Positions 1-64,000 of a stretch of 64,000 nt of DNA are shown here, one piece after another (position 1 is the first letter of the stretch; each line of letters begins with the position of its first letter). The notes below the pieces were generated by a model. The model searched no databases. It had not been told where the DNA came from and saw nothing but the letters and a program-made list of their open reading frames with translations. Source of the stretch: Arcobacter caeni (GTDB taxonomy: Bacteria; Campylobacterota; Campylobacteria; Campylobacterales; Arcobacteraceae); the NCBI RefSeq assembly GCF_003063245.1, contig NZ_MUXE01000010.1:1-64000 (forward strand). The letters are read 5' to 3'. A program made the position numbers and the translations under genes.

Positions 1-56
1 ATAATCAACTGTACTGTTGAATCCTTAAACTCTTGACTATATTTACTTTGTCTCAT
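1..56 (-). CDS. IS3-family transposase OrfA, N-terminal fragment (partial)
   Basis: The minus strand reads an ATG at 56-54 preceded by AAAGG, then about 18 codons before the window ends. The peptide starts MRQSKYSQEFKDSTVQLI. This resembles the start of IS3-group OrfA proteins (a helix-turn-helix domain, typically M-x-K-S-K-Y-S/T-x-E-F-K), which bind the terminal inverted repeats. Only the start is visible, so the family call rests on this short motif and on the repeat at its 5' side. Confidence 0.6.
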   Translation of the reverse strand, partial: MRQSKYSQEFKDSTVQLI

Positions 57-73
57 TTGCAACCTTTATTCAT

Positions 74-127
74 TTATTTTATCTCAGAATCTTTTAATTC
101 TGAGTATGAATTTATGTTACCTCTCCA
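74..127. repeat. Dispersed repeat copy A (IS end)
   Basis: This 54-base segment matches 19218-19271 with 52 identities; the first 45 bases are identical. It contains an 8-bp hairpin (CTCAGAAT/ATTCTGAG). Here it lies between the transposase start and a truncated gene. At 19218 it stands alone, without an IS body. Confidence 0.85.
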
Positions 128-467
128 TAGAACCATTTTCATATACATCATCAGTGAATCCTGGATATAGCTCTTCAAAACCTATTTTCATAGCTTCTAC
201 TGCTGCATCAAAGTCATCAAATGTACCGAAATCTACACAATGGTCATTGAAATATTTGTTATATTGGCTTATTTTGTAATAAGTAGTACTAAAATCTTGT
301 GGATTTCTGAAAGTTTTAAAAGTCACAAACTCATCATTTGTACCTTCTCTTTCAACTATTGCATTTGTGAGATTTTTATAATCTTCAAAAACTTGAGAGT
401 TTTTAACTTCATCTTTGAATATTTTTACATATCCAACATTTTTTGTATTTATTATTAATTTTTTCAT
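117..467 (-). CDS. Hypothetical protein, probably 3'-truncated by the IS
   Basis: A 116-residue soluble protein with no signal peptide or membrane segment and no family I recognise. Its last codons (SMER-stop) lie inside the IS-end repeat, so the natural C-terminus was probably lost and the stop codon is supplied by the insertion sequence. Residues around 70-95 (NKYFNDHCVDFGTFDD...) resemble part of the small protein at 56507-56896 (NKYFDEWCIQFETYDD), suggesting a distant relationship. Confidence 0.6.
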   Translation of the reverse strand: MKKLIINTKNVGYVKIFKDEVKNSQVFEDYKNLTNAIVEREGTNDEFVTFKTFRNPQDFSTTYYKISQYNKYFNDHCVDFGTFDDFDAAVEAMKIGFEELYPGFTDDVYENGSMER

Positions 468-537
468 TATTTTTTACTCTTTCTTAGTATAAAAGCACTA
501 TGTGCTATTGATTAACCAAGAGAGTAAGCACTATTAT

Positions 538-567
538 CCATAGAGGATAAAGTTTTACCCTCTATGG
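538..567. terminator. Hairpin in the 468-726 gap
   Basis: CCATAGAGG (538-546) pairs perfectly with CCTCTATGG (559-567) across a 12-base loop. A small AGCAC-TAT-GTGCT hairpin lies just before it (494-506). Neither is followed by a strong T run, so either could be an RNA or operator element instead of a terminator. The rest of 468-726 shows nothing else I can support. Confidence 0.35.
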
Positions 568-726
568 CAACAGTTTTATTTTTATATTAAATTAGACAAT
601 AAAAAATCCTCCAAAATTAATTGGATTTCAAAATAACAGTAAGTTATATTATTGGATTTTTATTTGTGTGTTAAGTTATTTTATATGAATATACAGAACT
701 TATAACTCTAAGTCTTGCTATTTTTT

Positions 727-846
727 TTAGTTTGAACCGTGTTTTTTCTGAGAATATTTTGATTGACCGTTATTATAACGATTTTGTGCAACCACAAATA
801 TTCCACCAATAAAAAGTAAAATTGTTCCTAAAATTTCTAGTATCAT
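727..846 (-). CDS. Small membrane protein (39 aa)
   Basis: A short reading frame starting ATG at 846. It overlaps the stop of the upstream gene as ATGA, which implies translational coupling. The product starts MILEILGTILLFIGGIFVVA, one hydrophobic helix, and ends in a polar basic tail. The overlap and the clear membrane helix support a real gene. Function is unknown. Confidence 0.5.
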   Translation of the reverse strand: MILEILGTILLFIGGIFVVAQNRYNNGQSKYSQKKHGSN

Positions 847-1133
847 TTTTTTTCCTTTTGATAGTGACTTCTTATAGATGCTCCAATTAGTATAAACATT
901 ATACCATAAGATAAAACAAAAAATAGGAAGTTTTCTTTTAAAATATATTCATAAATTCCTGCACCAGTTACACTTCCTCCAATCATATACAACGAATCAC
1001 CAAATATATGCAATTTGTTATCTAATTTTGGATGAGTGATTATTTCCATATATACATAATCTATTTTTTCTTTTAATATTTCCAAAAAGAATAACAAAAA
1101 GATAAAAACAATTTCTATAATGATTATTTCCAT
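843..1133 (-). CDS. Small multi-spanning membrane protein
   Basis: A 96-residue protein with hydrophobic stretches near residues 3-18, 47-64 and 68-88 and a basic C-terminus, so it is likely an inner-membrane protein with two or three helices. I recognise no family. Its ATG overlaps the stop of the HNH fragment gene as TAATG, and its own stop overlaps the next small gene as ATGA. The three frames therefore look like one coupled transcript. Confidence 0.55.
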   Translation of the reverse strand: MEIIIIEIVFIFLLFFLEILKEKIDYVYMEIITHPKLDNKLHIFGDSLYMIGGSVTGAGIYEYILKENFLFFVLSYGIMFILIGASIRSHYQKEKK

Positions 1134-1369
1134 TAAATTCTAAGTTTATTTAGATTTTCAAGGATAACTTTATCAGTAGGTACATATTTCAGATATTTGT
1201 TAATTGTTTCCATTTGCGTGGAGTGGATGAGCTTATGAACTTCTTTAGTAATTAATACTAAATTGTTATAGTTATCTAATCCACCTTGACTTCTTGGTTT
1301 AATGTGATGACATTCCATACTTCCAACTTCTAACTCTATACACCTCTTTACTTGATGGACTAATATCAA
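1133..1369 (-). pseudogene. HNH domain fragment, remnant of a group II intron reverse transcriptase
   Basis: This frame encodes ECHHIKPRSQGG, then NLVLITKEVHKLIH, then TINKYLKY...LNKLRI. That is the order seen at the C-terminal HNH endonuclease end of many group II intron reverse transcriptases (HHIKPRSxGG, NLV, VHKLIHA, TIxKYL, LNxLR). No RT or maturase domain precedes it, and the first available start is TTG, so it is a 3' remnant. The usual zinc-binding cysteines upstream of HHIKP are missing. It could still be translated because it is coupled to the following small membrane gene. It is not part of the intron at 57.6-59.7 kb, whose RT lacks this domain. Confidence 0.6.
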
Positions 1370-1398
1370 GACCTGTTTTTGTAATTATAGTTGCAAAC

Positions 1399-1479
1399 CT
1401 AACTAGCTTCTGCTAACACTTCATCAGAAAGCAGCATCAAATCATTTGGAATATTCTTATCATATAAAATCTCATACAT
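1399..1479 (-). pseudogene. Truncated toxin partner of the Phd/YefM-type antitoxin
   Basis: An ATG at 1479 overlaps the antitoxin stop by 8 bases and reads MYEILYDKNIPNDLMLLSDE..., ending at a TAG after 26 residues. The position directly after a Phd/YefM antitoxin and the MYEI-Y start fit a RelE/ParE-type toxin. Shifting one base past the stop reopens the frame (RFATIITKTG...), so a frameshift is possible. The HNH remnant begins just beyond. The toxin looks inactive; its family is an inference from position. Confidence 0.45.
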
Positions 1480-1777
1480 TTTTACCTCTTTGTCTAAGTT
1501 CTTTTATTAACTCATCATGAGAAATTGAATGTTCAAGTTTACCATTTGGCATTCTTTCATCTATAATATCTGCTATTGCATGGTATTCAAGAGAATTATC
1601 AGCCAACTCTTTTATTCTTTGGTATTCATCAAAAGCTATCATAACAACTTTTGGTTTATTACTTTTAAATATAGCAATCTTTTCAATAGTATTAGATGCT
1701 ACACTTTCAACAACACTATTAAGCGTTCTTCCTAGTTCTGTTATACCAATCATCTCTTTTTCTGTATATGAAACCAT
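1472..1777 (-). CDS. Type II antitoxin, Phd/YefM family
   Basis: A 101-residue protein whose N-terminal part has the Phd/YefM pattern: EMIGITELGRTLNSVVE, then IAIFKSNKPKVVMIAFDEYQRIKEL. This fold dimerises, binds the operon's own operator and neutralises a RelE/Doc-type toxin through its C-terminal tail. The tail here is charged (HDELIKELRQRG), as expected. The downstream toxin is truncated, so this is an orphaned or decaying module. Upstream (1778-2055) is an AT-rich gap that probably holds its promoter; I see no other element there. Confidence 0.75.
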   Translation of the reverse strand: MVSYTEKEMIGITELGRTLNSVVESVASNTIEKIAIFKSNKPKVVMIAFDEYQRIKELADNSLEYHAIADIIDERMPNGKLEHSISHDELIKELRQRGKNV

Positions 1778-2055
1778 TGTATATCCTTTTCAATGTATTA
1801 TTAACTGTATTTTAACACACCTTTTTAAATGTATCTTTAAATATATGTGCAATTTTGTTTTTATAGGAAATCAAAGGAGTGGCTTTTGCACCAATCGATA
1901 ATAGCTTATTATAACATTAAATTTATGATAGAATTTTAGGAAATACTAGATGCAGACACAGTTTGAACAGTCCCCTCAGAAAAGTTCTTGAATATAAACT
2001 AAATAGTATTAATGGAGTCTCTTTAGTGTTTCTTATCCGACCTTGATATGTCTCT

Positions 2056-2451
2056 TCACTTCTGATTAAAAACATAAGGGATATTCACCATATTATTGTC
2101 ATCATTCCCATCAAATTCTTTTTTACTTATCTCTTTTTTAAAGAGGAGAGACGAGTATGTCTTTTCTTGAGGACTCTTCTTATCAAATAAGGTCTCATCG
2201 TTAATTTTTAAAAGCTCTTCACTCTCTTCTAAGGCATCTAATCCTCTTAATACATCAATAAACTTTTCTAGTGTAATCTTTCCATTTATTTCAAACTGTT
2301 GATAGCTACGATAGCTCATTCCTATGTGTTTTGCAAAAGATTTTTGGTCCCCATAATGATGCATATTTTGCTTACGCTTTTGTTTTGCTCTTCGTGCCAA
2401 TTCTTTGATAATTTCTTCTGTTGATGCTAAACTGAAATCTAATTCTTTCAT
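2056..2451 (-). CDS. HTH transcriptional regulator, HipB-like antitoxin
   Basis: 131 residues with a helix-turn-helix of the Xre/Cro type in the middle (QKSFAKHIGMSYRSYQQFEINGKITLEKFIDVLR, about residues 37-70). The N-terminal ELARRAKQKRKQ segment is basic. The start overlaps the hipA-like stop as ATGA, so the pair is co-translated. It should bind DNA at its own promoter and hold the HipA kinase in check. Order is toxin first, antitoxin second, the reverse of E. coli hipBA. Confidence 0.75.
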   Translation of the reverse strand: MKELDFSLASTEEIIKELARRAKQKRKQNMHHYGDQKSFAKHIGMSYRSYQQFEINGKITLEKFIDVLRGLDALEESEELLKINDETLFDKKSPQEKTYSSLLFKKEISKKEFDGNDDNNMVNIPYVFNQK

Positions 2452-3731
2452 AGTTTATCTCCTTTACTGAACAATTCATCTACAATATTTGTCTCATCCA
2501 ATATTTGATTTGCAAATGCCTCAGGAATGCCATAACTAAGGCAGTCTTTTACTAATTTTGTGTGCTTAATCTCTATCATCATTTGAATATTCTCTTTCAA
2601 AAATGATTCACTAATATTATATGGTTTAAAAACATCTTTTAATTGCTCAAATGTAGCACGATTAAGGGAATAGTTACCTAATAGCATTTGATGATATCCA
2701 TTGCTCGTATATGTTAGGTCATACGCTGGGGCAAAGGCCCATTTCCCTTCGCTATTCATTAAAAATGAAAAGTTACGGGAATGATCATCTCTGTTTCCAA
2801 AAATTGCATTGAATAGAATAATCTTTACCATTTGTTCTTTATGAACTTGATGTAAATTGAGTTTCTGAGCAATTCTAAACATATCCATATAATCATTATA
2901 TGTCTCCTGAGGATTTTGATGCATCATACCTGATAAGGAGTGCATATGAAATCTTTCATTATTCCGTCTATCGAATCTATATGTTACAAAATGAGAACGG
3001 CCATCGTGTTCTAATAACTCACAAGTACTCATAGTAATACCAGATTCTTTTGCAAATAAATGATACAAATACTCTAATTTAGTAGGAATAGAAGCTTCTT
3101 TATACTTTTTCCCTAATGTTGGGTACATTGATATATCGCGATCATCATATTTAATGATAACAGGATAATATCCTTTAGGAAAATTTCCTTGTTTTCTTGT
3201 TAAACTTATAGTTTTATCTTTGGGATTAAAACCTACCATCGCTTTTGCTCTTGCTCCACCACCAGCAGAATTTGAAACAGCAATAAGTGTTTTTAATGTT
3301 AGCTTAGAATTATGATTGTTTTCATAATCTTCAATTAAAAGCTTTTTTGACTCAGCATATAATTGTGAGACATTTAATATTTCTTTATAATTATCTGTTT
3401 CGTATAAAGATGGATGAAATTCTAAAGCACCTAATGTATGGCTACCCAAAAACTGTAATCTTTCCATAGTCGTAGGCCTTCTTTTTAGATGCTCATAAAT
3501 AAAGCGATCCATGTAATTCATACCATAGCTACCAGGTAGATGATCACTAATTAAACCAGGTAATCCATATTGATATTTAAGGTGAGAAAAATTGTATACA
3601 TTTTGACTTGTTACTGGCATCTTGACAGGGGAGAAATCAAGGTTGTTAGTTTGTAAATATTTAAATTTAACAATACCTTTGTGTTCTACAAGCTGTCCAA
3701 CATCATTTCCCCATGCTTTAACATAAATCAT
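2448..3731 (-). CDS. hipA: HipA-like serine/threonine kinase toxin
   Basis: 427 residues, the usual HipA length. The N-terminal HipA domain (residues 1-110) is followed by a glycine-rich loop GGGARAKA (about 157-164) and a kinase core with FGNRDDHSRNF (about 310-320) and PAYDLT (about 337), matching the catalytic and metal-binding motifs of HipA (NxDDHxxN, then D in YDLT). HipA kinases phosphorylate aminoacyl-tRNA synthetases or other targets and cause growth arrest. All core motifs are intact, so it looks active. It is coupled to the downstream HTH protein. The 3' partner order is reversed relative to the classic operon. Confidence 0.9.
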   Translation of the reverse strand: MIYVKAWGNDVGQLVEHKGIVKFKYLQTNNLDFSPVKMPVTSQNVYNFSHLKYQYGLPGLISDHLPGSYGMNYMDRFIYEHLKRRPTTMERLQFLGSHTLGALEFHPSLYETDNYKEILNVSQLYAESKKLLIEDYENNHNSKLTLKTLIAVSNSAGGGARAKAMVGFNPKDKTISLTRKQGNFPKGYYPVIIKYDDRDISMYPTLGKKYKEASIPTKLEYLYHLFAKESGITMSTCELLEHDGRSHFVTYRFDRRNNERFHMHSLSGMMHQNPQETYNDYMDMFRIAQKLNLHQVHKEQMVKIILFNAIFGNRDDHSRNFSFLMNSEGKWAFAPAYDLTYTSNGYHQMLLGNYSLNRATFEQLKDVFKPYNISESFLKENIQMMIEIKHTKLVKDCLSYGIPEAFANQILDETNIVDELFSKGDKL

Positions 3732-4101
3732 TTAGCTTCCTTAATATACTATATATTTGTATATTATAGTACTTTTATAGTAAAATATACATAATTTTAG
3801 TATATAAATTTTTTTATTAAAGTTTATTTATCTAGTAATTTTAATTCCACTTCATTTAATGATTTTAAAGTATCTGCATCCAAATATTTCTTTACTGTTG
3901 TAAAACTTATTCATTTTATTTTAATGTAGAATTATTTAAATTCTTTGTCTGAAATAAGGTTACCACTCCAGGTAATATTTGACCTTAAAAATATGGTGAC
4001 ACAAAAACGGCACATTAACTAGCTAAATTCGATGGCTTGGTAAATTAGTGTTAAAGTTATTTTAATGTACAATAATTACTATTTAAAGCCTTGGAGAGTT
4101 T
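3732..4101. other. 370-base gap between accessory DNA and the first core gene
   Basis: The gap probably contains the hipA promoter (3732-3800, AT-rich with TATATT/TATAGT-like boxes). On the minus strand, about 3822-3905 reads ISFTTVKKYLDADTLKSLNE and on to a stop, which looks like the C-terminal scrap of a lost gene. At 3998-4017 is one copy of the short repeat seen at other island edges (core AAAAACGGCACAT). No intact gene is visible. Confidence 0.5.
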
Positions 4102-4581
4102 ATGTATAAAATATTGTTGCTTATGTTTATTTCACTTTTTTTTGTTTCTTGTAGTTCAAAAAATAATGCATTTAAGTATTTTGAAAAAGATGAAATCGAA
4201 ACAAAAGGTGTTCAATACACTAAAAAAACAGATATATTAAAAGATAATGAAGTTGATGTTATATTTTGGGCAACTTATTTAAACAAAGTAGATAAGAAAA
4301 TTTCTGATACAAATGAAGAATTATTTCTAGTTTCAGTTTATTTTACAAATAAAGAATCACAAGATATTTTTGAAAATAATTACTCATTTTTACTAAATGA
4401 AATAGAACCAACTTCATTTGAGAAAGTTGATAAAGATAATGAAAACTTCAAAAGTTTAATGTTAAAAAATAATTGGGGAAAATATTATTTAGTAAAATTT
4501 AAAAGCCAAGATGTTTATAATTTAACTATTAAATTAAAAAATGAAGCTTCTAGTTCAGCTCAATTAAGCTTTGAAAAATAG
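4102..4581 (+). CDS. Putative lipoprotein of unknown function
   Basis: 159 residues starting with a short hydrophobic signal and a lipobox FVSC (Cys at about residue 17), so it should be lipid-anchored in the envelope after signal peptidase II cleavage. The rest is charged and soluble, with no domain I recognise. RBS TTGGAGAG lies upstream of the ATG. Its last 32 bases overlap the 3' end of the convergent lytic transglycosylase gene on the other strand. Confidence 0.7.
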   Translation: MYKILLLMFISLFFVSCSSKNNAFKYFEKDEIETKGVQYTKKTDILKDNEVDVIFWATYLNKVDKKISDTNEELFLVSVYFTNKESQDIFENNYSFLLNEIEPTSFEKVDKDNENFKSLMLKNNWGKYYLVKFKSQDVYNLTIKLKNEASSSAQLSFEK

Positions 4582-6208
4582 TTGAGAAATCTATTTTATT
4601 TTCATTATTTAGATAATTATTATAAATATAATAATTAGCTAATACTTTCTTCCCATATTCTCGTGTTTCAGCAAAAGAAATTAATTCCATACTTAAAAAA
4701 GGTTCATATTTAGCTCTTGTTTTAAATAAACCTTTTTTTAATTGAGACCTTGTATATCCTGCTCCACCATTGTATGCATAAGCAATAAATAAAGGATTGT
4801 TATTAAATTGTTTCACTAAATCATCTAAATGAAAACTTCCATATCTTATATTCATACTTGGAATAAATTGTTCATAAATATTATAATCTTCATTTAGTTT
4901 TTTGGCTATATCAGATGATAAAAATGGCATGATTTGCATTACGCCTTGAGCAGATGAAAATGAGATAGATGAAGGTATAAAATGACTTTCTTGTCTGGCT
5001 ATTGAATAAATTAATACTTGTTTGTCTACATCATAATTTTTTACTATATTCCTATAAGGTGTAATGAAATATTGTTTTTTATATTTATTAAATCTTTCTA
5101 AAACAAAGGCATGATGAGCTAGAGTATTTTCATCTGAAAATAAATCTTCATATTTTTGAAGTTTAGATTCATCAAAATTCTTTTTTGTATCATCTAAAAC
5201 TTTCATCCATTCAAAAGGATCATATATATTAAATGATGATTTTGTATTTTTTAATGGAATAGAATACTCAATATTATCGATTTCTAAATTGAGTAATTCT
5301 TTTGCATATAATGAATAAATATTATTATCCCAACTTAGAGCTAATTCTTCAAGATATAGTTGGTTTTGAGTTAATAAATAAATCCAAAATAAGCATTTGT
5401 CTTTTGATGTTCTTAAATATGTTTTTTGATTTGCTTCATTGAAAAATTTTAATGCAACATTTAAATTGTCATTATTTACTGCATTAATTCCTAATGAAAA
5501 CAAATTTTCAGAATTCATTTGAGGATTATTTTCCACTGATAATAAAGATTTTTGTAAATTAACTAAGCTTTTATCATAAATCACATATCTAAGAAATCTC
5601 TCAAAGTTTTTACTTTTAATAATTTTATTTATTAATTCTTGATTTAAAGATTTATTAAAAAACTTATTTCTATACTCTTTATTTAAATCAAAAAATAGTC
5701 GAGAAAATCTATCCATATCTGAATTTATCAAAGAATTAAAAGGATTATCTGATGCAATTATTTGTAAATCTTTTTTTAAAGTAGGGTAGGCATCAAGTTT
5801 AGTAATAAAAAAATGTAAATCATTTTTTGAAATTTCAGTAGCTTCATTTAAAGATAATCCTAATGCAATACATTTAGAATCTTCTTTTTTTAGTTGTTCA
5901 ATTGTCGCACGATAACATCTTAATTCTTCTGGTGGTAAAGTTTTAAATTTTTTATTATAAGCTTTCTTAACATTAGAATTTGATTCATTTGCCATATCAT
6001 AAGCTACTTTTGCATCTTCAATTGAAGTATCATCTTGTTCTAAATATTGAAGAATAAAGAAATCTTTAGCAGTAGATTTAGGTTTTTGTTCAAGCCATTC
6101 TATTGTAACTTTAAAATCTTTTTTAAACATATCTGTAGTGTTTGTTGAAGCACTAACAGATATATTAAATAAAAAAATTAAATAAATACTAAATACGAGT
6201 TTTTTCAT
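4550..6208 (-). CDS. slt: Soluble lytic murein transglycosylase
   Basis: 552 residues. An N-terminal signal peptide (MKKLVFSIYLIFLFNISVSAS) is followed by a long helical region, then a C-terminal SLT domain: IYSIARQESHF carries the catalytic glutamate, SAQGVMQIMP and AYNGG are the other family motifs. The enzyme cuts peptidoglycan to 1,6-anhydromuropeptides in the periplasm. The overall architecture fits the Slt70 superhelical family. It lies downstream of a yggT-like gene on the same strand, and its 3' end overlaps the convergent lipoprotein gene. Confidence 0.9.
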   Translation of the reverse strand: MKKLVFSIYLIFLFNISVSASTNTTDMFKKDFKVTIEWLEQKPKSTAKDFFILQYLEQDDTSIEDAKVAYDMANESNSNVKKAYNKKFKTLPPEELRCYRATIEQLKKEDSKCIALGLSLNEATEISKNDLHFFITKLDAYPTLKKDLQIIASDNPFNSLINSDMDRFSRLFFDLNKEYRNKFFNKSLNQELINKIIKSKNFERFLRYVIYDKSLVNLQKSLLSVENNPQMNSENLFSLGINAVNNDNLNVALKFFNEANQKTYLRTSKDKCLFWIYLLTQNQLYLEELALSWDNNIYSLYAKELLNLEIDNIEYSIPLKNTKSSFNIYDPFEWMKVLDDTKKNFDESKLQKYEDLFSDENTLAHHAFVLERFNKYKKQYFITPYRNIVKNYDVDKQVLIYSIARQESHFIPSSISFSSAQGVMQIMPFLSSDIAKKLNEDYNIYEQFIPSMNIRYGSFHLDDLVKQFNNNPLFIAYAYNGGAGYTRSQLKKGLFKTRAKYEPFLSMELISFAETREYGKKVLANYYIYNNYLNNENKIDFSTIFQSLIELN

Positions 6209-6223
6209 ATACTAAGAATGATT

Positions 6224-6496
6224 TTAAAATAGGATATTTTTTAAGAAAGTTTCTAAAAATATTAAAGCAAAAATCAAAATAATAGGTGCTAAATCCATTC
6301 CACCAAAAACAGTTGGAATATATTTTCTAATAAGTGCATAAGCTGGTTCTGTTAATCTATAAAGCATTTGAACTATAGGATTATAAGGATCTGGTCTAAC
6401 CCATGATAAAATTGCTGAAATAATAATAACCCATTTATATAAAAATATAACACTTAAAACAACAGTAAATATCGAACTTAAAAGTGCATCTATCAT
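6224..6496 (-). CDS. YggT family membrane protein
   Basis: 90 residues with two hydrophobic helices (about 10-30 and 68-88) around the conserved loop [16 protein letters not shown]...P, the YggT-family signature. Members sit in the inner membrane and are linked to cell division or osmotic functions in other bacteria; the exact role is unclear. The start overlaps the gltX stop by 4 bases (ATGA), so it is co-translated with gltX. Confidence 0.85.
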
Positions 6497-7794
6497 TTTA
6501 TAATTTCTCCTAAATAATTTTTAACTAAAGGATAAATATCAGAAATATTAGGTCCATTATCAGCACCTGTTAAAATATATCTTAATGGCTTAAATAAATT
6601 TTTACCTTTTAACTCTGTTTGCTCTGAAACATACTTTTTTAATTCTTCAAAATCATCAAAAAATGGCGCTTTTTCTAAACAATTTTTTAATTTAGAAAAT
6701 TCTTCTTCAAAACCTTCACAAGAAGTTTTAGGTGCAAAAATTGGAGCAATTTTTTCTTTTATCTCTTTTATCGTACTAGCTTCTTCTAAAAATAATTTTC
6801 CAAGTTTCCCAATATCAGCATCAACAAACCCTAGGATTTTAGAAAGTCTTAATTCATCAATAGTTTGAAGATGTTTTCTATTTATAAATCTTAATTTATC
6901 AATATCAAACTTTGCAGAACTTCTTGAAATATTTTCAATTTTAAACCACTCAATTGCTTCTTCTAAGCTAAATATTTCAGTTGGAGTTTTATTTCCCATT
7001 AAAACTAAATAATTTGCAATAGCACTTGGTAAAAAACCTTCTTCAATTAGCCATTTTACTGAACTAGCATCATCTCTTTTTGACATTTTTTTACCAGTTT
7101 GAGCATTTAAGATAATTGGAAGATGAACATATTTAATCTCTTTTGTATAACCTAAAGAGTTTCTTATATGAATTTGTTTTGGAGTATTCGAAACATGATC
7201 TTCACCACGAATTACAATTGAAATATCCATAATCATATCATCAACTGAACAAGCATAGTTATAAGTAGGCGTTTTATCTTGTCTTAAAATAATAAATGAA
7301 TCAACATCAAAAGGTGCATAATCAAAATTTCCTTTTAATAAATCAGTAAATTTAATATTTGATTCTGGTTTTTTTATTCTAACTGTAAAAGGTGCATTTG
7401 TATTTAAAACTGTTTCGTCAGATAAAGTTTCACAAAAACCATCATATCTAAATGGTTTTCCATCTTTTATAGATTGTTCTCTTAATTCATCTAATTTTGA
7501 ATCAGAGCAAAAACAAGCAAAAGCTTTTTTTTGAGTCATCAGTTGAAGCGCCATTTTTTGGTGATATTTTAAAGAATCACTTTGATGAACAACACTTTTA
7601 TATTCAATTGAAAAAAGATTAAGAATTTCTAAAATTTCTTTATCTTTTCCCTCAATATTTCGTTCAACATCTGTATCTTCAATTCTAATAATCAAATCTT
7701 CATTTAATTGTTTTGATACAATATAATTAAAAATAGCAACTCGTAAGTTACCAATATGCATATCTCCTGTTGGACTTGGGGCAAATCTTAACAA
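6493..7794 (-). CDS. gltX: Glutamyl-tRNA synthetase
   Basis: 433 residues, class I aminoacyl-tRNA synthetase. HIGN (about residues 13-16, in [15 protein letters not shown]) and KMSKRD are the two ATP-binding signatures. It charges tRNA-Glu, and in this phylum often two GltX paralogues divide tRNA-Glu and tRNA-Gln, the latter for later amidation. This window shows only one copy, so which specificity it has cannot be told. It sits 2 bases downstream of an M16-like gene and overlaps yggT. Confidence 0.93.
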
Positions 7795-7796
7795 AA

Positions 7797-9089
7797 TTAT
7801 TTCCTTACTATTGAGAATGTTAAATTGTTAATCTCATTGTGAGATTTTATATAATTATTTAAATCAGCTAATTCTAAATTTTGAATTTTTTCTAATTCTT
7901 TTTGTGAATAATTAGGCTCTAATCCTCTATAATATAAAGTAAAAGCACTATTTAGTCTTTGAGACAATATTTCACTTCTTAATGGTTCACTTCCAGTTAA
8001 AAAGTTTTTTGCTGCTATTAATTCGTCATTCGTTACACCATTTTTAACAAAATCTTCAATTAATTCACCAACTAATTTTTTAGCTTCATCTGCGGTTTCA
8101 TTTTTTGTTTGTAAATAACCGTTAAAATAAGAATGAGATTTATTTATAGAAATTGAACCATAAGCACTATAAGCTAATCCTCTTTTAACTCGTATTTCTT
8201 CCATAAGTCTTGAACCAAAACCAGAACCACCTAAAATAAATGAAGCAACTTTTGCTTTATAATTTTCTTCATCTTTAGAACTAATATTAAATGAACTTCC
8301 AAAATAAATATAAGCTTGTTGAGTATCTTTTATTAATACTTTTTCTTCTTTTTTAGAAGTAAAATTTACTTCTTCTAATTGAGCTTTTTTACCAACATTT
8401 AGTGTTTCTAAAAGAGGTTTTACTAATTTTTCAAACTCTTTTAATTCAAAATCTCCGCCTGCAACAATAATTAAATTTTCTAAACAAATAGTTTGAGTTA
8501 TAAAGTTTTCTATGTCCTTTAATTCTATTTTAGAAATAGATTCAATCGTTCCAGAAGCTGAATTTTCAAGAGCTGTTCCTTTAAAAAGTACTGATTTTAG
8601 TTGATTATTAGCAACATAATCAAAATCATTTTCTTTTCTTTTTAATGAACCTGTTTGCATAGTTTTTAATTTATCTAAAGTATCTTGTGTATAATTTGGA
8701 GATTTTAAAAGTGTTGTTAAAAGTTCAATTCCTTTTTTTGATTGCTCTTTTAAATTTGATAACTCAATAACAAAAGTTTCAAAACCATTTGAAGTAGCCA
8801 AAGAAATAGCATTTTCTTCTAATTCTTGAGCAAATTTAGTAGCTCCTAATTCTTTTGTTCCTTCATTTAAAAGTTTTGAAGAAAGACTTACTAAACCACT
8901 TTTATTTTTATCTTGAATATATCCTGAATTTTGAAAAACTAACTGAAGATTTAAAATCGGTAAAGCTTTTTGTTCTTCAAAAATTACAGGTATTTGAACA
9001 CCTTTTATATCAATATGCTTTATTGTAGCACTCATTAAACTTCCTTGTAATATTAAGAGAATAATTAAAAAATAATATTTTATTTTCAT
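7797..9089 (-). CDS. M16-family peptidase-like protein lacking the zinc-binding motif
   Basis: 430 residues with a signal peptide (about residues 1-20). The fold markers of M16 proteases are present: the C-terminal half has the arginine-tyrosine motif ([15 protein letters not shown]). In the N-terminal half, where HxxEH normally lies after the SG(L/V) turn, the sequence is [15 protein letters not shown], so the zinc ligands are gone. This pattern fits the non-catalytic partner of M16B heterodimers. It lies between mqnC and gltX on the same strand. Confidence 0.8.
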
Positions 9090-9094
9090 TAGAT

Positions 9095-10168
9095 TTAGAA
9101 CCTTTCTAAAATCTCATAAGCTGTATTTCTTTTTGCAGGATTTTCGCCTATATCTTTTATAAGTCTAATCATTTCATCTTGATTCATTCTGTTTGATGCA
9201 CCTGCTGCTTTTACAACATTTTCTTCCATCATTGTACTTCCTAAATCATTTGCTCCAAATTTTAAAGCTAATTGTCCAACATAAGAACCTTGAGTTACCC
9301 ATGAACTTTGCATATTTTTAAAATTATCCAAATAAAGTCTTGCAACTGCTAATAATCTTAAATATCTATTTGAAGATTGTGGTTTAATATCTGGAATTTC
9401 TGCTTTTAATAAAGTATTGTTTCCTTGAAAAGACCACATAATAAAGGCTCTAAATCCACCTGTTTTATCTTGAAGATTTCTAAGTAATTCCCAATGCTCG
9501 ATAATTTCTTCATCAGTTTCAACTGTTCCAAACATCATTGTGGCTGTCGTTTTCATACCAATTGAATGAGCTAATTCATGAACTTCAATCCATTCAGCAC
9601 TATCCATTTTATTTGGTGCAATAATATCTCTTACTCTATCACTTAAAATTTCAGCACCAGCTCCTGGAACTGAACTTAGACCTTTTGCTTGAAGTCTTTT
9701 TAAAACTTCTAAAATAGAAATTTTTGAAATTTTTGAAATATACTTTATTTCAATTGCAGAAAATCCATGAATAGTTATTTGAGGATATTTATTATGAATA
9801 TGTTCAACTAATTCTTCATAATATTCAATTTTTAACTTTGGATGAACTCCACCTTGAAAAAGAATTTGAGTTCCACCAATTTCCAAAAGTTCATCTATTT
9901 TTTGATCAATTTCATCAAATTTTAAAACATAAGAATCTTCATCTTTCCCATGTCTAAAAAAGGCACAAAACTTACAATCAACCCAACAAACATTTGTATA
10001 ATTGATATTTCTATCAACAATAAAAGATGTTGTTTTATCAGGATGAAGTTCGGATTTTTTTTCACTTGCTAATATCCCAAGTTCTAATAATGAAGCATTT
10101 TTTATTAAATTAAGTGCATCACTATTTGTTAATCTCTTACTTTTATCAATATTCATTCTTTTAACCAT
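9095..10168 (-). CDS. mqnC: Cyclic dehypoxanthinyl futalosine synthase (radical SAM)
   Basis: 357 residues. The radical-SAM CxxxCxxC motif appears as CWVDCKFCAF near residue 60, followed by the MqnC/MqnE-type GGTQILFQGGVHP and a C-terminal NDLGSTMMEENV, typical of MqnC. The enzyme makes the spirocyclic intermediate of menaquinone in the futalosine pathway, the route used by Campylobacterota. Its start overlaps the bamA stop by one base. A second in-frame ATG lies five codons in (VKRMNIDKS), so the exact start is uncertain. Confidence 0.88.
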   Translation of the reverse strand: MVKRMNIDKSKRLTNSDALNLIKNASLLELGILASEKKSELHPDKTTSFIVDRNINYTNVCWVDCKFCAFFRHGKDEDSYVLKFDEIDQKIDELLEIGGTQILFQGGVHPKLKIEYYEELVEHIHNKYPQITIHGFSAIEIKYISKISKISILEVLKRLQAKGLSSVPGAGAEILSDRVRDIIAPNKMDSAEWIEVHELAHSIGMKTTATMMFGTVETDEEIIEHWELLRNLQDKTGGFRAFIMWSFQGNNTLLKAEIPDIKPQSSNRYLRLLAVARLYLDNFKNMQSSWVTQGSYVGQLALKFGANDLGSTMMEENVVKAAGASNRMNQDEMIRLIKDIGENPAKRNTAYEILERF

Positions 10169-12441
10169 TAAAAACTAGAACCTAAAGAGAACTCAAATGA
10201 AGATGTTTGATCACCTGGTTCATTATCAAGAGCTTTTGCAAATATTAACTGTAAAGGTCCCATAGGTGAAATCCACTCAAGTAAAGCTCCTGTTCCAGAT
10301 CTTTTAATATCACCAAAAGAGTCTTGACCAATCATTCCATAATCATAGAATACTCCCCATCTCATTTTTGCACTTGGAATTAAAGGAAAACTCATTTCAG
10401 CTGAATTTGCCCATAAATTTTTATATGGATCTGTTTTATAACCTGTTTCATTTTGAGGGAATGCATAAGATTTATATCCTCTTAGAGTTTTTGCACCTCC
10501 AAGATATAAAGAATCTCCTTGATTAATTTGTCCATTATCAACTAAAATTTTCATTTGTGTTTTAAGTCTTAAAACCCAATCTAATTCTGCTAAATCTTCA
10601 AGTGAATAGAAATATTTTCCATAAGTAGTTGATTTTAAATATTTAGAATCTCCACCAACACCTGCATATTCAAGTGATGTTCCAAGTTTCATACCTTCTC
10701 TTGGAAAGTAGAAATCATCTGTATTATCAAAATTTAAATATGGAGTAATTGAACTTGAAATATAATCTTGAGATTCATAAATTTCTTTTGTTCTATCTCT
10801 TGTTGCTAAAAAATCTGAAGAATAATCATAATCTTCACTTACAAAATCTAGTCTATATCTAGCTCCTGCATATAAATCTCTAACTAATTGTTTTCCAATA
10901 GCAACAGAGAAACCTTTTGTATCTATATTTGAATCATATTTATCTCTATTAATTTCAGCTTTTGTACTATGAACTTCAACTTCACCATTATAATCACTAT
11001 CATTAATAGCTGGATTTTTTAAACTTAACTCAAATCTATTACTTCTTGCAGATAAATCAGCACTTAAACCTAATCCTAGACCTGAACCAAACATGTTAAC
11101 TTCAGTAATAGATCCATTTACCATCATTTTATCGTAAGAACCATATCCTCCACCTAACATTAATGAACCAGTTGCTGCTTCTGTAACTTTTACAACAATA
11201 TCAAGTTTTTCGTCACTAACTCTTTTTTCTTCAATATTAACACTTTCAAAGAATCTTGATCTTTTTAATTTATTAGTTGAACTTTTGAAATCAGTTAGAT
11301 TATATAAATCTCCAGGAGCTAAATAAACATCTCTTCTTACAACTCTATCAAGAGTTTTTGTATTTCCAGATATTTTTACATCATTTATATAAACTTTTTT
11401 ACCTGGAATTACATTATAAACAACATCAACTTTTTGATTTTTTTCATCTTTTATTAAATCAAATTTAACATCAACAAAAGCATAACCTTTATCAGCTACT
11501 TGAGTTCTTATGTACTCTTGATCTTGTCTTAGTTTTTTTATATTAAATGTATTTCCAACAATTAATTTTAATTTAGGATAAATAGTTTGTGGATCAACAA
11601 TAGAAGAATCTAAATATATTTTTATACCACTAGTAGTATATTTTTCACCCTCAGCTATAAAAAAATCTAATTTTGCTTGATTTGATGCAAAATCTATATC
11701 TAAAAAGGGTTCTTTTACTTGTGCATCTAAATAACCTTTTTCATAATATAATTCATTAATTCTTTTTGCATCATATTTTAATTGATCAATTTTTACTTCA
11801 CCATCATTTTGCCCAAACCACCAAGAAGCAAACTCTATTTCTTTATTAGCAGTTACATGATCAAAATCATCTTGTTCTAATTTATTTGCACCATGATAAT
11901 TTGCTTTTTTAATGATTATTTCATCACCTTTATTTACATTAAAAGTAACTTTTAAAGATTGGTCATTGATTCTTTCAATTTCAGTTTCTACAACAGAATT
12001 TATAAATCCTTCACTAGCTAGCATACTAAGAAGCTTTTCTTTTGCTTCTTTTACTCTTTTTTCAGTATACATAGCACCTTTTTTTAAATTTATGGCACTT
12101 CTAACAGCATCCAAATCTTCAGGTCTTGATTTATAACCTTTTATATCAACATTTGAAATAGAAGGTTTTTCTTTAAATATAAATTTCAAAATACCATTTT
12201 CACTTGAAACTGCAATATCATCAAAATAACCATACTTATAAAACTTAAGTACAGCATCATTTAACTTATCTTTATTTAGTTCTTCACCAACTTTCATTGA
12301 CAAAGTTTCATTTAAAATTTCCGGAGATAACTTATTTACATCTTTATATTCTATTGATTTTATTGTATCTGCGCTTAGTGCTGCTGCACAAGCTAAAGAA
12401 AATAGTACGACTTTATTTTTCACAACTGTCCTTAATTTCAT
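10168..12441 (-). CDS. bamA: Outer-membrane protein assembly factor BamA
   Basis: 757 residues with a signal peptide (about 1-23), five POTRA-type repeats over roughly residues 24-420, and a C-terminal 16-stranded barrel ending in phenylalanine (FSLGSSF). RGYKSYAFP is the conserved VRGF-like loop motif, and GGGYGSYD fits the barrel start. BamA inserts beta-barrel proteins into the outer membrane and is essential. Upstream is tyrA on the opposite strand; downstream mqnC follows directly. Confidence 0.93.
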   Translation of the reverse strand: MKLRTVVKNKVVLFSLACAAALSADTIKSIEYKDVNKLSPEILNETLSMKVGEELNKDKLNDAVLKFYKYGYFDDIAVSSENGILKFIFKEKPSISNVDIKGYKSRPEDLDAVRSAINLKKGAMYTEKRVKEAKEKLLSMLASEGFINSVVETEIERINDQSLKVTFNVNKGDEIIIKKANYHGANKLEQDDFDHVTANKEIEFASWWFGQNDGEVKIDQLKYDAKRINELYYEKGYLDAQVKEPFLDIDFASNQAKLDFFIAEGEKYTTSGIKIYLDSSIVDPQTIYPKLKLIVGNTFNIKKLRQDQEYIRTQVADKGYAFVDVKFDLIKDEKNQKVDVVYNVIPGKKVYINDVKISGNTKTLDRVVRRDVYLAPGDLYNLTDFKSSTNKLKRSRFFESVNIEEKRVSDEKLDIVVKVTEAATGSLMLGGGYGSYDKMMVNGSITEVNMFGSGLGLGLSADLSARSNRFELSLKNPAINDSDYNGEVEVHSTKAEINRDKYDSNIDTKGFSVAIGKQLVRDLYAGARYRLDFVSEDYDYSSDFLATRDRTKEIYESQDYISSSITPYLNFDNTDDFYFPREGMKLGTSLEYAGVGGDSKYLKSTTYGKYFYSLEDLAELDWVLRLKTQMKILVDNGQINQGDSLYLGGAKTLRGYKSYAFPQNETGYKTDPYKNLWANSAEMSFPLIPSAKMRWGVFYDYGMIGQDSFGDIKRSGTGALLEWISPMGPLQLIFAKALDNEPGDQTSSFEFSLGSSF

Positions 12442-12487
12442 TATAGGTCAATAATATAGCTAAATATAGTTTATATAAATATTAAGA

Positions 12488-12493
12488 TATAAT
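12488..12493 (+). promoter_or_regulatory. -10 box of tyrA
   Basis: TATAAT lies about 31 bases before the TTG start of tyrA, in the short divergent gap between bamA and tyrA. An AGAAGGG ribosome-binding site at about 12510-12516 then precedes the start codon. No clear -35 box is visible, as is usual in this phylum. Confidence 0.5.
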
Positions 12494-12523
12494 TTTATTT
12501 CAAATTATTAGAAGGGTTATATT

Positions 12524-13354
12524 TTGAATATAGGAATTATTGGTTTAGGACTAATGGGTGGTTCTTTAGCAAAAGCTGTAAAAAGATATGGAATTGCTAA
12601 CAAAGTTTATGGTTTTACAAATAGTGAAAAAAATAAAAAAGATATTTTAGATTTAAATTTAGTTGATGAATTGGTAGATTTAGAAACACTAAAAAAAGTT
12701 TCAGATGTTATTATATTGGCAATTCCTGTTGATGCAATAATTGGAATGTTTCCAGATTTTTTAGATATAAACGAAAATACAACTATAATTGATATGGGTT
12801 CTACAAAAGAATATATTGTAAAAAGTATTCCAAAAAAAATTAGACAAAATTTTATAGCTGCTCATCCAATGACTGGAACTGAAAAATCAGGTCCAAAAGC
12901 TGCTATTGATGATTTATATGAGGGAAAAACAGTTGTTTTTTGTGATTTAGAAGACAATGGCAATTTACATGTAAATAAAGCTTTTAAAATTTTCCAAGCA
13001 ATTGGAATGAGAATAGTTGTAATGGATAGTAATCAACATGATATTCATGCATGTTTTATGTCACATTTACCTCATATTTTATCTTTTTCTTTGGCAAATA
13101 CAGTTATGAGTCATGAAGATCCAAAATCAATTATAGCCCTTGCTGCTGGTGGATTTAAAGATATGAGTAGAATTGCAAAATCAAGCCCTAGAATGTGGGG
13201 AGATATTTTTAAACAAAATAAAAAAAATCTTTTAGCTTCTATTGATTTATTTGAGAATCAACTTCAAAATGCAAAAAAAATGCTTGAAGAAGATAATTAC
13301 GAATTATTAGAAGAGTGGATGAAAAAAGCAAACACTCTTCATGAGATACTATAA
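12524..13354 (+). CDS. tyrA: Prephenate dehydrogenase
   Basis: 276 residues. The N-terminal Rossmann motif GLGLMGGSLA (residues 7-16) binds NAD(P), and AHPMTGTEKSGP (about 122-133) and FMSHLPH are prephenate-dehydrogenase signatures. It converts prephenate to 4-hydroxyphenylpyruvate for tyrosine synthesis. The start is TTG, supported by a strong AGAAGGG site. The gene ends in a hairpin that overlaps its stop codon and faces the convergent folP. Confidence 0.9.
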   Translation: MNIGIIGLGLMGGSLAKAVKRYGIANKVYGFTNSEKNKKDILDLNLVDELVDLETLKKVSDVIILAIPVDAIIGMFPDFLDINENTTIIDMGSTKEYIVKSIPKKIRQNFIAAHPMTGTEKSGPKAAIDDLYEGKTVVFCDLEDNGNLHVNKAFKIFQAIGMRIVVMDSNQHDIHACFMSHLPHILSFSLANTVMSHEDPKSIIALAAGGFKDMSRIAKSSPRMWGDIFKQNKKNLLASIDLFENQLQNAKKMLEEDNYELLEEWMKKANTLHEIL

Positions 13355-13370
13355 ATATAGTATCTCTTTT
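13343..13370. terminator. Terminator overlapping the tyrA stop codon
   Basis: GAGATACTAT (13343-13352) pairs perfectly with ATAGTATCTC (13357-13366) across AAAT, followed by TTTTAG. The tyrA TAA lies inside the hairpin. It may also end folP transcripts from the other strand, whose stop is at 13369. Confidence 0.7.
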
Positions 13371-14508
13371 AGTTTATACTGTTAATTGCTTCAAAAACTT
13401 TTATTGCTTGATAGTGTTCTTTTACATCATGGCATCTAATAATTGAAGCACCATTTTTTATTGATTGCAAATGAATAGCTAAAGTTCCAGAAAGTCTATC
13501 TTCTATTGAAGTTGGGATTATTTCATTTATCATTGATTTTCTACTTGCACCTATTAATAATTCATATCCAAAATGTTTAAAATGTTCTAGATTTTTTAAT
13601 AATAAAAGATTATGTTCCAAAGTTTTTCCAAATCCAATTCCAACATCTAAAACAATATCTTTTATTCCAAAACTTTGAGCTTTTTGTATTTGGTTCTTAA
13701 AATATTCATTTATTTCTAAAATCACATTTTCATAAAAAGGTTCTTTTTGCATGGTTTGTGGATTATTTTGCATATGCATTATCACAACTTGTGCATTATA
13801 TTTTGAAGCTATTTTGCAAACTTCATCATTTTGTAATCCTGTAATATCATTTATAATTTTAAAACCTTTATTTAAAACATAATCAATTACTTTTGGAGAA
13901 TAAGAATCTATTGAAAAATCAACTTTTTCATAGTATTTGTTTTTATAAATAGTGTCAACTATATCTTTTATTCTTAATAACTCAATATTTTCATCAACTG
14001 CAATACTTCCAGGTTTTGAAGAAACAGCACCAATATCAATAATGTTTGCACCATCTTCAATCATTTTTTCAATTAGAAAAGAAGCTTGAGAATTATCAAA
14101 TCTACTATTTTTAAAAAATGAGTCTTCATTTGCATTTAAAACACCCATAATTTTTGTTTTGTAGTTTTGCTCTTTTACATAATCTTTTAAAGATTTAGCC
14201 AACTCTTTTAAACCAAAAGGCTGAGCTAACTCTTTTCTAGCTAATGTTTCAAAATGTTTTGTAGTTCCTATTAATACAGCATCTACATATTTATCTTGAG
14301 CAATTATTACACCACTTGGAACTGCTAACTCAGCTCCAATTGATAAGGCATCTTGTTTTAAAATATTTGCAGCACCAACATGCATATTTTTTATATATAA
14401 AGTATGAAGTTTTGATTTTTTTGAAAGAATTGAAATTCCTCCACTATCACAACCTAAACTCTCATAAAACTTCTTTGTGTCACTTATTGATATTTTATAT
14501 GTTTGCAT
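13369..14508 (-). CDS. folP: Dihydropteroate synthase
   Basis: 379 residues, about 100 longer at the N-terminus than the E. coli enzyme, as in Helicobacter FolP. The catalytic domain starts near residue 140 with MGVLNANEDSFF (normally MGILNVTPDSF) and contains IDIGAVSSKPG, NDITG, DVGIGFGK and a C-terminal IGASRKS. It joins pABA to the pterin pyrophosphate in folate synthesis. The altered loop ANEDSF and the N-terminal extension are lineage-typical. Transcribed after holB with a small gap. Confidence 0.88.
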   Translation of the reverse strand: MQTYKISISDTKKFYESLGCDSGGISILSKKSKLHTLYIKNMHVGAANILKQDALSIGAELAVPSGVIIAQDKYVDAVLIGTTKHFETLARKELAQPFGLKELAKSLKDYVKEQNYKTKIMGVLNANEDSFFKNSRFDNSQASFLIEKMIEDGANIIDIGAVSSKPGSIAVDENIELLRIKDIVDTIYKNKYYEKVDFSIDSYSPKVIDYVLNKGFKIINDITGLQNDEVCKIASKYNAQVVIMHMQNNPQTMQKEPFYENVILEINEYFKNQIQKAQSFGIKDIVLDVGIGFGKTLEHNLLLLKNLEHFKHFGYELLIGASRKSMINEIIPTSIEDRLSGTLAIHLQSIKNGASIIRCHDVKEHYQAIKVFEAINSIN

Positions 14509-14519
14509 ATAAAACCTTT

Positions 14520-15149
14520 TTAATGTTTATTTTTTTGATTTGCAATTGATAAAAGTAGGGTAGTTATTACATTTATTGGTCTTGAATTTAATTCAATTAG
14601 TTTTATTGATTTTGAAAAGAAATCAAGTTCTTTGTGAGATAATTTGATTTTTTGTTTATTTACTTTTATTAAAATTGTTTCAACAATCTCTTTTGCTTCA
14701 CTTTTAGAAATTTTCTGATTCTCTTTTAAAAAATTATAAATATCTTTTAAATCTAATTTATTTAAATCTAATATTGATTCTTTTTTTAAGATAGATTTTT
14801 TAAGATTTTTGTATGCCAATCTTGAATAAATTGTTGGAAGTAAAGATGATTTTGAATTTGTAATAATTATAAATATAACATTTTTAGGAGGTTCTTCTAA
14901 TATTTTTAATAAAGAGTTTTGAGCCTCTTTTCTAAAAGTTGTTCCACATAAAAAAATATATTTCTTTTCACTTGTTGCAATATAAGCTTCTTTAATAGCT
15001 AAAGTTGCTTGAAGTAATAAAAACTCTTCTTTTTCTTCATTTTTAATAATTCTTGTCGAGTGCGCAGGATAATTTGGTAATAACTCACTTAAAGTTGTTT
15101 CAATATCATTAACTATTAAAATAGTTGAATAATCTATAAAATTCATCAA
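14520..15149 (-). CDS. holB: DNA polymerase III delta' subunit (short form)
   Basis: 209 residues. The central part has FLCGTTFRKEAQNSLLKILEEPPKNVIFIIITNSKSSLLPTIYSR, the clamp-loader pattern (SLLKxLEEPP, then LLPTIxSR). It belongs to the clamp-loading machinery at the replication fork. It lacks the N-terminal Walker A of the gamma/tau subunit and is much shorter than the E. coli delta', as usual in this phylum. It follows hobA with a gap of one base, a replication pair also adjacent in Helicobacter. Confidence 0.82.
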   Translation of the reverse strand: MMNFIDYSTILIVNDIETTLSELLPNYPAHSTRIIKNEEKEEFLLLQATLAIKEAYIATSEKKYIFLCGTTFRKEAQNSLLKILEEPPKNVIFIIITNSKSSLLPTIYSRLAYKNLKKSILKKESILDLNKLDLKDIYNFLKENQKISKSEAKEIVETILIKVNKQKIKLSHKELDFFSKSIKLIELNSRPINVITTLLLSIANQKNKH

Positions 15150-15150
15150 A

Positions 15151-15702
15151 TTAATTTTCTACATTTATTTCAGCAAATAAAGAAGCACTTACTGATTTAT
15201 TATATAATCTAAACATTTGTAAAAGTTTCATATCTAAAGCTTCATCACTTGATTTTAGATTAAAAGCATCTTGTTTTTCTTCATCAAATAGCCATAAAAA
15301 AGAGTTTTTAGATACTTTTGGGATAACTGCTCTTACATCTTGACTTCTTCCAATATACCAAAAACAATATCCATTTGGAAAAGAAATACTTAACATATCT
15401 TTTATATATGAAATATCTTCATCAGATTTAATAGTATCAATATATCTATAAAATGATTTAAAATCATAATATGGTAAAAAAGGTCTATTTAATTTTGTAG
15501 AATTTATATTTCCCAAAATATATTCTAAGAACCATTCTCTTTCTTTGTCAGTTACTACAATTATTGAAAAACCTCTTTCTAGAAGATTATGAATATTTTT
15601 AGACACCAACGGTGTCCATTCATATTTTTTTTCTTCCAACCAAGGAGATATTAATCTATCTTCCCTAATTGTGTCGACAGTCCAATTTAAAAATTCTTGC
15701 AC
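15151..15702 (-). CDS. hobA: HobA, DnaA-binding replication initiation protein
   Basis: 183 residues, starting MQEFLNWTVDTIREDR and containing GYCFWYIGRSQDVRAVIP. It matches the HobA family, found only in Campylobacterota, a structural homologue of DiaA (SIS fold) that binds domains I-II of DnaA and promotes its assembly at oriC. The gene order rppH-lysC-hobA-holB-folP is the one known in H. pylori, which strongly supports the call. Confidence 0.9.
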   Translation of the reverse strand: MQEFLNWTVDTIREDRLISPWLEEKKYEWTPLVSKNIHNLLERGFSIIVVTDKEREWFLEYILGNINSTKLNRPFLPYYDFKSFYRYIDTIKSDEDISYIKDMLSISFPNGYCFWYIGRSQDVRAVIPKVSKNSFLWLFDEEKQDAFNLKSSDEALDMKLLQMFRLYNKSVSASLFAEINVEN

Positions 15703-15704
15703 TA

Positions 15705-16916
15705 CTATTTATCCAAATTATAAGCATCATGTAATGCTCGTACGGCTAATTCTGCGTATTTTAAATCAATAATCATAGAAATTTTGATTTCACTTGTTGA
15801 AATAATTCTAATATTAATATTTTCATTAGCAAGTGCTGTGAAAGCTTTTGATGCAACTCCTGTATGAGACTTCATACCAACACCAACAATTGATACTTTA
15901 CAAATAGCTTCATTATAATCAATTTTTTCAGCTTGAGTTTTAAACTTTTCCATAACATTTTTACAAATTAACAAATCTGTTGTTGGAATAGTAAAATCTA
16001 AATCTGTTTTACCATCAACACCAACTGTTTGAACAATCATATCAACATTTATATTTGCATCTGCAAGTGAAGTAAAAATTGAAGCTGCAATTCCTGGTTT
16101 ATCAGTAACTCCATACATTCCAACTCTGATTTGATTTTTATCTAAAGCAATTCCACTTACAATTGGTTTTTCCATAATATTTTCTTCCTTTGTTATTAAT
16201 GTACCTTCAACTTCTGGCGTAAAGCTGCTTCTTGATACTAAATTTACATTTAATTTTTTTGCCATTTCTACTGATCTATTTTGTAAAACTTTTGCACCTA
16301 AAGATGCTAATTCTAACATTTCATCATAAGAAATCATTTCTAATTTTTTTGCTTTTGGTTCAATTCTAGGGTCTGTTGTATAAATACCATCAACATCTGT
16401 ATAAATCTCACAAACATCTGCTTCAATAGCACCTGCAATTGCAACAGCTGTTAAATCACTTCCACCACGACCAAGAGTTGAAACTCTTAATGTATCTTGT
16501 GCCACGCCTTGAAAACCAGCAACAACAATAATATTTCCTTCTTTTATTGCTTCTTTCATTTGTGTTGTATCAATTGATTCAATTCTTGCTTTTGTGTGAG
16601 CATTATCTGTAATGATTCCAGCTTGTCTTCCACTCATTGACATGGCTTTATAACCCATTTCATTTAAAGCAATTGATAAAAGTGCAGAAGTTACTCTCTC
16701 ACCAGAACTTAAAAGCATATCAATTTCATCTGCTTTAGGAGTTTTTGAATAATATTCAGCATATTCTATTAATTTATTAGTTTCTCCACTCATCGCAGAT
16801 ACAACAGCAATAACATCATGACCTTCGTCTTTTATTTTTTTAATGATATTTGCAACATTTTGAATTCTATCAAGTGTACCAACACTTGTTCCACCAAACT
16901 TAAGTACTTTTAACAT
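15705..16916 (-). CDS. lysC: Aspartate kinase
   Basis: 403 residues. It begins LKVLKFGGTSVGT, the aspartokinase signature, with GRGGSDLTAVA as the substrate-binding loop, then two ACT domains in the C-terminal third (KPGIAASIFTSLADANINVDMIVQ and the second at about 340-400) that sense lysine. It phosphorylates aspartate as the first step to lysine, methionine and threonine. Set tightly before hobA and after rppH on the same strand. Confidence 0.93.
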   Translation of the reverse strand: MLKVLKFGGTSVGTLDRIQNVANIIKKIKDEGHDVIAVVSAMSGETNKLIEYAEYYSKTPKADEIDMLLSSGERVTSALLSIALNEMGYKAMSMSGRQAGIITDNAHTKARIESIDTTQMKEAIKEGNIIVVAGFQGVAQDTLRVSTLGRGGSDLTAVAIAGAIEADVCEIYTDVDGIYTTDPRIEPKAKKLEMISYDEMLELASLGAKVLQNRSVEMAKKLNVNLVSRSSFTPEVEGTLITKEENIMEKPIVSGIALDKNQIRVGMYGVTDKPGIAASIFTSLADANINVDMIVQTVGVDGKTDLDFTIPTTDLLICKNVMEKFKTQAEKIDYNEAICKVSIVGVGMKSHTGVASKAFTALANENINIRIISTSEIKISMIIDLKYAELAVRALHDAYNLDK

Positions 16917-16932
16917 CTAATTTTTATCCTTT

Positions 16933-17430
16933 TTAAATATAACCCTCAGTTTTAAAATAATGTAGAACTTGTTTATAAACAGTTCTTTTAAAAAAAGTTA
17001 TATAATCATAAATATTTTTAGTAGGCACGAATTTATATTCGCTAAATTCAGGAATTTCTGTATTAATATTTATTTTAGCGCCTTTTTTCAGTTTCACTAA
17101 ATAATATTTTTGTCTTTGTCCATCGTAAGGATACATCCTTTTTGCAATAGCTGCTGGAAATTCATAAGATACCCAACTTGGGTATTCAGCTATAATTTCA
17201 ACATCTCTTGTTCCGATTTCTTCTTCTAATTCTCTAAATAATGCTTCTTTTGATGATTCTCCCTCATCAATACCACCTTGAGGAAATTGCCAAGCATTCT
17301 CCACATCAGTTCTTGAAGCTATAAATATTTCGCATATATGAGGATATTTTGCTGATAGTACAATTGCTGCTACATTAGGTCTAAATTTTTTTTTCTCGTT
17401 GTTAATTGTGATTTCATTTTTATCAGTCAT
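16933..17430 (-). CDS. rppH: RNA pyrophosphohydrolase (Nudix)
   Basis: 165 residues. The Nudix box GGIDEGESSKEALFRELEEEIG (about residues 52-73) has all catalytic glutamates. RFRPNVAAIVL at the start and WQFPQGGID are RppH features. The enzyme strips pyrophosphate from the 5' ends of mRNA and so triggers decay. Transcribed divergently from hemW; the shared 55-base gap must hold both promoters. Confidence 0.9.
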   Translation of the reverse strand: MTDKNEITINNEKKKFRPNVAAIVLSAKYPHICEIFIASRTDVENAWQFPQGGIDEGESSKEALFRELEEEIGTRDVEIIAEYPSWVSYEFPAAIAKRMYPYDGQRQKYYLVKLKKGAKININTEIPEFSEYKFVPTKNIYDYITFFKRTVYKQVLHYFKTEGYI

Positions 17431-17485
17431 AAATATATATTCCCTTATAATTAGCCAGATATTTTACAAAAACTAGGATTAAAAA

Positions 17486-18553
17486 TTGCTTTTATATATA
17501 CACATTCCCTTTTGCGATAGTAAATGTTTTTACTGCGCTTTTAATTCATACACAGATAGATTTCACCTAAAACATGAATATATGAATGCATTAAAAAAAC
17601 AACTAAAAAATGACCTTGAAAATTATGTAATTAAACATAATAAAAAAATAGAAACTGTTTTCATAGGTGGAGGAACTCCCTCAACAATTAAGCCTTCTGA
17701 ATATGAAGAAATATTTGAAATGATAAAACCACATTTAGAAGAATTTACAGAAATTACAAGCGAAGCAAATCCAAATTCAGCATCCTATGAATGGCTTGAA
17801 AACATGAAAAAACTAGGCGTAAATAGAGTAAGTTTTGGAGTTCAAAGTTTTGATAATGATAAGCTGAAATTTCTTGGTCGAGCTCATAATAGTAATAGTG
17901 CTATAAAAGCTATACAAAATGCAAATAGTATAGGTTATAAAGGTATTAACTGCGATATAATATATGGTGTACAAAATGATACTATGGAAAGCTTAAAGAA
18001 GGATTTCGATACAGCTTTTTCGTTACCAATTACTCATCTTAGCGCGTATTCTTTAACCATTGAAGAAGGTACAAAATTCTTTGATAGATCTAGCGTAAAA
18101 ATTGATGATGAAGAGTTATCTTATGAGATTTTTGATTATATAAATAAACAAGGTTTTCATCAATATGAGATTTCAAATTTCGCAAAAAATAAAGAATCAG
18201 AATCAAAACACAACTATGGATATTGGCAACATAAAGAGTATTTAGGAGTAGGAGCTGGTGCTGTTGGATATGTGAATCAACATAGATATTATCCATCTAA
18301 AAGTTTAGAGGAATATATAAAAAATCCATTAGAATATGAGTTGGAAAAGATAGATGAAAATGATGTTAAAACAGAAAAAATCTTACTTGGATTTAGAAGT
18401 TTAAATGGAGTTGAAATATCACTTTTTAATGAAGAAGAAATGAAAAAAATAGATGATTTGATTCAATATGACAAAGTTTATATAAAAGAAAATAGGATTT
18501 TTAATAAAAATTTTCTACTTTCAGATGAATTAGCCTTATATATTTTGGATTAA
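17486..18553 (+). CDS. hemW: HemW-like radical SAM protein (annotated as coproporphyrinogen III oxidase family)
   Basis: 355 residues. It starts LLYIHIPFCDSKCFYCAFNS with the CxxxCxxC cluster motif, then GGGTPST and GVQSFD, all shared by HemN/HemW. It lacks the extra N-terminal region of true HemN, so HemW, a heme-handling chaperone, is the better call. The start is TTG, with an AGGATT site upstream. It is the last core gene before the accessory island. Confidence 0.85.
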   Translation: MLLYIHIPFCDSKCFYCAFNSYTDRFHLKHEYMNALKKQLKNDLENYVIKHNKKIETVFIGGGTPSTIKPSEYEEIFEMIKPHLEEFTEITSEANPNSASYEWLENMKKLGVNRVSFGVQSFDNDKLKFLGRAHNSNSAIKAIQNANSIGYKGINCDIIYGVQNDTMESLKKDFDTAFSLPITHLSAYSLTIEEGTKFFDRSSVKIDDEELSYEIFDYINKQGFHQYEISNFAKNKESESKHNYGYWQHKEYLGVGAGAVGYVNQHRYYPSKSLEEYIKNPLEYELEKIDENDVKTEKILLGFRSLNGVEISLFNEEEMKKIDDLIQYDKVYIKENRIFNKNFLLSDELALYILD

Positions 18554-18559
18554 TCTATT

Positions 18560-18594
18560 AATCAAACTTATAATTTGAAAATATAAGTTTGATT
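18560..18594. terminator. hemW terminator hairpin
   Basis: AATCAAACTTATA (18560-18572) is a perfect inverted repeat of TATAAGTTTGATT (18582-18594) with a 9-base loop, just after the hemW stop. A further AAAAAG-TCGCA-CTTTTT hairpin lies about 25 bases on. Confidence 0.65.
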
Positions 18595-18599
18595 TGTTG

Positions 18600-19249
18600 G
18601 TTTATTTTTAAATAAGCTTAAAAAGTCGCACTTTTTACAAAAAGTATTTGACATAAAATCGACACACTAAAATTTATTCTGTTATACTTATACAATAACA
18701 AAATTATGGATTTATTAGGTATGTATTGATAAGTGAAAACTATTTATATATAATTCTTTCATGTAAAACATAACGAAAATTAGTGAATTGGCTGGACTCC
18801 GTTTTTGCGTCGGGCCTTACTCCGACATTACTGTCCGGTTTCGACCGATTTTTGCATTAAATCAAAAAAACCTCCTAGAGAGGTTTTCCCTTTTGGGTTT
18901 TTTCAAGCCTATATTAAGGTTTGGAAAAGTTTAAAAATAAGGCTATAAATATTATCTATTTATTTTCAAGCCACCTGTAGTGTCTATTTGAAATTGATTA
19001 TATTTTTTGAAGGTAGATTAAATAAAGCTTTAAATATCTGATTTGATAGGTCTCTTTATTTGTTCCATAATCCCTTAATATTTGTGAAACTTTGTAGTTT
19101 TTACTTTTTGAACACTTTGTGGAACAGGGAAAATTAATATAAATACTTCGTGTTCCAAAAGTAAGAGGTTTTGGAAGAGAATGTTCAGATCTTTTTGTCC
19201 TATCTCTTAATGATAGATTATTTTATCTCAGAATCTTTTAATTCTGAGT
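18600..19249. other. 650-base gap at the island's left edge
   Basis: Contents: a second short hairpin (near 18620), a border repeat (18651-18667, core AAAATCGACACAC), a structured RNA candidate (18779-18905), and three scattered TGTTCCA/TGGAACA elements (about 19059, 19130 and 19150) that could be operator half-sites. The minus strand near 18990-19150 has an open stretch (STKCSKSKNYKVSQILRDYG), perhaps a decayed gene. I see no intact gene. Confidence 0.45.
18779..18905 (+). ncRNA. Candidate structured RNA ending in a terminator
   Basis: A GC-rich patch in very AT-rich DNA. It contains TCGG-GCCTTACT-CCGA, then CGGT-TTCG-ACCG with a UUCG tetraloop, then AAAACCTC-CTAG-AGAGGTTTT, which resembles an intrinsic terminator (followed by CCCTTTTGGGTTTTTT). 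No reading frame spans it. It matches no RNA family I know (not SRP, 6S, tmRNA or tRNA). The plus strand is chosen from the trailing T runs. An unusual sequence, but function is unknown. Confidence 0.4.
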
Positions 19250-19271
19250 ATGAATTTATGTTGCCACTCCA
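19218..19271. repeat. Dispersed repeat copy B (solo IS end)
   Basis: It matches 74-127 (52 of 54 bases). No transposase lies next to it, so it is a solo end or remnant. Its last bases provide the ATG (19250-19252) and first seven codons of the WYL gene frame. Confidence 0.85.
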
Positions 19272-20149
19272 ATAGAATAAATCAAATTTATGAAATGTTA
19301 AAAAACAATGTTCATGGTATGACAATAACTGAATTATCAAAAGAGTTAGATGTTAGTACAAAAACAATTCAAAGAGATTTGTATGAAGTATTAAATAGTT
19401 TTGGAGCTATAAAAGAGGGGCGAACTTAGAAAATAGACCCAAAACTACAAGAAGATAATCTAGCTTCAAATGAAAAATTAATTCTTGGTATTTTAGATGA
19501 AATGGCAAAGGGTGCTGGAGGAATATTTTATTCAAAAGCTCACTCACTTTTATCACAAGTTTCTCAACAGCTTGAACATCCAATTTTTACAAATATCAAT
19601 GGTGAATATTTAGAAGAAAAAAATATTGCTTTATTTGAACAAATAGAAAAAGCAATTAAAGAAAAAGTTGAAATAACTTTTGATTATGAAAAACATAACT
19701 TTCATGTAAAACCTCTAAAACTAGCTTTCTTTGATGGTTTTTGGTATTTATTGGCTCTTTATATAGGGGTAAAAGAAGTATTCAAAAAGTATCATCTTAA
19801 AAGTATTAAAAATATACAAAATTTGGAAGCAAACTTTGAGATACCTCAAATTGTAGAAGATAGATTAAGATACGCTAACTCTGTTTGGTTTAATCTTGAT
19901 GAACAATTTGTTGTAAGATTGTTTGTAGATAAAAGTATTAGAAAATACTTTGAAAGAAAGCCACTAAGAGGTCAAACTATTATGGGTGAAGATAGAGATG
20001 GCTCAATAGAAATAGAAATAAATATTACAAATGAAATGGAAATAATACCTTTAATCTTTTGGTATATACCATATATAAAAGTTCTTGAGCCTCAATGGTT
20101 AGCTGATATGGTAAAAGAAAGAGTTCAAGGGTATTTGAAAGAGATATAA
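19250..20149 (+). pseudogene. WYL-domain transcriptional regulator with an in-frame stop codon
   Basis: The frame reads from ATG 19250 through an HTH (RINQIYEMLKNNVHGMTITELSKELDVSTKTIQRDL) to a TAG at 19427-19429, then continues in the same frame to 20149 with a WYL domain (VEITFDYEKHNFHVKPLKLAFFDGFWYLLALY) and a C-terminal helical region. Total would be about 299 residues. WYL regulators bind small ligands and often control defence operons. A single nonsense codon separates DNA-binding and sensor halves. A downstream ATG at 19502 could give the 215-residue ligand half alone. The first seven codons come from the IS end. Confidence 0.75.
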
Positions 20150-20159
20150 TAAGCTAATT

Positions 20160-20189
20160 TTGTTATAATAACACAGGTTATCATAACAA
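20160..20189. promoter_or_regulatory. Palindromic operator candidate over the ATPase promoter
   Basis: TTGTTATAATAA (20160-20171) and TTATCATAACAA (20178-20189) are an inverted repeat with one mismatch and a 6-base spacer. The left arm includes a TATAAT -10 box (20164-20169). It lies 11 bases before the ATPase start. A repressor bound here would block the promoter; the WYL protein next door is the obvious candidate. This is inference. Confidence 0.5.
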
Positions 20190-20200
20190 AGGTTTTTATA

Positions 20201-21508
20201 ATGAAGTTTTACAATAGAGAAAAAGAATTAGAAGTTCTAAAAAAAGCAGATGGTTTAAAATCACAAAAATCAATAATGACAATGTTAATAGGTAGAAGAA
20301 GAGTTGGAAAAACGACTCTTGCTTTACAAAACTATTCAAATGAAAAGGTTTTATATTTTTTTGTTTCTAAAAAAAATGAACAACTACTTTGTGAAGAGTT
20401 CTGCAACGAAATAGTTGATAAATTAGAAGTTAAGATTTTTGGAAAACTTACAAAATTTGAAGAACTTTTTGAATATATTTTAGAGCTTGGTAAAACAAAA
20501 TCATTTACACTTATAATTGATGAGTTTCAAGAGTTTTTTAGAATAAATGAATCAATTTATTCATCTATGCAAAAACTTTGGGATTTAAATAAAGATAAAA
20601 CAAATATTCATCTTATAACTTGTGGTTCTGTTTACTCACTAATGAAAAAAATCTATGAAGATAATAAAGAACCGTTATTCGGAAGATGTGATTTTAAAAT
20701 AGATTTAAAACCTTTGAAAGTTAGTGTTTTAAAAGAGATTTTAAAAGATTATAATTCATATTCAAATGAGAATTTACTTGATTTTTATTTATTAACTGGT
20801 GGTGTTGCAAAATATATCGAACTATTTATTTTAAACAGTAGTTTTGATTTAAAATCAATGATAGATACAATAATTGACCCAAACTCAATGTTTTTAGAAG
20901 AGGGTAAAAATAGACTTATTGAAGAGTTTGGAAAAGAATATGGAACATATTTTTCAATTCTTGCACTTATCTCTGATTCTAAAACTTCAAGAAGTGAAAT
21001 AGAATCTATTTTAGAAAAAAACATTTCAGGACATTTATCACGACTTGAAAATGACTATAACATCATAAAATCAATTAAACCGATAAATGCAAAACCAAAC
21101 TCAAAAGTTCAAAAATATGAAATAGTAGATAACTTTTTAGCTTTTTGGTTTAGGTTTATTTTTAAATATCAATCACTTATTGAAGCTGAAAATTTTGATA
21201 GATTAAAAGAGATTATTTATAGAGATATTTCAACTTTTAAAGGAAAATTCCTTGAAAAACTATTTGTTGAACTTTTAAAAGAGAAACAAACTTTTACAAC
21301 TATTGGTTCATATTGGGAGCGAAATAATCAAAACGAAATAGATATAGTTGCTATTGATAATATTGATAAAAAACTTTTAATTTGTGAAGTAAAACTGAAT
21401 GAAAAACGACTAAGTTATAATGATTTAGTTTTAAAATCTCAAAAATTAGTTCAAGAATATAAAGGTCATGAGATTGAATATAAGCTTTTATCTGTGAAAG
21501 ATATTTAG
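20201..21508 (+). CDS. AAA ATPase with C-terminal PD-(D/E)XK-type nuclease domain (DUF234 family)
   Basis: 435 residues. Walker A GRRRVGKTT (31-39), Walker B LIIDEFQEFF (104-113), a sensor TCGS, a middle winged-helix-like part, and a C-terminal ATPase-linked nuclease fold with EIDIVAIDN then ICEVKLN, the D and ExK residues of PD-(D/E)XK enzymes. This archaeal-type ATPase family is found in accessory DNA and is suspected of roles in defence or mobile elements. Neighbours are the WYL regulator and a convergent Fic gene. Confidence 0.85.
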   Translation: MKFYNREKELEVLKKADGLKSQKSIMTMLIGRRRVGKTTLALQNYSNEKVLYFFVSKKNEQLLCEEFCNEIVDKLEVKIFGKLTKFEELFEYILELGKTKSFTLIIDEFQEFFRINESIYSSMQKLWDLNKDKTNIHLITCGSVYSLMKKIYEDNKEPLFGRCDFKIDLKPLKVSVLKEILKDYNSYSNENLLDFYLLTGGVAKYIELFILNSSFDLKSMIDTIIDPNSMFLEEGKNRLIEEFGKEYGTYFSILALISDSKTSRSEIESILEKNISGHLSRLENDYNIIKSIKPINAKPNSKVQKYEIVDNFLAFWFRFIFKYQSLIEAENFDRLKEIIYRDISTFKGKFLEKLFVELLKEKQTFTTIGSYWERNNQNEIDIVAIDNIDKKLLICEVKLNEKRLSYNDLVLKSQKLVQEYKGHEIEYKLLSVKDI

Positions 21509-21591
21509 ATAATTTCTCATGGATACCCTTTCCATTATTACTCCAGAATTGTTTTTCCTGAAGTATATTAAATTTAAAAAATATCCTTAAC

Positions 21592-21623
21592 TTAAATAAA
21601 ACTGTTTTTCCAGTTTTATTTAA
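21592..21623. terminator. Bidirectional terminator between ATPase and Fic genes
   Basis: TTAAATAAAACTG (21592-21604) is a perfect 13-bp inverted repeat of CAGTTTTATTTAA (21611-21623) with a TTTTTC loop, between convergent genes. Confidence 0.65.
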
Positions 21624-21708
21624 AAAGTGTTCAAGTGTGAGCATTTTTTGCAAATTACTTAGCTTGGATTCAAATTAATATCTTCAATAATTGCTATTAA
21701 TTTCATCT

Positions 21709-22836
21709 CTAGCAATCGATATCTACAAAATAACTAGTTCCTCGTCCTGTTGTTGCAGGAGTTTGTTTTATACATCCTAGTTCAAGTAATTGTTTTAAAT
21801 CATTAGTCGCTGTTGAAGGTGAAGCTTTTGAAATTGCAACATATTTTTTCTTAGTTAATCCACCTTCAAAGTTTTTAAATCCTGAATCAAGGATTTTATT
21901 TAATACTTTTATTTGTCTTGAATTTAATTCTTTATCTCTATGCTTATCCCAAAAACTAGTTTTCTCTTTAATATATTGAAGTCCTATTTGGGCTTCTTGC
22001 AATGATTTTAGTAATGTTTGTAAAAAGAATTTTAACCAAGCTGTAATATCAAGTGGATTTTCTTTTATTCTAAATCCTGTTGTTTGTTCAAGAACTTCGT
22101 AGTAAGTTTTTTTATTTTCATATATAGTTTTTGAAATAGAGTATATTTTTGAATAATATGATTTTTCAACACGGGCTAGTACATATTTACATATAGTTCT
22201 TGAAATTCTTCCATTACCATCATCTAAGGGATGTATTATTAAAAACCATAGGTGAGCGATTGCTGCTTTTATTATTGAGTCTTCTGTTTTATTAAACCAA
22301 TCAAAGAATTCAACTAAATAATCAAAAAGTTCATCATGTGGTGGAGCTTGATAATATATAACTTCTTTAGGACCTCCACCACCAATTATCATTTCATAAT
22401 GACCTCTAGTAAGACCTATATTAATTATTTCACCTTTATTATTTCGACCTGTTGGAAATACAGATGCATGCCATGCAAAAATTCTTTCAATATCTAAATC
22501 TTTTTCATAGTTTGTACATGCGTCAATTAATATATTAACTAATCCATCAGTTACATAATCAGTATTTGCATATCTATCAAAGCCTAGCTTTTTAGCGATA
22601 GATTTTCTTACACTATCTCTATTTAGAAACTCACCTTCAATAGCAGAACTATTTATTACTTCATCAGCATAAGAATCTTTGAGCTTTTCTTCTAGTATTT
22701 CTTTTGATACAAAAGATACAGTACTTGATAAAGAACCTTGTAGGAACACAATATCTTGTATCAAAGAATCTAGTTCTTCTTTATCATATGTAAAATTAGG
22801 ATAATTATCAAATTCCCATATCCATTTTTTTTTCAT
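21709..22836 (-). CDS. Fic family protein with N-terminal inhibitory motif and C-terminal winged helix
   Basis: 375 residues. The active-site motif is HPLDDGNGRISR (202-213), close to HPFxxGNGRxxR but with leucine in place of phenylalanine. SSAIEG (63-68) is the inhibitory (S/T)xxxE(G/N) motif on an N-terminal helix. The C-terminal 80 residues look like a winged helix (ISKASPSTATNDLKQLLELG). Fic proteins AMP-modify targets and can be toxins or stress regulators; here self-inhibition is built in. The gene is convergent with the ATPase gene and closes the island. Confidence 0.87.
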   Translation of the reverse strand: MKKKWIWEFDNYPNFTYDKEELDSLIQDIVFLQGSLSSTVSFVSKEILEEKLKDSYADEVINSSAIEGEFLNRDSVRKSIAKKLGFDRYANTDYVTDGLVNILIDACTNYEKDLDIERIFAWHASVFPTGRNNKGEIINIGLTRGHYEMIIGGGGPKEVIYYQAPPHDELFDYLVEFFDWFNKTEDSIIKAAIAHLWFLIIHPLDDGNGRISRTICKYVLARVEKSYYSKIYSISKTIYENKKTYYEVLEQTTGFRIKENPLDITAWLKFFLQTLLKSLQEAQIGLQYIKEKTSFWDKHRDKELNSRQIKVLNKILDSGFKNFEGGLTKKKYVAISKASPSTATNDLKQLLELGCIKQTPATTGRGTSYFVDIDC

Positions 22837-23169
22837 TTAAAATACCTTTTTTTACTTTATTATAATAGATTTTGTGCTTAAAGGCAATATTATCGCACAA
22901 TATATTATGCGTAAAATTTGTAATATCACACATTTGGAATTTGAAAGTAGTTGTCTGAAATCTTATATGTTGCATTAATATTAAAGGGAACTATATCCTT
23001 AGGAATAAATCTTCTGCTTTTACACAAATAGTTTATTATAAATATATACCCAATAAATTATTTTAGATTTTTAAGCACAAAATCGACACATAGTTTTATA
23101 CTGCTCCATAAATTCGTAGTTTATATTAAACTTATAATATAATCCAAACTTTTAAAAGGTAAAAACTAA
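22837..23169. other. 333-base gap at the island's right edge
   Basis: It holds the Fic promoter side, then AT-rich DNA with no gene I can support, a border repeat at 23077-23090 (core AAAATCGACACAT), and the prmC promoter: two overlapping TATAAT boxes at 23133-23143, about 30 bases before the ATG. Confidence 0.55.
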
Positions 23170-23997
23170 ATGACAATAAAAGATACGATAAGAAAATATA
23201 CAAATGAACTAAAACTTGTAACTCATATTCCAGCAAAAGAAGTTGAAATTTTGATGTTACATCTTTTGGGTAAAAATACAATTTGGCTGCATTTAAACTA
23301 CAATGTAGAATTTGAAAAAGAGAAAGAACTTGCTGTTTTAGTAAAAAAAAGAGCTACAAATTATCCACTAGAATACATTATAAATAAAGCTTCATTTTAT
23401 GGAGAGATGTTTATTGTAAAAGATGGTGTTTTGATTCCTCGACCTGAAACTGAGATTTTAGTTGAAAATGCTGTTGAGCTTTTAAAAGATAAAAAAGAGC
23501 CATTAAAAGTTTTAGAAATAGGAACAGGAAGTGGAATAATATCTATAATGTTGGCATTATTGGTTAAAAATATAAGAATTATTGCAGTTGATATAAATCC
23601 TAAAGCATTAGCTTTAGCAAAAGAAAATGCTATAAAACATGGAGTTGAAGAAAAAATAGAATTTAGATTAAGTAATTTATATGAAAATATAGATGAAGAT
23701 GATATTTTTATGACAATATCAAATCCTCCATATATCGCAAATAATTATAAACTTCCAACAAATGTAAAATATGAACCATCAAATGCTTTATTTGGAGGGG
23801 TTGTGGGAGATGAACTTTTAAAAGATATTATAAAACAAACTGCTGAAAAAAAAATTCCTTATTTACTTTGTGAAATGGGATTTGATCAAAAAGCTCCTTT
23901 GGAAAACTATTTCAAAGAGTTTAGTGTAGATAACTATAGTTTTTATAAAGATTATGAAAGTTTTGATAGAGGATTTACTCTAAAATTTAAAAAATAA
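23170..23997 (+). CDS. prmC: Release factor glutamine methyltransferase
   Basis: 275 residues. An N-terminal helical domain precedes the SAM-binding EIGTGSG (116-122) and the catalytic NPPY (185-188), followed by YEPSNALFGG, all PrmC hallmarks. It methylates the GGQ glutamine of release factors RF1 and RF2. RBS AAAAGGT lies before the ATG. It heads a run with the M3 peptidase gene, 14 bases downstream. Confidence 0.93.
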   Translation: MTIKDTIRKYTNELKLVTHIPAKEVEILMLHLLGKNTIWLHLNYNVEFEKEKELAVLVKKRATNYPLEYIINKASFYGEMFIVKDGVLIPRPETEILVENAVELLKDKKEPLKVLEIGTGSGIISIMLALLVKNIRIIAVDINPKALALAKENAIKHGVEEKIEFRLSNLYENIDEDDIFMTISNPPYIANNYKLPTNVKYEPSNALFGGVVGDELLKDIIKQTAEKKIPYLLCEMGFDQKAPLENYFKEFSVDNYSFYKDYESFDRGFTLKFKK

Positions 23998-24011
23998 AAA
24001 AAGGAAGAAAA

Positions 24012-25979
24012 ATGTTTACAGAATTTAACTTAGAAAATTTAGAAAACTCAAAAGAAATATTAGAAAATTTATTAGATGAAAATAGAAAAAAAATAGATGA
24101 TTTATTAAAAATAGAAAATAAAACTTATAAAAATTTTGTTTTACCATTTCAAGAAATAGGGGAGAATACTAACGATTTTTTAACTCCAATATTTCATATT
24201 GATTCTGTAAAAAATTCAGAAATAACTACAAAAGTATATGAAGAATGTATCCCTGTAATCTCAAAATACGAAACAGATATTTCTCAAAATGAGAATATTT
24301 ATATGGCTTTAAAAGATATACAGTCTAAAAAACAAAGCACTTTAAGTAATATACAAAATAAAGTTTTAGAAAACGAAATAAGAGACTTTAAATTATCAGG
24401 TTGTCACCTAGAAAATAACAAAAAGAAAAGACTAGAAGAGATAAGTTTAAGACTTAGTGAACTATCACACAAATTTTCACAAAACCTTTTAAATGCAACA
24501 AATGAGTTTGAAATGGTTATTGATAATTTTGAAGATGTAAAAGAGATTCCAGCTTCTGATTTGGAATTAGCAAAGTTTGAAGAAAATGGAATTACTAAAT
24601 ATAAATTTACACTTCAAATGCCATCATATTTAGCTTATATAACTTATGGAACTTCAAGAGAAAAAAGAGAAGAAATTTATAAAGCTTATTGTACAAAAGC
24701 TCCACAAAATGGAAAAATTATTGAAGAAATTTTGGCTTTGAAAAATGAAAAAGTTAAAATTTTAGGTTTTGATTCTTATTCACACTATTCATTAGCTACA
24801 AAAATGGCTTCAAAAGAAGAAGATGTTATTTCATTTTTAGAAGAATTAGGACATAAAGCTAAAAATAGAGCAAAAGAAGAGTTAGAAGAAATAAAACAAA
24901 TAGCTGCAAAAGATGGAATTATAGATTTTCAATCTTATGATATGTCATATTATTCTGAAAAACTTAAAATTGCTCAATATGATTTTGATGAAGAGTATTT
25001 TAGACCATATTTTGAACAACAATCAGTTTTAAATGGTTTTTTTGATTTCTTACATCAAATGTTTAATATCAAATTTACAAAAGCAAATACGACTGCTTGG
25101 GATGAAAAAGTTAAAGTTTATGATTTAAGTGAAAATGATAAAACAATTGCAAGAATTTATATTGATTTAGAAGCAAGAAAAGACAAAAGAGGTGGCGCAT
25201 GGATGAATAACTGGCATTCACACTATAGAACTTCAAATGGTGAAATAAAACTGCCAACAGCTTTTATTGTAGGAAATTTCCCTCAATCTACAAATGAAAC
25301 TCCATCTCTTTTAAGACATTCAGATGTAGTAACACTATTTCATGAAATGGGTCATGCTTTACATCATTTATTAAGTAAAATTGAAGAACCATTTGTAAGT
25401 GGAATTTCAGGTGTTGCTTGGGATACAGTTGAGTTTCCATCGCAGTTTTTAGAATATTTTTCTTACGATAAAGATGTTTTAAAACTTTTTGCTAAACATT
25501 ATAAAACAAAAGAAGTATTAGATGATGAGGCAATAGATAAAATTATAAAAGCTAAAAATTTCCAGTCATCATTAGCAACTCTTAGACAAGTTGAATTTGC
25601 TTTGTTTGATTTTAAACTATATCAAAAGTTATACAAAACAGAAGATGAAATACAAGATTTATTAAATACAATTAGAGATGAATTTGCTGTAATGATTCCT
25701 CCAAAATATAACAAATTTCAAAATGGATTTTCACATATTTTTTCAGGTGGATATGCGGCTGGATATTATTCATATAAATGGGCTGAAGTTTTAAGTGCGG
25801 ATGCTTTTTATATGTTTATAGATTCAGGAAATATTTTTAATAAAGAGCTTGGAATTAAATACAGAGATACGATTTTAAGCCAAGGTGGTTCTTATGATAT
25901 GGACAAATTATTTTTCAATTTTACACAAAGAGAACCAAATATAGATTCTTTACTAAAAATTGATGGAATTATTAGCTAA
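24012..25979 (+). CDS. prlC: M3-family oligopeptidase (PrlC/OpdA type)
   Basis: 655 residues. The zinc motif HEMGH (about 444-448) is in FHEMGHALHHLLS, followed by the downstream glutamate region and GYAAGYYSYKWAEVLSADAF, which is the M3A signature. It degrades short peptides in the cytoplasm, including signal-peptide fragments. Length fits oligopeptidase A (about 680). It is 14 bases downstream of prmC with an AAGGAAG site. Confidence 0.9.
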   Translation: MFTEFNLENLENSKEILENLLDENRKKIDDLLKIENKTYKNFVLPFQEIGENTNDFLTPIFHIDSVKNSEITTKVYEECIPVISKYETDISQNENIYMALKDIQSKKQSTLSNIQNKVLENEIRDFKLSGCHLENNKKKRLEEISLRLSELSHKFSQNLLNATNEFEMVIDNFEDVKEIPASDLELAKFEENGITKYKFTLQMPSYLAYITYGTSREKREEIYKAYCTKAPQNGKIIEEILALKNEKVKILGFDSYSHYSLATKMASKEEDVISFLEELGHKAKNRAKEELEEIKQIAAKDGIIDFQSYDMSYYSEKLKIAQYDFDEEYFRPYFEQQSVLNGFFDFLHQMFNIKFTKANTTAWDEKVKVYDLSENDKTIARIYIDLEARKDKRGGAWMNNWHSHYRTSNGEIKLPTAFIVGNFPQSTNETPSLLRHSDVVTLFHEMGHALHHLLSKIEEPFVSGISGVAWDTVEFPSQFLEYFSYDKDVLKLFAKHYKTKEVLDDEAIDKIIKAKNFQSSLATLRQVEFALFDFKLYQKLYKTEDEIQDLLNTIRDEFAVMIPPKYNKFQNGFSHIFSGGYAAGYYSYKWAEVLSADAFYMFIDSGNIFNKELGIKYRDTILSQGGSYDMDKLFFNFTQREPNIDSLLKIDGIIS

Positions 25980-26030
25980 CTTTTGTAATAATACTGCTCT
26001 TAATAATTATATCAACAAGGATTTAATAAC

Positions 26031-26504
26031 ATGACAAACGCAGAAACAATTTTAAAACTAAATGAAGCTTTAAGTACATTAATTAAGGCATATGAAGAAC
26101 TTCAAGGTGATAATACAAGTTTAAAAAATAGAATTAATGAATTAGAAGATGAAGTGCTTGAATTAGAATCAACAAAAGAAGATTTAGAAAAAAATGTTGA
26201 TGAGTTAAAAGATCATACTCAAAAAGATAAATCAAATATAAGCACAATGTTAGGTAAAATTGAAAGTATTTTAAATAAAAAATCTTCAACTACTCCAAGT
26301 GTAAATTCTTCGACTTCAGTTACTCCTGAAACTTCAAAAATAGAAGAGAAAAAAGATGATATTTTTAGTAATAATACAAGTAATTCAACAAGTCCAAATA
26401 GTTTGTTAGATAATTTGAAAAAAGAAGAACCTAAAGAAGAGAGCAATAGTAATAAAATTGATTTAAATAGAATGGCTTCTTTATTAAATGGTTTTAATCA
26501 CTAA
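26031..26504 (+). CDS. Coiled-coil protein of unknown function
   Basis: 157 residues. Residues 1-85 form a long heptad pattern (coiled coil, rich in E, L and K); residues 90-140 are rich in serine, threonine and asparagine and probably disordered; a short KIDLNRMASLLNGF helix ends the protein. There is no signal peptide or membrane segment, so it is cytoplasmic. I recognise no family; the coil is slightly like small division-associated coiled-coil proteins, but that is only a resemblance. Confidence 0.7.
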   Translation: MTNAETILKLNEALSTLIKAYEELQGDNTSLKNRINELEDEVLELESTKEDLEKNVDELKDHTQKDKSNISTMLGKIESILNKKSSTTPSVNSSTSVTPETSKIEEKKDDIFSNNTSNSTSPNSLLDNLKKEEPKEESNSNKIDLNRMASLLNGFNH

Positions 26505-26520
26505 AAGATAAATAGTATTT

Positions 26521-26790
26521 ATGATTACACAAGTAGATAAAGACTCTTTATTTAATACCTTTGGAGTTAAAAACTTCGAATTATTACATAGTGCCATAGA
26601 TAATATGGCACCTTCTTTAGTTGAATATTATTTATCAAGTTTTAGAAGTGATGATGAATTATATTTTAATAAAAGAGATATTGAAGAGTCTATTTCTATA
26701 GGGGATTATAACTTATACATAGATTATACTAAAAATATATATTTAGAATTAAATTCTACTACCAAAGAGAGTACAGAATCTTTTTGGTAG
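26521..26790 (+). CDS. Hypothetical protein
   Basis: 89 residues, acidic, soluble, with no domain I recognise. It follows the coiled-coil gene by 16 bases and probably shares its transcript. It ends against a bidirectional hairpin. Confidence 0.6.
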   Translation: MITQVDKDSLFNTFGVKNFELLHSAIDNMAPSLVEYYLSSFRSDDELYFNKRDIEESISIGDYNLYIDYTKNIYLELNSTTKESTESFW

Positions 26791-26804
26791 CAATTTTATA
26801 AAAA

Positions 26805-27158
26805 TTATAAATTTGATATTATCAAATTTTCAATACCATTACATTTTCCAATGTGTGGTAAAAGAATAAAATCTATTTCAGGATATAAATCTTTAAATCT
26901 TTGAATTTCAGAAGGAATATCTTCTTGAACATGTTTTCCAGCAGCTAAAAAGTATGGAAATATTTTTATTTTTTTGCAATTCTGTTTAATTGCTTCGTTT
27001 ATTGCCACAGAAATTGATGGTTCACAAAGCTCTAAAAATGCATGAGAAACTAATAATTCAGTAGTTATGTTACTCTTTATTTTTGAAACAATATCAACAA
27101 TTTCATCATTTGAACTTTTAACTTTGCTCCCATGAGCTATAATAACTAAAGCTTCCAC
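26805..27158 (-). CDS. CbiX/SirB-like chelatase
   Basis: 117 residues. The start MEALVIIAHGSKVKSSND has the HGS motif of the CbiX/SirB family, and IKIFPYFLAAGKHVQEDIP holds the second histidine and the glycine-histidine pair. These short, single-domain forms insert cobalt or iron into sirohydrochlorin for cobalamin or siroheme. Which metal cannot be told. Convergent with the preceding gene. Confidence 0.82.
   Translation of the reverse strand: MEALVIIAHGSKVKSSNDEIVDIVSKIKSNITTELLVSHAFLELCEPSISVAINEAIKQNCKKIKIFPYFLAAGKHVQEDIPSEIQRFKDLYPEIDFILLPHIGKCNGIENLIISNL
26809..26829. terminator. Bidirectional terminator hairpin
   Basis: AAATTTGAT (26809-26817) pairs with ATCAAATTT (26821-26829) across ATT, inside the last codons of the chelatase gene and just after the convergent hypothetical gene. 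Confidence 0.5.
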
Positions 27159-27227
27159 TTATTAAAATCCTTTTTATTTTATTTTACAATTTTTCTTTTT
27201 TATTTTACTTTTACTTTTTCATAATAA

Positions 27228-28280
27228 TTAAAAAATTTCAGTTGTTTTATATAATCTATCTTTATCAAAGTGCGTATAAATTCTTGAAGTATTAATATCT
27301 GCATGTCCTAGCGCTTCTTGAACTAAAATCAAATCATGATGTTTTGCATAAAGTAAAGTTGCAAAACTATGTCTTAACATATGTGCTCCATTTTTTTCTT
27401 TTCTAATACCAGCACTTATTAAAATATTTTCAACAATTCTGCTAACATAAGCTTGAGTTAATCTCTCACCTTTTTGATTACAAACTAATAAATCACTATT
27501 ACAAACTCTCATATCTAACCAATGTTGCAAATCATTTTCAATAATAGAGCTTTTAATCATCACAACTCTTGGTTTATTTCCTTTTCCTTTTATTTGTAAT
27601 AAATAAACATTTTCTTCTTTAAACATATCTTTTATTTTAAGATTTAGTATTTCACTAACCCTAATACCTGTATAAATAATGATTTTTAAAATAAGTCTAT
27701 TTCTATATGCAATATTTTCAGTAAATTCAAAAGTATCAATAGCATTTAAAAATTTATCAATTTCAACTTTATTCATAAAAGAGGGGAGTTTTGTACCACT
27801 TTTACCACTTAATCCACCCCAATTTTTTAGCTCTATTTTAAATAAATAAGAAGTTCCATCTTCATTTTCATTTTGTTTATCTATATAAGAAAATAGGGCT
27901 AATAATGCAATTCTATGATTCTTTTTTGAAGCATCAGACAAAGCACTTGTTTCACTGGCTAAAAAATCACTCAATAACTCTTCATCTATTTCTTTCATAG
28001 AAGCTAATCCCAAATTTAAAGTAAAATTGTATAGCTTAAATAGGGGATTAAAATATGTATTAACTCCAGCTAAACCTATATTTCTAGCCTCTTTTACGAT
28101 AATACTTAATTCATCAATAGATTTTGTTCCTTTTACTAATGATTGAATTATTGCAGCTAGTTTTTGTTTATCATTAACTTGTCTATTTGAAAGAGTTGTT
28201 AATTTATTTCTTATAAATCTTTCAATCCAAAAAAGAAGGGTTTTCTCAAAGGTATTATTAAAATCCAATTCATATCTCAT
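27228..28280 (-). CDS. xerH: Site-specific tyrosine recombinase XerH
   Basis: 350 residues. The catalytic residues appear in order: R in TGIRVSEIL, K in KGKGNKPR, HxxR in HMLRHSFATLL, H in LGHADINTSRIY and the terminal tyrosine. The N-terminal region (about 150 residues) matches the XerH type of Campylobacterota, where one recombinase resolves chromosome dimers at difH. A dif-like site lies directly upstream. Confidence 0.9.
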   Translation of the reverse strand: MRYELDFNNTFEKTLLFWIERFIRNKLTTLSNRQVNDKQKLAAIIQSLVKGTKSIDELSIIVKEARNIGLAGVNTYFNPLFKLYNFTLNLGLASMKEIDEELLSDFLASETSALSDASKKNHRIALLALFSYIDKQNENEDGTSYLFKIELKNWGGLSGKSGTKLPSFMNKVEIDKFLNAIDTFEFTENIAYRNRLILKIIIYTGIRVSEILNLKIKDMFKEENVYLLQIKGKGNKPRVVMIKSSIIENDLQHWLDMRVCNSDLLVCNQKGERLTQAYVSRIVENILISAGIRKEKNGAHMLRHSFATLLYAKHHDLILVQEALGHADINTSRIYTHFDKDRLYKTTEIF

Positions 28281-28338
28281 ATTTATTCCTATTTAAGAAC
28301 TTATTACAAAGTAGATTATAGCAAAAGATATATTTATA

Positions 28339-28369
28339 TTAGTTTGAAAATTATAGTTTTCAATACTAA
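28339..28369. other. dif-like recombination site (difH candidate)
   Basis: TTAGTTTGAAAA, a 6-base spacer TTATAG, then TTTTCAATACTAA. The arms are an inverted repeat apart from one extra base on the right (TTAGT-TTGAAAA and TTAGTATTGAAAA in the opposite sense). Known difH sites have TGAAAA-N6-TTTTCA arms and lie next to xerH. This site is 59 bases upstream of xerH. Confidence 0.75.
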
Positions 28370-28395
28370 GTATTATAAAAAAAGAGAATATAACA

Positions 28396-29469
28396 TTATC
28401 TCTTTTTCCCTTTTGAAAATTCAATGATATAATCAGCTATTTCATCTAAATGAATTATATCTTTTACAGCTCCTGCTTGTATAGCTTTCATAGGCATACC
28501 AAAAACAACGCAGCTTTCTTCATTTTGAGCAACAGTATATGCGCCATTATCAAAAAGTTCTTTCATGGCAATTGTCCCATCATCTCCCATACCTGTCATC
28601 ATCACAGCCATTGCAGCACTTCCAACAGTATTATTAACAGATCTGAATAAAACATCAACACTTGGTTTATGTTGACTTACTTTTTTTGTATCTAAAAGTT
28701 TTGTTTTGTACTCATTTCCAAATTTTTCGATAGTTAAATGCATATTTCCAGGAGCTAAATATCCATGACCTTTTTCTAAAATCATTCCATCTTTTGCTTC
28801 ACAAACTTCAACTTCCGAATGATCATTTAATCTTTGAGCAAAAGAACTTGAAAACCCATAAGGAATATGTTGCGTGATTAAAATTGGAGGTAAGTTTCCT
28901 GGTAATCTTTTAAAAACTCGCAAAAGTGACTCAACACCACCAGTTGATGAACCAATTGCAATTAATTTCATTCCAGGAAATGTTGCTGCTTTTAATGGAA
29001 TAACTTCATCTGGATGTATTTTATACTCAATATTTAGAGATTGCGTTGAAGTTTTTCTTGATGCTTGAGGTTTTTTTAAAGTATACCTTTTTAATAAAAA
29101 TGTTAAATTAAGTAAAGTATCTTTTATTCTTTCTTGAAAAGATTGCATTGTTTCACCATTTTCAGGCTTAGGAATGAATCCAACTGCACCATCATCAAAA
29201 ATATCATTTCCTCTAACACCCTCACCTGAAATTACAACAGCTGGCATTGGATGAAGTCGCATTAAGTTTCTTAAAAAAGTAACTCCATCCATTTTTGGCA
29301 TATTTATATCAATTGTAACTAAGTCAGGTTCATATTCTTTGATCTTTTCTCTTGCATCATAAGCATCAGTTGCCACGCAAACAACTTCAAATTCATCAAT
29401 AGAATTTATCATATCTTTGATGATTCTTCGCATTGATGGCGAATCATCTATTACTAAAACAGTATACAC
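28396..29469 (-). CDS. cheB: Chemotaxis response regulator / protein-glutamate methylesterase CheB
   Basis: 357 residues. An N-terminal receiver domain (phospho-acceptor in VTIDINMPKMDG, near residue 54) is joined by a linker to the methylesterase domain with the serine in IGSSTGGVESL, histidine in TQHIPYGF and aspartate in GMGDDG. It removes methyl groups from receptors to reset sensitivity. It is the last gene of the cheY-A-R-D-B operon. Unlike Helicobacter and Campylobacter CheB in some species, the receiver is present. Confidence 0.94.
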   Translation of the reverse strand: MYTVLVIDDSPSMRRIIKDMINSIDEFEVVCVATDAYDAREKIKEYEPDLVTIDINMPKMDGVTFLRNLMRLHPMPAVVISGEGVRGNDIFDDGAVGFIPKPENGETMQSFQERIKDTLLNLTFLLKRYTLKKPQASRKTSTQSLNIEYKIHPDEVIPLKAATFPGMKLIAIGSSTGGVESLLRVFKRLPGNLPPILITQHIPYGFSSSFAQRLNDHSEVEVCEAKDGMILEKGHGYLAPGNMHLTIEKFGNEYKTKLLDTKKVSQHKPSVDVLFRSVNNTVGSAAMAVMMTGMGDDGTIAMKELFDNGAYTVAQNEESCVVFGMPMKAIQAGAVKDIIHLDEIADYIIEFSKGKKR

Positions 29470-29494
29470 TTATCTTACCACCCTACTTAATTTT

Positions 29495-30172
29495 TTAGAA
29501 AAGTTCAATTTCCATTTGAGGCTCTGCCTCTTTATTATCAATACCAAATAATTCCACAGCTCCTGAGTATTCTTTGATAACAGGTGCTTTTGTAATTTCT
29601 TGTTGTAAAAATTTCTCATCTGTTAAAATTTTACTATCAGTTTCAGATTTTTGTGTAACTTTAATAAATGTTTCAAATTCATTAGCTAATAAAATTAATC
29701 TTCCATGTTCGCCACGAGTGTGTTCACTAATTAATTTAAATCCTTCTGATTTACAAAAATCCTTAGCAAATTCAACATTTCTAAACCCAATAGATTGAGA
29801 AGATAAATTTATTTGCATAATATCAGCGCCACCTGATATTTTAGCTACCATATTCCCTTTACTACAACCTAATTTATACATTTCATTAAGCATTGCTTCC
29901 ACAGAATACAATCCATATTTCATATCATCGTTTGTATTATTTGTTTTTGGTAATAAAAAATGATTCATTCCTTTTATTTTTGTAACTTTGTCATAAAACA
30001 TAATAGCTACACATGAACCTAATAATGTTTTAAAAGCAATTTGCTCAACATCATTACCAACTGCAAATTCCCCACCTATTATCGTATGTGTTGGAAAACC
30101 TTTTGTTTTTTGAGTAAATCTTACAGCTGAAGTTTTTTCTATGCTTCCATCTTTATGACCTATTACAATCAT
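29495..30172 (-). CDS. cheD: Chemoreceptor glutamine deamidase CheD
   Basis: 225 residues. LLGSCVAI carries the catalytic cysteine and GMNHFLLP the histidine, with a threonine in HTRGEHGR region further on. CheD deamidates receptor glutamines and can bind CheY-P phosphatases. The extended C-terminal 65 residues are not part of the usual fold. The start overlaps cheR by 4 bases. Confidence 0.9.
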   Translation of the reverse strand: MIVIGHKDGSIEKTSAVRFTQKTKGFPTHTIIGGEFAVGNDVEQIAFKTLLGSCVAIMFYDKVTKIKGMNHFLLPKTNNTNDDMKYGLYSVEAMLNEMYKLGCSKGNMVAKISGGADIMQINLSSQSIGFRNVEFAKDFCKSEGFKLISEHTRGEHGRLILLANEFETFIKVTQKSETDSKILTDEKFLQQEITKAPVIKEYSGAVELFGIDNKEAEPQMEIELF

Positions 30173-31014
30173 ATGATTTCCTTTTCTTTTAGAAAAATAT
30201 TTTGACCTACTCTTTTAACATAATTAACTAAATCTTGAGGATTTTCTGAATGTCCAAGATAAAGTGTTCCACCGATTTTAAGATATTTAAACAATTTTTT
30301 TAAAATTTCGTTTTGATCTTCAACTGAAAAATATATTAATACATTTCTACAAAAAATCACATCAAACTGATTTTTTGAAAATGGATATGAACTATCATTT
30401 AAATTCATAACTTGAAAATTAATCATCTTTTTCAAATCATCATTAACTTTTATTAATACTTCTTCACCAGCAAGATTCTTTTGAACTCTTCGTTTAAAAT
30501 ATTTTTGTGGTTTTATCCATTCAGGAAACTCTTTTGAAGATTTAGAATATCTATAAATACCATTTGCACCGTATTGTAAGACATTTGTATCAATATCAGT
30601 TGCTATTATAGAAGCATTAATATTTTTATTTAAATCTTCTTTTGCTTTTAATACAGTCATTGCCATAGAATAAGGTTCTTCTCCTGTTGAAGAAGCTGAA
30701 CAATACATATTTATCTTTTCTCCACTAGCAGCAAACATGGGTAAAACTCTATCTTTTAAATCAATAAAATGAAAATCTTCTCTGAAAAAATGCGTTTTAT
30801 TAGTTGTAAAAGAATTTATAAATTCTGTTACATTATTTCCTTGTTCTATAGAGTTTAAAAGCTCCATAATATCACCTGAAAAACCACAATTTCTTTTCAG
30901 TTTATCAATTCTATTTGAAATCATAATATCTTTATTCTCTGAAAGGGTAATTCCTGTTAGAGAATAAAGAAGTTTTTTTACTTTATTATGTACATCTTGA
31001 GTCGTATATTTCAT
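30169..31014 (-). CDS. cheR: Chemotaxis protein methyltransferase CheR
   Basis: 281 residues. The N-terminal helical domain includes NSFTTNKTHFFRE, then the SAM site SASSTGEEPYSMAM and FDVIFCRNVLIYF, all standard CheR. It methylates receptor glutamates using SAM. It lies 3 bases after cheA. Confidence 0.94.
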   Translation of the reverse strand: MKYTTQDVHNKVKKLLYSLTGITLSENKDIMISNRIDKLKRNCGFSGDIMELLNSIEQGNNVTEFINSFTTNKTHFFREDFHFIDLKDRVLPMFAASGEKINMYCSASSTGEEPYSMAMTVLKAKEDLNKNINASIIATDIDTNVLQYGANGIYRYSKSSKEFPEWIKPQKYFKRRVQKNLAGEEVLIKVNDDLKKMINFQVMNLNDSSYPFSKNQFDVIFCRNVLIYFSVEDQNEILKKLFKYLKIGGTLYLGHSENPQDLVNYVKRVGQNIFLKEKEII

Positions 31015-31017
31015 ATG

Positions 31018-33108
31018 TTAAGATGCTTTTTTAGCTATACTCATATCTCTCTCAACTTTTAATTGAGCATTAATAATACCAACAACATCCAAAATAAGAC
31101 CAATGCTTCCATCACCTCTTACTGTTGCAGCTCCAATTCCTTGAACACTTCTAAAGTTTTTATCTAAAGGTTTTACTACAACTTGATGTTGATTTAAAAA
31201 CTCATCTATTGATAATGCAACTTTTGTATTACCAGATTTTACAACAATTAACATACCATCTTCAAGTTTTGCAAAACTTTTTTCAAGACCAAATAATTGA
31301 TGTAATTTAACAACCGGAATAAACTCTTCTCTTAACATTAATAAATCTTGAGTTCCATCTCCAATTTTCTTAATCATTTCAGAAGTTGGTTGCAATGATT
31401 CAACAATTGAACTTAAAGGTAAAATATATTTTTGATTTCCAACTTTTATATCTAATCCATCTAAAATAGCAAGAGTAAGAGGTAGCATGATAGTAATAGT
31501 TGTTCCAATTCCTTCATGAGTATCTAATTTAATAGCTCCACCTAATTTATGAATATTAGTTTTAACAACATCCATTCCAACACCTCGTCCTGAAATATCA
31601 GTAATTTGGTCTGCTGTTGAAACACCTGCTCCAAAAATTAATAAAGCTTTTTCATTATCAGTCATTGTATTATATTGATTTTCATCAATTTGACCTTGTT
31701 CAAGAGCTTTTTGTGCTACTTTTTCAAAATTAATACCTTTTCCATCATCTTCAATTGTAATAATCATTTGACCATTTGCTTGTTCAGCTGAGATACTAAT
31801 AGAACCAACTTCAGGTTTTTTTGTAAGCTCTCTTTCAGCTGCTGTTTCAATTCCATGGTCAAGTGAATTTCTGATAATATGCATTAATGGATCTGTTAAT
31901 CCTTCAATCATTGCTTTATCAATTTCAACATTATCTCCATAGTGTTTAAATTCAACTTTTTTCCCAAGTTTTTTTGATATATCTCTTACAACTTTTGGAA
32001 ATTTAGAATAAATAGAATCCATAGGAACCATTCTAATACTCATAATTGAATCTTGCATATCTCTAATATGTCTTTCTAATAATTCTAATCTTTCAAGTAC
32101 TGAATTTCTAGTTTTTGTTTCTTCAATAGTAGATGAAAATTGAGTTAACATGGCATTAGTAATTACTAAATCACCAACATTATTCATTAATAAATCAATT
32201 TTATCTAGATTTACTCTAATACTGTTGTTATTATTAGGAATAGATTTTTTAGAAGGATCACCTGCTTCATCTTCTTCTTTTTGTCTAGGTTTTCTAACTA
32301 TTACTTTTTCTTCACTAACAGTATCCTCTACTTCTATTTTAGATATAGCTTTTTCTTCTTTAATATCATTACTTTCCATTACTGAATTTGCATTGATTTC
32401 TGGCATTTCATCAAAAAAACCAAAATTTTCTTTTTCTTCAATTTTAAAATCACTGTCCTTTGTATTATTAGAAATAGTTTCCAATTCATCATCATAAAAG
32501 CCATAGTTTTTATGAACTTCATCGATTTCATCATCAGCAAATATTCCATAAGCTTTATTTTTATTATCTCTTTGCTCATTTAAATCATCATCAAAAAAAC
32601 CATAATTATCACTATCTAAAACTACTGGTGCTTCTTTTTTAACTTCAATTTTTGGAGTTTCAGCTGGTTTTACAACTTCAACTTTAGTCTCGACATTTTT
32701 AACTACAGTTCCATTTGAATAAGCTCGAAGTTCTTCCAGTAATGAAGTAGTCATTTTTGTAAAAGTTTCTCTATCTAATTTATTTGCCACTTCAAGGTCT
32801 AAAAGCTCTTTCATAACATCAAGTCCATCAATAAGTGTTTCAGCCATTTCAGGAATAAACTCAATTTTATGATTTCTTAATTTATCCATTAGATTTTCAA
32901 CATCATGGGTAAACTCAGCAAATAATGCCAATTCAACAGATGCACCACTTCCTTTTAGAGTATGAACATCTCTAAAAAGTTGTCCCATCTCCTCATCTGT
33001 TAATGAACCATTATTTTCAGCTACTAATAAAACATTATCTGCTGATTCAAAGAGCTCTTCAGCCTCTTCAAGAAACATTTCTCTATATTTGGAAATATCA
33101 AACGACAT
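31018..33108 (-). CDS. cheA: Chemotaxis histidine kinase CheA
   Basis: 696 residues. Domains in order: Hpt with the phosphorylated histidine in RDVHTLKGSG (His49); a long linker; dimerisation and HATPase (IIRNSLDHGIE, DDGKGI, GRGVGMDVV, about 300-550); CheW-like domain at the end (about 555-690). The linker (residues 168-234) carries four copies of a short aromatic-glycine-aromatic-acidic motif in place of a recognisable P2 domain. It autophosphorylates and passes phosphate to CheY and CheB. Its start lies 14 bases after the cheY stop. Confidence 0.95.
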   Translation of the reverse strand: MSFDISKYREMFLEEAEELFESADNVLLVAENNGSLTDEEMGQLFRDVHTLKGSGASVELALFAEFTHDVENLMDKLRNHKIEFIPEMAETLIDGLDVMKELLDLEVANKLDRETFTKMTTSLLEELRAYSNGTVVKNVETKVEVVKPAETPKIEVKKEAPVVLDSDNYGFFDDDLNEQRDNKNKAYGIFADDEIDEVHKNYGFYDDELETISNNTKDSDFKIEEKENFGFFDEMPEINANSVMESNDIKEEKAISKIEVEDTVSEEKVIVRKPRQKEEDEAGDPSKKSIPNNNNSIRVNLDKIDLLMNNVGDLVITNAMLTQFSSTIEETKTRNSVLERLELLERHIRDMQDSIMSIRMVPMDSIYSKFPKVVRDISKKLGKKVEFKHYGDNVEIDKAMIEGLTDPLMHIIRNSLDHGIETAAERELTKKPEVGSISISAEQANGQMIITIEDDGKGINFEKVAQKALEQGQIDENQYNTMTDNEKALLIFGAGVSTADQITDISGRGVGMDVVKTNIHKLGGAIKLDTHEGIGTTITIMLPLTLAILDGLDIKVGNQKYILPLSSIVESLQPTSEMIKKIGDGTQDLLMLREEFIPVVKLHQLFGLEKSFAKLEDGMLIVVKSGNTKVALSIDEFLNQHQVVVKPLDKNFRSVQGIGAATVRGDGSIGLILDVVGIINAQLKVERDMSIAKKAS

Positions 33109-33122
33109 GAAAACTCCTTAAT

Positions 33123-33491
33123 TTATCTACTTAAAACTATATTTACTGCTTTTAACAATTGATCTGGTACAAATGGTTTTACAATCCAACCAGTAGCACC
33201 GGCTGCTTTTCCTCTTGCTTTCATTTCATCACTTCTTTCAGTAGTTAATACTAAAATTGGCTTTTTTGAATATTGTGATATTTTTCTTAGTTCACCGATT
33301 AGTGTTAATCCATCCATATTTGGCATATTAACATCAGTAATTATTAAATCAAAATCTGCAGCCTTAGCTTTTGCTAAACCATCAACACCATCAACGGCTT
33401 CAGTTACATCAGTATAACCACCCTCGTTTAGTGCATAGTTTAGCATATCTCTTAGCATTGTAGAATCATCTACTATTAAAAGCTTAGCCAT
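33123..33491 (-). CDS. cheY: Chemotaxis response regulator CheY
   Basis: 122 residues, a lone receiver domain. DDST near the start, DLIITDVNMPNMDG with the phospho-acceptor aspartate (near residue 54) and the KPF lysine are all present. It heads the operon. It binds the flagellar motor switch when phosphorylated. Confidence 0.94.
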   Translation of the reverse strand: MAKLLIVDDSTMLRDMLNYALNEGGYTDVTEAVDGVDGLAKAKAADFDLIITDVNMPNMDGLTLIGELRKISQYSKKPILVLTTERSDEMKARGKAAGATGWIVKPFVPDQLLKAVNIVLSR

Positions 33492-33634
33492 ATTAAAACC
33501 CCTTAGTTTTCTTAAAAAAATTATTTTTACTATACTAACGAAAAAAATATTAATTTAGGATTAGAGTAGATGAAAAGTTCGTAAGTTTATAGATTATATA
33601 GGGAATTCGTAGTTAATTTGTTATTTAAGGAAAG

Positions 33635-33669
33635 TTCTAATGTAAAGATAAAATTTCTTTACATTAGAA
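33635..33669. terminator. pnp terminator hairpin
   Basis: TTCTAATGTAAAGA (33635-33648) pairs perfectly over 14 bp with TCTTTACATTAGAA (33656-33669), just after the pnp stop. The T run is weak (CTTTCCTT on the minus strand), so it may be partial and separate pnp from the che operon. Confidence 0.6.
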
Positions 33670-33681
33670 AAAATTATAGTA

Positions 33682-35856
33682 TTAGTTTGAAGATAATTCT
33701 ATTCTGTCTTTTGTAACTTTTAAAACTTTTACATCAATTTCTTGACCAACTGATAATATATCAGATACATTAGTTACTCTTTCTTTTGAAATTTTAGAAA
33801 TATGTAAAAGTCCTTCACCGCCTTTTGGCAACAAAATAAATGCACCAAAATCAACAACTCTTTCAACTTTTCCTAAAACTACTTCATCAATAGCATATAA
33901 TTTTTCGAAATCTATATTTTTAACAAACTCTTTTCTTGCTGGTGCATTATTTGAAATAGTTTTGATATGTTCACAAGCATCTATAACATTTTGTTTATTT
34001 CCACCACTTACTTTTACAGTTCCACTATCTCTGTCTAAATCAATTGAAACTGTGAATTTCTCAATAATTTCTTTTATAGTTGCCCCTGCTTTTCCAATAA
34101 TTACCATTATTTTGCTAGGATCAATTGCAAATTGCTCAACTAAAGGTAATGCACTACTTGGAACAATATCAAGTGCTGATTCTTCCATTAAAGCTAAAAT
34201 ATGAATTCTTCCATCTTTTGCTTGAAGTAATGCTTCTTTTAAAACAGATAATTCAATTCCACCTAATTTAATATCCATTTGTAAAGCTGTGATTCCTTTT
34301 GTAGTACCTGCAACTTTAAAATCCATATCACCATCATGGTCTTCTAATCCCATAATATCAGTTAAAACTGAATAATTATTTCCTTCAACAACCATACCCA
34401 TAGCAACACCTGCTACTAAATCAGAAATAGGAACACCTGCTGCTTTTAGTGCTAAAGAACCACCACAAACAGTTGCCATTGATGAAGAACCATTTGATTC
34501 AAGAATTTCAGAAACTAATCTTACTGTATCACTATAATCATCATCAATTGTAGGCTCTAATGCTTTTTTACCTAAATTTCCATGACCTAATTCTCTTCTC
34601 CCTACTCCAAACATAGGTTTTGCTTCACCAACTGAGAAACCTGGAAAATTATAATGAACCATAAATCTATCTACAGAAGTTCCTTTATCAGCCAAAATCT
34701 CGTACATTTGTCCATCTTTTGGACCTGCAATTGTTCCCACAACTAATGCTTGAGTTTCACCTCTTGTAAATAAACAAGAAGAGTGTGCAGATGGTAAAAT
34801 ATTGATTTCAATATCAATTGGTCTCACATCTTTAAGACCTCTTCCATCAGCTCTGATTTTATCATTTACAATCATATTTCTTACGATTTCTCTTTTTACA
34901 ACTGAAACTGCTTCATAAATTGTAGATAAAGTTAACTCATTTGTAGCACAATAATCATTTTTAGAAATCATTTTTGCAACATCTTTTAATTGAGTTGCTC
35001 TTTCACTTTTTGCTAATTTTTTTATAGCTTCTTTGATTTCGTTTGAGAAAGTATCTCTTACATAATTTATAACTGATTCTTCAATTGTAAATTGAATTAA
35101 TTCAACTTCTGTTTTTTCTTTACAAGAAGTTTCAAAACCTTTTTCATAAGTTAAATTTGCTTCTTTTAAAGCATCTTGAGCAAAAGCAATAGCTTCAACT
35201 AAAGTATCTTCATTCATTTCGTTTGCATTATGAATTTTAGTAAATGCTTCAATATCAACTTCAACCATTTGGCTTGAAGAAATAGTTTTCATTTCAATCA
35301 TTAATAATTCATCTTTTGAACCAGCTACATATAAATCTAAAGTAGAATTTTCCATTTGTTCAGGTGTTGGATTAATAACATAATTATTTTCAATTCTTCC
35401 AACTCTTACACCACAAACAGACTTTTTAATAGGAATATTTGAAGTATATAAAGCAGCATTTGCAGCATTTAAAGCCAAAGCTTGTAAATCAACATTTTTA
35501 TCAGCACTTAAAACCATAACTGTAATAGTTGTAGGATAAACATAACCTTTTGGAAATAATGGTCTTAAACTTCTATCAATAACTCTTGAAGTTAAAGTTT
35601 CAAAATCACTAGGTTTTCCTTCTCTTTTGATAAAACCACCTGGTAATTTTGCAGCTGCATAAGTTTTTTCTATATATTGAACAGTTAATGGAGTGAAATC
35701 TTCACTTACTGGATTATCAAATTCACTAACAACCGTAGCTAATACAACTGCATTTCCTATTCTTGCTAACACTGAACCATTAGCTTGTTTAGCTACTTTT
35801 CCAAATTCAAAAACCTCTTGTTTTCCATTTAATTCAAATTCACAAACTGTTGACAT
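33682..35856 (-). CDS. pnp: Polynucleotide phosphorylase
   Basis: 724 residues. Two RNase PH domains are followed by a KH domain (IGKAGATIKEII, near residue 590) and an S1 domain (about 645-720, GKVERVVDFGAFILLPKGGEGLLHIS). It degrades RNA from the 3' end with phosphate. It is the last gene of the purD-lptD operon, 5 bases after the phosphoribosyltransferase gene. Confidence 0.95.
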   Translation of the reverse strand: MSTVCEFELNGKQEVFEFGKVAKQANGSVLARIGNAVVLATVVSEFDNPVSEDFTPLTVQYIEKTYAAAKLPGGFIKREGKPSDFETLTSRVIDRSLRPLFPKGYVYPTTITVMVLSADKNVDLQALALNAANAALYTSNIPIKKSVCGVRVGRIENNYVINPTPEQMENSTLDLYVAGSKDELLMIEMKTISSSQMVEVDIEAFTKIHNANEMNEDTLVEAIAFAQDALKEANLTYEKGFETSCKEKTEVELIQFTIEESVINYVRDTFSNEIKEAIKKLAKSERATQLKDVAKMISKNDYCATNELTLSTIYEAVSVVKREIVRNMIVNDKIRADGRGLKDVRPIDIEINILPSAHSSCLFTRGETQALVVGTIAGPKDGQMYEILADKGTSVDRFMVHYNFPGFSVGEAKPMFGVGRRELGHGNLGKKALEPTIDDDYSDTVRLVSEILESNGSSSMATVCGGSLALKAAGVPISDLVAGVAMGMVVEGNNYSVLTDIMGLEDHDGDMDFKVAGTTKGITALQMDIKLGGIELSVLKEALLQAKDGRIHILALMEESALDIVPSSALPLVEQFAIDPSKIMVIIGKAGATIKEIIEKFTVSIDLDRDSGTVKVSGGNKQNVIDACEHIKTISNNAPARKEFVKNIDFEKLYAIDEVVLGKVERVVDFGAFILLPKGGEGLLHISKISKERVTNVSDILSVGQEIDVKVLKVTKDRIELSSN

Positions 35857-35861
35857 ACTTT

Positions 35862-36512
35862 TTATCCTTTAATTATTTTCTCTAAATCTTCAAAACTAAC
35901 ATCTTCTAAACTATCATAATAAAAATCAATTTCTACGAAATGATCTAATTTTTTAATAAAATATAAATCATCTGCAATTGATTCTATGGTAGGAATACTA
36001 GCTGTTGGTAAAATTGGAGTTGCTACTGAAATAGACTTAGCTTTTAAATTAATAGCTGTTTTTATACAAGCCATCATTGTTAAACCTGTATTAATTCCCT
36101 CATCAACAATCAATACATTTTTATTCTCAAACTCTTGAATCTTTTCTCCATGTCTAAACTTATTTACAGTTTTAACAATAGATTCTTCATACACTTGTTT
36201 AGATTTTGAATAAACATAATCCAAACTAATATCAAAGGCTTTTATTAATTCTTCGTGAATTAAAACCTCTTCATGCTCTGTTACAACGGCTATTTCACAA
36301 TCTTCATTATTTGGAGCATAAATTTTTCCTGAAAACATCATATCATATTTACTATTAAGTGCATTTGCTATAATTTTTGCTATTTCAAATCCACCATATG
36401 AACTTGATATTACAGTCCAATCTTCCAATCTCATACTATCAATTGGTAAAACATCTAATAATCTATAAGCAGCAACTTCTCTATTTTTAAAATATATTCT
36501 ATCTGGATTCAT
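35862..36512 (-). CDS. Phosphoribosyltransferase family protein
   Basis: 216 residues. NVLIVDEGINTGLTMMACI is the PRPP-binding motif of type I phosphoribosyltransferases (VLIVDDxxxTG). The substrate is not evident. The start overlaps the lptD stop as TAATG. Family certain, exact reaction not. Confidence 0.8.
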   Translation of the reverse strand: MNPDRIYFKNREVAAYRLLDVLPIDSMRLEDWTVISSSYGGFEIAKIIANALNSKYDMMFSGKIYAPNNEDCEIAVVTEHEEVLIHEELIKAFDISLDYVYSKSKQVYEESIVKTVNKFRHGEKIQEFENKNVLIVDEGINTGLTMMACIKTAINLKAKSISVATPILPTASIPTIESIADDLYFIKKLDHFVEIDFYYDSLEDVSFEDLEKIIKG

Positions 36513-38632
36513 TAATTATTGTCTTCCATTTTATATTTTTGTTTAATTCCACCTAGTGGTTTTAATAAAACATTTACAAATATAATTTTTTGATCTATTG
36601 CTTCATAATTTAGTCTAGAAGAAGGTACAACTTCATTTTCATATCTTATATCCATATTCCAACAAGTGTCATTTATATTAAAACTAATACCTTGTTTACT
36701 TCTAATATTATCAAGTAAATTATAATTTTCATAATATGAAAGTTTATAATCTTTAGCAATTTTATATGAAGTTACAACTCTATATGATTCTAAATCTTCT
36801 CTATCATTAAAAATATTTTCTGTTTTTTTCGTTTTGTAATAACCAAGAGTTAAAGATAAATCATTATAAATAAAATTTGAATCTGCATTATTTTCAACAA
36901 CTTCTTGGTCTTCAACATTGTAAATAACTTTTCCACTGATACTTCCATAATCATGATTAAGTCTAATATAATTCTCTAAATCTTCTAATTTTGGTTCATT
37001 TAGCGAATCATATAAAATTGATTGTGAAATTTTATGATTAATCCATTGTTTTAAAGTATTGTTATCATATAAAGATTGATTAGCTGATAATTTGATATTC
37101 TTTTCTTCTTGTGTAATAGGAAAAGCTTTAAGTTCTTGCTCTTTTAAAGAACCTGTTTGTGTAGTAATTTTATATAAATCACCATCTTCTTCAAGGTTTT
37201 TTGGAACAATATATTCTGCTTTTAAATTAAGTGTATGTAAATAATTTTCATAAGGCTTAATTAAATCACTTCCAATTCCTACTGAAGTTCTATTTTGAAC
37301 TAAAGTTCCATCTTTATATCTTGGACTATTAAAGTTATCATAATCATATTTATCTATAATTGTTTTATTTTCTATAAAAGCATATATATAATCATCAATT
37401 AAATGTTCACTATAACTTAAAGGTAAACTTATTTCATATACATTTGCAGTTAGACCTTCTTTTCTCGTATAATTCATAACTTTTGTATCTAATGAATAAA
37501 TTAATTTATCAATAAATAATTCTTTATTGTAAGAGTGAAATTGTAATTGAGGTAATTCTTGTAAAGTTTCATCATTTGATTTTTTTGAACCATCAATATA
37601 ATATCTACCATAAACACCACTATAATATTCAGAATTATCATAGAAATAATTAATTTTAGATTCTACTTTTTTATCCGTAGAAGTCAATTCATCATTATCT
37701 TCTATAGTAATATATTCTATATCATTAAAATAAGTAAGTGAAGTATATAATCCATCTTGAGAATTGTTATCTGAGAAAATATCTCTTCTTTTATAATCTA
37801 AATCAAAACCATAATGCTGTTGGTTTTCTAAATTATTTTTTACAAAATAATCTTCATTTTCTCTAAAGGTACCTACTTTCATCTCTAATAAAGAATTAGG
37901 AGAATCAGCATATCTATAATATGTATATGCTCCATATCCTCTATTTGTTCGAACTTGAGGTATTACTTCTATATCATAATTATATGCAGGAGCAAAATAT
38001 ATAGGTTGAGAATAAAATAATCCTTCTCCACCTGAATAACCAATAGTAGGAAGTAAAAGACCTGTTCTTCTTGTCGTATCTGTTGGAAATCCTAAATAAG
38101 GGCTATAAAATACAGGAACATCTTTTACATAAATTCTTGTATTATAAGCATTTATCCATTTTGCTTCTGTATCATAATTTGCACTTGAAGCTCTAATACT
38201 CCAAACAGGGTCTAAACAATCACATGACGAAATAATCGAACTATCAAGATCTATCTCTTCTTTTTCTTTATTTGAAGTTTTTGAATTTATCCAAATTTTA
38301 CTACTTTGTTCTTGTAAAAACATTGGATTTTGAGTAGAAGAATCTTTCTTTAAATCAACAAAAGCATAATCACTTTGTGTTTGAATATTATTATCTTTGA
38401 TTACTAAAACATTATCAAAAAGTTCAAAAGTTTCATTTTCTTTATTATAAATAACTTTATTTGCACTTAAATAATAAGTTGGTGAATAAATAACAACATC
38501 ACCACTTGCAGTAATTATATTTTCAATAGCATCAACAGTTTTAGCAACTAATTGAAATTTTTCGTTTTTTAATTCTTGAGCGTAAATTAGACTTGAAGTA
38601 ATAAGTAATGAAGATATTATTTTTCTATGCAT
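36512..38632 (-). CDS. lptD: LPS-assembly protein LptD
   Basis: 706 residues. A signal peptide is followed by an N-terminal OstA-like domain (ASGDVVIYSPTYYLSANKVIYN) and a long beta-barrel region with LGFPTDTTRRTGLLLP, a LptD signature. It inserts lipopolysaccharide or lipooligosaccharide into the outer leaflet. A few cysteines (SSCDCLD near residue 137, DTCWN near the end) could form the usual disulphides. Its start overlaps the RDD gene's end by 8 bases. Confidence 0.9.
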   Translation of the reverse strand: MHRKIISSLLITSSLIYAQELKNEKFQLVAKTVDAIENIITASGDVVIYSPTYYLSANKVIYNKENETFELFDNVLVIKDNNIQTQSDYAFVDLKKDSSTQNPMFLQEQSSKIWINSKTSNKEKEEIDLDSSIISSCDCLDPVWSIRASSANYDTEAKWINAYNTRIYVKDVPVFYSPYLGFPTDTTRRTGLLLPTIGYSGGEGLFYSQPIYFAPAYNYDIEVIPQVRTNRGYGAYTYYRYADSPNSLLEMKVGTFRENEDYFVKNNLENQQHYGFDLDYKRRDIFSDNNSQDGLYTSLTYFNDIEYITIEDNDELTSTDKKVESKINYFYDNSEYYSGVYGRYYIDGSKKSNDETLQELPQLQFHSYNKELFIDKLIYSLDTKVMNYTRKEGLTANVYEISLPLSYSEHLIDDYIYAFIENKTIIDKYDYDNFNSPRYKDGTLVQNRTSVGIGSDLIKPYENYLHTLNLKAEYIVPKNLEEDGDLYKITTQTGSLKEQELKAFPITQEEKNIKLSANQSLYDNNTLKQWINHKISQSILYDSLNEPKLEDLENYIRLNHDYGSISGKVIYNVEDQEVVENNADSNFIYNDLSLTLGYYKTKKTENIFNDREDLESYRVVTSYKIAKDYKLSYYENYNLLDNIRSKQGISFNINDTCWNMDIRYENEVVPSSRLNYEAIDQKIIFVNVLLKPLGGIKQKYKMEDNN

Positions 38633-39062
38633 TTACAACCAACGATCTACCTGTAATATCATGAAAAGTTTTTCTTCCATTATTAAAAAATCCTATTAGA
38701 AAACCTATATAAAAAAACATTTCTGAGAAAATTCTTCCGACTGCTCTTAAAAAAGATGAAAACATAGAAACTCTTCCCCATTCATTTGCATCTATAACTC
38801 TTATTTTTACAACTATTTTTCCAATTGTTGCTCCATAATACCAAACAAAAAAAGTTTGATATATAATTTTCAACATAATCAACGGAAATGCCAATTCTGC
38901 TTTTAATAAATACATTAAAGCATCCATATCATGACTTACAGAAAGAATATCTCCCCAAAAAATCATCATAATAATTATAGTTACTAAAAAATCATCAATT
39001 ACATAAGCCAATGCTCGTGAACGCATTGAAGCTAACTGAAGATTATCGCTGTTATTTTGCAT
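38625..39062 (-). CDS. RDD family membrane protein
   Basis: 145 residues with the RDD pattern RALAYVIDDFLVTII (residues 15-29; the first arginine and two aspartates) and three or four hydrophobic helices, with WYYGATIGK in the middle. Transport or envelope role is unproven. Set between purD and lptD. Confidence 0.85.
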   Translation of the reverse strand: MQNNSDNLQLASMRSRALAYVIDDFLVTIIIMMIFWGDILSVSHDMDALMYLLKAELAFPLIMLKIIYQTFFVWYYGATIGKIVVKIRVIDANEWGRVSMFSSFLRAVGRIFSEMFFYIGFLIGFFNNGRKTFHDITGRSLVVNA

Positions 39063-39068
39063 TAATTT

Positions 39069-40334
39069 CTACTTTAAAGCTTGATATGCAATATCAGATC
39101 TACATTTTTTACCAGCAAAATGAACTTGTCCACATAAAGCATAAGCTCTATCTCTTGCTTCTTTTATACTTTTCCCAAATCCAACACAAACTAAAACTCT
39201 TCCACCCGTTGCCATTAATTTACCATCAATCTTTTCAACACCAGCATAAGAAATATGAGAGTTATTTAATAAATCTTCATCCACTATTTTATCAACTATA
39301 ATTTCAGCAGGAGTACTAGAACCATAAGGATAATTTCCACTTGCCATCACAACACCAACACTAAACTCATTTTTGATTTTAATATCTAATTTATCAAGTT
39401 GTTTAGTTGCACCCTTATAAAATAGTTCAGAAACAGGAGTTTCTAATAAAGGCATTAAAATTTCACACTCAGGATCTCCAAATCTTACATTATATTCTAA
39501 AATAATTGGTTCACCTTTTACAACCATCACTCCAATAAATAAAACACCCTCAAAAGGAGCACCCTCTTTTTTCATTCCCTCAAGTGTTGGAATTATTACT
39601 CTTTCTTCTATTTTTTTATAAATATCATCATTTACTAAAGGTGTTGGAGCATACGCACCCATTCCACCAGTATTTGGTCCAGTATCACCATCACCTATTC
39701 TTTTATGATCTTGAGCAGCTGGTAATACTTTATAATTTTCACCATCACAAATAGCAAAAACTGATAATTCATAACCATCTAAATACTCTTCAACTACTAT
39801 TGAAGTTCCAGCATCACCAAAAGAAGTACCTGATAACATATCAGATGCTGCTTCTTTTGCTTCTTGTTTAGATTGGGCAATAATTACACCTTTCCCACCA
39901 CATAAACCATCTGCTTTTACAACTATTGGTAAATTCATTGTATCTATAAATTCATGTGCTTCTTTTTCATTTGAAGTCTCTATAAACGCTGCTGTTGGTA
40001 TGTTATATCTTTTTAATATATTTTTCATATAAACTTTTGAACCCTCAAGAGCAGCTGCTGCGGCACTTGGTCCAAAAATAGTTAAGCTATTTGCTTTAAA
40101 TATATCAACAACACCATCTACTAATGGAGCTTCTGGTCCTACAATTGTTAAATCAATAGAATTATCTTTTGCCCAAAGAGCTAATTGATTATAATCTTTA
40201 ATATTTATATTTGTTCCCAATCTGTCAGTTGCACCATTTCCTGGCATAAAAAATAGATTATGAGCATTTTCTTTGTATATTGCTAATCCAATAGAGTATT
40301 CTCTACCACCATTACCAAGTATCAATATATTCAC
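39069..40334 (-). CDS. purD: Phosphoribosylamine-glycine ligase
   Basis: 421 residues. [15 protein letters not shown] at the start is the GARS N-domain signature, with ATP-grasp features ([20 protein letters not shown]) further on. The enzyme makes glycinamide ribonucleotide in purine synthesis. I start it at the GTG at 40334, which has an AAGGAA site; the open frame runs 34 codons further upstream, but that part overlaps the RNA candidate and does not match the family. Confidence 0.9.
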
Positions 40335-40356
40335 GATAATTCCTTGTTTAAAATTT

Positions 40357-40524
40357 AAAAAATCCGAGTAGCCGTTAACCATTAAAATGGCCCTAAAAGC
40401 CACAATTCGCACACGGGAGAAATATTTTAGGAGCAAAAACGCAATGAATCGCTACACACCGTAAATCTACAACCACGCACTAAAATATATTATCGGACCC
40501 ACAACAATGGAAATCCCGAACTAC
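40357..40524 (-). ncRNA. ssrS: Probable 6S RNA
   Basis: This region in front of purD lacks a convincing gene and is GC-richer than its surroundings. It can form a long imperfect hairpin: GTAGTT near the 5' end with GGCTAC near the 3' end, and AATATATTTTAG (minus strand of 40480-40491) with CTAAAATATT (minus strand of 40421-40430), around a central part with small side hairpins. A GATAAT -10 box lies at 40529-40534 and a T run at the 3' end. Length is about 170 bases. From memory, 6S RNA lies upstream of purD in Helicobacter and relatives. The call rests on position, length and shape. Confidence 0.5.
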
Positions 40525-40528
40525 TTAG

Positions 40529-40534
40529 ATTATC
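40529..40534 (-). promoter_or_regulatory. -10 box of the RNA upstream of purD
   Basis: GATAAT on the minus strand, about 6-8 bases before the start of the predicted helix. It is a good match to the sigma-70 box. Confidence 0.45.
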
Positions 40535-40565
40535 TTATTTTATCTAAAGATGTTTAAATTTGAGT

Positions 40566-41198
40566 TTAAAAAAAAGATTGCATTGCTAGATTTACACACT
40601 CATCTATTGATGTAGTAGAACTAATTATATATTCGACTTCTTTTGGCAAATATAAAGCTGTAGTTTTTCCAATAACAATTGCTTTATAAGAATCTTTCCA
40701 AGAGTATTGATTAAAAAAACATTCTACGCTTGAGGGTGATGTAAAAATAAATATAGAATTATCTTCTAAGACTTTAGTTGATTTTTTACAAGATGTTTCG
40801 TAAGCTATCAATTCATCTAAAATAATTCCATTTTCTTTTAATATTTCTACTAAATTTGATACAGTTTTTGAAGCTTTTATATAAAGAACTTTTTTATTTT
40901 TTAATACTGATATTAATTCTTGTGCAAATTCGTTTCCATGGGAAGTAATACCTGTAAAAACAACTTTTCCACCTAAACTCTCTATTATTTGAGATGTTTT
41001 AGGAGCTATTACATAACAATCTTTATTTTTCCATTCTTTATTAAATGTTTCTAAAGAATAAACAGCATTTTTTGAAGTAAAAACTAATGCATCATATTTT
41101 GATAAATCTATATTTGATTTAATATACTCTATTTGAAAAACTTCTAAATTTTCCACATCTGGATATTTTTGATTACTTAAAAGATATATTTTAGCCAT
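40566..41198 (-). CDS. hemD: Uroporphyrinogen-III synthase
   Basis: 210 residues, two similar lobes. YDALVFTSKNAVYSL near residue 35 and IFTSPSSVECFF near residue 155 are the HemD signature segments. It closes and inverts ring D of the tetrapyrrole for heme and siroheme. The start overlaps the sulP-like gene's end by 8 bases. Confidence 0.88.
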   Translation of the reverse strand: MAKIYLLSNQKYPDVENLEVFQIEYIKSNIDLSKYDALVFTSKNAVYSLETFNKEWKNKDCYVIAPKTSQIIESLGGKVVFTGITSHGNEFAQELISVLKNKKVLYIKASKTVSNLVEILKENGIILDELIAYETSCKKSTKVLEDNSIFIFTSPSSVECFFNQYSWKDSYKAIVIGKTTALYLPKEVEYIISSTTSIDECVNLAMQSFF

Positions 41199-42762
41199 TA
41201 TTTAACTCATACTTTTGGGTGTAATTTATTGCGTCATCAAGATCATTATAAATTTTTATATTTTTAAATACATTATCTGTATCAACTGTTAAAACTTTTC
41301 TTTTATGTCTATATTTTAAAACTAATATTATTTCTAAATCTTTACTTTTAAATTTTTCGATTATCTCTTCCAGTGTAAAAATTGCAGATATATCTAAAAA
41401 AGAGACATCTAAACAATCTATTATTATTTTTTTACTATTTTTTACTTTTTCTAATCTAATATCTAAAGCAGATGCTGTTCCAAAAAATAAAGAACCAGTT
41501 ACTTTTATAATTTCAACATCATGGTTTTCAATATCTATATCAAAAGCTACTTTTGAGCGTCTTATTTTTATTTGAGTATTTTTAGAAATTTGATAAACAG
41601 CTATTATTGAAGAAATTGTAATACCAACACCAACAGCCATAATTAAATCAACAAATATAGTAAGTAAAAATACAGTTAACATAATAATCAAATCTTGTTT
41701 TGATACTTTATTTAACACTTTTAAAAACTTATAATCTAAAATATCAAAACCAACTTTTATTAAAATTCCTGATAAAACAGCAAGTGGAATTTTTGAAGCA
41801 AGTGGCGCTAAAAAAAGTACAATTATCAAAAGTGTAATAGAATGTACTATTCCAGATAGTTTTGTAGTTGCGCCACTATTTATATTTATAACCGTTCTCA
41901 TGGTTGCCCCTGCTCCTGGAATTGCTCCAAAAAATGAACAAACCATATTTCCTAAACCCTGACCTATTAACTCTTTTTTAGAATCATGTTTTGTTTTTGT
42001 TTTAGAATCTGCAACAACTGATGTTAACAGTGAATCAATAGTTCCTAAAAGAGCTAAAGTAATTGCAAGAGTTAAAATCGTGCTTAATTTTAAAATATCA
42101 AAAGAAATAGGAAAAATAAATTCAGGCAATCCCATAGGAATTGCTCCTATTGTTGTGATTTTAAAATCCATAAAAATTGAAAAATAAGTCATGAAAACTA
42201 AAGAGATTAATGCAGAAGGCACGATTTCTGATATTTTTTTAGGAGTTAAAAACATTATTGATAAAGTAATAGTTGCAATAATAATTGCTTCATAATTTAG
42301 TTTATTTATCGTATCTAAAAGATGAGTTAATGTATAAACAATAGAACTATAACCCTCAACACCTAAAAAATGGTTTATTTGTAAAATTATTATAATTACA
42401 CCAATACCACACATAAAACCTGAAATTACAGGATATGGAATATATTTTATCCATTTTCCAATTCCAACTATTCCAAAAGATATTTGCATAATTCCTGCTA
42501 AAAAAACAACTGTCATCACTGTAGAAAAATCATTTGGGAATGTGGCTATTGTAGTAGCTACAATAACTGTCATAGGACCTGTTGGTCCTGAAATTTGAGT
42601 AGGAGTTCCACCAAAAGCAGCAGCAAAAAAACCTAATATAATTGCACCATATAAACCTGCAATTGCTCCAGCTCCACTGGCAACTCCAAAAGCTAAGGCT
42701 AAAGGAAGAGCAACAACAGCAGCTGTTACACCTGCAAATATATCATTTTTTACTCTAGTCAA
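41191..42762 (-). CDS. SulP-family anion transporter with STAS domain
   Basis: 523 residues with about 12 hydrophobic helices and the SulP pattern GLYGAIILGFFAAAFGGTPTQISGPTGPMTV near residue 35-65. A cytoplasmic STAS domain (about 410-515, with IIIDCLDVSFLDISAI) closes the protein. The family moves sulfate, bicarbonate or other anions; the substrate cannot be told here. It follows der. Confidence 0.88.
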   Translation of the reverse strand: MTRVKNDIFAGVTAAVVALPLALAFGVASGAGAIAGLYGAIILGFFAAAFGGTPTQISGPTGPMTVIVATTIATFPNDFSTVMTVVFLAGIMQISFGIVGIGKWIKYIPYPVISGFMCGIGVIIIILQINHFLGVEGYSSIVYTLTHLLDTINKLNYEAIIIATITLSIMFLTPKKISEIVPSALISLVFMTYFSIFMDFKITTIGAIPMGLPEFIFPISFDILKLSTILTLAITLALLGTIDSLLTSVVADSKTKTKHDSKKELIGQGLGNMVCSFFGAIPGAGATMRTVININSGATTKLSGIVHSITLLIIVLFLAPLASKIPLAVLSGILIKVGFDILDYKFLKVLNKVSKQDLIIMLTVFLLTIFVDLIMAVGVGITISSIIAVYQISKNTQIKIRRSKVAFDIDIENHDVEIIKVTGSLFFGTASALDIRLEKVKNSKKIIIDCLDVSFLDISAIFTLEEIIEKFKSKDLEIILVLKYRHKRKVLTVDTDNVFKNIKIYNDLDDAINYTQKYELNNG

Positions 42763-42785
42763 GGAAAACTCCTAAAAAGTTAAGG

Positions 42786-44264
42786 TTATTTAGTATCTCT
42801 TTCTAAATATTCTTCATCACCCATTTTATCATGTTTCCCACGAGCAATAACATGAATTGGAGTTCCCTCAAAATTGAAATTATCTCTTAAATAATTAATT
42901 AAATATCTTTTATATGTAAAGTGTAAAAGATTTGGTTTATTCATAACTAACGCAATTCTTGGTGGTTTTATATCAAATTGAGTTGTATAATAAATTCTTA
43001 AATATGCACCATTTGGACTTGGAAGTGAGTGTCTCATTACAGCTTCTTCTATTACTCTATGTAATTTTGAAGTTGGAATTCTTTGTGTATAATTATTGAA
43101 AATTTCTATAATTTTATCTTTTAATCTTTCAATACTTCTTCCCGTTTTTGCAGAAACTGCCATAATTGGAGCATAAGATAAAAATCTAAATCTTCTTCTG
43201 ATTTCCTCTTGCATTTTCTCAAAAGTTTCCATATTTTCGTCCCATTTATTTAGAACAATAATAGTAGCAAGTCCATATTCATCAACAAGTCCTGCAATTT
43301 TTTCATCTAAATCAGAAAGTTCTTTTGATGCATCTAAAATAACCAAAGCCATATTTGCTTTTTCTAACATCTCTTTTGTTCTCATTAAGGCAAATTTTTC
43401 AATTCCCTCAATGCTTCCTCTTCTTCTTAACCCAGCTGTATCAACAAATGTTACATTTTTATCTTGATATTCAAAAGATTCATCAACTGGATCAATTGTA
43501 GTACCGGCAACGGGAGAAACCACTGATCTTTCCATACCAACAATAGCATTTAAAATAGAAGATTTTCCTACATTCACTTTTCCAATGATAGCAACTCTAA
43601 TATTATTATCAATTATTAGATTTTCAAGTGGATTTTCTAAATTTGGTACAAAATCACCCTCTTCTTCACTTGAATAATCTTCATCATCAAAATCAAAGTT
43701 AGCTTCTTTTTCTTTTTTAATAGCTTCAGCTTCTTCTAAAGCTACAGTTTCAAGATTAACTGGAAGATGTTGATAAATCCAATCAAATAGATTTTTTGTT
43801 CCTCTATTATGAGAAACAGAAACTCCAAAAAGATTCTCTTCACCTATTCCAAACTCAAAAAATTCCCATAATCTTTCTAATTCTTTATCATTATCAATTT
43901 TATTTACAACTAAAGCTAATTCTTTTCCTAATCTTTGAAGCTCATAAAATAATTCTTTATCCTTATCATCAGGTATATTTTTACCATCAACCATAAAAAG
44001 TATTATATCAGCCTCTTTTGCCGTCTCAATAGCTTTTCTTTTTACATTTGAAAATATTGCATCATTTGTTTCATCAATACCACCTGTATCTAACATTAAT
44101 GCTTTTCTATCTAATATTTCTATTTCATGTTTTCTAATATCTCTTGTAGTTCCTGCTATATCTGATACAATTGCAATTCTTTTATTTGCAATTCTATTAA
44201 AAAGTGAAGATTTTCCTACATTTGGTTGCCCTATTAGAGCAATTTTTTTTAATGTTTTATCCAT
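42786..44264 (-). CDS. der: GTPase Der (EngA)
   Basis: 492 residues from the ATG at 44264. Two tandem GTPase domains: GQPNVGKSS (first P-loop) and GKVNVGKSS (second), with DTGG/DTAG and NKID/NKWD motifs, and a C-terminal KH-like domain. An acidic linker rich in D and E joins them. It is needed for 50S subunit assembly. The open frame has an ATG 17 codons upstream; I choose MDKTLKK because it aligns with the family. Confidence 0.92.
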   Translation of the reverse strand: MDKTLKKIALIGQPNVGKSSLFNRIANKRIAIVSDIAGTTRDIRKHEIEILDRKALMLDTGGIDETNDAIFSNVKRKAIETAKEADIILFMVDGKNIPDDKDKELFYELQRLGKELALVVNKIDNDKELERLWEFFEFGIGEENLFGVSVSHNRGTKNLFDWIYQHLPVNLETVALEEAEAIKKEKEANFDFDDEDYSSEEEGDFVPNLENPLENLIIDNNIRVAIIGKVNVGKSSILNAIVGMERSVVSPVAGTTIDPVDESFEYQDKNVTFVDTAGLRRRGSIEGIEKFALMRTKEMLEKANMALVILDASKELSDLDEKIAGLVDEYGLATIIVLNKWDENMETFEKMQEEIRRRFRFLSYAPIMAVSAKTGRSIERLKDKIIEIFNNYTQRIPTSKLHRVIEEAVMRHSLPSPNGAYLRIYYTTQFDIKPPRIALVMNKPNLLHFTYKRYLINYLRDNFNFEGTPIHVIARGKHDKMGDEEYLERDTK

Positions 44265-44302
44265 AAATTTTTTTAATCCTAATTTTTTATCATAAACTAA
44301 AA

Positions 44303-44336
44303 AAGGTATTAGCATAAATGGCTAATACCTTTTCAC
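44303..44336 (-). terminator. hpf terminator
   Basis: AAAAGGTATTAGC and GCTAATACCTTTT form a hairpin of 13 bp around a short loop, followed by a T run on the minus strand. It lies between hpf and der. Confidence 0.75.
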
Positions 44337-44351
44337 TAACAAAAGCTTTTT

Positions 44352-44894
44352 TTAATATAATCCAAATTTACCTTGAACTGAACTTTTATAAAGAACTCTC
44401 ATAACATCATCTTTGTCATAGAAAACTTTGAATAAAGCATCAGATGCTTTTAATTCTTCTAATGCTTCTTCAATATCCATTGGTTTATAAGATGTTAATC
44501 TTACAGGAGCAATTTCATCCTCAAATTTTTCTAGTTCAAGAGCGATATTATCTTGAATTTCAGAAGATTCAATTTCAGTTAATTTTGTAGCTTTATGAGC
44601 TGCAATTTTATCATGATGTCTTCTTAATACTTTTGATACTCTATCAACTGCAATGTCGATAGCTGCATATAAATCTTTATCTTTTTGTTTTACAACAATA
44701 GTATCTAAATGAGCTATATTTAATGTGAATTCAAAAGAGAAAGCTTTTTTACCATGTTTTTCATCTTGAGAAATAATTGCATTCACAGAAATAATGTCTA
44801 GGTTATATTTTTTAAAAACTTCTACTGAGCTATTAATGTAATCTTTAATTGAATCTGTTAAATCTACGTGTCTTCCTACAATACCTGTATTCAT
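44352..44894 (-). CDS. hpf: Ribosome hibernation promoting factor, long form
   Basis: 180 residues. The N-terminal half has the HPF/YfiA fold (GRHVDLTDSIKDYINSSVEVF), and the C-terminal half (about 125-180, VRLTSYKPMDIEEALEEL, then SASD-like KASDALFKVFYD) is the dimerisation domain of long HPF. It makes inactive 100S ribosomes in starved cells. Its upstream gap faces the BenE-like gene. Confidence 0.92.
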   Translation of the reverse strand: MNTGIVGRHVDLTDSIKDYINSSVEVFKKYNLDIISVNAIISQDEKHGKKAFSFEFTLNIAHLDTIVVKQKDKDLYAAIDIAVDRVSKVLRRHHDKIAAHKATKLTEIESSEIQDNIALELEKFEDEIAPVRLTSYKPMDIEEALEELKASDALFKVFYDKDDVMRVLYKSSVQGKFGLY

Positions 44895-45079
44895 AGTGTA
44901 CTCCTTAATTGTTATTTATAATTCTACCATAAAAAAGATAAAATACAAGAAGCTCCGCTAAATCGGTTTTTTTGTATAGAAACAATATCAAAAGTATAAT
45001 TTTAAAGTAGCAATTAATGGATTGTAAAAATAATCTTATTCTTTTATACTTTCAGAATATAAAATCTAGGAGTATTTAA

Positions 45080-46309
45080 ATGAATAAAATATCAACTGTT
45101 CAAGAAAATCAAACAAAAGAAAAGTTGCATAAATCTTTTTTTAATAATTATTCAAATATTTTACCTCCAATAATCGCTGGATTAATATCAGTTATTGTTA
45201 ATTATGGTGGAACTTTTATTTTAATTTTTCAAGCTGCACAAATGGCTGGACTTAGTCCTGAACTAACCGCTTCATGGGTTTGGTCTATTTCTATAGGTGT
45301 TGGAATTACAGGGATACTACTAAGTTGGTATACAAAAGAACCAATTATTACTGCATGGTCTACACCTGCTGCTGCATTTTTGATTACTGCTCTTGTAGCT
45401 GTTCCTTATGCTGAAGCCATTGGTGCATATTTACTTTCAGCATTAGCATTCGTAATATTAGGAATCACAGGTTATTTTGGAAAATTAATTCGTTTAATTC
45501 CTGTTAGTATCGCTTCTGGTTTATTAGCAGGTATTTTATTACAATTTGGTATTTCTGCTTTTTCAAATATGACCATTGATCCAAGTTTGGCAATATCAAT
45601 GTTTTTTGTTTATCTTTTTGCTAAACGATTTTCTGCAAGATACGCAATTGTAAGTGTTTTAACCTTTGGATTTATTTTCTTAGTGCTTCAATCACAGATT
45701 GATTTTTCTGGATTTGAACTTAAATTAGCATATCCAATTTTTACTGAACCTGCTTTTTCAATAAATGCAACATTAAGTGTTGCCTTGCCTTTATTTTTAA
45801 TTACTTTAACAGGACAATATATGCCTGGTTTATTGATACTTAAAAATGATGGTTTTAAAACAAGTGCAAAACCTATTCTTGCAATTACTGGTTTAGGTTC
45901 ATTTTTAATGGCACCTTTTGGTTCTCATGCTTTTAATCTAGCAGCAATCACTGCTGCAATTTGTACTGGTAAAGAATCTCATGAAGATCCATCAAAAAGA
46001 TGGATTGCAGGTGTTGCAGCAGGTGTATTTTATATTTTGGTGGGTATTTTTGGTGTTACACTTGCAGCTTTATTTACAGCTTTTCCAACAGCATTTATTA
46101 GTACATTAGCAGGTCTTGCTTTGTTAAGTACTATTGCTGGAAGCCTTGCAAATGCAATAAGTGATAGTAATACAAGAGAGGCTGCTTTAATTACTTTTCT
46201 TGCAACTGCTGCAAATATTAATTTATTTGGGATTGGTGGAGCATTTTGGGGACTTGTTTTAGGATTAATTTCTTATCTTATTTTAAATGGTAAATTTAAA
46301 AGAAATTAA
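45080..46309 (+). CDS. BenE-family transporter
   Basis: 409 residues with about 12 hydrophobic helices. AGLISVIVNYGGTFILIFQAA and PIITAWSTPAAAFL are BenE features. The family includes the benzoate/proton symporter of Acinetobacter, but many members have no known substrate. An AGGAG site precedes the ATG. It ends in a strong hairpin. Confidence 0.82.
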   Translation: MNKISTVQENQTKEKLHKSFFNNYSNILPPIIAGLISVIVNYGGTFILIFQAAQMAGLSPELTASWVWSISIGVGITGILLSWYTKEPIITAWSTPAAAFLITALVAVPYAEAIGAYLLSALAFVILGITGYFGKLIRLIPVSIASGLLAGILLQFGISAFSNMTIDPSLAISMFFVYLFAKRFSARYAIVSVLTFGFIFLVLQSQIDFSGFELKLAYPIFTEPAFSINATLSVALPLFLITLTGQYMPGLLILKNDGFKTSAKPILAITGLGSFLMAPFGSHAFNLAAITAAICTGKESHEDPSKRWIAGVAAGVFYILVGIFGVTLAALFTAFPTAFISTLAGLALLSTIAGSLANAISDSNTREAALITFLATAANINLFGIGGAFWGLVLGLISYLILNGKFKRN

Positions 46310-46320
46310 TTTTGTATTCT

Positions 46321-46352
46321 GAGATTATGAAATAAAGTTATTTCATAATCTC
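46321..46352. terminator. Bidirectional terminator between the BenE-like gene and ftsK
   Basis: GAGATTATGAAATAA (46321-46335) pairs over 14-15 bp with TTATTTCATAATCTC (46338-46352), immediately after the transporter gene. Confidence 0.75.
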
Positions 46353-46398
46353 TTCAACAAAAATAAATACTTAGTGTAAATAAAAAGTAACATCCTAC

Positions 46399-48603
46399 TT
46401 AAATAAGAATTTCTCTATTTCCTTTGGCATTAACTTCTGATAAAATACCTGATTGTTCTAGCTGTTCTACTATTGTTGCTGCTCGGTTATAACCAATTCT
46501 CAGTCTTCTTTGAATATATGAAATAGAAGTTTTTTTCTCAGTTAAAACAATCTCTTTCGCATCTTCGTATAACTCATCAAATTCAATATTTGTAGTTGTA
46601 TTTGAACTACTTGAATTTACACTTGAAGTCCTATCTTTTATAAAATTCATATCATACTCAACAACTCTTTGTTCTTTTAAGAAATCTACAACTTTTTCAA
46701 TTTCTGTTTCTGTCGACCAGGGTGCGTGAATTCGCACAAGTCCAGACATTCCAGGAGGTGTAAATAACATATCTCCTTTTCCTAATAAAGACTCAGCTCC
46801 CATAGAATCCAAAATGATTTTAGAATCTATTCTTTGCCCTACTTTATAAGATAATCTACTTGGTAAATTGGCTTTTATAAGTCCCGTTACAACATCAACA
46901 GATGGTCTTTGAGTTGCTACTATTAAGTGAATTCCCGATGCTCTTGCCATTTGTGCAAGTCTTGCAATTGAATACTCAACATCTTTTCCACTTGTCATCA
47001 TTAAATCGGCTAACTCATCAATTACAACCACAATATAAGGCATAGTATCATACCCCTCTACTTTTGCTTTGTCATTGTAGTTTTCAATATTTTTAGTTTT
47101 AGTTTTTGACATTAAAGTGTATCGTCTCTCCATTTCTGAAACCATATTTGCTAAGGCATTTATCGCATCACCTGCTTTTGTAATAACAGGAGTTAAAAGA
47201 TGAGGAATATCGTTATACATTGAAAACTCAAGCATTTTTGGATCAATCATTACCAGTCTTAAATTATCTGGTGAATTTTTATAAAGCAATGATAAAATCA
47301 TTGAATTTATTCCAACTGATTTTCCAGAACCCGTTGTTCCTGCAATTAATAAGTGAGGAAGTTTTTTAAGGTCTGTAATAAATGGTTTACCAACAATATC
47401 TTTTCCTAAAATCATTGTAAGTGGAGATTTTGAATTCTGGAAAATCTCACTATCAAGTAATTCTTTTAGATAAATCGTTTGCGTATCTTCATTTGGAACT
47501 TCAATTCCTACAACATCTTTTCCAGGAATTGGAGCTTGAATCCTAATTGTTTGAGCCTTAAGCGCCATTGCTAAGTCATCTTGAAGACCTAAAATTTTTG
47601 AAACTTTTACATTTGGTGCTGGTTTAAACTCAAAAGTTGTAACAACGGGACCTGTATAAGTTCGTACAACATCTCCATCGATTTTAAACATCGCTAATTT
47701 ATCAAGTAAATCTGCGATTTTTTGGTCAATAAAAGCTTCTGAAACCTTTGATTTATTGTCTTTTGGTGAATCTTGAAAAAATGAACTTGGAGGTAATTTA
47801 AAGTTTTTTGGTTTTTCAGTTTTTCCTAATTCTATTTGGTCTAATAGTTTTTTATTTTCTTCTAACTCTTCAACTATTAAATTGTGTGATTCAGCATTTG
47901 TTTTTTCTACATATTTTTCATCAAATAACGAGTTGTCAAAAGATTCTTCTTCTTTTTTTGTTTCTTCTTTTCTTAAAACCAAAGGAACAATTTTTTTAGC
48001 ATTAGATTCTATTGCTTTTATTTCTAAAATATTTTTATCTAATTTTTTTTCTATATTTTTATAAACAGTTTGATTAATCTCTTCATTTCTTTTTTCTCTA
48101 TTTTTATTTTCTATTTTTTTAATATTTAGACTATTTCTCAGTTTTATTTTATTTTTAAGTTTATGCAAATCTTCTAATTCAAAATCTGAATTCTCAAACA
48201 ACACTATAACAGAAATTATAAATCCAACTAAAACGAAAAAATAAAGTCCAGCTCGTCCTATTATTGGACTTAAACTATCAACTAAAATATTACCAATTTC
48301 TCCCCTTAAATAAGGGTTTTCAATAAGTAATGCTTGTAAAATCAAAGATACAAAAAGTAATAAAAATACGACTAATATATTTAAAACTAAATCTCTTTCT
48401 TTTATATTTTTAAAATTTATAATATATAAAATGTAGATAAATAAAAATAAACTAACATAAGATAAATATCCAAAATATTTATGTGAATAATCTGAAAAAA
48501 CATACCCAACATTTCCAACTACATCTTGAGCACTTTCAAAAGTGGAAAATTGGAAATAAATAATTATAAATAAAAAGATTAATGATATGATTTTTTTTGC
48601 TAT
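46399..48603 (-). CDS. ftsK: DNA translocase FtsK
   Basis: About 734 residues. I extend it upstream of the first standard start (TTG at 48345), because the frame stays open for 86 more codons and encodes the missing membrane part: KKIISLIFLFIIIYFQF, then YLSYVSLFLFIYILYI, giving the usual four helices. The only candidate starts there are ATA (48603) or ATC (48606), each behind an AAAGG site. A short charged linker, the motor (Walker A GTTGSGKSVG, Walker B VVVIDELADLMM) and a gamma DNA-reading domain at the end (YIQRRLRIGYNRAATIVEQLE) follow. It pumps DNA at the division septum. Confidence 0.88.
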   Translation of the reverse strand: MAKKIISLIFLFIIIYFQFSTFESAQDVVGNVGYVFSDYSHKYFGYLSYVSLFLFIYILYIINFKNIKERDLVLNILVVFLLLFVSLILQALLIENPYLRGEIGNILVDSLSPIIGRAGLYFFVLVGFIISVIVLFENSDFELEDLHKLKNKIKLRNSLNIKKIENKNREKRNEEINQTVYKNIEKKLDKNILEIKAIESNAKKIVPLVLRKEETKKEEESFDNSLFDEKYVEKTNAESHNLIVEELEENKKLLDQIELGKTEKPKNFKLPPSSFFQDSPKDNKSKVSEAFIDQKIADLLDKLAMFKIDGDVVRTYTGPVVTTFEFKPAPNVKVSKILGLQDDLAMALKAQTIRIQAPIPGKDVVGIEVPNEDTQTIYLKELLDSEIFQNSKSPLTMILGKDIVGKPFITDLKKLPHLLIAGTTGSGKSVGINSMILSLLYKNSPDNLRLVMIDPKMLEFSMYNDIPHLLTPVITKAGDAINALANMVSEMERRYTLMSKTKTKNIENYNDKAKVEGYDTMPYIVVVIDELADLMMTSGKDVEYSIARLAQMARASGIHLIVATQRPSVDVVTGLIKANLPSRLSYKVGQRIDSKIILDSMGAESLLGKGDMLFTPPGMSGLVRIHAPWSTETEIEKVVDFLKEQRVVEYDMNFIKDRTSSVNSSSSNTTTNIEFDELYEDAKEIVLTEKKTSISYIQRRLRIGYNRAATIVEQLEQSGILSEVNAKGNREILI

Positions 48604-48613
48604 GATAAAGCCT

Positions 48614-49561
48614 TTATTTTAATAAATTTGATATTTTTGCTTGTAATTTAAGCCATTGCTTATGCTCAAATAAAGGAAAACCTGCCCACGATTTTTTAGG
48701 CTCAGTTATACTTTTTGTAACTCCACCACGAGCTGCAATTGTAGTAAATGGTGCAATTTCTAAATGTCCAGCTGTTGCACTTTGTCCGCCCATTACAACA
48801 TACGCATTTAAAATAGTAGAACCTGCAAGTCCAACTTGTCCAACTAATATTGAACCTCGACCAATTTTGCAATTATGTGCAATATGAACTAAATTATCAA
48901 GTCGTACACCATCTTCAATAATTGTTGATTTAAATACAGCTCTATCTATTGCCGTATTTGCACCAATTTCTACATCATTTCCAATAGTTACATTTCCATT
49001 TTGATAGATTTTAATGTATTTTCCATCTTTTGTATTAGCAAATCCAAAACCATCACTTCCTATTACTGTTCCTGCATGAATAATACAATCATTTCCTATT
49101 GTACAATCCCTATAAACAGTAACATTTGGATAAATAATAGTGTTATTCCCTATTTTTACATTATCGCCTATAAAAGCTCCAGCCATAATAGTACAGTTAT
49201 TTCCAATAACAGAATTTTTTCCCACATAAACATTTGGCATAATAGTTGTTTCACTACCAATTAAAGGTTCAGCGCCATATATTTCAACAACATTTGGAGC
49301 AAAAAGTTTACTTATTTTCGCTAAATTCAAATATGGTTGATCACAAACTAATGCAACTACACCATCTGGAACTTCATTTACATTTTCATGTGTAACTAAA
49401 ACAGCGGCTGCTTTTGTATTTTTTAAATCGTTAATATATTTTTTATTTTCTAAAAAAGTAAGTTGATTTTCATTTGAATCTAATAAAGTGTTTAAACCTG
49501 TAATTTCTTTTTCGTTTTGGCAATCTATACCAATAAAATTAGCAATCTCTTTAAGAGTCAT
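48614..49561 (-). CDS. lpxD: UDP-3-O-acylglucosamine N-acyltransferase
   Basis: 315 residues. An N-terminal uridine-binding domain precedes many hexapeptide repeats (for instance IGNNCTIMAGAFIGDNVKIG), forming a left-handed beta helix. HIAHNCKIG carries the catalytic histidine. It adds the second acyl chain in lipid A synthesis. It sits upstream of ftsK. Confidence 0.93.
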   Translation of the reverse strand: MTLKEIANFIGIDCQNEKEITGLNTLLDSNENQLTFLENKKYINDLKNTKAAAVLVTHENVNEVPDGVVALVCDQPYLNLAKISKLFAPNVVEIYGAEPLIGSETTIMPNVYVGKNSVIGNNCTIMAGAFIGDNVKIGNNTIIYPNVTVYRDCTIGNDCIIHAGTVIGSDGFGFANTKDGKYIKIYQNGNVTIGNDVEIGANTAIDRAVFKSTIIEDGVRLDNLVHIAHNCKIGRGSILVGQVGLAGSTILNAYVVMGGQSATAGHLEIAPFTTIAARGGVTKSITEPKKSWAGFPLFEHKQWLKLQAKISNLLK

Positions 49562-49580
49562 TTTTTATCCTTATTATAAA

Positions 49581-49608
49581 AAAGATAGAAGATTAGTCTT
49601 CTATCTTT
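49581..49608 (-). terminator. ilvBH terminator
   Basis: AAAGATAGAAGA and TCTTCTATCTTT form a 12-bp hairpin with TTAG loop, followed by TTTTTTATAA on the minus strand. It overlaps the ilvH stop codon. Confidence 0.75.
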
Positions 49609-50098
49609 CCATTGCTACAATTCCACTTCTTACAACTTCAAGTGGATTGAATTTTTGCATAACTTTTATAAAATTCATAATTCTAGCACTTGAATCAGTG
49701 GCGCTTACAATAATAGAATCATCAGTTACATTTTGGATACTACCATGATATGCTCGTGCAATTACATCAATATCTGATAAGTTATTATCAATTGAAAATT
49801 TCATTAAAACTGTATCTTTTTCAATTACATTTTTATGTTCATTTACTCTTAATACTGGAATTAATTTATTTAATTGTTTAACAATTTGATCAATTACTCT
49901 TTTATCACCAGTTGTTACAATTGTCATTCTTGAATATTGACTCTCTGTAATTGGTGCAACTGTTAAAGAATCGATATTATAACCTCGTGCTGAAAATAAT
50001 CCAACAATTCTTGATAAAACATTGTGTTCGTTTAAAACAATAACTGAAATTACTTGTCTTGATATTTCTGAATCGTAATAATGGTTAAAATTGTTCAT
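49601..50098 (-). CDS. ilvH: Acetolactate synthase small subunit
   Basis: 165 residues. An ACT domain (VISVIVLNEHNVLSRIVGLFSARGYNIDSL) binds valine and regulates the large subunit. The start overlaps the ilvB stop by one base. Confidence 0.93.
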   Translation of the reverse strand: MNNFNHYYDSEISRQVISVIVLNEHNVLSRIVGLFSARGYNIDSLTVAPITESQYSRMTIVTTGDKRVIDQIVKQLNKLIPVLRVNEHKNVIEKDTVLMKFSIDNNLSDIDVIARAYHGSIQNVTDDSIIVSATDSSARIMNFIKVMQKFNPLEVVRSGIVAMER

Positions 50099-51801
50099 TA
50101 TTTTCCTCCTTCGATTAATGTCATTTCATTTAATGCATGACCATTTGGAACCATTGGCAATACCTCTTCATTTCTAGCAACTACAACTTCAATCATTGCA
50201 GGTCTTTTTTTCTCAACAGCGTCTTTTAAAGCAATATCAAACTCTTCTTTTGTTGTAACTCTATAACCTAATCCTCCAAAAGCCTCCACAAGCATTTTGA
50301 AATTTGGTTGAGCTGATAAATCTGTTTCAGATAATCTATTCCCATAAAACATTGTTTGCCATTGTCTTACCATTCCTAAATAGTTGTTATTTAAAATGAT
50401 GTTAATAACAGGTAATTCATACTCAACACAAGTCATAAGTTCTTGAATATTCATCAAAATAGAACCATCACCTGTGAAGTTGATTGAAACTTTATCTGTT
50501 CCTTTTAAAGCTCGTGCAACACCCATTGCAGCGGGTAATCCAAATCCCATAGTTCCTAAACCACCACTTGTAATCCATTGTCTTGGATATGAAAATGGAT
50601 AAAATTGTGCTGTCCACATTTGATGTTGTCCAACATCAGTTGAAATAACAGCTCTTGCTCCTAAAAGATGCCCAACTCTTTGAATTGGCCATTGAGGTTT
50701 GATAACTTCATTTGAATCGATATATCTTAAAGGCTCTTTTTCTCTATAATCTCTTAATAATTCAACCCAATTTGTATAATCATTAAACTCATTTTCACCA
50801 TTTTCTATTGCTTCAATCATAGCTTTTACTGTAACTTTTAAATCTCCAACTATTGGATAATCTGGAACTACAAGTTTAGCAATTGATGTAGGATCTATAT
50901 CAACATGAATTACTTTTGCTTTAGAAGCAAATTCATCAAGTCTTCCAGTTACTCTATCATCAAATCTTGCACCCAATGAGATTAATAAATCTGTTTCATG
51001 AGCTGCCATATTTGCAGAAAATTCTCCATGCATTCCTAACATTCCAAAGAATAATGGATTTTCATCACCCATTACACCTCTTGCCATTAATGTTTCAACA
51101 GCAGGAATATTTAATTTTTTTGCTAATTCTCTAATTTCAAATGCACAGTTTGATAAAACAGCTCCACCACCAACATAAAGTAAAGGTTTTTTTGCATTTG
51201 AAATAGCTTCCATCGCTCTTTTTAACTGTTTTTTATTGTAATTAACAGTTGGTTTATATGTTGGCATATTAACTTCACTAGGATAAATAAAATCGCCCAT
51301 TTCTGCTGTAATGTCTTTTGGAATATCAACATGTACAGGTCCTGGTCTTCCAGTGCTTGCTATATGAAACGCCTCTTTAATGATTCTTGGTAAATCTTCA
51401 AGTCTATTAACTAAATAATTGTGTTTTGTACAAGGTCTTGAAATTCCAACAGCATCAATTTCTTGAAAACCATCAGAACCAATAATCGTTGTTGGAACTT
51501 GCCCTGAAATTACAACCAAAGGAATAGAATCCATATAAGCATCGGCTAAACCTGTTACTGCGTTTGTAAATCCAGGACCTGAAGTTACAATTGAAACCCC
51601 AACTTTTCCTGTTGCTCTTGCATATCCCTCTGCTGCAATTATTGAAGCTTGTTCATGTCTATTCAGAATGTGTTGAAAATAATTTTGTTTATATATTTCA
51701 TCGTAGACGTTCATAATAGCGCCTCCAGGGTATCCAAATACTACTTCAACCCCTTCTTGATGTAATGATTCTACAACCATTTTTGCGCCAGTCATTCTCA
51801 T
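50098..51801 (-). CDS. ilvB: Acetolactate synthase large subunit
   Basis: 567 residues, TPP-dependent. FGYPGGAIMNVYDEIY and NRHEQASIIAAEGYARA are at the N-terminus, with GDGSILMNIQEL (TPP/Mg binding) near residue 440. It makes acetolactate for valine, leucine and isoleucine. It forms an operon with ilvH. Confidence 0.94.
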   Translation of the reverse strand: MRMTGAKMVVESLHQEGVEVVFGYPGGAIMNVYDEIYKQNYFQHILNRHEQASIIAAEGYARATGKVGVSIVTSGPGFTNAVTGLADAYMDSIPLVVISGQVPTTIIGSDGFQEIDAVGISRPCTKHNYLVNRLEDLPRIIKEAFHIASTGRPGPVHVDIPKDITAEMGDFIYPSEVNMPTYKPTVNYNKKQLKRAMEAISNAKKPLLYVGGGAVLSNCAFEIRELAKKLNIPAVETLMARGVMGDENPLFFGMLGMHGEFSANMAAHETDLLISLGARFDDRVTGRLDEFASKAKVIHVDIDPTSIAKLVVPDYPIVGDLKVTVKAMIEAIENGENEFNDYTNWVELLRDYREKEPLRYIDSNEVIKPQWPIQRVGHLLGARAVISTDVGQHQMWTAQFYPFSYPRQWITSGGLGTMGFGLPAAMGVARALKGTDKVSINFTGDGSILMNIQELMTCVEYELPVINIILNNNYLGMVRQWQTMFYGNRLSETDLSAQPNFKMLVEAFGGLGYRVTTKEEFDIALKDAVEKKRPAMIEVVVARNEEVLPMVPNGHALNEMTLIEGGK

Positions 51802-51882
51802 AATAATTCTCCGTTTTTCTAAAAATAAGTCTTTATTTTACTAAAAATATAATTAAACTTGGGTTTGATAATGTAGTAAATT

Positions 51883-53790
51883 TTATACTTTTATCTCTTG
51901 AGGAGTTGAAAAATAGTAACCTTGAGCATAATCGACACCCAATAATTTCATTAATTCAAAAATTTCTTTACTATTTACATATAAAGCAATAACTTTAATA
52001 TCAGCTTCTTTTGCAAAATCTATAATACTTTTTACTAAAAGAAAAGATATTTTATCTTCTAAAATTTTACTTATAATATTTCCATCAATTTTTATATAAT
52101 CTGATTTTATTTCAGTTAAATATATAAAATTTGAATATCCACTTCCAAAATCATCAATAAAAATTTTATAACCTAAACCTTTCAACATTAATAAATTATC
52201 TTTTGCTTCTTTACAATTTATTAAATCTTCACTTTCAACTATTTCTAATCCTAATCTACTAGAAATATTCTCTTCTAAAGCAAAATTCTTTAAAAGTTGA
52301 AGAATTGAGTTATCAATAATATCTTTAGGATTTAAATTTAAATTTATTTTTATATCTTTTTCTTCTCTAAGTTTTTTATAACAAATTTTTAAAATAGTTT
52401 TTGTAATATTTCTTAAAATAAAAGTACCTTTTATGATTGGAAGAATTTTTTCTGGTAAAACTATATTTCCATTTTTATCTATAATTCGAAGAAGTGCTTC
52501 ATAATAAGAAATTTCTTCAGTTTTTGCATCTATTATTTCTTGATAAAAACAAACAACTTGTTTTTTTTCTATGGCATCTTTTATTTCATTTATTGAAAGA
52601 GTTGATTCTGTATTTTTATTTTTTATTTCATCATAAATTTCTATATTATTTCTACCTTTATTTTTTGCATCATATAAGGCTAAATCAGCTAATTTAAAGG
52701 CATCTGAAAAGCTTCTTGATTTATGTGGAACAAGATTTACACCAATAGAAACAGTTACATTTATGAACTCTTGATTATTTATATAAAACTGAGTATTTTG
52801 GATATTTTTAAAAATTCTTTCTATTACATTTAAAGCACTTAAATTATCGTTTCGATTAATTTTTGCCAAAATTACAAACTCTTCTCCTCCATATCTAATG
52901 ATAATATCTTCGTTTATTCTAACTGTTGAAGTAATTATTTGAGCAGTTTGGCTTAATATTTTATCTCCAATATCATGACCATAAGTGTCATTTACAGCTT
53001 TGAAATAATCTATATCTAAAGTTGCTAAAATGTACTCATTTAAATTTATAAAATTTTCTGTGTCTTGTAGATAATTTCTATTATAAACACCGGTTAGCTT
53101 ATCAGTATAAGCACTTTTTTTAATAGCTAGATATTTAAAAGTTTGAATCAATAAAAGAATCAAAAATCCTATTACTATAAAAATAATTGTAATAATTGTA
53201 TATTGAATCCAGTTAAGTATTTTATTTATTTCTTCAATCTTTTTTATAGAAAAATCAATTGCCAAAACGAGTTCAACTTCGTTATTTCTTAAAATAGGTA
53301 CTAAATATGTAATTGATAACTGATGAGAAAACCCATGCTCAATAATAAGTGATTTTTTTGTTTCAAAAATTTCTAACCATCTTGAATTATCAATATCAAA
53401 TTTTTGATTTAAAAAAGCCTTTTCATTTTCTTTTGCACCATCTGCTAAAAATCTAAAAATTCCTCTTGCATCTTTATAAATTAAGTAGGCATATTTAATA
53501 TTTGAAGTCAATAATAAACTTAGATTTTCTTCAATTTGAGTTCTTAATTTAGGATTTAACTCCAACTCTTTTGAATAAGCTTTTTGGCTTGTTTGTAAAG
53601 ATTTTTCAATTGAGGAAGCATTATTATTTGCTATTGAAATAACATCAAAAGTTGATACTTCTATCATTTTTTGAGTTATGTTTTTTTCTAATTTAATTGT
53701 TCCATAAAGTAATAATGAAAAAACAATAGATATAAATAAAACTATAAAAATCAGATAAATTGGATTTTTAGTAAATAAGATTTTTCTCAT
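51883..53790 (-). CDS. GGDEF-EAL protein with periplasmic sensor and probably inactive EAL domain
   Basis: 635 residues. Two membrane helices (about 10-31 and 195-217) enclose a periplasmic sensor. The GGDEF domain has GGEEF (301-305), so it should make cyclic di-GMP; the RxxD inhibition site is not in place. The EAL domain has EALLR (431-435), N486, E516, D546, D547 and K567, but the usual AEGVE catalytic segment is ALYVN (602-606), which replaces the glutamate base with N606. It is translationally coupled to the small periplasmic gene upstream (TAATG). Confidence 0.88.
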   Translation of the reverse strand: MRKILFTKNPIYLIFIVLFISIVFSLLLYGTIKLEKNITQKMIEVSTFDVISIANNNASSIEKSLQTSQKAYSKELELNPKLRTQIEENLSLLLTSNIKYAYLIYKDARGIFRFLADGAKENEKAFLNQKFDIDNSRWLEIFETKKSLIIEHGFSHQLSITYLVPILRNNEVELVLAIDFSIKKIEEINKILNWIQYTIITIIFIVIGFLILLLIQTFKYLAIKKSAYTDKLTGVYNRNYLQDTENFINLNEYILATLDIDYFKAVNDTYGHDIGDKILSQTAQIITSTVRINEDIIIRYGGEEFVILAKINRNDNLSALNVIERIFKNIQNTQFYINNQEFINVTVSIGVNLVPHKSRSFSDAFKLADLALYDAKNKGRNNIEIYDEIKNKNTESTLSINEIKDAIEKKQVVCFYQEIIDAKTEEISYYEALLRIIDKNGNIVLPEKILPIIKGTFILRNITKTILKICYKKLREEKDIKINLNLNPKDIIDNSILQLLKNFALEENISSRLGLEIVESEDLINCKEAKDNLLMLKGLGYKIFIDDFGSGYSNFIYLTEIKSDYIKIDGNIISKILEDKISFLLVKSIIDFAKEADIKVIALYVNSKEIFELMKLLGVDYAQGYYFSTPQEIKV

Positions 53791-54248
53791 TAAAAGTCTT
53801 CCACAAATTTATCATAATCTTTTGATAACTCAATTTTTTGTTTTTCTAACCTTGCTTTTATAAATGTGATATTCGGTCTACTTTTATTCCAAAAAAATGC
53901 ACCTAAATATCTATCATTATTTAAGAGTTTTTCATAATTATTTGTAAAAAATAGTTTATTATTATCATTTTTACAATAAAAATCTAAATCTACATTTCTT
54001 TTTATAAAAACAAAATTGGCATTTTCACAACTATTTGTTAAAGTAAAAAATTTAGAATAAACATCATTTTCAATGCTTGATATTTCAGGAATATAAAGTT
54101 TTATTTCACCTTTTATTGAAGCTGTTGCAATATTTGATATTATTTTTGCTTCAAGTTCTAGTTCTTTGTCATATTTATTAAGTAAAAAAGTATATTGATC
54201 AGCATTTAAAAAAGAAATAAGCGTTATTAAAAATATTATAAATTTCAT
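53790..54248 (-). CDS. Small secreted protein, YfiR-like by context
   Basis: 152 residues from an ATG that overlaps the TonB gene stop as TAATG (an ATG four codons upstream is also open). A signal peptide (MKFIIFLITLISFLNA) sends it to the periplasm. The C-terminal NITFIKARLEKQKIEL resembles the last strand of YfiR (DUF4154) proteins. Between a TonB receptor and a GGDEF protein, this fits a YfiR-type repressor of the cyclase. The function is inferred from context. Confidence 0.6.
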   Translation of the reverse strand: MKFIIFLITLISFLNADQYTFLLNKYDKELELEAKIISNIATASIKGEIKLYIPEISSIENDVYSKFFTLTNSCENANFVFIKRNVDLDFYCKNDNNKLFFTNNYEKLLNNDRYLGAFFWNKSRPNITFIKARLEKQKIELSKDYDKFVEDF

Positions 54249-56089
54249 TAAAATTTCCATTTCAATGAAAGAGTAGCACTTCTTTCATAATCATTAAAAG
54301 CAAAATCATTTCCTGAATCAGAATATAACGATTCAGTTGAATCATTAAAAAGATTTTCACCTTTTAAACTAATTTTTAAATTTTTATTTATATTGTATGC
54401 AAGTCCTAATGATAAATCAAAAGAGGAATCTATATCTAAGTTTTTATAAGTATAAGAATTTCTATATAAAACAGAAGTAAAATATTCAAACTTATCATAT
54501 TCTCCCATATATTTTACATAACCACCTTTATTTGAGTTATTTAAAGTCTCACTTAAAGTTGTTGTAAAGTAGTTTATTTGGATTTTATTTGCATTTTCTA
54601 AAAGATACTCATAATTATATATATATCCTGATGTTTTAATTCTATGGTCAATATTCATAAAACCAATAGTTGGCTCTAAATAAATAAAATCATCTATTTC
54701 CACATTATGATAAGTAACACCTATTTTTGATTTTTGAGTTGTATAAACTCCCTCTATGGTAAATATTTTATAATTTTGAACATCTAAATTTCTATCTAAA
54801 AAAGCATAATCTACATCAAAAAATGAAGGTGGTAAATATGTTTTTGTATAAAAAGTTTTTAATCCAAAATGCTCAAAAGGAGTATAAATAGCGCCAATTC
54901 TATAAAGTTCTTCTGAAATATCTTCTAAAAATCCACTTCTTTTATATTTATCAAATTTTGCATTTCCTATTAAAACTAAATTATCAGTTAGACTGTAATC
55001 ATCTTGAAATACTACTGAAGTTATATCCTCTTTATCAAAATCATTATTTGCATTATTGCCTTGTGTATATTTTTTCTCAGAAGCACTTAATCCTGCTAGG
55101 AAATTATTATTTTTATATTCAAAAGATTTGCTTACACTGGCTTTTACTTTAGTAAATTTTAAATTTTTATCAAAACTTTTGATTCTACGAACGGGTAAAA
55201 ACGACATTCCTTCTTGATTTGTTTCTGAATTATCAAGATTATTAACATCAACTGAAATATTTGTTTTTAGTGATTTGTCATTTAAAAAATAATTAGTAAC
55301 ATCAATAAAAAAATCTTTTGTAGCAATTTCTCCATCTTCAGGAACTGCATCATAAGATAATCCCATATAAGTATCTTTTTTTAAATCGGTATAAGCCATA
55401 TTTATATCTGTATTTTCATTGCTAATATCTAAATATAAATATCTTCTATTTCCATCATTTAATAATTTATCATTTTTATATTTTCTTGTCTCTTTTTCTT
55501 TTTGGTTATTTCCATAAAATAAATAAGTCCAGCCATTTTCAAAAGTTCCTGCATTTGTAAAGCTTTCAGTTGATGAACCTTTTGACGAGCCTTTTAGGTT
55601 TATTTCACTTCCATTTTCTTTTACACCTTTTTTTGTATAAAGTCTAATAAAATAAATTCCGGTTTCACTTCCAAGAGAAAAAGAGCTTTCTCCATAATAA
55701 ATTTCCACATAATCAATAAAATCCAAAGGCAAATCACCCCAAGATACAGCAGCACTTTGATTGTAAAGAGAACTTATTTCATGGTCATTAATAAAAACTC
55801 TAAAAAATCCACTAACAGTAGTTTTTGTTCCAGCCAAAGATAGAGATGATAAACCATATCTATTTTTATTTAGATTCAAAAGAGGAAGTTCTTTTAAAAT
55901 ATCATTTAACTTTTGATATTGCATTAATTTTATATCTTTTTGAGAGTAAAGAAAAACATGACCTAGTTTTTCATCTACCGTTTGTAATGATTTTTGATTA
56001 ACCGTGTCATATTCTTGTAACAAATAATCTAAATTACTTGAAAATAGTGAAGTATAAAAAATGATAAATAATAAAATGAGTAGTTTCAT
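54248..56089 (-). CDS. TonB-dependent outer-membrane receptor
   Basis: 613 residues with a signal peptide. The N-terminal plug (about 40-170, LNDILKELPLLNLNKNRYGLSSLSLAG, IDYVEIYYGESSF) precedes a barrel ending in LKWKF. No clear TonB box is seen. The ligand is unknown. It heads an operon with the small periplasmic protein and the GGDEF-EAL gene, so it may also signal. Confidence 0.85.
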   Translation of the reverse strand: MKLLILLFIIFYTSLFSSNLDYLLQEYDTVNQKSLQTVDEKLGHVFLYSQKDIKLMQYQKLNDILKELPLLNLNKNRYGLSSLSLAGTKTTVSGFFRVFINDHEISSLYNQSAAVSWGDLPLDFIDYVEIYYGESSFSLGSETGIYFIRLYTKKGVKENGSEINLKGSSKGSSTESFTNAGTFENGWTYLFYGNNQKEKETRKYKNDKLLNDGNRRYLYLDISNENTDINMAYTDLKKDTYMGLSYDAVPEDGEIATKDFFIDVTNYFLNDKSLKTNISVDVNNLDNSETNQEGMSFLPVRRIKSFDKNLKFTKVKASVSKSFEYKNNNFLAGLSASEKKYTQGNNANNDFDKEDITSVVFQDDYSLTDNLVLIGNAKFDKYKRSGFLEDISEELYRIGAIYTPFEHFGLKTFYTKTYLPPSFFDVDYAFLDRNLDVQNYKIFTIEGVYTTQKSKIGVTYHNVEIDDFIYLEPTIGFMNIDHRIKTSGYIYNYEYLLENANKIQINYFTTTLSETLNNSNKGGYVKYMGEYDKFEYFTSVLYRNSYTYKNLDIDSSFDLSLGLAYNINKNLKISLKGENLFNDSTESLYSDSGNDFAFNDYERSATLSLKWKF

Positions 56090-56139
56090 AACTGCCTATA
56101 AAAGAAATATTTTACGCATTGTAATCAAATAATAATTAA

Positions 56140-56403
56140 TTATTTATTTAATTCCTCTTGATGTTTTCGCATACCTGCATTTACTTCAGAATATTGTTCT
56201 TGAGTTATATTATCATCTTGAAACCATTTTACTTCATCAATTTGTCCATTGTATGCAGATCCAAGTTCTTCTATTTTTTTTGCAAAATCTTCTACATCAT
56301 CACATATTTCTTTTTTATTTTTAACAGTATCTGTTAATTCTATATACCAATCGTGAGGAGCTTCACCTCTGTTTTTTATTCTTGCTTCGAAAATTACGCT
56401 CAT
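56140..56403 (-). CDS. Hypothetical small protein
   Basis: 87 residues from the ATG at 56403 (MSVIFEARIKNRGEAPHDWY), preferred over one nine codons upstream because the latter precedes a poor site. Acidic and soluble with a helical middle. I recognise no family. Confidence 0.6.
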   Translation of the reverse strand: MSVIFEARIKNRGEAPHDWYIELTDTVKNKKEICDDVEDFAKKIEELGSAYNGQIDEVKWFQDDNITQEQYSEVNAGMRKHQEELNK

Positions 56404-56506
56404 TACATACCTTTGATTTTTTGAAAGCATTATAACAAATAATGAATCTAAAAGCTAAATATGTTAAAATGAACTTCTAAAATTTGTATATATGAAGGTG
56501 TTTTTC

Positions 56507-56896
56507 GTGTCAATTTTTGCTTTACAATCAATAGCTGGTGGATTTCTGGATGAAGATTTAGAAAATTTTAATAAATATTTTGATGAATGGTGTATTCAAT
56601 TTGAAACTTATGATGATGCTATGAAAACAATGAAAACTTTTGAAAATCAAGAAACAATAGATATTGTTGAAATAACACCATTAACTTATCCAAAATATTT
56701 TTTCAGAACTCTACAAGGCACTATTTATGCAACAAGACAGATTGAAGATAAAATTATTTGTGTAGTTGAGCCATTTATGGGTTCTAATTTTAGAATAGCA
56801 ATTTGTGATCTTAAAACAAGCAATGTACGACTAACAAAAACTAACTACAAAAATATTCCAAGTATTGAAGGTGCTTTTGCTAATTTTGGGGAGTAA
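56507..56896 (+). CDS. Hypothetical soluble protein
   Basis: 129 residues, started at GTG 56507, with a GAAGG site about 9 bases upstream (an ATG at 56492 is also in frame). The product is soluble with residues NKYFDEWCIQFETYDD near 20-35, which resemble the gene at 117-467. Function unknown. Confidence 0.6.
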   Translation: MSIFALQSIAGGFLDEDLENFNKYFDEWCIQFETYDDAMKTMKTFENQETIDIVEITPLTYPKYFFRTLQGTIYATRQIEDKIICVVEPFMGSNFRIAICDLKTSNVRLTKTNYKNIPSIEGAFANFGE

Positions 56897-56963
56897 TTTT
56901 TGATTTTTTTATTATTCAATTATAATTTAGTATAATAATTTTTATAAATAGTAAGGAAAATAT

Positions 56964-57566
56964 ATGGATTATCAAAAATTTAGTGAAATTTCACCTTGTG
57001 ATTATGCTGGAGTTTTAAAAAGAGAAAGTTTTATGGATGCAGGAATGAAAGAGCTATGGCAAAATATTCCTAGAATTTCAGGACCTGCATTTACAGTAAA
57101 TATGGTTGCAGGTGAAAACTTAGCACTTCATAGAGCAATATATGAAGCGCCAGCTGGTTCTATAATCGTTGCACAATCAAATACAATGGATTACGCAGTT
57201 ATAGGTGGAAATGTAGCTACCATTGCTTTTAAGCGAGGAATTGTAGGTTTTGTAATAGATGGAGTTGTGCGTGATATTGCAGAAATCAGAGAAGGAAAAA
57301 TTCCAATGTTTGCCCGTGGTGTTTTAGCAATGCCAGGAACAAAAAAAGAAGCAGTTGCTGTAAATACCACAATAACAGCAGGTGGAATAAAAGTAAATCC
57401 AGGTGATATTATAGTTGCAGATGAAGAAGGAATCGCAGTTATTCCAAAAGATAGAGCCGAAGAAATATATAAAGAGTGCAAAGAAAAAGTTCAAAAAGAA
57501 GCTGCCATGAGTTTTGAAGAATGGGCGGATAGACATAAGAAAAATATAGACTCTTTTTATGAGTAG
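56964..57566 (+). CDS. RraA-family protein
   Basis: 200 residues. GNVATIAFKRGIVGFVIDGVVRD (about 75-97) contains the GG/R...D pattern of RraA-like aldolases and RNase E inhibitors. The catalytic arginine and metal-binding aspartate (R96, D97) are present. Role could be a 4-hydroxy-4-methyl-2-oxoglutarate aldolase or other lyase. The group II intron lies just downstream. Confidence 0.82.
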   Translation: MDYQKFSEISPCDYAGVLKRESFMDAGMKELWQNIPRISGPAFTVNMVAGENLALHRAIYEAPAGSIIVAQSNTMDYAVIGGNVATIAFKRGIVGFVIDGVVRDIAEIREGKIPMFARGVLAMPGTKKEAVAVNTTITAGGIKVNPGDIIVADEEGIAVIPKDRAEEIYKECKEKVQKEAAMSFEEWADRHKKNIDSFYE

Positions 57567-57621
57567 GTTTTTAATAAAATGTCGGATAAGAACATCACTT
57601 CACAGTGACATTCTCTCCTAA

Positions 57622-57655
57622 GAACCGTACTTGCGACTTTCCCCGCATACGGCTC
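57622..57655 (-). ncRNA. Group II intron domain V
   Basis: On the minus strand GAGCCGTATGCGGGGAAA, then GTCGCAAGTACGGTTC, folding into the catalytic domain V with a GGAAAG-type cap and the two-base bulge. It is followed by a domain VI hairpin. Confidence 0.85.
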
Positions 57656-57665
57656 AAGCACTGAA

Positions 57666-59132
57666 CTAAACTTTTGTGAGGTTTTTAAGGGCAAAATATC
57701 TTTTGATAAAATATTCATCAAAAGATTTATCATATGGGTTAGCTTCGCTTTTAATTTTGATAAACTCTTTAAGTGGAAGTGTACTTAGTTTATAAACGAA
57801 TTGTTTTCCATCTGATAATACATCTGATTTGTAGTTTGGGAATGGTTTAAAATATTGTTTGTAATATTTTATAGTTTCTTTTCTTTGATGAATCCTTTTC
57901 ATCCAATTAAGTGACTTTCTCCAAATATAAGTATCAATCTTATCAAATACAACTTTACTATTTACAAATCTGTAATAGTTTGCCCATCCTCTTAAAAGAG
58001 GATTGAGTTTTGTTATAAGCATTGATAAACTCGATGAATTATACTTTTTAAATATCTCTTTAATTTTAGACTTAAAAGATTTTATCCCATCTTTAGTGGG
58101 TTTAACTATCACTTTATTATTAGGATATTTCCTAAAGTTAAAGCCTAGAAAATTAAATCCATCTCTAATATGTGTAATATGCGTTTTCTCTTTTGATAGT
58201 TCTAAGCCTCTTTGATTTAAGAAAATTTCAATATCTTTTTGAAGTAATCGTAAATATTTTGGACTATGCCCTGTTATGACAAAATCATCGGCGTATCTTA
58301 TAAAATTTAGACGATTAGTATGACGATATAAGATAACTCCATCTTTCATCTTTTGAAATCTAGCTTTATGCCTTTTCACAACTTCTTCAATTCCATCTAA
58401 AACCATATTAGCTAGTATTGGAGATATAATTCCACCTTGTGGTGTTCCACTATCTGTTGGAAATAAGGTATCATCTTTAATAAATCCAGATTTTAGCCAT
58501 TGTTTTAAAAGTCGATTAACAAGTGGAATATTGTCATAAATCCATTGATGGCTTATGTTGTCAAAGCATCCTTTTATATCTGCTTCTAATATCCATTCTC
58601 CACCATTTCTTTTAGAAGTACAAATCCAAACTTGCTTCATAGCATCTTGAGTGCTTCGTTTTGGACGAAATCCATAGGAGTTTTTATCTGCAACAACTTC
58701 AGCAATAGGTTCAAGAGCTAATTTATATAAAGCTTGAAGGCTTCTATCAAACATAGTAGGAATTCCTAAAGGTCTTAATTTACCATTTTTCTTGGGAATT
58801 TCAATACGTTTTAGTGGCATAGATTTGTAATCGGGCAGTTTTATTTTAAGTTCATCAACACATTTACACTTTTTTATACTAGTATCAAGAAGTTTTCCAT
58901 CAACACCAGCTGTTTTTTTACCTTTATTTTCACTCACTCTTTTTACTGCTAATATTCTAGCATTCAAAGATTTTACAAGTAGAGATTGGAGTTTCTTTAC
59001 CATTCTTGTTCTACCTGTTAGTTTAGCTTTTACAATTCGATTTTGTAATATCTTTACTGATTGCTCTACAACATCAAAGTCAACGGCTAACCAGTTTATG
59101 TGGGTGATATCTTTTTTACAAGACTCTATCAC
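57666..59132 (-). CDS. Group II intron reverse transcriptase / maturase, without endonuclease domain
   Basis: 488 residues. The RT core has the active site RYADDFVI (about residue 245-252), PLGIP, SYGFRPKRS and GTPQGGIISP. The maturase X domain (about 355-430) includes LNPLLRGWANYYRF. The protein ends at FALKNLTKV, exactly where HNH-carrying relatives continue (NLTGRRKLLRLW). It splices the intron RNA and copies it into DNA. Losing the endonuclease makes it retrotranspose by priming on forks or nicks. Confidence 0.93.
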   Translation of the reverse strand: MIESCKKDITHINWLAVDFDVVEQSVKILQNRIVKAKLTGRTRMVKKLQSLLVKSLNARILAVKRVSENKGKKTAGVDGKLLDTSIKKCKCVDELKIKLPDYKSMPLKRIEIPKKNGKLRPLGIPTMFDRSLQALYKLALEPIAEVVADKNSYGFRPKRSTQDAMKQVWICTSKRNGGEWILEADIKGCFDNISHQWIYDNIPLVNRLLKQWLKSGFIKDDTLFPTDSGTPQGGIISPILANMVLDGIEEVVKRHKARFQKMKDGVILYRHTNRLNFIRYADDFVITGHSPKYLRLLQKDIEIFLNQRGLELSKEKTHITHIRDGFNFLGFNFRKYPNNKVIVKPTKDGIKSFKSKIKEIFKKYNSSSLSMLITKLNPLLRGWANYYRFVNSKVVFDKIDTYIWRKSLNWMKRIHQRKETIKYYKQYFKPFPNYKSDVLSDGKQFVYKLSTLPLKEFIKIKSEANPYDKSFDEYFIKRYFALKNLTKV

Positions 59133-59723
59133 TTTATACCTTTCTATTTTAAAAATTTATTACTACAAATGTCATTGACATCAGCACCAATAAGAAGTCT
59201 GCTATCTTTCAATATGAGGCAAAGTTTGAACCCCTATGTCATATATTACATACAACCATTCGCTTTCTCTTATCTCCTATACCCACTAAATTATCGCTTC
59301 TCATTACTGAAAAGTTTGTTATAATAAAAGTGAAAATAAATTTATCATAACAACTCATTGGGCTTACCAAGTTCCACTTAGTTTGTTTAGCTTCGGACTT
59401 AGGTTTCATCTATACTCCGAAGGTTTAATTGTCTGTGTATGATGGTTAACCAACATCATATCCTCAACCTTATACTTTTTAGTTACAGTGTATCAATGCA
59501 CTTTCACTGTCTTGCTTTGACGGAGCGTCAAACAATGATTCAATTTCTTAACCATATCCAATTTCCCAACCTATAAATTCTATTGCATTTAGAATTTATC
59601 CAATCATTTCTTTGTTGCTTAGCACACCATCGTTACCAACAATGCACCAACAAATAGGGAGAAAACAACAGAATATTTTATCGGTGCCACCCGACATCAA
59701 ACTAAGCGACTTCTTGTCGCACG

Positions 59724-60145
59724 GCTACATTTACATAAAGGTACTAAAAGCGACACACGTCTTAAAGATTACTTAATCTAAAGTATCAAAGGTTTTAAAA
59801 TAGCCCTATAAATCTATTAATTCTCGTTGAAATATAAACTTAGCCTCTTATAATTCTAAAAGTGCTACCATTACGAAATCTAAACAAAGATAGATTTTTA
59901 TAATAAATAGGGTACTTCTGCATAAAGGTACGAAAAGTTCCAAGTTGCTTAAATATGGAGTATGGCCCTACAAAGGTATTTTTTTACTAACAATATTTAA
60001 ACTAAGCTTAATATATTTTTTCTCAAAAAAGAAAAATACCAAAATAGATTGGATAAAGTTATTCAAATCAAGTTTTTGTAAAATTCATTAATAATTCGTT
60101 AAATAAATTTTGATATAATTGCACTTGAACTTACGAAAGGAATTT
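59724..60145. other. 420-base gap between the intron and the metal-efflux operon
   Basis: AT-rich DNA with no intact gene. CATAAAGGTAC-T/G-AAAAG occurs twice (59735-59751 and 59921-59937), and AAAAGCGACACAC (59747-59759) matches the island-edge repeat. TATAAT at 60114-60119 is probably the efflux operon's -10 box. Confidence 0.5.
60114..60119 (+). promoter_or_regulatory. -10 box of the metal-efflux operon
   Basis: TATAAT, 27 bases before the first ATG. AT-rich spacing upstream and no clear -35. No operator palindrome is obvious nearby. Confidence 0.45.
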
Positions 60146-60457
60146 ATGAAAAAAAATATCGTTTTATCTATTGTTTTTTTTTCTATCTTATTTTCTTCTG
60201 TACACTCGTTTGCTTTTGAGTTTTTCAATGATGAAAAAAACTGTGTTATAACTTCCAAACAGTGTGCAACAGAGTTTAATACATCTTCAGTAGATATTGA
60301 AGTTTGTGAAAAGCATCATAAGTGCCACCACTCTTATGTCCTTAACCAAAATGATTATATTTCAAAATTTGAATTTAGAAATATCAATGAAACTTTAAAA
60401 GCAACAAGCTATATCTTTCAATTCTCCACATTTCTACTCAAACCACCTATTATTTAA
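60146..60457 (+). CDS. Small secreted Cys/His-rich protein of a metal-efflux operon
   Basis: 103 residues starting at the ATG with a GAAAGGAA site (a TTG 27 bases upstream is open but weaker). A signal peptide (about 1-24) is followed by a short domain with four cysteines and several histidines (CVITSKQC, VCEKHHKCHHSY). It is the first gene of the efflux operon and is a candidate periplasmic metal-binding or sensing protein. I recognise no family. Confidence 0.65.
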   Translation: MKKNIVLSIVFFSILFSSVHSFAFEFFNDEKNCVITSKQCATEFNTSSVDIEVCEKHHKCHHSYVLNQNDYISKFEFRNINETLKATSYIFQFSTFLLKPPII

Positions 60458-60516
60458 TTTACTTTCATTCATTCTATCTCTATATTTATAGAGCAAACTT
60501 ATACTAAGGAAAGTAA

Positions 60517-61713
60517 ATGATAAAAAATAGATTAATTTCTATGTTTATCTTGTTTTCTTGCAGTAGTGGAGTACTTTTTGCAGATGATTTTAATCAATTT
60601 TTAAATAAAGCAATTGAAACAAGTCCTTATTTGCAATCTTCAGCTATTGGAGTTGAACAAGCTAAACAAGAAAGTTATAAACAATTACGATATGAAAACC
60701 CCACTTTAAGTGGAGAGTTTTTAAAATATAAACCCAATGATGGTTCTAATGATAGTGGTTATAATATTAGCCTTACCCAACCATTTAGATTATGGGGCGT
60801 ATCAGGTGATAAAGAGCGTTTTTCACAAGCAATTGTAAAAGGTGCTAACAGTGAATATATGTTAAATACATCCGATTTTATTCGAAATATCTCTTTATAT
60901 TTTACTGTTTATGCACAAGAAAAAATGCTTCTTGACTTAATGCTAGGTGCGACGAACATTGCAAAGACCATTTATGATATTTCTCAAGAACGTCATGCTG
61001 TTGGTTCAATTTCACGAGCAGATATGCTTCAAGCCAAAGCTATATTTTTGGAACAACAAACACAATATGATAGTTTAAATATATCTTCGATTGAAAGCTA
61101 TTATGAGTTATTGAAACTTGCAGGTATCAAAGAAAAAATTGAGATAAACACGAATCATACTTTTGAAGTTAAGAAATCAGATATCTCTGAAAACCCTGAG
61201 TTAAACCTTCTGATTCATAAAAAAGATATTGCACAAGCTGAAGCTGAATTAACTTCCAATATTCTTGAAACAGTTGATGTGACTGCTTCATACAGTAAAG
61301 AACCTGACCAAATTGTCAATGGTGTTGCTCTAAGTTTTCCTTTTCCTCTTTTTAATACAAAGTATGAAGAAAAAAGAATAGCACAATTAGAAGCAAAAAA
61401 AATGAATTTTTTAATTGAGAATGAAAAAAACTCCATACAGACAGAACACACTAAACTTTTAATACAAAGAGAGTTACTGGAAAAGTTAAAATTAAAAAAT
61501 GAGAATGTATTAAAATTAAAAATAGAAGTTCTTGAAATGTTTTTAAAAAAATATAAAGTTTCTCAAACAACCCTAATGGAGCTTTTAAATATAAAAAACC
61601 AAGTGATTCAAACAAAAGAGAATCTTATTAAAATCAATATTGCATTAAATCAAAATGCAATTAACATAAATTACATCCAAGGAGATATCAATGCACAAAA
61701 TCTTATTAATTAG
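60517..61713 (+). CDS. TolC-like outer-membrane factor, CusC/CzcC type
   Basis: 398 residues, with a signal peptide and two TolC-like halves of long helices. SVSR-like ISRADMLQAKAIF and FPFPLFN match the CzcC/CusC group. It forms the outer-membrane duct of a heavy-metal RND pump. Its end overlaps the next gene by 23 bases. Confidence 0.85.
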   Translation: MIKNRLISMFILFSCSSGVLFADDFNQFLNKAIETSPYLQSSAIGVEQAKQESYKQLRYENPTLSGEFLKYKPNDGSNDSGYNISLTQPFRLWGVSGDKERFSQAIVKGANSEYMLNTSDFIRNISLYFTVYAQEKMLLDLMLGATNIAKTIYDISQERHAVGSISRADMLQAKAIFLEQQTQYDSLNISSIESYYELLKLAGIKEKIEINTNHTFEVKKSDISENPELNLLIHKKDIAQAEAELTSNILETVDVTASYSKEPDQIVNGVALSFPFPLFNTKYEEKRIAQLEAKKMNFLIENEKNSIQTEHTKLLIQRELLEKLKLKNENVLKLKIEVLEMFLKKYKVSQTTLMELLNIKNQVIQTKENLIKINIALNQNAININYIQGDINAQNLIN

Positions 61714-62887
61714 TTTATCTTTTATTATTGGACTTTATGCGATTGAAATACCCATAGAAAAAGTTCAAATTCATGAATTTGGGAAATCAATTGAATTAAA
61801 TTCAAAAATTGTTCAGCTCTCTTCGGCAAAACAATCCATCATGACTTTGTTGGATGGTCAAATTACAGAGTACTATGTTAAAGAAGGAGAAACAGTTAAC
61901 AAAGGTCAAAAAATAGCTTTGATTGAATCAATTGAACTGTCAAAAATGAGTGCTGAATATCTCTCTTTAAAAAATCAATATTTGAGTATGAATAAAACGT
62001 ATGAAGCCAACAAACAGCTTTATGATAAAGGTATCATATCTTTAGAAGCATTAAATCGTATCAATATTGAAAACAATGAAATGTTAGCCAAACTTGAGAC
62101 CTTAACATCACAGTTAGAGACCTTAGGAATAGAAACAAAAAATATAAGTAATACTACATCAAAATATATTTTAAGAGCACACAATGCAGGACGTATTGGA
62201 ACATTGTTAAAAGGAAAACATGCAACTGTTTCAAAAGACACAGAAATAGCTACGGTTGTTAAAGAACAAGCTTTTTATCTTAAATCTTATATTCCTTTAT
62301 CCTATGCAAATGATTTAAAAGTGGGACAAAAAATTACTATTACACATAATAACAAAACCTTTGCCACTTATATAGATAAAATCTTGCCTGAATTGGATGA
62401 AACCACTCAAAGAATTATTGTGTTATCAAGTATAAATGAACCTATTGATGGATTATTTATCAATTCATATATTAACTCTACTTTATATATCAATACTGAT
62501 AAAAAATATTTGGCAGTTAAAAAAACCGCACTGACTTTTTTAAATAATGAATGGGTTGTTTTTGTACCAAAACAGGAAGCTCATGAAGAGAAAGCAAAAA
62601 GCAGTAAAGAACACAATGATGAGCATGATAAAGAAGATAAGCATGAAGATAAAGATGGGCATAAAGATGAACATAATGATGAACATAATGATGAACATAA
62701 AAAAGAGGGTGATTCTCATGAAGAAGAACCTCAATATGAAGCAAGAGATGTAAAAATTGTTAATCAAGATGACTCTTATGTTGCCATTGAAGGTTTAAAT
62801 ATTAATGAAGAGTATGTCAGTGATAAAACATATTATGTGAAGTCATTGGTATTAAAATCATCAATGGGTGACGGACATGGGCACTAG
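61691..62887 (+). CDS. Membrane fusion protein, CusB/CzcB type, with a His-rich tail
   Basis: 398 residues. A signal peptide is followed by a biotinyl-lipoyl and alpha-hairpin region (about 50-180, LDGQITEYYVKEGETVNKGQKIALIES), beta-barrel domains, then a segment at about 293-348 rich in H, D, E and K (HNDEH repeats), and a GDGHGH end. These acidic and histidine-rich stretches bind metals in CzcB and ZneB. An AAGGAG site lies upstream. Confidence 0.88.
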   Translation: MHKILLISLSFIIGLYAIEIPIEKVQIHEFGKSIELNSKIVQLSSAKQSIMTLLDGQITEYYVKEGETVNKGQKIALIESIELSKMSAEYLSLKNQYLSMNKTYEANKQLYDKGIISLEALNRINIENNEMLAKLETLTSQLETLGIETKNISNTTSKYILRAHNAGRIGTLLKGKHATVSKDTEIATVVKEQAFYLKSYIPLSYANDLKVGQKITITHNNKTFATYIDKILPELDETTQRIIVLSSINEPIDGLFINSYINSTLYINTDKKYLAVKKTALTFLNNEWVVFVPKQEAHEEKAKSSKEHNDEHDKEDKHEDKDGHKDEHNDEHNDEHKKEGDSHEEEPQYEARDVKIVNQDDSYVAIEGLNINEEYVSDKTYYVKSLVLKSSMGDGHGH

Positions 62888-62895
62888 GGGATATT

Positions 62896-64000
62896 ATGTT
62901 AGATAAACTTATTGACCTATCTTTAAAATACAGACTTTTAGTCATTGTTCTTTTTATATCCATTTGTGCATTGGGATTTAGAGCCTATAAAAATATCCCT
63001 GTTGATGCATTTCCTGATATTACTCCTAAGCAAGTAGTGATTTATACAGAAAGCCCAGGGAATTCTGCAGAAGATATTGAAAAGTTAATTACTTATCCGA
63101 TTGAATCAGCAATGTCTGGTATGGCAGGCGTTGAAATGATAACGTCCAATTCTATATTTGGATTATCGTATGTCTCTATATTTTTTGAAGATGATATGGA
63201 TATAAACTTTCTAAGACAACTTGTAAGTGAGCGATTAAATACAGTTGACATTCCAAATGGTTGGGGAAAACCTACACTTGGACCCAATACAACAGGTTTA
63301 GGACAAGTATTTTGGTATGAGATAAAAGATAAAAACAATCAATACTCTTTGCAAGAGTTAAGAGAAATGCAAGAGTATATTGTAAGTCCTTTGTTTAAAA
63401 GTGTAAAAGGTGTTGAAGAAGTCATTGGATGGGGAGGAAAAGAAAAACAATATGATGTCTTAATTGATACTAAAAAGCTACAAAGCTTAAATATTACTTA
63501 TGATGATGTCGTTCAAGCACTACAACGAAGTAATATAGCAGCAGGTGGACAATATTTAGAGTTTAATAAAGAACAGTATCTTATTCGAGGTGCTGGTTTA
63601 TATAAAAATATTGATGATATAAAAAATAGTGTGATTAAATCACAAAATGGACAAGCAATCGTTATTCAAGATGTTGCAAAAGTACAAATAGGTTCGATGC
63701 CAAGATTTGGAGCCATCTCTATTGATGGAAAAGAAGCTGTTATTGGAATGGTATTACAAAGAACAGAAACAAATGCGGCAAAAGTAGTTGAATTATTAAA
63801 AGAAAAAATTTTAACAGTTAACTCAACATTGCCAGATGGTGTAGAAATAAACCCAATTTATGACCGTTCAGAAATCACATTAAAAGCAGTGAATACTATG
63901 ACATCTGCATTAACTTCAGGAGTTGTTTTAGTTGCAATTGTACTGTTTTTATTCTTATTTGAACTTCGTTCCGCATTTATTGTTATATTATCATTACCTG
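62896..64000 (+). CDS. Heavy-metal RND efflux pump, CusA/CzcA type (partial, runs off the end)
   Basis: The first 368 codons are visible. MLDKLIDLSLKYRLLVIVLF is the first helix; VDAFPDITPKQVVIYTESPG is the hallmark of the HME-RND family, then TGLGQVFWYEI and IGWGGKEKQYDV follow. The second membrane block starts at the window end (LRSAFIVIL). It drives proton-linked export of divalent or monovalent metals from the periplasm. Metal specificity is not decidable from this half. Confidence 0.9.
   Translation, partial: MLDKLIDLSLKYRLLVIVLFISICALGFRAYKNIPVDAFPDITPKQVVIYTESPGNSAEDIEKLITYPIESAMSGMAGVEMITSNSIFGLSYVSIFFEDDMDINFLRQLVSERLNTVDIPNGWGKPTLGPNTTGLGQVFWYEIKDKNNQYSLQELREMQEYIVSPLFKSVKGVEEVIGWGGKEKQYDVLIDTKKLQSLNITYDDVVQALQRSNIAAGGQYLEFNKEQYLIRGAGLYKNIDDIKNSVIKSQNGQAIVIQDVAKVQIGSMPRFGAISIDGKEAVIGMVLQRTETNAAKVVELLKEKILTVNSTLPDGVEINPIYDRSEITLKAVNTMTSALTSGVVLVAIVLFLFLFELRSAFIVILSLP

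Follow-up and report, generated by a model that had tools for sequence, protein, structure and literature searches.

A hairpin-bearing transposon end at two broken genes of Arcobacter caeni: an IS3-family insertion sequence and, probably, a related element without transposase

The occurrence of nearly the same 54-base sequence at the breakpoints of two different genes raises the question of whether one mobile element altered both. The window, that is the whole 64,000-base stretch analysed, comprises bases 1-64000 of contig 1 of the Arcobacter caeni genome (G000; 2.4 Mb in 59 contigs). The two copies, copy A at 74-127 (minus strand) and copy B at 19218-19271, are identical at 52 of 54 bases (96% over 54 bases by BLAST), and a 34-base core of hairpin and ATG is found exactly at 83-116 and 19227-19260, the only two sites in the window, while the core pattern occurred in none of 100 shuffles. 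The initial annotation was therefore right in describing two copies with a common hairpin and tip. Copy A is a terminal module made of the hairpin and the inverted repeat TGGAGAGGTAAC; copy B has the same module with the tip variant TGGAGTGGCAAC, of which one further example, in G020, has no hairpin. Both genes, a small gene at 117-467 and a WYL regulator gene, are broken exactly at the outer base of their respective copy. The same annotation suggested that a single element was present at both sites and had edited the two genes in opposite ways, lending a stop codon to one and a start codon to the other. The donated stop and start are real, but a common element is not supported, the tip of copy B being a variant and its 120-base end recurring in another genus (G090); nor is an editing of the WYL gene into a new working form, as its frame stops after 59 codons.

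Copy A belongs to the left end, on the orfA side, of an ordinary IS3-family insertion sequence (IS) present in multiple copies; this end covers bases 1-127 on the minus strand with base 127 as the outer tip. When the genome was searched for the sequence and its flanks were listed, window bases 1-127 turned up without a change at 12 contig ends, that of the window included, beyond which the sequences diverge. Identity over 127 bases at 12 contig ends is what would be expected if the assembler broke at a repeat and left 127-base overlaps, which places the tip at base 127. From base 56, the IS3 orfA reads towards the window edge and beyond it, and its first residues, MRQSKYSQEFKDSTVQLI, are encoded at 12 of 12 contig ends. 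The right end of the IS opens contigs C24 and C25, with the last 36 residues of orfB (97% identity) followed by GTTACCTCTCCA. The body of the IS is absent from the G000 assembly, in which only the first 18 orfA and last 36 orfB residues are assembled. A complete relative is present in the sister species G022 (L058:1509-2788; 1,280 bp, orfA of 99 aa, orfB of 273 aa), without a target duplication; its orfB belongs to the IS3 family (E 5.8e-93, NCBIfam), and Pfam likewise recognizes IS3-type orfA and orfB. A fixed tip pattern applied to the 14 fetched loci with both orfs located paired TG...CA tips in 12 of them, 1,280-1,313 bp apart, and half of these 12 have a 3-base duplication. The element thus resembles the IS3 family in its orfA with HTH_Tnp_1 and orfB with the rve core (both read on the relative), in its TG...CA ends, its length of about 1.28 kb and the 3-base duplication in half of the copies, and it differs by a conserved hairpin of 8 bp that, at the left end, separates the inverted repeat from orfA.

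A third and more decayed end of a related IS, composed of the hairpin region and the tip TGGAGTGGTAACCTTATTTCAGAC, lies at 3916-3970, where the nhmmer match is weak (E 0.015) and the tip has 5 mismatches in 24. On its inward side is an IS-type leader, TTATTCAT, but no orfA could be seen by eye.

The gene cut by the IS at copy A (117-467, minus strand; no Pfam match) reads through 113 host codons and then M-E-R-stop, which the IS tip supplies except for the opening base of the M codon, a host base. It matches a 141-aa protein of G022 (L073) up to residue 113, and L073 extends 28 residues beyond the breakpoint; about 28 codons have been lost and M-E-R-stop gained from the IS. The claim that this gene ends in the IS tip with an IS-made stop thus stands. 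As the gene is carried by only 2 of 31 genus genomes, its own included, the position of this breakpoint is based on one relative. A search of the G000 assembly, run without a positive control, did not find the displaced 3' end of the gene, and the insertion at copy A may have come with a deletion. Such a stop is not peculiar to copy A, because 4 of the 12 left ends provide one: frames of 116, 332, 128 and 149 codons (C1, C20, C57 and C4) terminate inside the IS at offsets 8, 51, 8 and 13, respectively, with all three frames used. Read inward, the module has a stop in all three frames within its 54 bases.

At copy B, the frame begun by the element (19250-19429, plus strand) draws seven codons, counting the ATG, plus one extra base from the element before continuing in WYL codons, and it meets an in-frame stop at 19427-19429, after 59 codons. 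Because of this stop the WYL gene is a pseudogene, and no full WYL protein can be made from the copy B ATG. The pseudogene (19272-20149, plus strand) lacks its first 14 codons and contains the internal stop, with Pfam WYL and WCX matches on 19502-20149. Eight WYL matches (at least 77% identity, five genomes) start at 19270 or 19271, which is the tip, and none crosses it; weaker and shorter matches outside these eight cover inner parts only. The gene is intact in relatives, and seven of the eight, when read, had 14 native residues and no IS sequence, as opposed to the M-N-L-C-C-H-S that the element supplies in the window. The comparison of both genes with intact relatives, proposed at the outset, therefore places the breakpoints at the tips. 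As for the start codon, an in-frame ATG and seven codons are indeed donated to the WYL frame, but the frame is closed after 59 codons, and the notion of a regulator edited into a new working form fails for that reason.

The initial annotation also observed that no IS body is present at copy B. This is correct, but the bases to the left of copy B are a repeat (18999-19176), common to many genus genomes and seven plasmid records, that elsewhere is joined to the same kind of end. The unit formed by the inner end of the repeat, a connecting segment, the hairpin and the tip (19152-19271) matches G090:C12:14670-14788, from another genus, at 90% over all 120 bases, junction included. None of the 104 genomes gave another match of full length, the next best being in G020 (92 of 120 bases at 83%). 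An 83-base query consisting of repeat end, hairpin and tip matched as one piece at 28 or more places in at least 15 of the 104 family genomes (query start at 12 or below, end at 68 or above, with at most 8 candidates per genome scored), and any match at all was obtained in 39 of the 104. At the 28 places, the hairpin and tip join another repeat and not orfA directly; in copy B, the hairpin meets the other side of the repeat unit than it does in the 83-base query. In G085, a module joined to the repeat is identical to copy A at 54 of 54 bases.

One complete element of this kind was found, in the same genome as the 120-base match (L141:8077-9841, which is G090:C12:8077-9841). It is 1,765 bases long and has IS3-type ends, TGGAAAGGTAAC...GTTACCTCTCCA, with a hairpin on the left, an imperfect hairpin on the right and GTA on both sides as a 3-base duplication. 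Its cargo is a WYL-type regulator, so labelled from its sequence as NCBIfam gave no family, and a 110-aa frame. No IS3 orf was detected inside it by tblastn, and two orfB fragments lie elsewhere in L141. Among 40 hairpin hits tested, a set that includes overlapping fetches, IS copies and left ends, only one gave a left tip with a matching duplication; 31 of the 40 had a tip by pattern, at least two of those being misread. Copy B itself is a single end, the other (left) end of its element not being found in the window.

The 28 repeat-joined places, the 120-base match in G090 and the complete element in L141 together make a transposase-less relative likelier at copy B than a shortened IS, and on sequence grounds copies A and B probably stem from different elements. 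The competing view, that copy B is the remnant of a complete IS from this family whose body was deleted and that the repeat is an unrelated neighbour, seems unlikely to us. It would account for the 52 of 54 identical bases and draws on the presence of IS remnants in the window (3916-3970), and tips with TGGAGTGG are also borne by true IS copies in G094, G083 and L096. A chance neighbour, however, is difficult to reconcile with a repeat-hairpin junction that another genus preserves, at 90% identity along 120 bases.

We thus favour, with good though incomplete confidence, the reading in which copy A is the end of a multi-copy IS3-family IS inserted in the small gene and copy B the end of a related, transposase-less element inserted in the WYL gene. 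Points that weigh against it are the small yield of the hairpin hits (one of 40), the single full-length counterpart of the 120-base unit, the left end missing at copy B, which leaves no target duplication to compare there, the 3' end of the copy A gene that did not turn up, and an IS body lacking in the assembly. An IS3-family IS would have jumped into the 3' part of the small gene at 117-467, whose reading frame now continues into the IS tip as far as its TAA. A second element, devoid of transposase and carrying the same terminal module of IS3-type inverted repeat and hairpin, would have landed in codon 15 of the WYL regulator gene. Since its terminal module is the same, an IS3 transposase can presumably move this element in trans. 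The rest of the element and the start of the WYL gene may later have been lost, and the WYL gene would have gathered its internal stop; the junction at copy B and the stop can be read directly in the window, and the order of loss and stop is a reconstruction. Mobile insertion cassettes (e.g. MIC231) are defined by IS ends flanking passenger DNA without a transposase, and the one complete example, L141:8077-9841, is like these and MITEs in this respect. It differs from them in that the ends have a hairpin in common with the left end of the IS, and in that such ends often lead inward to a family-wide repeat of roughly 75-105 bases.

The hairpin occurs in both kinds of element. At copy A (83-104), it has a perfect 8-bp stem and a 6-base loop, with a fold z of -3.50. 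Of 38 distinct hairpin copies sorted by a pattern rule, 23 have the repeat as inward neighbour, 9 the IS orfA leader and 6 something else; by eye, at least four of these six are IS-like and one is the G090 unit resembling copy B. Copies A and B add nothing to the count, as they have the same 44-base stretch as G085. Across the 38 copies, stem pairing is kept in 83.6% of cells, compared with 79.0% in shuffled and at most 48.3% in slid alignments. One pair of columns, 12-31, clearly co-varies (CG in 16 copies, UA in 13) and accounts for 13 of 18 double changes; at the two innermost positions, pairing is lost in 10 and 17 of the 38 copies. The structure is thus largely kept in both IS and repeat-joined copies, suggesting a role in movement or in shielding from outside reading rather than in the control of orfA only. 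A transcription terminator was also considered for the module and was set aside by eye, the stem being AT-rich with no T run after it.

The repeat beside copy B has company of its own. It lies 3' of same-strand frames at 29 of 42 sites, six of which are the sequences used to build the repeat profile; random draws avoiding frames (n = 200) gave a mean of 13.1 and a maximum of 21, and the same sites with strands flipped gave 21. The bias is modest. In L083, L086 and L091, the repeat follows the coding end of a tyrosine recombinase, that of L083 being a protein of 195 aa (Pfam PF00589) that scores below the cut-off of all nine NCBIfam models matched. With 50.3 bits against a TIGR02249 cut-off of 265, it was rejected as an integron integrase IntI. 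Folding of two repeat sequences gave a z of -0.34 for L074 (74 of 200 shuffles as good) and of -1.88 for window bases 19083-19176 (7 of 200). These two sequences lend no clear support to an attC identity, the first folding no better than its shuffles and the second weakly better. Rfam gave three matches on 18500-19300, all below gathering scores. The repeat and recombinase together look like a cassette system, similar to integron cassette arrays in the placement of the repeat 3' of same-strand frames (29/42) and in the tyrosine recombinase beside some copies, and different from them in that the two folded repeats are not clearly attC-like and the L083 recombinase falls below the NCBIfam cut-offs.

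A short tyrosine recombinase gene adjoins the repeat in L083 (2989-4564), L086 and L092. Also beside the repeat in L083 is a reverse transcriptase resembling that of retron St85, with a score of 83.8 bits where the NCBIfam cut-off is 235; in L086, genes spaced by the repeat come next.

A wider proposal can be imagined for the Arcobacteraceae, in which an IS3-family transposase would move in trans hairpin-ended, transposase-less units carrying the recombinase-linked repeat downstream of their cargo; a transposon end and a system of site-specific cassettes would then act on the same DNA, with copy B as a fossil. We regard this generalization as speculative and rather improbable.

Could the IS ends have been retained by selection, because they supply useful starts and stops and so edit genes in opposite directions? 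The junction at copy B is in frame, and two further IS copies start long outward frames from an IS ATG (297 codons in C56 and 181 in C16), the former (L005) looking, we presume, like a fragment of a leucine-rich-repeat/kinase protein. In-frame cases are to be expected, however, since the module read outward has an ATG in two frames of three; no clear ribosome-binding site could be seen by eye before either ATG, and at copy B a stop interrupts the WYL frame after 59 codons. Selection of this sort is very doubtful. That the 54-base match is due to chance or faulty assembly is hardly credible: copy A does lie within an overlap at a contig end, but none of the 100 shuffles reproduced the core, and G094 and G083, each assembled as a single contig, have whole IS copies with this kind of end.

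Copy A, then, represents ordinary IS damage and copy B, most likely, what decay has left of one end of a related element. It is not unusual for IS ends to create stops and starts, and the common hairpin end is the more interesting part. No such elements are named in the titles or abstract beginnings of the Arcobacter/Aliarcobacter papers among the matches listed, and the combination of Arcobacter, IS3 family and genome returned nothing, although they may still be in print. A 54-base end common to an IS and to transposase-less elements across the family is a searchable mark for what the IS moves besides itself, and can usefully mark a group of mobile elements that has received little study. There is also a caution for gene calling, as a frame begun by a transposon end may resemble a regulator while being part of a pseudogene.

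Copy B is located in an island of about 4.6 kb (18575-23150, right edge approximate) between two genes that are adjacent in relatives. In L183 and L187, the two relatives with frames listed, these genes, which we take to be hemW before the copy B region and prmC after it, are 52 bases apart; here the distance is about 4.6 kb. Homology to 28 compared relatives stops at or before base 18574. The island holds the WYL pseudogene, an ATPase and a Fic-like gene (Fic below the NCBIfam cut-off), and the ATPase is 97% identical to one adjoining a WYL gene in G009, one of seven WYL loci checked. A stretch of 67 bases at 18790-18856 matches, at 87%, sequence upstream of an IstA-like gene in G023, presumably of the IS21 family, and is also found in G028 and G022; from this match, it can be read as a further solo IS end in the island of copy B.

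A last observation concerns the right end of contig C16 (L004), where the IS tip is followed by TACCTCTCCA, a repetition of the last 10 bases of the tip with one base skipped at the joint, as if one IS copy had landed within the tip of another.
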